37,400 nt of DNA from Acidimicrobiales bacterium. Its GTDB lineage: Bacteria; Actinomycetota; Acidimicrobiia; Acidimicrobiales; SZUA-35. Location of the stretch: NCBI GenBank assembly GCA_020629695.1, contig JAHDCV010000013.1, positions 30,378 to 67,777 on the forward strand, given 5' to 3'. Position 1 is the first letter of the stretch, and each line of letters begins with the position of its first letter. Shown in pieces: positions 1 to 37,400 of the stretch. The notes beneath the pieces were generated by a model that had not been told where the DNA came from, did no database searches, and saw nothing but the letters and a program-made list of their open reading frames with translations. The position numbers and the translations under genes are program-made.

Positions 1-63
1 GCACAGGGCCGAACGGCCCGCCGAGAGCACAGGGCCGAACGGCCCGCCGAGAACACAGGGCCG
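1..63. repeat. Tandem 26-bp repeat with hairpin core
   Basis: Two identical 26-base units (1-26 and 27-52) are followed by a partial third copy (53-63) that differs at its first base. Each full unit contains a perfect 5-bp stem with a 4-base loop (core gggccgaacggccc). The array lies just downstream of the CPBP protease stop codon, so on the minus strand it could act as serial transcription terminators. No T-tract follows the hairpins. The window begins inside the array, so the true copy number is unknown. Confidence 0.85.
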
Positions 64-71
64 TCGCCGGC

Positions 72-836
72 TCAGTAGGGCAGGTCGATGTCGCCCAGCA
101 AGACGACGACCGTGACCGCGTTGAACGCCATGTGCGCGGCGATCGCCGGCACGAGGGACTCGAAACGAAGACGGAGCAACGCCAGGACGAACCCGAACAC
201 GGCGAGACCGGGCCAGGTCACCGGTTCGAGGTGCACGAGCGCGAACAGCACGCCCGAGATCACCACGGTCGGCAGCATCGCGAAGCGCTGGCCGAACCCG
301 CCCACGATGAAGCCGCGGAACGCGAGCTCCTCGACGACCGGAGCGATGCCGACCACCATGAGCACCAACAGTGCCCGGTCGAGCCCGCCGCTGGCGGAGT
401 CGACCAGATCCCGGGCGACCTCTTCCACGGCATCGGTGTCGATCAGCGGCGACAGCACCAGGTAGACGATTGGCACGACGAGCAACTGCATCAGCACGCC
501 GACGACGATCCCCACGCCGATGAGCCGGGCCGGGCCACCCGAACGGAACGCCGCCGTCCCGAGTCCGAGCTCGGCGAGTCCGGCCGCCAGGCTGCCCGAG
601 AGCTTCTGGGCCGCAGCGATGGACCCGGCGCCGTACGCGCTCCAGAGTCCGAGCAGAGCGACCAGGGTCAACGGGATGGTGAGTTCGTCGAGGCCCGTGA
701 CGGCGATGACGAGCCCGACCCAGAAGATCTCGATGAACTGCGCGGCGATGAGGAACACACCCGCGTGGAACGGTCCCCAGGGGATCGTCGGCAGGACACC
801 CCGTCCCACGGATCGGCTCGGTGCGAGGTCGCTCAC
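72..836 (-). CDS. CPBP-family intramembrane metalloprotease (CAAX protease-like)
   Basis: This is a predicted 254-residue polytopic membrane protein of the CPBP (Abi/CAAX prenyl protease 2-like) family. The motifs are in the C-terminal half: EELAFRG at about residues 169-175 (double Glu and Arg), a His in VHLEP near residue 202, and HMAFN at 235-239. These correspond to the family's conserved glutamates and metal-ligand histidines. Several hydrophobic segments surround them. The start is a GTG at 836, chosen because the upstream frame is Arg/Pro-rich and overlaps the ftsH promoter; no strong ribosome binding site precedes it, so the start is uncertain. It is divergent from ftsH. The substrate cannot be predicted. 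Confidence 0.85.
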   Translation of the reverse strand: MSDLAPSRSVGRGVLPTIPWGPFHAGVFLIAAQFIEIFWVGLVIAVTGLDELTIPLTLVALLGLWSAYGAGSIAAAQKLSGSLAAGLAELGLGTAAFRSGGPARLIGVGIVVGVLMQLLVVPIVYLVLSPLIDTDAVEEVARDLVDSASGGLDRALLVLMVVGIAPVVEELAFRGFIVGGFGQRFAMLPTVVISGVLFALVHLEPVTWPGLAVFGFVLALLRLRFESLVPAIAAHMAFNAVTVVVLLGDIDLPY

Positions 837-936
837 GGGTGCACCCGTCGATCCGTTCTTGCCACGGCGGGCGAGGCTACCCGGGCCGGGCGGACCGTTC
901 GCCGTGCTTGACTCCGGATGTGCCCGTGACGGGGCG

Positions 937-942
937 TAGGAT
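937..942 (+). promoter_or_regulatory. -10-like hexamer for leaderless ftsH
   Basis: TAGGAT lies 7 bases before the ATG at 950, which would place the transcription start at or next to the start codon. No Shine-Dalgarno sequence precedes the ATG. A TTGACT at 908-913 is 23 bases upstream, too far for a standard -35. This is inference from sequence only. Confidence 0.4.
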
Positions 943-949
943 CGACCCC

Positions 950-2931
<1,982 letters not shown>

Positions 2932-2947
<16 letters not shown>

Positions 2948-3369
2948 TCCCAGTCCCGACCGCCGATCGAGGCGATCAGCTCGTCGCGGTCGACCGGCCC
3001 GAACCACGTCGAATGCACGACACCCTCGCGATCGGCGAGCACGGTCGTCGGGACCCCGTCGATCCGATACCGCTGATGCAGTGAGGGGTCGTCCTCGACG
3101 TCGACCCGCTGTACGGCGAGTCCGGGTCGAGCCAGGGCGGCCACGGTCTGCCACGCTCCACGACACGAGTCACAGGTCGTGGAGCCGAACAGGATGAGCA
3201 GTCCCGCAGCCGTCGCGTCATCGAAGTCGTCGCGATCGAGCTGGATCGGTGCCCGGAAGCTCGGCGCCGACGGCGGGTCCGGGCGCCGTCGTCGGGCGAC
3301 GGCGGCGATCACGACGGCCACGGCGATGAGCACACCGGCGATGAGGAGTCGGGCGAGGGTCGGGTCCAC
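2932..3369 (-). CDS. Membrane-anchored thioredoxin-like protein
   Basis: 145 residues. An N-terminal hydrophobic segment (about 7-25) followed by four arginines suggests a membrane anchor. A thioredoxin fold follows, with a CDSC redox motif at 66-69 (family CXXC) and the cis-proline region GVPTTV at 105-110. The CXXC is preceded by FGSTT rather than the usual W, so it is a divergent member. If the anchor orientation follows the positive-inside rule, the domain faces the cytoplasm; this is uncertain. The start is a GTG at 3369, 18 bases after the DUF5719 stop, so it is probably the third gene of the GT2-DUF5719 operon. It could support disulfide chemistry of exported partners, but that role is inference. 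Confidence 0.8.
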
Positions 3370-3387
3370 GACCCGAGTCTCATCCCT

Positions 3388-5055
3388 CTAGGAGTCCTCA
3401 CCAACCTCGGCAGGCTCCTCGACCGCGAGCATCACCCGATCGCGAACGGCCACCGCGGACACGACATCCACCCGGGTCGGACCCACGACCATCGCCTCGA
3501 CCGCGATCTCGTCGGTCGACTCGATCCGAACGCTGACCGTCGTGCCGGGCGATGCACCGAGATCGGCCAGCGCACGACCGGCGGTCGACACCTCGACGAT
3601 CGCGGTCCGCACGATCCGGCCGCCCGCGATCACCGTGAACTCGACCGGCGCCGTGCCGCTGCTCTCGATCGCGATCAGAGCCGATTCACCTTCTGCCGTG
3701 GTCAGACCCGGCAGGATCCAGCTCGTCGTCCGGGCACCGCGACCGGCGGAGGTCGCGAGCCCCACCGTGGCGTCGGGCTGGAGTGATCGCAGCTCGGCCG
3801 CGGCGAGCGCATCGAGCGGTACGTCTTCCACGCCGGGACCGTCACCCTGCGATGGCAGCAGCGAGGGTCGAGGCACCACGATCACGCCGGCACCCTCGCC
3901 GCCGCCGACGGTCTCGGTCAGCGTGCCGACTCCGTCGCCGGCGTCGCTGTCGTTGATCGCCGGCAGGGGCACGGGTTGGCGCTGCCATCGTTCCGCCACG
4001 AAGGGCACGCCGTTGGCGGCTCGGACCTCGATCCCGACATCGAACGGAAGCGCCACACCCAGGCCGTCGAGCACGGCCCGGATGTCGCGGGAGACGACAC
4101 GGCCGGGTGGCACGTCGAGCTCGAGCGGGATCAAGCCGAGCCGGGCCGTCTCTCCCGGGTCGAGCGGATGGAGGATCACGTCGACTTCGGCGACGGTGTC
4201 GCCCGGATTCGCCACCACGATGTGGGTGTCGCCGCCACGATGCAGACGACCGGCGGGGAACCACCGCTCGACCGACGCGCCGGGGGTGCCGAGCTGCAGC
4301 GCCGCACCGGAGGGACCATCGACGCCGTCGAAGGTCTGGAGGCGCTCGACGACGACGTCGCCCTGGGTCACCGTGATCGTCGTCGACACGACAGCCTCCG
4401 CCGCGATCACCTCGTCGAGTTCGATCACACGAACGGAACGACCCGGGACGACGGCCGCACGGAAGACGTCGGGCTGGCGTGAACGGATGGGTGTCCGCAG
4501 ATCGATGTCGATCACGGCGTCTTCGGGGAACGGGTTCATCACCACGAAGCGCAGTGCGGCGCCGGCTTCGGTCGATCCGCCGGCGAATGTCCAGATGTCC
4601 GCGGCCGATGTGGTGCACGACGCCTCCGCCGCCCCCTGCGGCGTCGTGAGTTCGTGCGAGACCGCCGCATTGCCGCCGATCAGCTCGACCATCACGCCGG
4701 AGGCGTCGAAGGTCCCCAGATCGTCGAGGACGACCCGCTCGAGGGTGAACGGCGCGACCTCGACGGAGAGCGCGGGCCCTGCGCCGTCCTCGGTGAGGAG
4801 GGTCACCTCGGCTCGGGTCGCGGTCCGCTCGCCGTGGTTCGCGATCCGGACGACGTGCTGCGTTGCGACGCCGTCGACCGAGCCGAACGGGCAGAACCAG
4901 ACGGCGGAGGCTGCGGGCGGATCGAGCAGCAGAGCTTCTTGCTCGAAGGCGAGCTCCAGCACCGGCGGCACCGGGTCGGGCGTGCGGATCTGATCGATCG
5001 CGACCGCGGCGACCAGCACCATGGCGACGATCAACGAGAGAGCGAACCGGATCAC
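3388..5055 (-). CDS. DUF5719-family secreted or membrane-anchored protein
   Basis: 555 residues with an N-terminal hydrophobic segment (about 4-20) acting as signal or anchor. A Trp-Phe-Cys-Pro-Phe-Gly motif at 53-58 and repeated beta-rich stretches containing VVMNPFPEDA and VVANPGDT patterns match the actinobacterial DUF5719 family as I remember it. Function is unknown. These genes commonly sit beside a large GT2 glycosyltransferase, as here. The gene starts at GTG 5055 within a GTGA overlap with the stop of the upstream glycosyltransferase, which indicates translational coupling. An extracytoplasmic role tied to the product of that glycosyltransferase is plausible but unproven. Confidence 0.8.
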   Translation of the reverse strand: MIRFALSLIVAMVLVAAVAIDQIRTPDPVPPVLELAFEQEALLLDPPAASAVWFCPFGSVDGVATQHVVRIANHGERTATRAEVTLLTEDGAGPALSVEVAPFTLERVVLDDLGTFDASGVMVELIGGNAAVSHELTTPQGAAEASCTTSAADIWTFAGGSTEAGAALRFVVMNPFPEDAVIDIDLRTPIRSRQPDVFRAAVVPGRSVRVIELDEVIAAEAVVSTTITVTQGDVVVERLQTFDGVDGPSGAALQLGTPGASVERWFPAGRLHRGGDTHIVVANPGDTVAEVDVILHPLDPGETARLGLIPLELDVPPGRVVSRDIRAVLDGLGVALPFDVGIEVRAANGVPFVAERWQRQPVPLPAINDSDAGDGVGTLTETVGGGEGAGVIVVPRPSLLPSQGDGPGVEDVPLDALAAAELRSLQPDATVGLATSAGRGARTTSWILPGLTTAEGESALIAIESSGTAPVEFTVIAGGRIVRTAIVEVSTAGRALADLGASPGTTVSVRIESTDEIAVEAMVVGPTRVDVVSAVAVRDRVMLAVEEPAEVGEDS

Positions 5056-8000
5056 GCTCGCACCTCCGAGGGGGCGTCGTGGCGCCGCCCGACCAGCACA
5101 CCGATCGCGCCGAGGGCGACGACGAGCAACTGCACGACACGCCGACCCGAGGGGGTCCGATACCGCAGCGTCTCGGCTTCGGGCCCGGGCACCATCGTCA
5201 CGCCGTCGAAGGCGGGCTCCGGCGTACCGAACTCCGCGGTCCAGTTCTCGTCGAACGTCGAACCGATGACCATCGCGACCTCGCCTTCGACGGCTTCGAC
5301 CTCCGATGTCGGAGACCAGACGCCGGGGGCATCGGGCAGCACATCGAGACGGCGGGCGCCGGCCCGACCGAGCTCGAGGTCGAGCTGGTCGGTCAACTCG
5401 ACCCGGTTGATCTCCTCCGCCCGATCCAGCGAGTACGCCGGTCCCACCGACGCGGTGTTGGCGTACACCGTGAAGCTCGGCGTCCCGGGGACGAGCTCCA
5501 GGTCGAGCTGGCGCTCGAGCGCACCGGCGAGCACCGGATCGATCGGCCAGACCGGGCCGTCGTAGGGCACGGGAGCGAGCTGTTCGACGACGACGATGGC
5601 ATCGACCCCGAGCGGTGCGAGCAGCCGACCGAGTCGGACCGTGTCGGAGGCGGCGGCGAGGTCGAGGCGATCACCGACGACCGACGTCGCGCCGAGTGGC
5701 GCGGGCGTCCAGCGCGACTCGATGCGTTGTTCACCATCGGTCACGGCGAACGAGTGTCCGGCCGCGGAGGCGACGGCGTCGACGGGAAGCACCTCGGGCG
5801 CCCCCAACCAGAGCACCCGTGCCGCACCCACATCGCCGGTGGTCTCGTCGACGATCAGTTGGGTGAACTCGCTGAAGGAGAGCTCCGGCACGTCGTAGCG
5901 ACCGTCGAGCGACTGGCGGAGTCCGGTGATCGTGACGGCCAGGAAGGCGAGCGTCGCGACCAGCGTCAGCACCGACTGCGGCCGAAGCGACCAGTCGAGG
6001 GTGGCGTCCATCTCGGCGGCCCGGACCCCCGCCGCGATGACGAGGGCGAGCGCCGCACCGGCCAACGCGAGCCACAGCTCGATCGGGGGCAACGCCACAC
6101 CCGACCAACCGCGGAGTTCGACCCACCCGACGACGAAGGCGGCGAGGGCGACGGACCAGCCCCGAGCGGCGACGTCGAATCGGGCGCCACGGGCGATGAC
6201 GAGCCCGACGCCCGCTGCGGCCGTCGTGCCGAGACCGAGCCAGCTCGGCGAGAACCGCCCGGGAGCGAATCGGAGCAGATCGAGCATCGAGTCGGCCTGG
6301 GCCTCGGGCGAACCGCTGCCGACCAGCCAGGTCCAGCCACCGTCGGACAACAGGGCTGCGCTCCAGGGGAACCACAACACGAAACAGATGGCGACCACGA
6401 CGGGCACGGCCACCACGAGCGCTCCCGCCCGTTCGGGGCGGGCCGCCAACACCGAACCGGCGAGCATCGCCACGACGGCGACCACAACGACCGGCAGCGT
6501 CGCCGGCACGAGCGCACCGACGACGGCGACGCCGAGCCCCAGCCGCACGAGCCGACCGGCGAGCGGACGCGGCAGCACGGCAGGTCCGGCGTTGCCGAAG
6601 TGATCGCCATACGGCGCGACACCTTCCACCAGGAAGATCGAGGCGAGCAGTGCGGGGGCCGCGGCGTGGAGAACGAGGGCATCCCACTGGCCGGCTGCGA
6701 CGAGCGCGGGCACGAGAGGGTTGGCCGCCGTCGCGAACGCCGCGACCATCGCGGCGCGTTGGCTGCCGATCGGCCGGGCGGCCCGATAGGCCACCACGGG
6801 GGCGGCGAACACGGGGGCGAGCAGCACCAGCGTGTCGCCGAGGCCACCGGTCCAGCCGACGGCGAACCTGAGCACACCGAGAACGAGTTGACCCGGAGGT
6901 GACGCCTCGGGACCGCCGAGCCCGATGCTGCGCCAACCGCTCCACCACTCCCGGATGAGGGCGAACCCACCACGCAACTCGGGGATCCGACCGAAGGGCT
7001 CGACACCGCCGGTCCACAGGCCCCGCACACTGGCGCCGACGAGCAGGAACGTGAACAGCCCGAGCACGGTCGCGTCGCGCAGCGCCGCCGCCTCACCTCC
7101 GCCGAACGACGCCCGGACAGACCCGACGAGCGAGGCGAGCCGCTCCTGCCTCGCATCGATGCGGTCCTGGATGAACCCGGTGATCCGGGCCGAACCGCCC
7201 GACTGCAGTGCACGGACCTCGGCGACGTCGGCGCGCCGGCGTTCGGTGAGTGCCGCTCGTCGAGCCGACGTCTCCCGCCAGCGCGTCAGGTTCCAGCCCA
7301 GGGCGCCCAGCACGTCGCTCGCATGGCCACGCCGACCGGCGAGCACGGCGTAGAGCGCTTCGAGCAGCACCAACAACACGGCGAGCGGCAGGGTCACCGC
7401 GAGCGCCCGGCCGTGGGTCGCGACCAACATCGAACGGAGCCGATGCCGGGTCTGCAGGGCGCGCCGTTCGGTGATGCCACGCTCCCCCAGCGCCTCGAGG
7501 TGGGCGGCGCGAGCGTTCGGCACGACCAACACCCGAGCACCCAGCGCCTGTGCCCGCCAACAGATGTCGAGGTCCTCGCCCAGCGCGGTGATCGCCGGAT
7601 CGAACCCGCCGAGTTCGTCGAACAGGTCGCGGCGGATCAGCTGAACACCGCCGGGGGCCACGAACACGTCGCGCACGGCGTCGTACTGCTGCTGGTCGAA
7701 CTCGCCGCGTTGCACCCGGTCGACGAGCACACCGAATCGATCGGCACCCATGCCGAGCTGGGTGAGACGGCGGGGATCCCCCCACGAGACCAGCTTCGGA
7801 CCGACGATCGCCGCGTTCGAGCGGAACACCTCCTCGACCAGCGCCGACACGCATCCGGCGTCCAGCCGGACGTCGTCGTGGCAGAAGAGGAAGAAGTCGT
7901 TGCCACTCACGAGTTCGGAGGCGAGGTTCGCCGCGGCGCTGAACCCGGGGTCGCCCGTGACCCGATGCACGAAGGCGTCGGGATCGACCGAGGCCACCCG

Positions 8001-8177
8001 GTCGGCGAGCGGAACCGCGCTGCCCGCGTCGATCACGAGGAGCGAGAGATCGGGGTATTCCTGGGTCGCGATGGATCGCAGCGACTCCTCGAACCAGTCG
8101 CCGGGATCGCGACTGACGACCACAGCGACGACGGCCGGAGCGGCGGCGTCCTCCGGAGTTGGGGTCGAGGTCGTCAC
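5052..8177 (-). CDS. Large membrane glycosyltransferase, GT2 N-terminal domain
   Basis: 1041 residues. The GT2 (GT-A fold) domain spans about 15-240, with an HDD metal/nucleotide-binding motif at 100-102 and GEDLDICWRAQ near 200-210 (acceptor-side ED). From about residue 245 the protein becomes hydrophobic, with roughly a dozen membrane segments. A soluble region near 755-1005 precedes a final hydrophobic segment ahead of the basic C-terminus. The layout suggests transfer of a sugar to a lipid or exported acceptor at the membrane; donor and acceptor cannot be read from sequence. The start is a GTG at 8177, with a TAGCCT hexamer (8187-8192) 9 bases upstream. It is the first gene of a three-gene operon and is divergent from the GDP-rhamnose genes. 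Confidence 0.88.
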   Translation of the reverse strand: MTTSTPTPEDAAAPAVVAVVVSRDPGDWFEESLRSIATQEYPDLSLLVIDAGSAVPLADRVASVDPDAFVHRVTGDPGFSAAANLASELVSGNDFFLFCHDDVRLDAGCVSALVEEVFRSNAAIVGPKLVSWGDPRRLTQLGMGADRFGVLVDRVQRGEFDQQQYDAVRDVFVAPGGVQLIRRDLFDELGGFDPAITALGEDLDICWRAQALGARVLVVPNARAAHLEALGERGITERRALQTRHRLRSMLVATHGRALAVTLPLAVLLVLLEALYAVLAGRRGHASDVLGALGWNLTRWRETSARRAALTERRRADVAEVRALQSGGSARITGFIQDRIDARQERLASLVGSVRASFGGGEAAALRDATVLGLFTFLLVGASVRGLWTGGVEPFGRIPELRGGFALIREWWSGWRSIGLGGPEASPPGQLVLGVLRFAVGWTGGLGDTLVLLAPVFAAPVVAYRAARPIGSQRAAMVAAFATAANPLVPALVAAGQWDALVLHAAAPALLASIFLVEGVAPYGDHFGNAGPAVLPRPLAGRLVRLGLGVAVVGALVPATLPVVVVAVVAMLAGSVLAARPERAGALVVAVPVVVAICFVLWFPWSAALLSDGGWTWLVGSGSPEAQADSMLDLLRFAPGRFSPSWLGLGTTAAAGVGLVIARGARFDVAARGWSVALAAFVVGWVELRGWSGVALPPIELWLALAGAALALVIAAGVRAAEMDATLDWSLRPQSVLTLVATLAFLAVTITGLRQSLDGRYDVPELSFSEFTQLIVDETTGDVGAARVLWLGAPEVLPVDAVASAAGHSFAVTDGEQRIESRWTPAPLGATSVVGDRLDLAAASDTVRLGRLLAPLGVDAIVVVEQLAPVPYDGPVWPIDPVLAGALERQLDLELVPGTPSFTVYANTASVGPAYSLDRAEEINRVELTDQLDLELGRAGARRLDVLPDAPGVWSPTSEVEAVEGEVAMVIGSTFDENWTAEFGTPEPAFDGVTMVPGPEAETLRYRTPSGRRVVQLLVVALGAIGVLVGRRHDAPSEVRA

Positions 8178-8249
8178 GAGGCCAGCAGGCTAGTGGTCCG
8201 GGACGCGCGAACGAGGTAGCCGAGGCACCTTCCGAGCCCGACCGCTCAC

Positions 8250-8255
8250 TAGGCT
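8250..8255 (+). promoter_or_regulatory. -10-like hexamer upstream of rmd
   Basis: TAGGCT is placed 7 bases before an ATG at 8263, the same geometry as at ftsH. Transcription would then start at the small open frame 8263-8295 rather than at rmd itself. No convincing -35 is visible. Confidence 0.4.
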
Positions 8256-8262
8256 CGCCGCC

Positions 8263-8291
8263 ATGTGTTCCCGCTGGACGTCGGTGCGTCG

Positions 8292-8295
<4 letters not shown>
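8263..8295 (+). CDS. Candidate leaderless 10-residue upstream ORF coupled to rmd
   Basis: The frame encodes MCSRWTSVRR. Its TGA (8293-8295) overlaps the rmd ATG (8292-8294) as ATGA. The ATG follows a TAGGCT hexamer by 7 bases, as for leaderless mRNAs. rmd has no clear ribosome binding site of its own, so reinitiation from this frame could deliver ribosomes to it. Alternatively rmd starts at the in-frame GTG 8265 and this frame is fortuitous. Confidence 0.3.
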
Positions 8296-10263
<1,968 letters not shown>

Positions 10264-10265
10264 CC

Positions 10266-11201
10266 ATGACGGGCAGCGGCTCCGTCGCCGTCATCTGCGG
10301 CGGCGTGGGAGCCGCTCGGCTCCTGCGCGGTCTCGCACGGCACGTCGAGCCGGATCAGCTGATCGCGATCGCGAACGTCGGCGACGACATGGAGCTCCAC
10401 GGGCTCCACATCTCCCCCGACCTCGACACGATCGTCTACACCGTCGCCGAGGCCGTGTCGGCCGAGCGCGGCTGGGGCCTGGAGGGCGAGAGCTGGCAGG
10501 CGATGACCATGCTCGGCCGCTACGGCGGGGAGGACTGGTTCTCCCTCGGCGACCGCGACCTCGGCACCCACCTCTATCGGACGCAACGACTGCGGGAGGG
10601 TGCCTCCCTCGCTGACGTCACCGGCGCCATCGCCCGGTCCTGGGGCATCGAGTTCGGTCTCCTGCCCGTGACCGACGATCGACTCCGGACCATGGTGACC
10701 ACCGTCGATCACGGGGAGATCACCTTCCAGGAGTACTTCGTCGGCCACCAGCACTCGGTGCCGGTCACGTCGGTCCGGTTCGACGGGGCCGACGCAGCCA
10801 GGCCGGCACCCGGCGTGCTGACCGCCCTGGCCGACGCCGAGCGGATCATCGTGGCTCCATCGAACCCGGTCGTGTCGATCGATCCGGTGCTCGCCGTACC
10901 CGGCGTTCGTGACGCGCTCCGGTCGAGACGGGACGACGTCGTCGCGGTGTCACCCATCATCGGTGGCAAGGCGCTGAAGGGCCCGGCCGACCGGCTGCTC
11001 GTCGAGCTCGGCCGCGAGGCCTCGGCCACCGGCGTGGCCGAGTGGTACACCGACGAGGTCGGCACGCTCGTGATCGACACCGTGGACGCAGCGCGGGCGG
11101 AGGCCATCGCTTCGGTCGGGGTGCGGCCCGTCGTGGCCCCGACGATCATGTCGGAGCCGGGTGTGCTGGATCAGCTCTGCGAGCTACTCCTCAGCGTCTG
11201 A
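10266..11201 (+). CDS. cofD: F420 synthesis 2-phospho-L-lactate/phosphoenolpyruvate transferase
   Basis: 311 residues of the CofD/FbiA family. The enzyme transfers a lactyl- or enolpyruvyl-phosphate unit from a guanosine-diphospho donor to the deazaflavin Fo, giving F420-0 or dehydro-F420-0; actinobacterial FbiA uses the enolpyruvyl form. Signatures are GGVGAARLLRGL near the N-terminus, NVGDDMELHG, SPDLDT, SNPVVSIDPVLAV and SPIIGGKALKGPA. The ATG at 10266 is 2 bases after the gmd stop, so translation is probably coupled to the GDP-rhamnose genes, which is functionally unexpected. The end overlaps the convergent His-rich gene by 18 bases. cofE lies nearby on the same strand beyond that gene. 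The donor-synthesis gene cofC and the Fo synthase are not in the window. Confidence 0.95.
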   Translation: MTGSGSVAVICGGVGAARLLRGLARHVEPDQLIAIANVGDDMELHGLHISPDLDTIVYTVAEAVSAERGWGLEGESWQAMTMLGRYGGEDWFSLGDRDLGTHLYRTQRLREGASLADVTGAIARSWGIEFGLLPVTDDRLRTMVTTVDHGEITFQEYFVGHQHSVPVTSVRFDGADAARPAPGVLTALADAERIIVAPSNPVVSIDPVLAVPGVRDALRSRRDDVVAVSPIIGGKALKGPADRLLVELGREASATGVAEWYTDEVGTLVIDTVDAARAEAIASVGVRPVVAPTIMSEPGVLDQLCELLLSV

Positions 11202-11948
11202 GCCACTCTCGGCGTCCGCGTCGGAGTCGACCTCGTCGTCCGTCCCGGTGATCGCATCCGGGTTCAGCTCGGGTGCGAGCTCGGTTCCGGCGTCGAGCGG
11301 GGAGACCGACTGGGCCTGCAGCGGCCGGGGGATCTCGGAGTCGGGGGCGTCGGCGGGCATCAGCGCGACCGTCAGGGCACCGAGGTCGCCGGGGAACTTG
11401 AACTCGGCGAGGTTCTCGGTGATCACCGTCGTCGGCTCGTCGTCGGTGAGGTTCTCCCAATACGCCAGGCGCAGCTCGGCCTCTTCACCGTCACAACCGT
11501 CGGCCTCGGCCATCGGCACGGCACCGAACTCGGACGGGCCGGGGGTGTAGCTGTCGTCGGTCAGCTCGCCCTGCGTGGCCTCGAGGAAGGCCTCCATCGT
11601 GGCGTTGTTGCCCGACACGCTCGTGTTGAACGGGTGGATGTGGATCAGGCCGTCACCGTGGGTGTGGATGCCCTTCGGATCCCGGTCGTCGGTGGCGAAC
11701 GGCATGAGGGTGCCGCAGTTCGCGAAGCCGTAGGCGATGTGCCAGTGATCGCCGCCGCCGTTGCCGGTCAACGACTGGGCTTCGGGCGCCACGCCGATGT
11801 TCGACTCGCGGTTCACCGCGAGCACACCGACGGCGATGGCGCCGACGACGATGACGGCGATGACGGCCGGCCAGAACCAGCGGTCACCACCGGACTGGAG
11901 GTTCGGTGCGCCGGAGGACGCTCGTCGGAGGTTCGGTTCATCAGCCAC
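11184..11948 (-). CDS. Unrecognised membrane-anchored protein with paired HxH motifs
   Basis: 254 residues from GTG 11948. There is a short basic/Trp-containing N-terminus and one membrane segment (about 27-45). The extracytoplasmic region carries three His-X-His pairs: H68/H70 (in GGDHWHIAYG), H95/H97 (in GIHTHGDG) and H103/H105 (in LIHIHPF), plus Cys78 and Cys152. The C-terminal tail is Asp/Glu-rich. The clustered HxH pairs suggest a metal site (copper, zinc or iron), but I know of no named domain with this pattern. A TACGCT hexamer (11957-11962) lies 8 bases before the start, so the mRNA may be leaderless. It sits between cofD and cofE in opposite orientation; whether it has anything to do with F420 is unknown. 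Confidence 0.8.
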   Translation of the reverse strand: MADEPNLRRASSGAPNLQSGGDRWFWPAVIAVIVVGAIAVGVLAVNRESNIGVAPEAQSLTGNGGGDHWHIAYGFANCGTLMPFATDDRDPKGIHTHGDGLIHIHPFNTSVSGNNATMEAFLEATQGELTDDSYTPGPSEFGAVPMAEADGCDGEEAELRLAYWENLTDDEPTTVITENLAEFKFPGDLGALTVALMPADAPDSEIPRPLQAQSVSPLDAGTELAPELNPDAITGTDDEVDSDADAESGSDAEE

Positions 11949-12048
11949 GGCCGGACAGCGTATTGCCGGACGGTGCCGGTTATGCGGCACCCCGCCATCG
12001 GTCACGTCGGACAACGGTGCGTGTGTGACGGGCCGGACGGAAACGTGG

Positions 12049-12054
12049 TCCAAT
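12049..12054 (+). promoter_or_regulatory. -10-like hexamer for leaderless cofE
   Basis: TCCAAT is 6 bases upstream of the GTG at 12061, and no Shine-Dalgarno is present. It shares a 112-base divergent intergenic region with the TACGCT hexamer (11957-11962, minus strand) of the His-rich gene. Confidence 0.35.
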
Positions 12055-12060
12055 GCACCG

Positions 12061-12768
12061 GTGACCCTGTCGATCATGCCCGTACCCGACGTTCCCGAGA
12101 TCCGACCGGGCGACGACCTCGCCGGGCTGCTCATCACCGCCGCGGAGGCGGCGACCGGCATCGAGCACCACGACATCTGGGTCGTGTCGCAGAAGGTCGT
12201 GTCGAAAGCCGAGGGTCGGCTCGTGAAGGTCGATCCGGACGACCCGCTCAGCCACAAGCCCCTCGTCCTCCGCGAGGCCAAGCGGGTGCTGCGCCGACGA
12301 GGCGAGCTCATCATCACCGAGACCCACCACGGCTACATCTGTGCCAACTCCGGTATCGATCGCTCGAACGTCGCCCCCGACGTCGCCGCCCTCCTTCCCG
12401 AGGACTCCGATCGTTCCGCTCGACGGATCCGTGACGCCGTGAAGGGCCGGGTCGGGGTGGAGATCGCCGTCATCGTGGCCGACACCTTCGGTCGACCGTG
12501 GCGACGCGGCATCACCGACATCGCGCTCGGCTGTGCCGGCATCATCCCGGTGACCGACCTGCGCGGCACCGAGGACGCCCTCGGGCGTGAGCTGCACGTC
12601 ACCGAGGTGTGCGTGGCGGACGAGCTGTGCGGTGCTGCCGAGCTCGTGCGGGGCAAGGCCGACGGCATCGCCCTCGCCACGATCCGGGGCGGCAACGAGT
12701 CCTGGTTCGGTGAAGGGTCCATCGTCGGCGACGTCGTCCGCCCGCACAGCGACGACCTCTTCCGATGA
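12061..12768 (+). CDS. cofE: Coenzyme F420:L-glutamate ligase (stand-alone CofE domain)
   Basis: 235 residues. The enzyme adds gamma-linked L-glutamates to F420-0 using GTP. Motifs are VSQKVVSKAEGR (42-53), HGYICANSGID (90-100), ADTFGRPWR (140-148) and VADELCGAAELVRGKADG near 185-202. The start is the GTG at 12061, because the following MPVPDVPEIRPGDDL matches the usual family N-terminus; an ATG at 12076 is an alternative. Mycobacterial FbiB fuses this domain to a C-terminal nitroreductase-like domain that reduces dehydro-F420-0. That domain is absent here: the protein ends about 25 residues after the conserved RGGNESWF region. The helicase gene follows 25 bases downstream. Confidence 0.95.
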   Translation: MTLSIMPVPDVPEIRPGDDLAGLLITAAEAATGIEHHDIWVVSQKVVSKAEGRLVKVDPDDPLSHKPLVLREAKRVLRRRGELIITETHHGYICANSGIDRSNVAPDVAALLPEDSDRSARRIRDAVKGRVGVEIAVIVADTFGRPWRRGITDIALGCAGIIPVTDLRGTEDALGRELHVTEVCVADELCGAAELVRGKADGIALATIRGGNESWFGEGSIVGDVVRPHSDDLFR

Positions 12769-12793
12769 CCCCCACCACCAACTGGGTTCGGGC

Positions 12794-15304
12794 ATGAACG
12801 CCGACCTCCCGCCGCTGCTGCGTCACCTCCCGCCGGCGCCCGATCCCGACGCCGTGCTGGACGGGTTCCTCACCTGGTCGGCCGAGACGGGGATCGACCT
12901 CTACGACCACCAGGAGGAGGCCGCGCTCGAGATCATCGCGGGCAATCACGTGATCGTGAACACGCCGACCGGATCGGGCAAGTCGCTCGTCGGCACGGCG
13001 GCACACTTCGCCGCCCTCGCGGACGACCGCAGGAGCTACTACACCGCCCCGATCAAGGCCCTCGTCTCCGAGAAGTTCTTCGCCCTGTCGAGCGAGTTCG
13101 GCGCCGATCGGGTCGGCATGATCACCGGCGACGCCAAGGTGAATCCCGACGCACCGATCATCTGCTGCACCGCGGAGATCCTCGCCAACCAGGCGCTCCG
13201 GGACGGCGCCAGCACCGACGTCGACCTCGTCGTGGTCGACGAGTTCCACTACTACGCCGATCCCCAACGCGGTTGGGCGTGGCAGGTGCCGCTGCTCGCA
13301 CTCCCCCACGTGCAGTTCGTGCTGCTCTCGGCGACCCTCGGCCCCACCGAGTTCTTCGAGACCGACCTCGAAGCCCGAACCGGGCGACCGGTCTCGGTCG
13401 TGCGATCAGCCACCCGACCCGTTCCCCTCGACTTCGAGTACCGCCACACGACCCTGCACGCCTCGATCGAGGAGCTGCTCGACAGCGGACGCGCACCGAT
13501 CTACCTCGTGCACTTCACCCAGCGGGACGCGACCGAGGCCGCACAGGGCTACCTCTCTCTCGACCCGCTGACGAAGGAGGAGAAGGAGGCGATGAAGGTC
13601 GCTCTCGGCGGCTTCCGCTTCGACTCCCCCGTGGGTGCGGATCTCCGCCGCTACCTCCTCGGCGGGATCGGCGTCCATCACGCCGGGCTGTTGCCCAAGT
13701 ACCGCCTGCTCGTCGAGAAACTCGCCCAGCAGGGTCTGCTCAAGATCATCTGCGGCACCGACACCCTCGGCGTCGGCGTGAACGTCCCGATCCGCTCCGT
13801 CGTGTTCACCCAACTCTGCAAGTACGACGGTCACGAGGTTCGACTGCTCCGCAATCGGGAGTTCGCTCAGATCGCCGGGCGCGCCGGGCGCAAGGGCTTC
13901 GACGACGCCGGCACCGTGTTCGTCCAGGCGCCTCCGCATGTCGTCGAGAACCTGAAGGCCGAGTCCAAGCAGAAGGCGGGCAAGAAGGGCAAGCTCGTCA
14001 AGAAGAAGCCACCCGAGCGTGGCTACTCGCACTGGACCGAGGACACGTTCACCCGCATGGTGAACGGTCAGCCCGAACCGCTGTCCTCGAGCTTCCGCGT
14101 CAACCACCAGATGGTGCTGTCGATCCTCGACCGGCCCGGCGACGGCTGCCTCCAACTCCGCGATCTGATGACGCAGAACCACGAGCCACGCCGACGCCAG
14201 CGGGACCACATCCGCCGCACCGTGGCGATCTACCGATCGCTGGTCGACGCCGACCTGTTCGACTTCCTCGACGTCCGCGACGACGAAGGGCGGTTCGTGC
14301 GCGTGAAACTCGACCTCAACGACGAGTTCGCCCTGCATCAGCCCCTGTCGCTGTGGGCCGTCGAGCAGCTCCACGCGCTCGACCCGGACGACCCGGAGCA
14401 CGCCGTGCGGGTCCTGTCGGTCGTCGAGTCGGTGCTCGAATCACCAGGTGTCGTGATCGCCGCCCAGATCGATCGCCGCAAGCGAGAGCTGCTCGCCGAG
14501 CTGAAGGCGGCCGGCGTGGAGTACGAGGAGCGGATGGAGCGCCTCGCCGAGGTGCGACCGCCCCAACCGGATGCGGACGAGCTCTACACCTCGTTCAACG
14601 AGTTCCGAAGTCGCCACCCGTGGGTCGGGGGCGACACCATCCGACCGAAGTCGATCGTGCGGGAGATGGCCGAGATGGCGGTCACCTTCCGCGAGTACAT
14701 CCAGCACTACGGGTTGAAGCGGTCCGAGGGTGTGCTGTTGCGGTACCTCTCCGACGCATACAAGGGGTTGCTCCAGATGACCCCGGACGACACCCGTACC
14801 GAGGAGGTGCTCGACCTCGCCGAGTGGCTCGGCACGCTCGTGCGCCAGGTCGACTCCTCCCTCATCGACGAGTGGGAGAAGCTGCTCGCCGGCACCGACG
14901 GGGACGAGGCACCCGTCGTTCCCCCGTCTGCCGACGACGTGACCACGAACGAGCGGGCATTCCGTGTGATGGTGCGGAACGAGGCGTTCCGCTGGGTCCA
15001 GGCGTTGGCCCGACGCGAGTGGGGTGCCCTCGCCGCGATCCCCGACGCACCACCGCTCGAGGAGATCGTCGGCATCGGCGAGCGCTTCTACGACGAGTTC
15101 GACGAGGTCCGCCTCGACGGTGATGCCCGCTCGGGTGCCGCGTTCGTGCTCGACCTCGCACAGGGAGCCGTCACCCAGATCATCGTCGACGACGACGACG
15201 TCCGATCGTGGCGATTCGAGGCCGAGGTCGACCGTGCGGCCTCGATCGAGGAGGGACGGGCCGTCCTCGCCTGGCGGGGTCTGATCGACCTCGAGCGAGC
15301 CTGA
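12794..15304 (+). CDS. DEAD/DEAH-box (Ski2-like) helicase with C-terminal DUF3516
   Basis: 836 residues. Helicase motifs are TPTGSGKS (57-64, Walker A), TAPIKAL (Ia), VVDEFHYY (motif II written DEFH, 149-152), SATLG (III, 179-183) and QIAGRAGRKG (VI). The arrangement is that of Ski2/Mtr4-like superfamily 2 RNA or DNA helicases. A Lys-rich insert (about 395-415) and a long C-terminal alpha-helical region ending in a DUF3516-like segment follow. This architecture is common in actinobacteria; the substrate is not established. The ATG at 12794 was chosen because the motifs then start at a normal distance. It follows cofE by 25 bases and is 3 bases before the amine oxidase gene, so the three may form one transcript. 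Confidence 0.93.
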   Translation: MNADLPPLLRHLPPAPDPDAVLDGFLTWSAETGIDLYDHQEEAALEIIAGNHVIVNTPTGSGKSLVGTAAHFAALADDRRSYYTAPIKALVSEKFFALSSEFGADRVGMITGDAKVNPDAPIICCTAEILANQALRDGASTDVDLVVVDEFHYYADPQRGWAWQVPLLALPHVQFVLLSATLGPTEFFETDLEARTGRPVSVVRSATRPVPLDFEYRHTTLHASIEELLDSGRAPIYLVHFTQRDATEAAQGYLSLDPLTKEEKEAMKVALGGFRFDSPVGADLRRYLLGGIGVHHAGLLPKYRLLVEKLAQQGLLKIICGTDTLGVGVNVPIRSVVFTQLCKYDGHEVRLLRNREFAQIAGRAGRKGFDDAGTVFVQAPPHVVENLKAESKQKAGKKGKLVKKKPPERGYSHWTEDTFTRMVNGQPEPLSSSFRVNHQMVLSILDRPGDGCLQLRDLMTQNHEPRRRQRDHIRRTVAIYRSLVDADLFDFLDVRDDEGRFVRVKLDLNDEFALHQPLSLWAVEQLHALDPDDPEHAVRVLSVVESVLESPGVVIAAQIDRRKRELLAELKAAGVEYEERMERLAEVRPPQPDADELYTSFNEFRSRHPWVGGDTIRPKSIVREMAEMAVTFREYIQHYGLKRSEGVLLRYLSDAYKGLLQMTPDDTRTEEVLDLAEWLGTLVRQVDSSLIDEWEKLLAGTDGDEAPVVPPSADDVTTNERAFRVMVRNEAFRWVQALARREWGALAAIPDAPPLEEIVGIGERFYDEFDEVRLDGDARSGAAFVLDLAQGAVTQIIVDDDDVRSWRFEAEVDRAASIEEGRAVLAWRGLIDLERA

Positions 15305-15307
15305 CCC

Positions 15308-16603
15308 GTGGCCGATCGTTTCGATGTCGTCGTTGTGGGCGCAGGCTTCGCCGGCCTCGGCGCGGCCCGCACACTCGCCGACGCGGGTGTCGAGGTGGCC
15401 GTGCTCGAAGCCCGGGAGCGAATCGGTGGCCGGGCTCACACCGTCGATGTCGGCGGTCGACGCATCGATGCCGGCGCCGCCTGGATCCACGGACTCACCG
15501 GCAATCCGATGACCGACGTCGCGCGTTCGAGCGGCGCTCGCCTCCACCAGACCTGGTGGCACCGACCCGACCACGGGTCGGTGGTGGTCGACGCCGCTGG
15601 CCGCCACCTCGACCCGGTGGGTTTCTCGGATGGCTTCCACCGCTTCTGGGTACGCCTCGACGAGCTCCACCGGGACGGGGTGTCGCCGGAGCGGTCGGTC
15701 GCCGACGCACTCGGGCGCGGCGATCTGCTCGACCCGCACGACCCCGTCGGTACCGATCCGTCGTCGGAAGCGACGGCGGCAGGGTTCCGGTACGGGGCCC
15801 TGGTGGCGCTGTCCGAAGTCGAGGCGGCCGATCCCGAGCAGCTCACACTCGGCGAGCGATTGCCGGAGGATCGGCCGGGCGGCGATCACCTCATCCTGGA
15901 TGGCTACCGACACCTGGTCGACCATCTGGCCGCCGGTCTGGACATCCGACTCGGACACGCCGTCGAACGGGTCCGAGCGGTGAGCGACGGCGTCGAGATC
16001 GCCGGGGCGTTCGGTGTGATCACGGCCGGCAACATCGTCGTGACCGCACCGCTCGGGGTGCTGCTCGCCGACCGCATCGACCTCGGTACGTTGCTTCCCG
16101 ATGCGGTGCGCAGCCGCATGCGTCTCCTGGGAATGGGGGCCGCCGAGAAGCTCATCCTCGCCTTCGACGAGGCGGCCTGGCCGACGGGTGTCACCAACCT
16201 CGCGGTGGTCGATGCACCTGCCGACGATCCGTTCGTGGCGTGGATCATGCATCCCGATGGGCCGACCCTCGTGTCCTATGCCGCGGGCCGTCGAGCACGG
16301 GCGATGAGCGGCCGCCCGACCGCCGATCTCGTCGCCGACGCCGTCGGCGGCCTCCGGCGAGCGCTTCCCGATCTGCCCGATCCGGTCGCTTCGGCGCGCA
16401 CCACATGGTCGACCGACGAGTGGAGCCTGGGCTCGTATTCGTTCGATGGCGCGCCGGGAGCCCACGCCGCACGACAGGAGATCGCCGCCTGGACCGGCGA
16501 CCGGCTTCATCTCGCCGGCGAGGCATGGTGGCCGGCGCATCACGCGACGACGGATGGCGCGCTGTCGTCCGGTCGAGCCGTCGCCGCACGACTGCTCGCC
16601 TGA
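15308..16603 (+). CDS. FAD-dependent amine oxidase family protein
   Basis: 431 residues of the flavin monoamine/polyamine oxidase family. The N-terminal dinucleotide-binding motif GAGFAG (11-16) ends in an acidic E34, followed by ERIGGRA (37-43) and DAGAAWIHG, typical of this family. The C-terminal FAD-contact region is LAGEAWWPAHHATTDGALSSGR (first and last residues about 403 and 424). It probably oxidises an amine or polyamine to an imine with release of H2O2, but the substrate is not predictable and some family members desaturate other compounds. The start is a GTG at 15308, 3 bases after the helicase stop. No signal peptide is seen, so it is probably cytoplasmic. Confidence 0.9.
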   Translation: MADRFDVVVVGAGFAGLGAARTLADAGVEVAVLEARERIGGRAHTVDVGGRRIDAGAAWIHGLTGNPMTDVARSSGARLHQTWWHRPDHGSVVVDAAGRHLDPVGFSDGFHRFWVRLDELHRDGVSPERSVADALGRGDLLDPHDPVGTDPSSEATAAGFRYGALVALSEVEAADPEQLTLGERLPEDRPGGDHLILDGYRHLVDHLAAGLDIRLGHAVERVRAVSDGVEIAGAFGVITAGNIVVTAPLGVLLADRIDLGTLLPDAVRSRMRLLGMGAAEKLILAFDEAAWPTGVTNLAVVDAPADDPFVAWIMHPDGPTLVSYAAGRRARAMSGRPTADLVADAVGGLRRALPDLPDPVASARTTWSTDEWSLGSYSFDGAPGAHAARQEIAAWTGDRLHLAGEAWWPAHHATTDGALSSGRAVAARLLA

Positions 16604-16635
16604 GCACGCAGACCCAAGCCCGAATCTGCACGATT

Positions 16636-16656
16636 CCGTGACGCCCGGCGTCACGG
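16636..16656. terminator. Hairpin between convergent genes
   Basis: A perfect 9-bp stem (16636-16644 with 16648-16656) with a 3-base loop lies between the ends of the amine oxidase and guanylyltransferase genes. Being symmetric, it could terminate transcripts from both sides. No T-tract follows on either strand. Confidence 0.6.
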
Positions 16657-16671
16657 GTCCTGAGGACTTCG

Positions 16672-17685
16672 CTACTTGATGTGCTTCGGGATCTCGGGCA
16701 GGTTCATGTTCGATGCCGTGGCGCCCGGGGTGACCCACTGATCCTCGCCCACGACGACCGTGGTGAGGTCGCAACCGGCACCGACGGTCGAGCCTCTGGC
16801 GACGATCACGTCGGTGAGGGTGCAACCGTGTTCGACCGTGGCGCCGGCCTGGATCATGGTGCGGGTCAACGAACAACCGGCGCCGACCGTGGCGCCGGCT
16901 TCGACGATCGTGTCCACGAGGGTGGCGTCGGCGGCCACGGTGGCGGCGTCGCTCACCGCGGGTTCCTCACCCCGCACCCCGTTCGTGTAGTCGAGGGCGA
17001 CCTCGAAATAGGCGTCCGGCTTGCCGGCATCGACCCAGTACCCGTCGAGCTGCTTCGCGAACAGCACTCCTTCGGCGACCATCGCCGGGAACGTCTCACG
17101 TTCGATGGAGACCTTCCGCCCCGCTTCGACCCGGGCCAAGGCCGCGGGTTCGAGGACGTAGGTGCCCGCATTGATCCAGTTCGTCGGGGCCTCGTCCTTC
17201 GGCGGCTTCTCGATGAAGGCCTCGACGCGGCCGTCGGCGTCGATCGGCACGACGCCGAAGCGCGACGGGTCGTCGACCGGCGAGAGGGCGATCGTGCCCT
17301 CCGCGCCCGCGCTGCGGTGGAGCTCCAACAGCGCCGTGAGGTCCTGATCGGTGAGGATGTCGCCGTTGACTGCGATCACGGTCTCGTTCTCGAAGCCCGC
17401 CTCGCGAGCGGCGAACGCGATGGCTCCGGCGGTGTCGAGCGGCTCGGGCTCGACGGCGTAGTGCATCTCGACCCCGGCGATCGTGCCATCGGGGTAGGCA
17501 TCGGAGAACTGGTCGGGTCGGTATCCCAGCGCCAGCACCGCTTCGGTGACGCCGTGGCGGGCCAGACCGGCCACGACGCGCTCGATCATCGGCCGGCCGA
17601 CGACCGGAAGCATCTGCTTCGGGGTGGTGAGGGTGAGCGGACGCAGACGGGTTCCGAACCCGCCGACGAGAATCACGGCCTTCAT
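16672..17685 (-). CDS. manB: Mannose-1-phosphate guanylyltransferase (sugar-1-P nucleotidyltransferase)
   Basis: 337 residues. The nucleotidyltransferase domain carries the signature GGFGTRLRPLT (8-18), PKQMLP (22-27), NGD (107-109, metal-binding Asp), FIEKP (157-161) and WVDAGKP (217-223). The C-terminal third (about 245-320) has hexapeptide-like repeats of a left-handed beta-helix. Actinobacterial proteins of this form near F420 and glycosyltransferase genes are usually annotated as GDP-mannose pyrophosphorylases, and the GDP-rhamnose genes here need that product. Specificity for another sugar phosphate cannot be excluded. The ATG at 17685 has a GGAGA element 8 bases upstream. It is the last gene of the minus-strand glycan operon, 33 bases after a GT4 gene. 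Confidence 0.85.
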   Translation of the reverse strand: MKAVILVGGFGTRLRPLTLTTPKQMLPVVGRPMIERVVAGLARHGVTEAVLALGYRPDQFSDAYPDGTIAGVEMHYAVEPEPLDTAGAIAFAAREAGFENETVIAVNGDILTDQDLTALLELHRSAGAEGTIALSPVDDPSRFGVVPIDADGRVEAFIEKPPKDEAPTNWINAGTYVLEPAALARVEAGRKVSIERETFPAMVAEGVLFAKQLDGYWVDAGKPDAYFEVALDYTNGVRGEEPAVSDAATVAADATLVDTIVEAGATVGAGCSLTRTMIQAGATVEHGCTLTDVIVARGSTVGAGCDLTTVVVGEDQWVTPGATASNMNLPEIPKHIK

Positions 17686-17718
17686 CGTTGTTGTCTCCGA
17701 TCCGAGGATGGACTCCGA

Positions 17719-18966
17719 TCATCCATCGGCGGATGACCCTGCGAGTGTGAGCTGCTGCAAGAGATCCTCGTAGGCGGCGGCCTGCGCGGCCGGGGTGAGC
17801 AACGTCTCGACGTGTCGCCGACCGTTCGCACCGAGCCGATGCCTCCGGGACGCATCGTCGAGGAGCTCGCCGATCGCGGCACAGAACGGCTCGACCTCGG
17901 CCGGCTCCACCACGATGCCCGCATCGGCATCGGCGACCGTGACCGCGACCTCCGACCCCGCGTCGATGGAGGCCACGACCGGACGACCTGCGGCCAGGAT
18001 GCCGTAGAGCTTCGACGGCGTCGACGACTTGGCCAACCCGGGCTTGAGCAGGATCAGGTGCACATCGGCGGAGCCGAGGGTGTCGGAGACGGCTTCGCGG
18101 GGCTGGAAGTCGGCGACCACGACGTTGTCGCGCTCGGCCGCCCACGCATCCACTTCGGCCCGCGCCGCTCCTTCACCGTTGATCACGAACACCACATCGG
18201 GGCGGTGCACGAACCGGTCCGCCGCGGCTCGCACCAGCTCGAACGACTGCGACAGACCCACGTTGCCCGAGTACATCACGACCAGGCGGTCGCCCAGGCC
18301 ATGGCGACGCCGGTACTCCGTCGCCCGCTCGACCGGCTGCACTCGATCGGTGTCGACGAAGTTGTGGATCTCCACGACCTTGTCGGACTGATCGGCCGGG
18401 AGCTTGGCCCGGACGTTGGCCGCCTGATCCCGACTCAACACGCTGACGGCATCGGCGCTGCGGTACAGGCGCCGCTCGTAGCGGGAGGCCGCCGTGATGA
18501 CCCGGGGATTCGTGAGGGCACCGAGGTCGACGGCGACATCGGGAAAGATGTCCTGGACGTTGAACACCCAGGGCACACCGAAGCGCCGGGCCGCGAGTGC
18601 GGCGGCCTCCCCCAGGAAGATCGGTGGCGACATGCCGATGACGGCGTCGGGCCGGGGACCACTCACCGCCGCCGCCGCGACGAGCCCGGTCAGGCCGAGG
18701 AAGCCGACGGCTCTGGCCGGCACCGAGGTCTTGTCGGTCGGGAAGGGCCACACCCGGACGATCCGGCCGTGTGCGGCGTGCTCGACCCGCCACGGACGCC
18801 CCCGCCACTCCGGCTCGACGTCGTGCGCGTGGTACCAGGGGAGGCTGGTGACGACGTCGACCCGGTGTCCCCGCTCGGCGAGGGCGTGGGTCAGACGCGT
18901 CATCACCTCACCCGTCGCCGCGTGCAGATCCGGTTCGAAATGAGGGCAGAGCAGCAGCAGCTTCAT
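17719..18966 (-). CDS. GT4 glycosyltransferase, WbuB-like
   Basis: 415 residues with a GT-B fold. The N-terminus MKLLLLCPHFEPDLHAATGE resembles WbuB/colanic-acid-type transferases. A central VMYSGNVGLSQSFE motif (phosphate-binding loop between the two Rossmann domains) and the C-terminal STPSKLYGILAAGRPVVAS stretch (nucleotide-sugar contact) support GT4. Acceptor and sugar are unknown; UDP-xylose, UDP-glucuronate, GDP-rhamnose or GDP-mannose are candidates from the neighbourhood. The ATG at 18966 overlaps the stop of the preceding GT4 gene (ATGA), so the two are translationally coupled. Confidence 0.92.
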   Translation of the reverse strand: MKLLLLCPHFEPDLHAATGEVMTRLTHALAERGHRVDVVTSLPWYHAHDVEPEWRGRPWRVEHAAHGRIVRVWPFPTDKTSVPARAVGFLGLTGLVAAAAVSGPRPDAVIGMSPPIFLGEAAALAARRFGVPWVFNVQDIFPDVAVDLGALTNPRVITAASRYERRLYRSADAVSVLSRDQAANVRAKLPADQSDKVVEIHNFVDTDRVQPVERATEYRRRHGLGDRLVVMYSGNVGLSQSFELVRAAADRFVHRPDVVFVINGEGAARAEVDAWAAERDNVVVADFQPREAVSDTLGSADVHLILLKPGLAKSSTPSKLYGILAAGRPVVASIDAGSEVAVTVADADAGIVVEPAEVEPFCAAIGELLDDASRRHRLGANGRRHVETLLTPAAQAAAYEDLLQQLTLAGSSADG

Positions 18967-20120
18967 GCATCGAGCCGGGTGATGGGCGACGGCGCCGGCT
19001 GCGTCGTGGAGTCCGGCCAGGGGCCGGCGAGGGCGTCACGATAGGCGTCGAGCTGCGCCTCGGCGGCGACACCCGGCAGGTAGGCCCGGATCCGACGCCG
19101 ACCGGCGGCGATCCATCGATCACGGTCGGCGAGAAGCCGACGCACCGCCTCGGCGAGGCCCGCCGGGGTCGGGTCGGCGACCACGAGACCACCGTCGGAG
19201 ATGACCTCGGCCGATGAACCGCCATCGAGGGCGGCGACGGGCACACCCCGACGCATCGCTTCCGCTGCGGGGAGCCCGAAGCCCTCGTAGTCGGACGGCA
19301 CCACGACGGCGGCGGCACCGGCGTACCAGGACTCCAGCTCGTCGTCGGAGATCCGTCCGAGCCGATGGATCCGGTCCCGAACCGGCGAGGCCGCGATCGC
19401 CTCGGCGACGGAGGCCTCCTCCGAACCGGCACCCCCGGGGAGCACGAGGTGGAGATCGGCCGGCCACAACGCCGCGGCGTCGACGAGGCGCCGGTGCCCC
19501 TTGTGGGCATGGGTGATCGCCGGGTAGAGCACGTACCGACCACCGACGTCGGCGGGGTCGGCCCCGGTGGCGCCGAGGAAGGCCGACGGAATCGGGTGCG
19601 GGATCACCCGGATGCGATCCCGGGCGACGCCGAGGCGTTCGACGAGGCGGTCTTCGGTGAACCGACTCGGCACGCAGATCAGGCGGGCCGCATCGACCGA
19701 CCGGGGCACCATCGTGGCGAGCCAGCGTCGCTTGGCGGCGCCGAAGCGGTCGGGATGATCGAGCGGCTGGATGTCGTGGACCGTGACGACGGTGGGTGTC
19801 GACCGGACCGGCGGGACCAGGCCGCCGAGGTGGTGCACGAGCCGGTGACCGCGGGTGGCCCAGGCGAGCCAGCTCGCCTCGACCCCGACACGCAGCGGCC
19901 GGGCGGACAGCGAAGGCGCCGCCACCGTGACGGGGAACATCTCGCCGAGGCCGGGATGGGCCTCGAGCAGATCGGCGGCGAGGTGGAGGCGCATGCTCGG
20001 CCGATCGTCGACCTCGGCGACCGCCCGCAGGAGCTCGATCGTGGAACGCTCGGTTCCCCCGACGACGCCCGGCACGAGCCAGAGCAGGTTGACGCCGACG
20101 TGCTCGGAGCCGTCGTTCAT
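18963..20120 (-). CDS. GT4 glycosyltransferase
   Basis: 385 residues with a GT-B fold. The N-terminal domain has GVNLLWLVPGVVGGTERS, with the Gly-rich loop of retaining transferases. The C-terminal domain has LYPAITHAHKGHRRLV and the E-x7-E-type motif in YEGFGLPAAEAMRRGVPV, which is typical of GT4. A VTVHDIQPLDHPDRF stretch resembles mannosyl/rhamnosyl transferases such as those of the RfaB/WbaZ type, but the substrate is not certain. It starts with ATG at 20120 in an ATGA overlap with the upstream GT4 gene and ends in an ATGA overlap with the next one. It is the middle of three coupled transferases. Confidence 0.92.
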   Translation of the reverse strand: MNDGSEHVGVNLLWLVPGVVGGTERSTIELLRAVAEVDDRPSMRLHLAADLLEAHPGLGEMFPVTVAAPSLSARPLRVGVEASWLAWATRGHRLVHHLGGLVPPVRSTPTVVTVHDIQPLDHPDRFGAAKRRWLATMVPRSVDAARLICVPSRFTEDRLVERLGVARDRIRVIPHPIPSAFLGATGADPADVGGRYVLYPAITHAHKGHRRLVDAAALWPADLHLVLPGGAGSEEASVAEAIAASPVRDRIHRLGRISDDELESWYAGAAAVVVPSDYEGFGLPAAEAMRRGVPVAALDGGSSAEVISDGGLVVADPTPAGLAEAVRRLLADRDRWIAAGRRRIRAYLPGVAAEAQLDAYRDALAGPWPDSTTQPAPSPITRLDA

Positions 20121-21196
20121 GCCGCCGCGTCGGCGAACACGTCCCGGTAGCTCCGGGCGGTGTCGGCCCAGGTGAAGTTGGCGGCACGTTCCATGCCGAC
20201 CCGCTCGGCCAGACGGCGGGCGTCGTCGTCGGCGAGGACGTCGTTGAGGACCTCGGTCCAGGCGCCGACGTCGTCGGCGGGGGCGGCCCAGCCGACCCCG
20301 GACGCGAGCTCCGCCTGCGCCGTCCCGCGCGACGTCACCACCGCCGTGCCGAGGGCCATCGCCTCCAACACGGGCAGGCCGAACCCCTCCACCCAGGACG
20401 GCATGGCGAGGACGTCCGCCGCGGCGATCACGGCGTTACGCGTGCCTTCGTCGACCCGACCGAGCTGGTGCACCCGGGTGCCGAGCGGGGCGAACACGTC
20501 GGCCTCGGTGACCCAGCCCTCCGGCCCGACCACAACGAGGGGGCAATCCACACCCTTCATCGCGGCGACGAGCGTCTCGAGGTTCTTCCGAGGTTCGACG
20601 GTGCCGACCCAGACGACGAAGCGTTCGGGCAGGTCGAGCTTCGCCCGGACCTGGTCGATCTCGGCCGGGGTGGGGTGGACGACGTCGACGCCCCACGGGA
20701 TCACCCGGATCCGTTCGGCGTCGATGCCGTGGCGGACGCAGTCATCAGCGGCCTGATGGGACGGGCACACGACACGGTCAGCCCGCTCGGCGACGACCTC
20801 GAATGCCCGGGGGAAGAACGACTGACCCCGTTTCGACGACCATTCGGGGTGGTCGAGGAAGGCGACGTCGTGCACGGTGGCGACCATCGGCGACCGTCGC
20901 GGGGGCGCGACCATCGCGGACGCCCACACGACGTCGACCTTGCCGACGGCCGGCTCCACCGCCGGCCAGGAGAAGCGATGCCACGCCTCGTACAGGGCCG
21001 GTCGCGGAAGACGGAGGTGCCGCACGTCGATCAGTGGCGACACGAGCGGTGTACTGCCACGGCGATGCCGGCCGGCAACGCCGATCACATCGACGCCGGG
21101 CAGCTGGGACAGCGCCCGGGCCGTTTCGACGGTGGCCACGGCGGTGCCTCCCGGCACCGTGTGCCAGCACTGCTCGACGATCGCAGCTACACGCAC
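20117..21196 (-). CDS. GT4 glycosyltransferase
   Basis: 359 residues with a GT-B fold. Recognisable parts are the early Gly-rich TVPGGTAVATVE, VATVHDVAFLDHPEW, the linker WVGTVEPRKNLETLV (the GxxxPRKN pattern of mannosyl/rhamnosyl GT4 enzymes), and WVEGFGLPVLEAMALGTAVV with the paired glutamates. The start is a GTG at 21196, 51 bases after the uxs stop and without a strong ribosome binding site. It is the first of three GT4 genes joined by 4-base overlaps, which suggests equimolar synthesis for one glycan. It is distinct from the other two, so this is not a recent duplication. Confidence 0.92.
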   Translation of the reverse strand: MRVAAIVEQCWHTVPGGTAVATVETARALSQLPGVDVIGVAGRHRRGSTPLVSPLIDVRHLRLPRPALYEAWHRFSWPAVEPAVGKVDVVWASAMVAPPRRSPMVATVHDVAFLDHPEWSSKRGQSFFPRAFEVVAERADRVVCPSHQAADDCVRHGIDAERIRVIPWGVDVVHPTPAEIDQVRAKLDLPERFVVWVGTVEPRKNLETLVAAMKGVDCPLVVVGPEGWVTEADVFAPLGTRVHQLGRVDEGTRNAVIAAADVLAMPSWVEGFGLPVLEAMALGTAVVTSRGTAQAELASGVGWAAPADDVGAWTEVLNDVLADDDARRLAERVGMERAANFTWADTARSYRDVFADAAA

Positions 21197-21247
21197 GTCC
21201 GCAGTCTCGCAGCGAACGACGCGACTCCCACTCGCGGCCGAAGAGAC

Positions 21248-22186
21248 CTACAGGCCGAGCTCGCGGGCGAAGTGCTCCACCGTGCGGGCCAGGCCGTCCC
21301 GCAACGCCACCGACGGCTCCCAACCCAGACGGGTCCGGGCGAGTGTCAGATCGGGCCGACGCCGGGTGGGGTCGTCGGTCGGCAGTGGCAGGAACTCGAT
21401 CGGCACGTCGGAGTTCGTCAGCTCGATCACGTGCTCGGCGAGTTCGAGCATCGTGAACTCACCGTCGTTGCCGATGTTGCACGGCGAGGTCAGGTCGGAG
21501 TCGAGCAGCGCCAGCTGGCCGGCGACCTGGTCGTCGACGTAGCAGAAGCTCCGTGTCTGCGAACCGTCGCCGTACATCGTGAGCGGCTCTCCCTTGAGCG
21601 CCTGGGTGATGAAGTTCGACACGACACGGCCGTCATCCGGCCGCATGCGGGGGCCATAGGTGTTGAAGGTCCGCACGATCCGGACATCGAGGTCGTGGTG
21701 CCGCTGATACGAGATCGTCAGCGCCTCGGCGAAGCGCTTGGCCTCGTCGTACATGCTGCGCGGACCGATCGGGTTCACGTTGCCCCAGTAGGACTCGGGC
21801 TGGGGGTGCACCTCGGGGTCGCCGTACACCTCGGAGGTCGAGTTCAGATGGAACGTCGCACCCTTCGCCTTGGCGAGGCCGAGGCAGTTGTGGGTCCCGA
21901 GCGATCCGACCTTCATGATCTGGATCGGAATCCGGGCGAAGTCGATCGGCGACGCCGGCGACGCCAGGTGCATCACGGCGTCGACCGGACCGGGGACCCA
22001 GATGAAGTTCGAGACGTCCTGCTCGACGAACTGGAATCCGTCACGCCCGAACAGATGCTCGATGTTCGCGGTCCGGCCCGTCACCAGGTTGTCGAGGCAC
22101 ACGACCTCGTCCCCGCGTTCGAGCAGACGATCGCACAGGTGCGACCCCAGGAATCCGGCGCCGCCGGTCACCACGATTCGAGCCAT
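21248..22186 (-). CDS. uxs: UDP-glucuronate decarboxylase (UDP-xylose synthase)
   Basis: 312-residue extended SDR. It decarboxylates UDP-glucuronate to UDP-xylose through a 4-keto intermediate. Motifs are GGAGFLG (8-14), SPASP (76-80), TSEVYGDP (117-124), [12 protein letters not shown] (133-144) and the catalytic Tyr146/Lys150. The SPASP and YWGNVNPIG elements are diagnostic of UXS over other epimerases. Its substrate is made by ugd immediately upstream (15-base gap). The ATG at 22186 has a GGAG element 8 bases upstream. Its codon use is like the bulk of the window, unlike ugd. Confidence 0.95.
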
Positions 22187-22201
22187 CAGATGTCTCCGGT
22201 T

Positions 22202-23470
22202 TCAGCGGCCGATGCCGCGATAGGTGAACCCACGCCGGGTCAACAACGCCCGATCCAACAGATTCCGGCCATCCACAACCGCACGACCCGCCATGTTCTC
22301 GCTGACCTTGTCGAAATCCAGCCAACGGAACTCATCCCACTCCGTCAACACCGCCAACACCTCAGCACCCTCCACCGCCGCGTACGGATCCTGCACGACC
22401 TCGACCTCGGGCAACTCATCCAACGCCTTGTGCACCGCCGGGTCATACGCCCGCACCCGACCACCAGCAGCCACGACCCGCTTCAACACCTCGATCGCCG
22501 GCGACATCCGAAGATCATCCGTCCCCGCCTTGAACGTCAACCCCCACGCACCGACGACCCCATCCGGACCCATCGCCGCGATCACCTTCTCCGCCGTCCG
22601 ATCGAACTGCTCGTCATTGACCGCCAACACCTGACGCAAGAACGAGAAGTCATACCCCGCGTCCTCCGCGATCCGAGCCAACGCGATCGTGTCCTTCGGG
22701 AAACACGAACCACCCCAACCCGGACCCGGCTTCAAGAACTGCTTCCCGATCCGTGTGTCGTACCCCATCCCCAACACCACGTCGTTCACATCCGCGCCGA
22801 CCTTCTCACACAACGTCGCGATCGCATTCACGAACGACAACTTCGTCGCCAGGAACGCATTCGACGCGTACTTGATCGTCTCCGCCGACACCGGATCCGT
22901 CACCATGATCGGCGCCGGCACCTTCTGATACAGCGCCGCCACCCGGATCGCCGCCTCCTGATCATCCGAACCGATCACCACACGATCCGGATTCAAGAAA
23001 TCATCGACCGCCGTCCCCTCACGCAGGAACTCCGGATTCGACACCACCGACACATCACTCCGACCCAACACCCGCGCCACCACACGAGTCGAACCCACCG
23101 GCACCGTCGACTTGTTCACCACCACCGAATCCGCCGGCAACACCGGCCCGATCTCCGCAGCCGCCGCCTCCAGATACGTCAGATCCGCCGCACCATCATC
23201 ACCCTGCGGCGTCGGCACACACAGATAATGGAACTCCGCCCGACGCGACGCCTCGGTCGCACCCAACACGAACTGGATCCGATTGTCCCGCAACGCCTCC
23301 TCGACAATGCGTTCCAACCCCGCCTCCACGATCGGGATCTCACCCGCCTGCAAACGAGCCACCTTGTCCGGATCGATATCCGCACAGATCACGTCATGAC
23401 CCAGATGCGCGAAACACGCACCCGTCGTCAACCCCACATACCCAGTCCCGATCACCGCGATCGTCGCCAT
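22202..23470 (-). CDS. ugd: UDP-glucose 6-dehydrogenase
   Basis: 422 residues. It oxidises UDP-glucose to UDP-glucuronate with two NAD+. Motifs are the N-terminal GTGYVG (8-13), KSTVPVGST (120-128), SNPEFLREGTA, the catalytic Cys256 in GWGGSCFPKD, and GLTFKAGTDDLR in the C-terminal domain. Length is normal. The ATG at 23470 was chosen over an earlier in-frame start (23503) because GGAGGTGTTGTG lies directly before it and MATIAVIGTGYVG is the standard N-terminus. The gene is rich in TTG, GAT, CGT and GGG codons, making its opposite strand C/A-rich; neighbours prefer CTG/CTC and GAC. This matches gmd and may mark a different origin. Confidence 0.97.
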   Translation of the reverse strand: MATIAVIGTGYVGLTTGACFAHLGHDVICADIDPDKVARLQAGEIPIVEAGLERIVEEALRDNRIQFVLGATEASRRAEFHYLCVPTPQGDDGAADLTYLEAAAAEIGPVLPADSVVVNKSTVPVGSTRVVARVLGRSDVSVVSNPEFLREGTAVDDFLNPDRVVIGSDDQEAAIRVAALYQKVPAPIMVTDPVSAETIKYASNAFLATKLSFVNAIATLCEKVGADVNDVVLGMGYDTRIGKQFLKPGPGWGGSCFPKDTIALARIAEDAGYDFSFLRQVLAVNDEQFDRTAEKVIAAMGPDGVVGAWGLTFKAGTDDLRMSPAIEVLKRVVAAGGRVRAYDPAVHKALDELPEVEVVQDPYAAVEGAEVLAVLTEWDEFRWLDFDKVSENMAGRAVVDGRNLLDRALLTRRGFTYRGIGR

Positions 23471-23537
23471 CACAACACCTCCATCGAGGCACGGAACGGC
23501 CACGGGTCAGCCGAGTGGTCTCCGCACCACGGCGTCC

Positions 23538-23565
23538 ACGCTACCAATGCGTCCGGATCAGTGAA
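23538..23565 (-). promoter_or_regulatory. Possible promoter for the ugd-uxs-GT4 operon
   Basis: On the minus strand, TTCACT (23560-23565) and TAGCGT (23538-23543) are separated by 16 bases and lie 68 bases before the ugd ATG, downstream of the LCP terminator hairpin. Matches to consensus are partial. Confidence 0.3.
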
Positions 23566-23589
23566 CCCGGCGAACTACCCAGGGCACGA

Positions 23590-23610
23590 GCACCCCTCGA
23601 ACAGGGGTGC
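23590..23610 (-). terminator. Hairpin downstream of the LCP gene
   Basis: gcacccct (23590-23597) pairs perfectly with aggggtgc (23603-23610) across a 5-base loop, 5 bases past the LCP stop codon. No T-tract follows. It probably separates the TPK-LCP transcript from the ugd operon. Confidence 0.6.
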
Positions 23611-23615
23611 CGCCG

Positions 23616-25115
23616 TCAGCGGCAGGTGGCGGCCGGATCCACCGGCGCTTCGGCCGGGAGTCCGGTGGCCGGGGTGCCGAGCGTGGTCGGAGTGGCGGCC
23701 GACTCGGATGAGCCGTCGGCGGTGTCGTCGGCCACGGTCGTGGTCGTGGCCGGCTCGGCCGAGGTCGGCCCGACCAGCACCTCGATCGTCCGGGGCGGGA
23801 GTTCGGCGACCCGGACGAGCTGCCCGCCGATGACCTCGACGATGAGCGGGGCCGCGTCGGTCGCTGCTGCGTGGTGTCGCACACTCACGCCGTCGGCGGC
23901 GACGTCGAGCAGGTCGACCGCGGCACCGATCTCGGCGGCGTAGCCCGCCGCCCGGAGGCCCGCCAGGACCGACTCGACCCGCTCGACCCGCGCCGGGTCG
24001 TCGATCTCTCCCCCGGCGGCACGGACGATGACCCGCACCGTCGCCGGGTCGTCGGCGGGCACACCACGGAACAGTGCGATCACGGGAGCGGCGTCGGCTT
24101 CGACCTCGAACACCACCCAGGTCGAGCCGACCCGGCCGAGTTCGACGGGCAGGGAGTAGGTCGCCAGCTCATCGGGTTCGAACTGCCGGTAGGTGGTTCC
24201 GAGATCCAGGAGCAACGCCGGCGTGAGCGCCTCGTCGATCACGACCGCGTCGAGCCCGGCATCGACGAGACCGGCGAAGACGGACGGGTTCCGAGCACCG
24301 CGGTCGATGGCCGTGCGCAGGAGGCGGCGGAGGAAGTCCTGCTGCCGGGCGATCCGGTCAAGATCCGAGTTCGCGTCGTCCCGCCAGACGCCGTCGTCAC
24401 CCTGGGTCTGGTAGAAGCGGCTCCGGACGTAGGCCAGCGCTTCGTCGGGACCGAAGGCGTGGCAACCGGCATCGGTGAAGAAGCCGGTCTGGCTGGCTCC
24501 GGTCGCTTCGTTGAAGTCCCTCGCCGGTCGGTCGAACCAGACCGAGACGTCACCGACGGCGCCGACGAGGTCCGCGAAGCCCGCGAAGTCGACGCTCACG
24601 AAGTGATGGATCGGGATACCGAACCGTTCGGTGATCGTGGCCGTCAACGTCTCGGGCCCACCGAAGGCGTAGGCCGCGTTGATCTTGCGGTCGACCGGGG
24701 CGGTCTCGCTCGGCAACTGCACGGGCCCCCACAGATCGCGTGGCAGCGCGAGCAACGAGATCGTGCCCGAGCGCTCGTCGAGGCGGGCGATCATGATCAC
24801 GTCGCCGTTGCGTTCGCCCTGCCGGCCGATGTTGCGGTCGTCGTCGTCGCCGAGCCCCTCGCCCGAGTCCGATCCGACGAGCAGCACGTTCAGGACGCGG
24901 TTCCCACCGCTCGCCGCCGGATCCGGCGTGGCGAGGGCGCCGCCGATCTCGACCCGGTTCACCGACGAGGCCTGGGCCTCGGCGTAGCGCAGCGTCCACG
25001 CGGAGCCGAGTGCCGCGGTGATCGCCACGAGGTTCACGCCGATGAGCAGCCGTTGCCACCAACGCCGACGCGGCCGACCGCGCCACGACGTCGGCACCGG
25101 CCGCTCGCCCGTCAC
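23616..25115 (-). CDS. LytR-CpsA-Psr family protein with LytR C-terminal domain
   Basis: 499 residues. A short basic cytoplasmic tail precedes one membrane segment (about 23-41), so the rest is extracytoplasmic. The LCP domain starts near residue 73: VLLVGSDS (77-84), R101 and D105 (in ERNGD), LALPRDLW (122-129) and KINAAYAFGG (144-153). These are the polyprenyl-phosphate and catalytic elements of enzymes that transfer lipid-linked glycopolymers to the cell wall. A LytR_C-like domain lies near 365-450, followed by a Thr/Ala-rich tail. It starts with a GTG at 25115 that overlaps the TPK stop (GTGA). Placed just before the UDP-sugar and glycosyltransferase genes, it is a good candidate for attaching their glycan. 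Confidence 0.93.
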   Translation of the reverse strand: MTGERPVPTSWRGRPRRRWWQRLLIGVNLVAITAALGSAWTLRYAEAQASSVNRVEIGGALATPDPAASGGNRVLNVLLVGSDSGEGLGDDDDRNIGRQGERNGDVIMIARLDERSGTISLLALPRDLWGPVQLPSETAPVDRKINAAYAFGGPETLTATITERFGIPIHHFVSVDFAGFADLVGAVGDVSVWFDRPARDFNEATGASQTGFFTDAGCHAFGPDEALAYVRSRFYQTQGDDGVWRDDANSDLDRIARQQDFLRRLLRTAIDRGARNPSVFAGLVDAGLDAVVIDEALTPALLLDLGTTYRQFEPDELATYSLPVELGRVGSTWVVFEVEADAAPVIALFRGVPADDPATVRVIVRAAGGEIDDPARVERVESVLAGLRAAGYAAEIGAAVDLLDVAADGVSVRHHAAATDAAPLIVEVIGGQLVRVAELPPRTIEVLVGPTSAEPATTTTVADDTADGSSESAATPTTLGTPATGLPAEAPVDPAATCR

Positions 25116-25783
25116 CGCGGCTGCACCGCCAGCACAACACCGCGATCGACGGTGAGGACCGCGAGCGGCGATTCGAACTCGTTCGACACACCGAGGGAGG
25201 AACCCGGATCGAGCCGAGCCTGGTCGAGCGGCCATCGGACCCCGGAGATCGAGACGCCATCGGCCGGACCTCCGACGGCGAGCAGCGTGAGGTTGTCGCC
25301 GACGCCGCCGGTGAGGGTCCGCCGTCCGCGGACCACGACGACCCGCGCCGTGGCGTCACGAAGCTCCACCTGCGCGCCGATCCACCGATCGCTCGTGAGC
25401 AGCAACACGTTGGCCAGCTCGTGATCGAGGCGGCCACCGAGCGCTCCGACCACGATCACCTGGCGGACACCGAGCTCCATCGCCACCTCGAGCGCGAGCT
25501 CGAGATCGGTGGCGTCCTTGTCGGCCCGATGACGGCGGATCTCGGTGCCGGCCGCCTCGGCGTCGGCCAACCGACGAGCGGAGACCGAATCGAAGTCGCC
25601 GACCGCGACGTGCACCTCCACGCCCAGGGTGGCCGCATGGTCGAGGCCGGAGTCGGCGGCGATCACGACGGCGCCGGCGGGTAGTGCGTCCGCCTCGAGT
25701 CCGGGGGCATCGCCACCGCAGAACACGACGGCGACCTCGGGACCGTCGTCGCCGCGTGCGGGGTCGGGGGTCTCGTCCGTCAC
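25112..25783 (-). CDS. Thiamine pyrophosphokinase family protein
   Basis: 223 residues. The family transfers pyrophosphate from ATP to thiamine to give thiamine diphosphate. Motifs are AADSGLDHA (43-51), GDFDSV (62-67), DKDATDLELAL (88-98) and GALGGRLDH (113-121), with a C-terminal beta-sandwich ending in LTVDRGVVLAV. The GTG at 25783 is preceded at 7 bases by TACGCT (25791-25796), so the mRNA is probably leaderless; the long upstream open frame in phase does not look like protein. The stop overlaps the LCP start (GTGA). The coupling of a cofactor kinase to a wall ligase is unusual. Confidence 0.92.
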   Translation of the reverse strand: MTDETPDPARGDDGPEVAVVFCGGDAPGLEADALPAGAVVIAADSGLDHAATLGVEVHVAVGDFDSVSARRLADAEAAGTEIRRHRADKDATDLELALEVAMELGVRQVIVVGALGGRLDHELANVLLLTSDRWIGAQVELRDATARVVVVRGRRTLTGGVGDNLTLLAVGGPADGVSISGVRWPLDQARLDPGSSLGVSNEFESPLAVLTVDRGVVLAVQPR

Positions 25784-25790
25784 CCGGACG

Positions 25791-25796
25791 AGCGTA
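25791..25796 (-). promoter_or_regulatory. -10-like hexamer for leaderless TPK gene
   Basis: TACGCT on the minus strand lies 7 bases before the GTG at 25783. There is no Shine-Dalgarno. It is divergent from the similar element of the SdpI gene at 25865-25870. Confidence 0.4.
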
Positions 25797-25864
25797 GGTG
25801 CCGCGGCCGGCCGATCGAGACCACGGCACCGAAACCCACGGCATCCGTCGACCCGGCGCCCTCC

Positions 25865-25870
25865 TAGGCT
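25865..25870 (+). promoter_or_regulatory. -10-like hexamer for leaderless sdpI-like gene
   Basis: TAGGCT lies 6 bases before the GTG at 25877, with no Shine-Dalgarno. It is the same hexamer as that upstream of rmd. Confidence 0.4.
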
Positions 25871-25876
25871 CGTGCC

Positions 25877-26287
25877 GTGACCGTGATCGCCGCCGAACGC
25901 CTGCCCTGGGTGCCGGCGATCGTGCTCGCCGTCACGATGGTTCCCGCCGGTCTGATCGTGGCCTGGCTCGCCCTCCGGCTCACCCGTGGCGGCATCGAGC
26001 GCAATCGACTGCTCGGCCTCCGCACGAACGCCACCATGGCGTCCGACGTCGCCTGGCGGATCGGTCAGGAGGCGTTCGGTCGCTGGGGTGTGGCCGCCGG
26101 CCTCGGTCCGACGATCGTCGGCCTCGGGCTCCTGCTGCGACCTCCCGAATCGGTGGCGCTGCCGGTGGCGATGGCCTCGTTCGCCTGGTTGGTCGGGCTG
26201 GTCGGTATCGGTGCGTTCCTGGGCGACCTGGCGGCTCGTGATGCCGCGGCCGAGGCGACCGCGACCGATCAGTCGGACACGGCGTGA
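25877..26287 (+). CDS. SdpI-family small membrane protein
   Basis: 136 residues with three predicted membrane segments (about 13-35, 72-90 and 93-115). The loop after the first segment carries RNRLLGLRTNAT followed by SD and a Trp, the conserved pattern of the SdpI/YhfL family. In Bacillus the family founder gives immunity to a toxic peptide; most actinobacterial homologues are uncharacterised and no toxin gene is visible here. The start is a GTG at 25877. The 3' end overlaps the convergent YceH-like gene by 19 bases. Confidence 0.8.
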   Translation: MTVIAAERLPWVPAIVLAVTMVPAGLIVAWLALRLTRGGIERNRLLGLRTNATMASDVAWRIGQEAFGRWGVAAGLGPTIVGLGLLLRPPESVALPVAMASFAWLVGLVGIGAFLGDLAARDAAAEATATDQSDTA

Positions 26288-26946
26288 TCCTCGTCGGCCG
26301 ACACCGACGCCTCGTCGGCCTCCGTGGCCATCCCGAGCTCGGCCTCGAGGCGCTGCATCCGGGCCTCGAGCTGCTCGACCCTGGCCAGCAGTTGCGCCCT
26401 GGTGGCGCCACCGTCGAGGGACGCCGACGGCTCGGGGACAGCGCTGATCGTGGGCGACGCGATGCTGCCGAGGGTGTGGACCCACCGGTTCTGACTCTGC
26501 CCGGGACCGCGCCCCAGATCCTCGACGAGCGGCGTGTCGCGTTGGAGCAAACCGACCAGCACCTCGTCGACCGCCTCGACGGAGTCGAACCCGACATACC
26601 TCTCGGTCCGTGTGCGCAACTCCCCCGGGGTCTGCGGGCCGCGTAGGAGGAGCACGGCGAGCACCGCCGCCGCACGATCGCCGAGCTCGAGTGCTTCGTC
26701 GGCCACGTGTCGGTGTTTGACGGTGCGACCCGAGCCGGTGATCGATCGGGCGAGGCCGGCCTGGCGGAGCTCGAGCATCGCCTCGTTGACGGTCCGTTCG
26801 TCGAACGAGACGACCGGGTCGCGGTTGGTCTTCTGATTGCACGCGGCGACCAGGGCGTTGGTCGTCAAGGGGTAGTGGTCCGGGGTCGTGGCCGCCTTCT
26901 CCATCAGGCAACCCAACACTCGGATCTCGGCAACGGTCAGCTCCAT
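26269..26946 (-). CDS. YceH-like DUF480 winged-helix protein
   Basis: 225 residues. The N-terminal part (1-80) carries the DUF480 signature: VLGCLMEKAATTPDHYPLT (10-28) and ALVAACNQKTNRDPV (31-45), then a basic GRTVKHRH. A second winged-helix-like region (about 85-145) follows, then a variable linker and a C-terminal coiled coil (about 188-212) rich in Leu/Glu/Arg. The family is thought to be DNA-binding but its targets are poorly known. The ATG at 26946 has GGGAGG 8 bases upstream. A 7-bp inverted repeat lies 22 bases before the start and could be an operator. Confidence 0.9.
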   Translation of the reverse strand: MELTVAEIRVLGCLMEKAATTPDHYPLTTNALVAACNQKTNRDPVVSFDERTVNEAMLELRQAGLARSITGSGRTVKHRHVADEALELGDRAAAVLAVLLLRGPQTPGELRTRTERYVGFDSVEAVDEVLVGLLQRDTPLVEDLGRGPGQSQNRWVHTLGSIASPTISAVPEPSASLDGGATRAQLLARVEQLEARMQRLEAELGMATEADEASVSADEDHAVSD

Positions 26947-26968
26947 CGAGGTACCTCCCAGCTCGTGT

Positions 26969-26991
26969 GAACACTCACCTTGGCAGTGTTC
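26969..26991. promoter_or_regulatory. Inverted repeat in divergent promoter region
   Basis: gaacact (26969-26975) and agtgttc (26985-26991) form a perfect 7-bp inverted repeat with a 9-base spacer, in the 112-base region between the DUF480 gene and the hydrolase gene. The size is right for a dimeric repressor site. The adjacent DUF480 winged-helix protein is one candidate to bind it. Confidence 0.4.
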
Positions 26992-27058
26992 GAGGTGGGT
27001 CGCCGGGACCCCCTCGGCCCGTTGGCGTCGCCACCTCGACCTCGACCAGTCTGTCCGG

Positions 27059-27901
27059 GTGCCCGACCCGGTCCCCATCTGCATCCCGACGCCCCACCGA
27101 CTCGACCTCGTCGGCGATGAGTGGCCCGGGACGCGTCGCCCCGTCGTGTTCGCACACGGTGGCGGGCAGACGCGGCACTCGTGGGGCGCGACCGCCGCTC
27201 GCCTGGCCGAAGGAGGTCACCGCACCCTGGTGTATGACCAGCGCGGCCACGGCGACTCGGGCTGGCATCCCGACGGACGGTACGGCTTCGAGGACTTCGC
27301 CGCCGACGTCCCGTCGGTCGTCGGCCACGTCGGTGAACCCGTCGTCTGGGTCGGTGCCTCGCTCGGCGGCATGGCCGGCCTGCTCGCTGCCGGGACCACG
27401 GACATCTCGGCGCTGATCCTCGTCGACATCACCCACCGACCGAGTGCGGATGGGGTCGGACGCATCCTCGAGTTCATGCGAGCCGACCTGGACGACGGCT
27501 TCGCCTCGTTGGAGGCCGCGGCCGACGCGGTCGCCGCCTACCAGCCGCACCGCACCAATCGTTCCGACCCCGAGGGCCTGCGAAAGAACCTCCGGCAGGG
27601 CGACGACGGACGCTGGCGTTGGCACTGGGATCCCCGCTTCATGGCCGAACGCGGCCCCACGGCGGACGCCGAGCGCTACGAACGCCTCGAGCGGGCGCTG
27701 GGTGCGCTGTCGTGTCCGATCCTGCTCGTGCGGGGGCGGCTGTCCGACCTCGTCACCGAGGAGGAGGTGGCGGCGTTCCGGGAGGTCGCGCCGCATGCCG
27801 ACGTCGTCGACGTGAGCGGTGCCGCCCACATGGTCGCCGGCGACCGGAACGACGTCTTCACCGCCGCCGTCATCGACTGGCTCGCCGACCTCGACCTCTG
27901 A
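27059..27901 (+). CDS. Alpha/beta-fold hydrolase
   Basis: 280 residues. The oxyanion-hole motif HGGG (33-36), DQRGHGDSG (60-68), the nucleophile elbow GASLGG (Ser101), and a late His in GAAHMVAGD complete the fold; the acid is probably the Asp in RGRLSDLVT. The family includes esterases, epoxide hydrolases and haloalkane dehalogenases, and the substrate cannot be chosen from the sequence. The GTG at 27059 was preferred because the coding character begins there; the upstream in-frame stretch overlaps the DUF480 promoter. The start is uncertain by a few codons. The end overlaps the convergent HNH gene by 32 bases. Confidence 0.88.
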   Translation: MPDPVPICIPTPHRLDLVGDEWPGTRRPVVFAHGGGQTRHSWGATAARLAEGGHRTLVYDQRGHGDSGWHPDGRYGFEDFAADVPSVVGHVGEPVVWVGASLGGMAGLLAAGTTDISALILVDITHRPSADGVGRILEFMRADLDDGFASLEAAADAVAAYQPHRTNRSDPEGLRKNLRQGDDGRWRWHWDPRFMAERGPTADAERYERLERALGALSCPILLVRGRLSDLVTEEEVAAFREVAPHADVVDVSGAAHMVAGDRNDVFTAAVIDWLADLDL

Positions 27902-28388
27902 TCCGACGATCGCCGACCTTCGGTCGCCCCGGATCGGCGGCGCCGGTCACCGTCAACCGCACCACGTGGGTCCCGACCCCGGTGGGTTCGGTCCAGCCGC
28001 GCCACTCCCCGCCCACGAAGGCACACGCACGATCGACCGCCCAGGTCGATCCCGCTCGGGCCCGGTCCTCGCTGGGGAAGACCGCGACGGTCTCGACCGA
28101 GCCCGGTCGACGGACGAGGCGGGCGATGGCGGTCCACAGTGCACTCGTGTCGAGTGCACCCAACTCCTCCGGCCAGCGCAGTTCGGGCAACGTGTCGGCG
28201 CGACGGCCGTTGCAGCGTCGATGCGCCAGACGCAGGTTGTCGGGTCGGGTCGCCCCGCCGCGACTACGGGGAACGACGTGATCGACCGTCGGTGCGTGGG
28301 GTGAGTGACTCGGCGCGTCCGGGTCGACGGGCCGATCACACAACCAGCACACCCAACCATCCCGAACCCCGAGGTCGCGGGCCTTCAC
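27870..28388 (-). CDS. HNH endonuclease family protein
   Basis: 172 residues. Near the N-terminus is a zinc-type HNH module: CWLC (14-17), VDHVVPRSRGG (35-45) with the catalytic-type DH, NLRLAHRRCNGRR (51-63) with the HNH Asn and a second Cys. The C-terminal half (about 75-172) has no recognisable domain and ends in a basic tail. Such proteins are common in actinobacteria and most are not tied to mobile elements; nothing mobile is seen here. The start is a GTG at 28388, 10 bases after the stop of the HIT gene, so both are likely co-transcribed. Confidence 0.88.
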   Translation of the reverse strand: MKARDLGVRDGWVCWLCDRPVDPDAPSHSPHAPTVDHVVPRSRGGATRPDNLRLAHRRCNGRRADTLPELRWPEELGALDTSALWTAIARLVRRPGSVETVAVFPSEDRARAGSTWAVDRACAFVGGEWRGWTEPTGVGTHVVRLTVTGAADPGRPKVGDRRIRGRGRRASR

Positions 28389-28398
28389 CGTGGAACCG

Positions 28399-28830
28399 CT
28401 ACTCGCCGATCACGGCCTCGGCGTGACCGGCCGCACGCAGGGCCGCTCGCAACTCCGTCGCCGCCGCATCGAGGTCATCGGCGCGGGGTGAGGTGTCTGC
28501 GTTCCGGAAGTCCAGATCGGCCATCGAGTCGAGCGGGACCACGTGCACGTGGGTGTGCGGCACCTCGAAGCCCGCGATCATCAGACCGATCCGGGCAGCC
28601 TCGGGCTCGACCACGCGGAGGGCTCGACCGATCGTGTGCGCCACCCCCATCAGATGCGCGACCGTCTCGGCGTCCAGGTCGGTCCACTGATCGACCTCGG
28701 CGACCGGGATCACGAGTGTGTGGCCCCGGTGCAGTGGCCGGATGTCCAACATCGCGAAACACGTGTCATCCGACCAGACGATGCGTCCGGGGATCTCGCC
28801 AGCGCGGATACGGGAGAAGATCGTGGGCAT
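28399..28830 (-). CDS. HIT-family nucleotide hydrolase/transferase
   Basis: 143 residues. The histidine triad HTHVHVVP (92-99; H92, H94, H96) defines the family of nucleoside phosphoramidases and dinucleotide hydrolases. The N-terminus has the usual FSRIRAGEIPGRIVWSDD followed by FAMLDIRPLHRGHTLVIP. Length is typical of HinT-like proteins. The ATG at 28830 is preceded at 6 bases by TACGAT (28837-28842) with no ribosome binding site, so it is probably leaderless. It is divergent from the enoyl-CoA hydratase family gene. Confidence 0.94.
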   Translation of the reverse strand: MPTIFSRIRAGEIPGRIVWSDDTCFAMLDIRPLHRGHTLVIPVAEVDQWTDLDAETVAHLMGVAHTIGRALRVVEPEAARIGLMIAGFEVPHTHVHVVPLDSMADLDFRNADTSPRADDLDAAATELRAALRAAGHAEAVIGE

Positions 28831-28836
28831 GGCGAG

Positions 28837-28842
28837 ATCGTA
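28837..28842 (-). promoter_or_regulatory. -10-like hexamer for leaderless HIT gene
   Basis: TACGAT on the minus strand lies 6 bases before the ATG at 28830. On the other strand CAGGAT (28872-28877) lies 6 bases before the ATG at 28884. The two starts are only 53 bases apart. Confidence 0.4.
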
Positions 28843-28883
28843 CGGGCTGGCGCCCGGCCGAATCACGCCGTCAGGATGTGCCC

Positions 28884-29687
28884 ATGCCGAACGACGAGCC
28901 GCGCCCCACACGCTTCGAGATCGCCGGCGGGGTCGCCACGATCACCCTCGCCCAACCGGAACGGAAGAACTCGCTCGGCGACGCCCTCGTCACGTCACTC
29001 CACGACGACCTCGACACTGCCATCGCCCACCCGGACGTCCGGCTCGTCGTCCTGACCAACGACGGCAACACGTTCTGCGCCGGCGCCGACCTCAAGGCCG
29101 CCGCCCCGGGTGTGGCCGGCGGCACCGCCGGTCGGACCTTCGTCGACGTGTTCCGGCGAATCCGGTCCTCCCCGAAACCCGTGATCGCCCGGGTCGACGG
29201 ACATGCGACCGGTGGCGGCGTCGGGCTGGTCGCCGTGTGTGACCTGTCGATCATGCGCGACGACGCGAAGATCGGATTCACCGAAGCCCGGCTCGGGGTG
29301 GCGCCGGCGGTCATCTCGGTCGTGTGCCTGCCGAAGATGCGGCGAGGCGACGCGAGCGAGCTGTTTCTCCGGGCACAACGATTCACTCCGGCTCGGGCGG
29401 CGGAGGTGGGTCTGATCAACCGCGCCGTGCCCGCCGACGAGCTCGACGCTGCTGTCGAGGTCTACGTCGACGACATCGTGCGTGGCGGACCGCTGGCGCT
29501 CGCCGCCTGCAAACAGATCATCGATCTCGTCCCCGGGCTCGATCTCGACGAGGCCTTCACCCGGATGAGCGAACAGAGTCAGGCGCTGTTCGCGTCGGAC
29601 GAGGCCACCGCCGGCATCGCCGCCTTCCGTGAGCGGACCGACGCCCCCTGGGTTCCCGAGGCCCGCCGGGGCCGCGACCTCAGGTGA
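28884..29687 (+). CDS. Enoyl-CoA hydratase/isomerase family protein, methylglutaconyl-CoA hydratase-like
   Basis: 267 residues of the crotonase superfamily. The first oxyanion-hole region is TFCAGADLKAA (63-73) and the second ATGGGVGLVAVCD (108-120). In classical enoyl-CoA hydratase the latter carries a catalytic Glu (GGGCEL); here it is Gly. The second Glu is kept as E134 in FTEARLGVAPAVIS. The GGGVGLV plus LGVAPAVIS combination resembles LiuC/AtuE-type hydratases of leucine or terpenoid degradation, so a methylglutaconyl-CoA hydratase-like role is suggested, not proven. The ATG at 28884 follows a -10-like hexamer by 6 bases; a GTG at 28878 is an alternative. The end overlaps the zinc-ribbon gene by 8 bases. 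Confidence 0.9.
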   Translation: MPNDEPRPTRFEIAGGVATITLAQPERKNSLGDALVTSLHDDLDTAIAHPDVRLVVLTNDGNTFCAGADLKAAAPGVAGGTAGRTFVDVFRRIRSSPKPVIARVDGHATGGGVGLVAVCDLSIMRDDAKIGFTEARLGVAPAVISVVCLPKMRRGDASELFLRAQRFTPARAAEVGLINRAVPADELDAAVEVYVDDIVRGGPLALAACKQIIDLVPGLDLDEAFTRMSEQSQALFASDEATAGIAAFRERTDAPWVPEARRGRDLR

Positions 29688-29898
29688 TGTCGGGGTAGAT
29701 CGACGGCGGTGGGCCCGGCACACCGGGTCCTTCGCAGAACCAGCAGCTCGACTCGGCCGAACCGGTCCAGGCGACCTCACAACGAGCGCAGCTCATGCGG
29801 ATGCCGTGACGTCGTCGCAGGACCGGGCGTTGCGGTGCGTCGGCCTCGGCCACGGCACCCGTCGCTGCCTCGTTGTCGAGTGATGAGGTGGTCACCAT
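29680..29898 (-). CDS. Small zinc-ribbon-like hypothetical protein
   Basis: 72 residues. The C-terminal half carries CARC and CWFC, 12 residues between the pairs, a plausible zinc-binding four-cysteine site. The N-terminal part is low-complexity and Ala/Glu-rich. No enzymatic domain is seen. The start is an ATG at 29898; a longer in-frame start at 29988 exists but would run through a hairpin region. It is convergent with the hydratase family gene (8-base overlap). Reality as a gene is supported by the conserved-looking cysteine pairs and compact placement only. Confidence 0.6.
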   Translation of the reverse strand: MVTTSSLDNEAATGAVAEADAPQRPVLRRRHGIRMSCARCEVAWTGSAESSCWFCEGPGVPGPPPSIYPDIT

Positions 29899-29947
29899 GC
29901 AGAGCCCGTCGGTCTGCGACGGCGGGAGTTGAGCCCGAACGCGACGA

Positions 29948-29971
29948 ACCCGGCGGTCGAAACCGCCGGGT
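29948..29971 (-). terminator. Strong hairpin downstream of the DUF4332 gene
   Basis: acccggcggt (29948-29957) pairs perfectly with accgccgggt (29962-29971) around a CGAA tetraloop. A second, weaker 6-bp stem lies at 29989-30005. Both are downstream of the DUF4332 stop on the minus strand. No T-tract follows. The rest of the 132-base gap shows nothing else. Confidence 0.6.
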
Positions 29972-30030
29972 CCGGTCGTCTGCCTCACGTGGTGGCGGTC
30001 ACCACCTCGATCCGTGCATGCGCGGGTGCG

Positions 30031-30453
30031 TCAGTGCGACACCATCGGCTGCATGTCCTTGGCCTGGCTGACCCAGGCCTCGACCATCGTCTGCGACGGG
30101 GGTCGCTTGACGATGCTCTTCTTGGTCTTCTTGATCTTCTTCTCGTTGATCTCGACCATCTTCACCGTCAGGTTGTCGGGGCGGCGCTTGCGCAGCTCCT
30201 TGACGGTGTCGACACCGGCCTTCTCGAGCAGGTCGCTGTACTGCGAACCGATGCCCTTCACCCGCATGAGGTCGGCACGGTTGGCCCACTCCAGCAGCTG
30301 CTTGGGGTCGATGCCGGTCTCGGCGGCGAGCGCCTTGCGACCCTTCTTCGTGCCGGCTTCGGCCAGGAGCTTCTCGCACGAGGCGATGCCTGCGCCGCGG
30401 AGCTTCTTGCCTTTGCCCTTGCCGATGCCTTCGATGGCTTCGATGCTTGCCAT
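30031..30453 (-). CDS. DUF4332 helix-hairpin-helix protein
   Basis: 140 residues, Lys-rich. Two helix-hairpin-helix-like elements are visible: IEAIEGIGKGKGKKLRGAG near the N-terminus, and LMRVKGIGSQYSDLLEKAG in the middle, followed by VDTVKELRKRRPDNL, the typical DUF4332 pattern. Such elements bind nucleic acid non-specifically in other proteins; the function of this family is unknown. The ATG at 30453 has GAGGA 10 bases upstream. It is divergent from the PaiB-like gene with a 108-base gap in which I see no clear -10. Confidence 0.88.
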   Translation of the reverse strand: MASIEAIEGIGKGKGKKLRGAGIASCEKLLAEAGTKKGRKALAAETGIDPKQLLEWANRADLMRVKGIGSQYSDLLEKAGVDTVKELRKRRPDNLTVKMVEINEKKIKKTKKSIVKRPPSQTMVEAWVSQAKDMQPMVSH

Positions 30454-30561
30454 GGTGTTCGTTTCCTCAGCGTCTTGAGTGATGGACGGGAACGACACTC
30501 CGACGGCCGGTCGGGCGGAAAGTTGAGGCATTCGCCCCACTTCGGCTGACAAACTTCCGCG

Positions 30562-31194
30562 ATGTACCTGCCCCCGTCGTTCCGGGTCGACGATGCGTTC
30601 GACATCCGCCGGATGATCGAGCGTCAACCGCTCGCTCAGCTGATCACCGTCGCGGACGGACAGCCGTCGGTCAGCGCGCTGCCCGTGCTCGTCGACGAGC
30701 GACCCGACGGCGGTCTCGTGGTGCGCGGCCACCTCGCGAGGGCGAACCCCCAGGCGACCCATGACGGCCGGGCTGCGGTGTGCTCGTGGCTGATCTCGAG
30801 CGCCTACGTCTCGCCGTCGATGTACGAGACGAAACGCCTCGGCGATCCGAGGGTCGTCCCGACCTGGAACTACGAGGCCGTCGAGGTGCACGGCACCCTC
30901 TCGATCTCGGGTGAGCCCGAGAAGATCCTCGACATCGTCACCCGACTGACCGATCGCCACGAGCGGGATCGGGACGAGCCGTGGCGCGTCGACGACGCAC
31001 CGGCGGAGTTCGTGGACCGCATGCTCCGGGCCATCGTGGCGATCGAGATCGAGGCGTCACGCATCGACGCGAAGGCCAAGTTGTCACAGAATCGGCCCGA
31101 TCCCGACCGCATCGGCGTGCGAACCGCACTCGCTGCCGCCGGACCGGCGGAGCGGTCGGTGGCCGAGGCCATGCGACCCGGCGACCGTGACTGA
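30562..31194 (+). CDS. PaiB-like FMN-binding split-barrel protein
   Basis: 210 residues of the family annotated as FMN-binding negative transcriptional regulator (PaiB). Signatures are MYLPPSF at the start, GHLARANP (56-63), AYVSPSMYE (81-89), VPTWNYEAVEVHG (99-111) and KLSQNR near 173-178. The split beta-barrel fold usually binds a flavin; in Bacillus, PaiB affects sporulation and degradative enzyme genes, but homologues elsewhere are mostly uncharacterised and may be enzymes. The ATG is at 30562; CAAACT ends 6 bases before it, again suggesting a leaderless mRNA. It is convergent with the GGDEF gene across 29 bases. Confidence 0.93.
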   Translation: MYLPPSFRVDDAFDIRRMIERQPLAQLITVADGQPSVSALPVLVDERPDGGLVVRGHLARANPQATHDGRAAVCSWLISSAYVSPSMYETKRLGDPRVVPTWNYEAVEVHGTLSISGEPEKILDIVTRLTDRHERDRDEPWRVDDAPAEFVDRMLRAIVAIEIEASRIDAKAKLSQNRPDPDRIGVRTALAAAGPAERSVAEAMRPGDRD

Positions 31195-31206
31195 CCGGCG
31201 CGAACC

Positions 31207-31220
31207 GATCGGGAACGATC
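31207..31220. terminator. Weak hairpin between convergent genes
   Basis: gatcg-ggaa-cgatc forms a 5-bp stem with a GNRA-like loop in the 29-base gap between the PaiB-like and GGDEF genes. Short, and without a T-tract; it may be coincidental. Confidence 0.3.
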
Positions 31221-31223
31221 CGC

Positions 31224-32609
31224 TCAGATCGTGACGACGGCGTCCCGCCCCGCCTGTTTGGCCGCGGCGAGCGCACGGTCCGCGGCGGCATAGGCATCGG
31301 CCAGGCTGCGACCGTCACCGACGGTCGCCACGCCGATCGAGATCGATGCTCCGGTGCGTTTCGTCGCTTCACGACTGCGCTCGGCGATCTGTGTCGCGAG
31401 CTCGAGGTCCACGTCGTCGATCAGCGCGACGAACTCGTCCCCGCCGACGCGATACAGCGCATCATCGGCACGCATCTCCGACGAGATCGCCCGGGCGACC
31501 GCGATCAGGAGCTGATCTCCCGCCTCGTGTCCGAACGTCTCGTTGACGGTCGCGAATCGGTCGATGTCGAAGACCAGGACGGCTCCCGCCGTGTCGTCCG
31601 CGGCCCAACGGTCGATCCGCGACCGGAAGAGTCGGCGATGCCGCAGCCCGGTGAGTGCGTCGAGGTCGGCCAGGGCTCGCAGGTCCGCGATCGAGCGTTG
31701 CGTGGCCGCGGCGCTGGCGGCGATCGACGCCAGCACCTCGAGCTGGCCCACCGTGTCCGGATCGACGGGGCGGGTCTCGTCGTCCGCGACCACGAGCATC
31801 TCGCTCGCCCGGGCGTCGGTCCCGAGGGTTGTTGCGATCAGGTGCTGGAGGCCGAGATCGCGCAACGGGCCGTGGCCGGGGAACCCGGCGCCGCGCTGCT
31901 CCCCGATCGTGCGTGTGGTTCGTGTGTCGCGCCCCCATGCCAACACGGCCCGGAGTGTGTCGTCGTGCACCGAGGCGATCGCGTGGGCGAGCGGCCCTTC
32001 CGCCGCCAGGATCGTGGGCTGTCCGTCTGCGTCGCCGAGCACGACGGCGGTGTGCATGTTCGTGAGCGCCGTGGCGAGCGCGACCGTCGAGGCCCACACC
32101 TCGGCTTCGGAGTCCATGGCTGCGAACTCCGGTGCACAACCGGCGAGTCGGCGCCATCCGTTCTCCTGCGGCACGCCGCCGAGTGCGTGGATCGCCGTGC
32201 CGAGCACCTCGCCTGCAACGGTGAGCTGCGCCACGACCTCGTGGGGAAAGGGCAGATCCGACTCGACGTCGATGACCCCGACGGGTTCGGCCGCCACCAG
32301 GATCGGAACGCAGAGTTCGTGTCGCCGGGTCGCCAGCTCGGTACGCGTGCCGTCGCCGGTGTCGTGGTGATCGAACACCATCGGCTGGTTGGCCTGGATC
32401 GTCGCGGCCATCGTGCCGTTGTCGAGCCGGAAGCCGTCGCCGACATGCCAGTAGCCGCGGGCTGCATGGCAGCGGAGTCGGCCGGCCGAGATCACATAGA
32501 CCGTGCAGGTCCCCCAACCGAGCGCCGCGACCTCATCCGCCACGATCCGCGCCGCGTCATCGACGCTCGCGACACCATGGAGGTGGGCGCGGATGTCATC
32601 GGCCAACAT
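31224..32609 (-). CDS. GAF-GAF-GGDEF diguanylate cyclase
   Basis: 461 residues, no membrane segment. Two GAF-like sensory domains (about 1-145 and 165-305) precede a GGDEF domain (312-461). The active-site GGDEF (389-393) is intact, FDIDRF (348-352 with the metal Asp) is present, and an RxxD inhibitory I-site (R380, D383) lies exactly five residues before it, so an active, product-inhibited c-di-GMP synthase is expected. No EAL or HD-GYP domain is attached. The ATG is at 32609. The sulfotransferase gene is upstream on the same strand with a 42-base gap. Proximity to tad pilus genes fits c-di-GMP control of surface attachment, by inference. Confidence 0.93.
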   Translation of the reverse strand: MLADDIRAHLHGVASVDDAARIVADEVAALGWGTCTVYVISAGRLRCHAARGYWHVGDGFRLDNGTMAATIQANQPMVFDHHDTGDGTRTELATRRHELCVPILVAAEPVGVIDVESDLPFPHEVVAQLTVAGEVLGTAIHALGGVPQENGWRRLAGCAPEFAAMDSEAEVWASTVALATALTNMHTAVVLGDADGQPTILAAEGPLAHAIASVHDDTLRAVLAWGRDTRTTRTIGEQRGAGFPGHGPLRDLGLQHLIATTLGTDARASEMLVVADDETRPVDPDTVGQLEVLASIAASAAATQRSIADLRALADLDALTGLRHRRLFRSRIDRWAADDTAGAVLVFDIDRFATVNETFGHEAGDQLLIAVARAISSEMRADDALYRVGGDEFVALIDDVDLELATQIAERSREATKRTGASISIGVATVGDGRSLADAYAAADRALAAAKQAGRDAVVTI

Positions 32610-32651
32610 GGCTCATCCATCGGCGGTGAGGCGGCCGAGATGAGGGTCGGA

Positions 32652-33647
32652 TCAGCGCCAGGACTTCCTGAGGTGGGTCAGCTCCACGGCGTTCATCCGG
32701 TGTCGGATCGCAGACCGCAACCGGCTGGAGGGCAGCTTCCGGGCCGCCATCTCGGCCAGGGTCAACGGCAGGCCGTATCGATCGACGCGAAAGCGGATCC
32801 GTCCGGAACGATCCGATCGACGCAGGGCCTCGATGTCGAGCGTCGTCGGGTCGAGCGGGTCGTGGTCGGATCGTTCGTAGCCGCGGCGCTCGAGCCAGTC
32901 ACCGAGACGGGCTTCCATGAGCTGCACGTCCCCGGCGGGCTGGGTTCGGCGCCAGCGCGACGCGGCGTCGGCGCTCGGCATGGAGTAGTCGGTGAACTCG
33001 ACGTAGTCCATCATCGCCGGATCGAACTCGAGACCGAGAAACGAACAGAGCCGGCCGAGTTCGTTCTCGTGATCGGTCACGAGCTGCTCGAACCGCAACT
33101 CGCAGACGCGCTCGGGGGCGACCATCGGGGTGAAGTCCTCCCAGTCCTGTTCCGACTCCAGCCACTTGTCGAGCCCGAACCAGGCGTTGCCGGCCCATCC
33201 CATCTGGATGCACGACGGCCCGACGTCGCGGGGATCGCGGACGATGTGGATGAAGCGCGCCTCGGGCCAGATGTGCAGGATCCGGTCGAACGCGAAGTGC
33301 ACCGTCGCACCGACGACCGTCGCCTCGCCCACGCGTGAGGCGAGAAAGCCACGGATCAGCGTGTCGTAGTCGTCGATCGTGGGGTCGAGCTCGAATCCGC
33401 TGGTCGAGAAGATCCGGTTGTCGGCGAGCTCGCTCCGGTACCAGTCCATGTCGGGACGAACACCGGTGTCGGTGATGTGCTCGACCGCGAACTCGAACTC
33501 CTCGCCGAACGACATCGACGGATGGCCGTCGAGCATCAGCCGCAGCATCGTGGTCCCCGACCGCTCCGAGCCGACCAGGAACACCGGCCGATCGGCGACG
33601 TCGAGCGCGAGCTCGCGGCGTTCGTTCTCTGATGCGAAGGCGGTCAT
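32652..33647 (-). CDS. Sulfotransferase family protein
   Basis: 331 residues. The 5'-phosphosulfate loop of PAPS-dependent sulfotransferases is seen as VFLVGSERSGTTMLRLML (22-39), and the 3'-phosphate-binding region as FIHIVRDPRDVGPS (132-145). GEEFEF near 48-53 and a C-terminal basic region follow. The family transfers sulfate from PAPS to hydroxyls or amines of glycans, lipids or metabolites; the acceptor is unknown. The ATG at 33647 is preceded by CGAGGTACCC; the earlier in-frame region is not protein-like. A 12-bp palindrome (33684-33695) lies upstream. It stands between the tad operon and the GGDEF gene, all on the minus strand. Confidence 0.88.
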   Translation of the reverse strand: MTAFASENERRELALDVADRPVFLVGSERSGTTMLRLMLDGHPSMSFGEEFEFAVEHITDTGVRPDMDWYRSELADNRIFSTSGFELDPTIDDYDTLIRGFLASRVGEATVVGATVHFAFDRILHIWPEARFIHIVRDPRDVGPSCIQMGWAGNAWFGLDKWLESEQDWEDFTPMVAPERVCELRFEQLVTDHENELGRLCSFLGLEFDPAMMDYVEFTDYSMPSADAASRWRRTQPAGDVQLMEARLGDWLERRGYERSDHDPLDPTTLDIEALRRSDRSGRIRFRVDRYGLPLTLAEMAARKLPSSRLRSAIRHRMNAVELTHLRKSWR

Positions 33648-33683
33648 GGGTACCTCGGGCAGACGTCGTTTCCTGGGGTCACG

Positions 33684-33695
33684 GCGCGATCGCGC
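33684..33695. promoter_or_regulatory. 12-bp palindrome upstream of sulfotransferase gene
   Basis: gcgcgatcgcgc is a perfect palindrome 37 bases before the sulfotransferase ATG. It could be an operator, though GC-rich palindromes arise easily in this genome. Confidence 0.3.
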
Positions 33696-33710
33696 GACGC
33701 CTTGAGAGTG

Positions 33711-33727
33711 TCCCCCACAAAAGGGGA
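33711..33727 (-). terminator. Weak hairpin downstream of the tad operon
   Basis: tcccc (33711-33715) pairs with gggga (33723-33727) across an A/C loop, 15 bases past the stop of the last TadE-like gene. The minus-strand loop contains TTTT but the sequence after the stem is not T-rich. Confidence 0.35.
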
Positions 33728-33741
33728 TGCGCGGTGCACCC

Positions 33742-34338
33742 TCAACGGTGGATCGGGTTGAGCCGGAAGATCGTCTCGGACTCCAGATCGAACTCATCGC
33801 CGAACAACCCCGTCACGCCATCCCGCTTCGCGACGATGAGCACGCCCAGATCGACGGGGTCGTGCAGTTCCGACTCGCGATCGGTCGGACACCACCAGGA
33901 ATCGTGGGCGCCCGCTCGGCACCCCCACGCCGAGTCGTCGTCCAGATCCGCGAGCGACGAGGCCGGATACTGATTGCAGTGCGGGAGCCCGTGCACGACA
34001 ACCTCACATGCCGGAACCATCTTCCCGGCCACGAGCTCGAACACGACCACGTACTCGATCTCCACCCGGTCCTGCGCCTGGAGGTTGGAGACGAGGGCCC
34101 GCAGTGCCTCGCGGTCGGCCTGCTCGTCGTCGCCGAGCTGCGCAGCCACCCGTGCGGCCGATCGGGAGGCCCGATCGAGCGCCATCTTGTCGCTCCACAT
34201 CAGTCCGAACTCGACGAGCCCGAGCGCCATGATCAACAGCGGCATCGCGACGAGCCCCGTCTCGACGAGCGCGGCACCGCGCTCGGCGTCTCGACGATGG
34301 TGACGGAGACGTCGACGGCGGAAGGGCGAACCGAGCAT
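33742..34338 (-). CDS. TadE-like minor pilin/pseudopilin with four-Cys C-terminal region (copy 2)
   Basis: 198 residues. The N-terminus is basic and Arg-rich, followed by ERGAALVETGLVAMPLLIMALG, the TadE/TadG-type transmembrane helix with the conserved Glu. The extracytoplasmic part has four cysteines: C111, C121 (HCNQY), C140 (WGC) and C150 (WCPTDR). The same pattern and surrounding residues occur in the protein encoded just upstream, so the two are paralogues. TadE-like proteins are minor components or assembly factors of Tad/Flp pili. The ATG at 34338 overlaps the upstream stop by one base (TGATG). It is the last gene of the operon. Confidence 0.88.
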   Translation of the reverse strand: MLGSPFRRRRLRHHRRDAERGAALVETGLVAMPLLIMALGLVEFGLMWSDKMALDRASRSAARVAAQLGDDEQADREALRALVSNLQAQDRVEIEYVVVFELVAGKMVPACEVVVHGLPHCNQYPASSLADLDDDSAWGCRAGAHDSWWCPTDRESELHDPVDLGVLIVAKRDGVTGLFGDEFDLESETIFRLNPIHR

Positions 34339-34958
34339 CAGTTCGCCGCCGGTTCGATGCGTGCGATGTGGGTGACCTCGAAGGTCCGGCCGGGTCCGAC
34401 CATGCCGGTCACCGACGGGCTGTCGACCCGGACATAGATCCCGACGTAGTCGGGTCCGCCAGGATCGCTCAAGGCGTCCTGCCGCCCGGTCGGGCACCAG
34501 TTCCGGTCGCGAGCGGTGGCGCCGCAGCCCCAGTGCCCGGTCTGGGCACCCGTGTCGTCGAGGAAGGCGAGGAAGAAGTCGGCGGGCGTGTAGGCGTTGC
34601 ACGGGGACCCGGCGGGGATCGGGTTCGAGCGGCAGTACGCCGGCATCTCGGCATCCGCACTCTCGGCCTCGAAGATCACGATCATCTCGATGTTGCCGAC
34701 GTCGAACGAGGACAGTCCGTGGCGGAGCGTCTGCATCGTCACGTAGTCGGTGTCGATGGCCGCACCGTCGACGCTGAGCGCACGAACCGCAGCACCAGCC
34801 GCGCCGTCGACCTTGAGGTAGTTGTGCACGGCGAGACCCATCTCGAAGATGCCCATGAGCAGCAACACGAAGACGGGCATCACGATCGCGGCCTCGAGCA
34901 GACCGGCGCCGCGTTCTCGGCGGCGATCCGTTCGACGACGGCGACCGCGGGCGATCAC
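34338..34958 (-). CDS. TadE-like minor pilin/pseudopilin with four-Cys C-terminal region (copy 1)
   Basis: 206 residues. A basic tail precedes ERGAGLLEAAIVMPVFVLLL (residues 15-34), a TadE-type helix with its conserved Glu. Cysteines are at 109, 120 (PCNAY), 145 (WGC) and 155 (WCPTGR), followed by DALSDPGGPDYVGIYVRV. This aligns closely with copy 2 next to it (CNxY, WGC, WCPTxR, then L-DP and a beta strand). Even cysteine number and extracytoplasmic location suggest disulfides. The GTG start at 34958 overlaps the stop of the pilin-lectin gene (GTGA); a second GTG at 34961 is an alternative. Confidence 0.88.
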   Translation of the reverse strand: MIARGRRRRTDRRRERGAGLLEAAIVMPVFVLLLMGIFEMGLAVHNYLKVDGAAGAAVRALSVDGAAIDTDYVTMQTLRHGLSSFDVGNIEMIVIFEAESADAEMPAYCRSNPIPAGSPCNAYTPADFFLAFLDDTGAQTGHWGCGATARDRNWCPTGRQDALSDPGGPDYVGIYVRVDSPSVTGMVGPGRTFEVTHIARIEPAAN

Positions 34959-35593
34959 CACTGCACCAACACGATCTGATCGAGCGAGGTGCTGCAATCC
35001 TCGAGTTCGAAGCCGTTGCCGTTCTTCGTCAGGCAGAGCCCGGCTTCGACGTTGCGGTAGATCACCTCGACGCCGGAGACGTAGTCCTGCGTCCACTGGC
35101 TCCCCGAGTTCCCGCACGCCAGGACGACGATGTCGTCTCCGTCGGCTCCGAGGCACTGGCCGGTGCCGTCGATCGCCAACGTGAGCGTCAAGGCATCCTC
35201 GCTCAAGGCCGTCACCGTCGCGACATTGCCTGAGCCGCAGTTGCCGAGGAAGGGCCCGGATCCGTTGATCGCGAGGCAACGCCCGTCCATCTCGAGCTGC
35301 TTCTCGACGAAGGTGAGCAGATCCGGGGTGACCGGCGGGACGTAGTCGTCCGGCGCGAGGGCCACCGGGCTGTCGCCGAGTTCCTCGTCATAGGGACGAG
35401 GCGTCGAGATGTCACGGCCCGAGTCGTTGAGCACGTCTTCGCTGTTGTCCGTGAGCTGGGAGAGCACACCGAGTGCGCCGACCAGGAACAGCGACGTGAC
35501 GAGGCCGTACTCGATCAGGCTCGTGCCGCGTTCGCCCGGACGGGTTCGGGGAGCACACCGGTGATCGGATCGGAGGAACATCGGACGCCTCAT
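34955..35593 (-). CDS. Flp-type prepilin fused to a ricin-type beta-trefoil lectin domain
   Basis: 212 residues. The N-terminus is a canonical Flp (type IVb) prepilin: a basic leader, then G23 before TSLIEYGLVTSLFLVGALG, giving the G/xxxxEY cleavage motif with Glu at +5 and Tyr at +6. A linker (about 50-95) leads to a C-terminal domain with three similar repeats. Each begins with a Cys-Leu motif and has a second Cys exactly 13 residues on: C106/C119, C147/C160, C187/C200. Repeats 2 and 3 end with Gln-Trp (166-167 and 211-212), the QxW-type mark of ricin B lectins. I infer a minor pilin that displays a carbohydrate-binding domain. The ATG at 35593 overlaps the TadG stop (TGATG). Normal Flp pilins are only about 50-80 residues. 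Confidence 0.85.
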   Translation of the reverse strand: MRRPMFLRSDHRCAPRTRPGERGTSLIEYGLVTSLFLVGALGVLSQLTDNSEDVLNDSGRDISTPRPYDEELGDSPVALAPDDYVPPVTPDLLTFVEKQLEMDGRCLAINGSGPFLGNCGSGNVATVTALSEDALTLTLAIDGTGQCLGADGDDIVVLACGNSGSQWTQDYVSGVEVIYRNVEAGLCLTKNGNGFELEDCSTSLDQIVLVQW

Positions 35594-37179
35594 CAGTCGG
35601 TCAGCCGGATCGGGTCGCCGTCCATGGACAGCGCGAACGACGCCCACTCGGTGGCGAGTCGAGTCGGGGTCGGAAGGAATCGGATCCGGAACCAGTAGCC
35701 CTCGCCGGAGCCGGCGTACGCGGCGAAGTCGACCTGCTCGTCGAGCGGGACGCTCAGGGTCACGATGCGTCCGTTGAATCGCCAGTGATTGCCCCAGCCC
35801 GCGTAGTTGACCTTCGACGGGTAGCTCGACGACGTGGGGTCGAGCCAGAGGCAGGGGTTGCCCGAACACTCGTCGCTGTCGTTCGTCGGCGCATGATTCA
35901 GGGTGTCGTCGGAGGACCAGGTGAAGTCCATCGAGTTCCCGAGTGGATCGATCACCTGGATGTTGTCCATCGACTCACCCACGTCCCACAGCTGGACCTG
36001 CATCGTCTGTCCGGCGTACTCCGGGCCGACTTCCGCCAGGTAGAGCGTCATGGGGTCGCCAGCGACCGCACCACTCGCTCGGGCCGGGATCCAGTCCTCG
36101 GCGCTGATCGTCGGGCAGTTGTCGGTCCCGATGCTCGAACAACCCGTCGAGGCGCCACCGGGCTTGACCCAGAAGGAGTAGTGGTTCCAGCCGGCCCGGG
36201 TCGAGTCGCCGACCATGCTCTGGATGAGGTAGGTGGCAGGTTCGTCGCCGTTGTTCGGCGGGAAGGTGAACGGCGTCTGGGTCCACCCCTCGGTCTTGTC
36301 CGTCCACGATGTGGCGCCGTAGGGCAGATCGGCGGCGCAGTCGTCCGACGACCACCACCCCGACGTCGGCTGATCGTCGGTTCGGATCAGTGGTGTGTCG
36401 TTGGTGCTCCACATCCGCCACTGCAGGTGCGTTCCTCGATCGCTCGCGCCGTTCCAGTGCCCGTCCGACGGCTTGCTGCCGTAGCCCGGACAGCGACCGG
36501 GGTCGAACACCATGAGACGTGAGGTGCCGGTCACACCCGACGGGATCGTGACCTTGAAGAAGTAGCCGCCCTCACGCCCGGTGGTGGCTCGCTTCCACTC
36601 CGGGTTGTCGGGGAGCGTCGGGTCATTGCCGCACCAGGGGGCGGCGAGATACTGGGCTGCCTTGACATCACCGTGATGGCCGACCTGGCAGTCGTTGTTC
36701 TCGAGGATCCAGTAGTTCGACGGTTCGAGCGACCCGATGGCGTATGGACCGAAACCCACGGTGTTGGTCGGTGAACCGATCCCGACCGGCGAGAGCGCAG
36801 CAGCGTCGGCATAGCGGGTGATCCGGAGTTCGTCGTCCGAGACGACCTCGCTGAAGAAGCGCTGACCGGGTTTGGACACGAGCACCCGGATCGAGACCTG
36901 GTCAGGGAACTCCACTTCGACGAGGACCCCGTCGACCCCGTGTTCGTAGCCGTTCAGGGCGGCGATCTCTCGGGCCACCCGGGTCGCCGAGGTCTGATCG
37001 GGCAGAACCGGAGCGCCGGCGAGGGCGGAGGCGTCGGCGACGGCCTGGAGGCGGTTGGCCTGGGCGATCCACGCACCGACGTCGATGGCGAGCGCGACGA
37101 AGATCATCAACGGAACCATCAGGACCGCAGTGGTCGCGATGACATACCCGTCTTGTCGTCGATCGGGCCGAGGGCGCAC
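35593..37179 (-). CDS. TadG-like pilus-associated surface protein
   Basis: About 528 residues. A basic N-terminus and GYVIATTAVLMVPLMIFVAL (11-30) form the membrane helix, followed by NRLQAVADASALAGA, the TadG/putative Flp-pilus-assembly signature. The large extracytoplasmic region (about 60-528) is beta-rich, with many Trp, Gly and Asn and several cysteines (for example NDCQVGHHGDV, APWCGND, TGCSSIGTDNC). I recognise no catalytic or von Willebrand MIDAS motif in it. It is the first visible gene of a four-gene operon joined by 1-4-base overlaps. The start is uncertain: GTG 37179 is given, but TTG at 37221 would extend it in frame by 14 codons. Export is probably by the helix acting as a signal anchor. 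Confidence 0.85.
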   Translation of the reverse strand: MRPRPDRRQDGYVIATTAVLMVPLMIFVALAIDVGAWIAQANRLQAVADASALAGAPVLPDQTSATRVAREIAALNGYEHGVDGVLVEVEFPDQVSIRVLVSKPGQRFFSEVVSDDELRITRYADAAALSPVGIGSPTNTVGFGPYAIGSLEPSNYWILENNDCQVGHHGDVKAAQYLAAPWCGNDPTLPDNPEWKRATTGREGGYFFKVTIPSGVTGTSRLMVFDPGRCPGYGSKPSDGHWNGASDRGTHLQWRMWSTNDTPLIRTDDQPTSGWWSSDDCAADLPYGATSWTDKTEGWTQTPFTFPPNNGDEPATYLIQSMVGDSTRAGWNHYSFWVKPGGASTGCSSIGTDNCPTISAEDWIPARASGAVAGDPMTLYLAEVGPEYAGQTMQVQLWDVGESMDNIQVIDPLGNSMDFTWSSDDTLNHAPTNDSDECSGNPCLWLDPTSSSYPSKVNYAGWGNHWRFNGRIVTLSVPLDEQVDFAAYAGSGEGYWFRIRFLPTPTRLATEWASFALSMDGDPIRLTD

Positions 37180-37345
37180 GACCCTGTCATCGGCGCGTTT
37201 CCAGCAGTGGTTGACCGGCAATCCGACTCAAGCCGAACGAACCACCAGAACCGACGAGAGCGCAACCGTCAGTTACGATTCAGACGTCTCCGGACACGCC
37301 CAGAACCGGCTCGCGAACGACGTGGCGGAGCCCGGAGGCGACCGG

Positions 37346-37371
37346 GAGTTCTGAGCGCCAGCGAAGAACTC
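37346..37371. repeat. Inverted repeat (7-bp stem)
   Basis: gagttct (37346-37352) and agaactc (37365-37371) form a perfect 7-bp stem around a 12-base loop, just before a second hairpin. The gene-free region 37180-37345 shows no other clear structure, RNA gene or strong promoter for the tad operon. Confidence 0.6.
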
Positions 37372-37378
37372 TGGAAGA

Positions 37379-37400
37379 AGCGAATCCGCCAGGATTCGCT
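37379..37400. repeat. Inverted repeat (9-bp stem) at window edge
   Basis: agcgaatcc (37379-37387) pairs perfectly with ggattcgct (37392-37400) across a 4-base loop and ends at the last base of the window. It may be a terminator of a gene beyond the edge, or part of an interspersed palindromic repeat. Confidence 0.6.

Follow-up and report, generated by a model that had tools for sequence, protein, structure and literature searches.

The window, by which we mean the whole 37,400-nt stretch of DNA analyzed here, carries a gene, HP (P0001), that sits between the F420 genes cofD and cofE and is read from the strand opposite to both (Table 1). The encoded protein begins with a short tail, followed by one hydrophobic helix, a domain bearing histidines and cysteines, and an acidic C-terminal tail; judged by eye, the N-terminal tail looks strongly basic in most relatives. 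The core sequence is GIHTHGDGLIHIHPF. A preliminary description of this locus had reported the open reading frame, three HxH pairs (68/70, 95/97, and 103/105), the core, and two cysteines, all of which we confirmed from the translation. It had also described HP as membrane-anchored, in agreement with the hydropathy peak listed in Table 1, and the domain that follows this helix is probably outside. The splitting of cofD and cofE on the opposite strand, with an 18-base overlap into cofD, was likewise as described and is lineage-specific: in the window's family, f1, HP has cofE on its upstream side and cofD on its downstream side in 14 of the 17 members.

Table 1. Positions of HP, its notable residues, and neighboring genes in the window, and of three HP genes on other contigs (last three rows). 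Residue counts refer to the alignment of 76 HP members or, where stated, to 36 rows of the HTHD family described in the text.
Feature	Position	Strand	Basis and remarks
Sugar dehydratase-like gene, called gmd-like from sequence	9280..10263	(+)	ORF; upstream of cofD; relatives near HP in many loci
cofD	10266..11201	(+)	Pfam PF01933 (CofD match 10284-11081); convergent to HP, 18-base overlap; in-frame ATG start chosen
HP (P0001)	11184..11948	(-)	ORF and translation; 254 aa; GTG start at 11948, stop ending 11184
HP C152	11493..11495	(-)	Present in 76/76
HP H103-I-H105, third HxH pair	11634..11642	(-)	Position 105 is Glu in 4/76 HP and 34/36 HTHD
HP H95-T-H97, second HxH pair	11658..11666	(-)	H95 in 64/76, H97 in 65/76
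HP C78	11715..11717	(-)	Present in 76/76
HP H68-W-H70, first HxH pair	11739..11747	(-)	H68 in 69/76, H70 in 63/76
HP transmembrane helix, residues 27-45	11814..11870	(-)	Hydropathy peak; helix 25-50 in structure model
cofE	12076..12768	(+)	Pfam PF01996 (F420_ligase match 12091-12690); divergent, 127 bases from HP start; in-frame ATG start chosen
Mannose-1-phosphate guanylyltransferase-like NTP transferase	16672..17685	(-)	Pfam PF00483; NF052502 below cut-off
WcaI-like glycosyltransferase	17719..18966	(-)	Best model below its cut-off
L196 HP	7982-8653		f1; copper/heavy-metal export cluster; MAG contig
L198 HP	7978-8682		f1; copper/heavy-metal export cluster; MAG contig
L200 HP	8065-8712		f1; copper/heavy-metal export cluster; MAG contig

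Compared to a relative from the same genus (L001, 81% identical), HP has a Ka/Ks of 0.22, and third codon positions take 84 of the 134 differences, indicating that HP is a gene under purifying selection. None of 100,000 protein shuffles reproduced the spacing of its three HxH pairs.

No family had been recognized for HP, and our scans of Pfam, NCBIfam, and the PDB bear this out. P0001 matched no Pfam or NCBIfam family at E up to 10, the HP profile retrieved nothing relevant from the PDB, and 23 HP members searched against Pfam matched no copper-binding family (CopC, HMA, and others). A few Pfam models (GRDB, collagen, and others) were hit weakly by single members or by two, which we judged to be chance. 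P0001 found no match on plasmids by tblastn. Literature searches gave no publication on this family among the matches listed, and the main text of PMC8498797 contains no word beginning with Acidimicrobi.

Used alone, P0001 had matches in 20 of 296 genomes sampled from the phylum, counting the one it comes from. The HP profile (A1, built from 23 members; E ≤ 0.001) matched 368 of 397 genomes sampled from the order, although some of these matches are fragments or cover only a short N-terminal part. In f1 it matched 22 of 39 genomes, 18 of them strongly. HP is nearly universal in the order and less so in f1. The earlier suggestion of a new protein family stands in that the family is unnamed; it has to be widened in that HP is no orphan, given this spread and its place in a wider superfamily. 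The genome that contains the window gave a second match (C25, E 3e-4), which we rejected as an additional HP copy, as it covers only model positions 3-62, the tail and helix. In genus g6, G608 and G624 have full HP matches and G458 has a short or weak match only (C19, 8169-8348); short or weak matches only were also obtained in G102, G434, G502, and G521, perhaps from truncated genes.

We aligned 76 HP members, one per genome: the window, 19 earlier regions, 40 regions spread over families and taken from the listed, better-scoring profile matches, and 16 from f1 (16 of the 17 other strong members; G674 was left out). L001 and L003 were dropped, since they lie on the same contigs as L186 and L183. 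C78 and C152 are both found in every member and probably form a disulfide. P106 and G113 are present in 75 of the 76 and A116 in 74, and beside the histidines D99 is present in 64 and G100 in 71. The six-histidine set is complete in 59 members, and four carry glutamate at position 105 (HHHHHE). At least three of the six histidines are lost in 13 members, among which six keep none and three keep one; these members keep both cysteines, and most sit in the same locus as the others. The members that have lost three to six histidines are L029, L038-L042, L166, L167, L173, L177, L178, L181, and L182.

We built a tree of HP without the six histidine columns, by a quick method that left 25 of 73 inner branches open. 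On this tree, the state of the histidine site requires a minimum of five changes, two of them forced by well-supported branches; the four Glu105 rows group with the main site-losing set, and two more losses fall in other parts of the tree. Members mostly retain or lose the histidines jointly, largely as one dispensable unit on a scaffold that is retained. The existence of the 13 members that lack at least three histidines yet have the cysteines suggests that the core role of HP may not need metal, and the exchange of histidine for glutamate at the single position 105 is the pattern expected of a metal ligand. As for poor conservation of the histidines, named in the preliminary description as evidence against a metal site, it applies only in part, to the 13 of 76 members that have lost at least three of the six. 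Histidine should not hold metal near pH 2, and one member without any of the six (L039) may, we presume, come from an extreme acidophile. Optima near pH 2 are given for Acidimicrobium ferrooxidans and three other species in PMC5962788. The natural site-less variants among the HP members could separate a scaffold role of HP from a metal role.

A search of 198 phylum genomes for the pattern W-L-H-T-H-D gave eight hits, four of which (L101-L104) encode an unnamed family that we label HTHD and four of which do not. HTHD was matched in 25 of 296 phylum genomes and in 24 plasmid records, the plasmid hosts being Bacillota, Betaproteobacteria, Gemmatimonadota, and Actinomycetota. Some of the plasmid copies carry no annotation; others are labeled hypothetical proteins (for example, MYCCH_RS27810, ACHL_RS22675, and LQK89_RS16970) or form the end of a protein annotated as SkfF-like. 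The one HTHD member that we scanned had no Pfam, NCBIfam, or PDB match beyond DPPIV_rep (Pfam, E 0.14), which we judged to be chance. On viral contigs, exact searches with two patterns for HP and one for HTHD gave no match, and of 16 candidate stretches not one encodes an HTHD relative.

When aligned with hhalign, the HP and HTHD profiles scored 98.0% over 112 columns, and when the profiles were trimmed to the part after the last histidine motif, these C-terminal halves scored 96.3% over 65 columns. Two sets of 20 column shuffles did not exceed 0.7% and 1.01%, and reversing a profile gave 0.17%; HP members without the site reached only 68% against the HTHD profile. Judged from these profile comparisons, HP and HTHD are homologous over the whole domain and share a common ancestry. 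By this comparison, the HTHD domain corresponds to that of HP all the way from its first HxH through its final strand and has the same putative ligands in the order HxH...HxH...H, and many HTHD proteins resemble HP, by eye, in having a membrane segment or a lipoprotein-like start. Across 36 HTHD rows (10 from plasmids), histidine occupies the counterparts of H68, H70, H95, H97, and H103 in 33, 34, 35, 35, and 35 rows, respectively. Unlike HP, HTHD has an L-H-T-H-D type motif and, in nearly all rows, glutamate at position 105 (Table 1); because glutamate is rare at this position in HP and the window has histidine there, we regard HP as a sister family and not as a member of HTHD. In an Anoxybacillus plasmid (L136, 3420-5456), the HTHD domain ends an SkfF-like membrane protein, and a Caballeronia gene (L139, 4194-5438) encodes apparently two tandem HTHD-like domains, with a pair of GT4 glycosyltransferase genes coming after it.

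The three f1 members not found at cofD-cofE (L196, L198, and L200) form one clade and lie in the export clusters noted in Table 1; their genomes contain no other full-length HP match. For the P-type ATPases of L196 and L198, the best NCBI model is the copper type, over its cut-off, and that of L200 exceeds the cadmium-type cut-off and has an ArsR-like gene nearby. The L196 cluster further includes MerR- and merB-like genes and a CsoR/RicR-like repressor, whose RicR match is below cut-off. A CopC-CopD fusion neighbors HP in L198, as detected by Pfam, and in L196, as detected by BLAST. All three loci have F510_1955-like proteins beside HP; the F510_1955 family glycosylhydrolase (NF045728, matched below the NCBI cut-off in L198) is a protein distinct from HP and also neighbors the HTHD gene L138. 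The other 73 of the 76 HP loci showed no metal company except for a merA-like hit in L028, which we took for a general flavin disulfide reductase.

For HTHD on plasmids, we took 21 of the 24 records (leaving out H3, H20, and H23), 17 of which are annotated, and counted by eye any metal transporter, metal enzyme, or CopC within 5 kb, excluding regulators alone. Such genes are present at 10 of the 17 annotated loci, several of which are near relatives: all ten are among the 11 loci from Actinomycetota, and the six from other hosts have none. On six of the same plasmids, 2 of 30 ten-kb control windows contained metal genes. H2 and H4 have DUF305, and H4 also has an ArsR/SmtB regulator. Metal genes occur at 2 of 20 chromosomal HTHD loci and at none of the 20 loci of further HP copies (paralogues), and a cluster count of chromosomal HTHD neighbors gave shared unscanned genes in related genomes with no clear theme. 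HP/HTHD is a testable new candidate component of metal resistance clusters, beside merAB, copper/cadmium ATPases, and F510_1955.

Two AlphaFold2 runs using four sequences yielded weak models (mean pLDDT 51.4 in the first run; 62.0 with pTM 0.62 for the domain alone in the second), too weak for metal placement. Foldseek returned nothing at E ≤ 0.001 for either HP model, the best E-values being 0.19 to staphylokinase for the first and 0.4 to transcobalamin for the second. With VIA-align 2, the first 14 rows for the second model were cobalamin carriers (transcobalamin, haptocorrin, and intrinsic factor; Z 5.2-6.4). For the first model, the putative metal-binding protein 3u7z ranked highest (Z 6.2, with an rmsd of 2.9 over 90 residues), and these carriers came next; across both models the carriers span Z 4.7-6.4. 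At Z values under 8, such a similarity may reflect no more than a shared arrangement. We conclude, with low confidence, that the HP domain is likely beta-grasp-like and nearest to the transcobalamin beta domain.

CopC and other periplasmic copper proteins have an extracytoplasmic metal site with histidines. The fold of CopC (PF04234) is a beta-sandwich, whereas HP is predicted to be beta-grasp-like and has no sequence match to it. Cobalamin carriers are described as part of the SLBB superfamily, which also includes polysaccharide export proteins (PMC1796856). HP may resemble this superfamily, the nearest solved structures of its two models being cobalamin carriers and 3u7z; our Pfam and PDB scans gave no sequence match to it, and the word "histidine" is absent from the main text of PMC1796856.

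We consider it fairly probable that HP is an extracytoplasmic metal-site domain with three HxH elements, likely for a transition metal that it sequesters or passes on. The invariant cysteines, the joint retention or loss of the histidines, the homology to HTHD, the three members in metal clusters, and the metal genes near HTHD on actinobacterial plasmids argue for this reading. Against it count the 13 members lacking at least three histidines and the rarity of metal neighbors on chromosomes (3/76 HP, 2/20 HTHD, and 0/20 paralogue loci), and also that the three HP members in metal clusters are a single clade on MAG contigs and that the six plasmid loci outside Actinomycetota have no metal genes. 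The metal site called likely in the preliminary description gains support as a predicted site, through the joint loss of histidines, the His/Glu exchange, its sharing with HTHD, and the copper/heavy-metal clusters.

For topology, disulfide, metal binding, metal identity, and role alike, we infer the following arrangement. HP would be a single-pass membrane protein whose outside part is one beta-grasp-like domain tied by the C78-C152 disulfide. The three HxH elements would form one metal site, and the metal would most likely be a transition metal, with copper as the first candidate, followed by zinc or a soft metal. On the membrane's outer face, within the surface-polysaccharide layer, HP would hold this metal to sequester it or pass it on, and the F420 genes would be bystanders.

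The polysaccharide setting is seen from gene order, with the neighbors of HP named by BLAST to reference genes from relatives and the window. Outside f1 and f20, a family of another class, the NTP transferase gene comes immediately after HP, in the same orientation, in 54 of 56 loci, and a glycan-type gene lies within 3 kb on the same strand in all 56. The fullest locus (L026) reads LCP, UDP-sugar dehydrogenase, epimerase, two GT4 glycosyltransferases, WcaI-like glycosyltransferase, HP, NTP transferase, and epimerase, and this glycan operon, HP included, faces cofE-cofD. The window has the same glycan genes from 16672 onward, with HP instead placed between cofD and cofE; the 33-base gap between its WcaI-like glycosyltransferase and NTP transferase (17685) corresponds to the HP site in many relatives.

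Such neighbors, directly 3′ or close by in nearly all of these loci, would also suit an SLBB-like protein that binds carbohydrate or helps to assemble the surface polysaccharide; its histidines would then serve to bind sugar or to shape the fold, and a metal, if present, would be structural. The persistence of members without histidines fits this alternative, as do the nearest solved folds, the transcobalamin beta domains, which PMC1796856 treats as a clade of the SLBB superfamily, a superfamily that polysaccharide export proteins also belong to. It leaves the joint histidine loss, the His/Glu exchange, and the copper/heavy-metal clusters unexplained, however, and we think it unlikely, if well worth keeping in mind.

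A bolder form of the metal-site reading takes in this setting. HP and HTHD may together make up an undescribed extracytoplasmic beta-grasp metal superfamily in at least four phyla, in which the fold of the cobalamin carriers is reused for a bare metal ion by way of HxH/HxH/Hx(H/E). HP would then be a core part of the order's polysaccharide operon and link glycan assembly to copper/zinc handling, with the site lost more than once and the scaffold kept. We offer this extension tentatively and regard it as possible, with somewhat more doubt than belief. Our scans of Pfam, NCBIfam, and the PDB gave no match for this domain, which spans several phyla and almost all genomes sampled from the order, and naming it would provide a label for many hypothetical proteins.

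Further HP copies are fused to FKBP (L264 and L269), cyclophilin (L267 and L276), or SecDF_P1_head (L268), which could point to HP as a helper of protein folding or secretion in the envelope. HP itself has no such partner domain, and a named partner was found in 5 of 10 scanned among the 20 further copies; we consider this role improbable. Several of the fused copies have lipoprotein-like starts by eye.

The conservation of D99 and G100 next to the histidines would be consistent with a catalytic metal center, as in an extracytoplasmic hydrolase or oxidase. Given that HP matches no enzyme family and no fold significantly, and that the site has been lost repeatedly while HP was retained, we regard a catalytic role as decidedly improbable.

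Outside f1 and f20, cofE or cofD lies within 5 kb of HP in 46 of 56 loci, and in all 60 loci where cof genes are near, HP is on the opposite strand. Among the 17 f1 genomes lacking an HP match, we examined 12: cofE is kept in 10, and in seven, cofD and cofE are on the same strand with 173-288 bases between their Pfam edges, compared to 1009 bases in the window. As f1 genomes without HP retain the cof genes, HP is dispensable for keeping them. Three f20 genomes have HP and the cof genes on different contigs, and in two of these (L033 and L036), HP follows a threonine ammonia-lyase gene.

We consider it very improbable that HP contributes to making or using F420, for instance as a cofactor-binding protein or an anchor for CofE: against its nearness to cofD or cofE in those 46 loci and its position between them in f1 stand the constant use of the other strand, the HP-less genomes that keep cofE or close up cofD-cofE, the separate contigs in f20, the three f1 copies in metal clusters, and the predicted extracellular location of the domain. 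We also rejected HP as an F420 biosynthesis protein, given its opposite strand, the HP-less genomes with cofD-cofE intact, and the relocated copies. The preliminary description had proposed checking whether HP accompanies F420 genes elsewhere. This company is frequent, but with HP on the opposite strand and dispensable the link is positional, not functional, and the placement looks like an accident of gene order. In one genome (G468, C16, 67757-68622), the Pfam edges of cofD and cofE are 864 bases apart with no HP match between them, and this space may hold a diverged, broken, or different gene.
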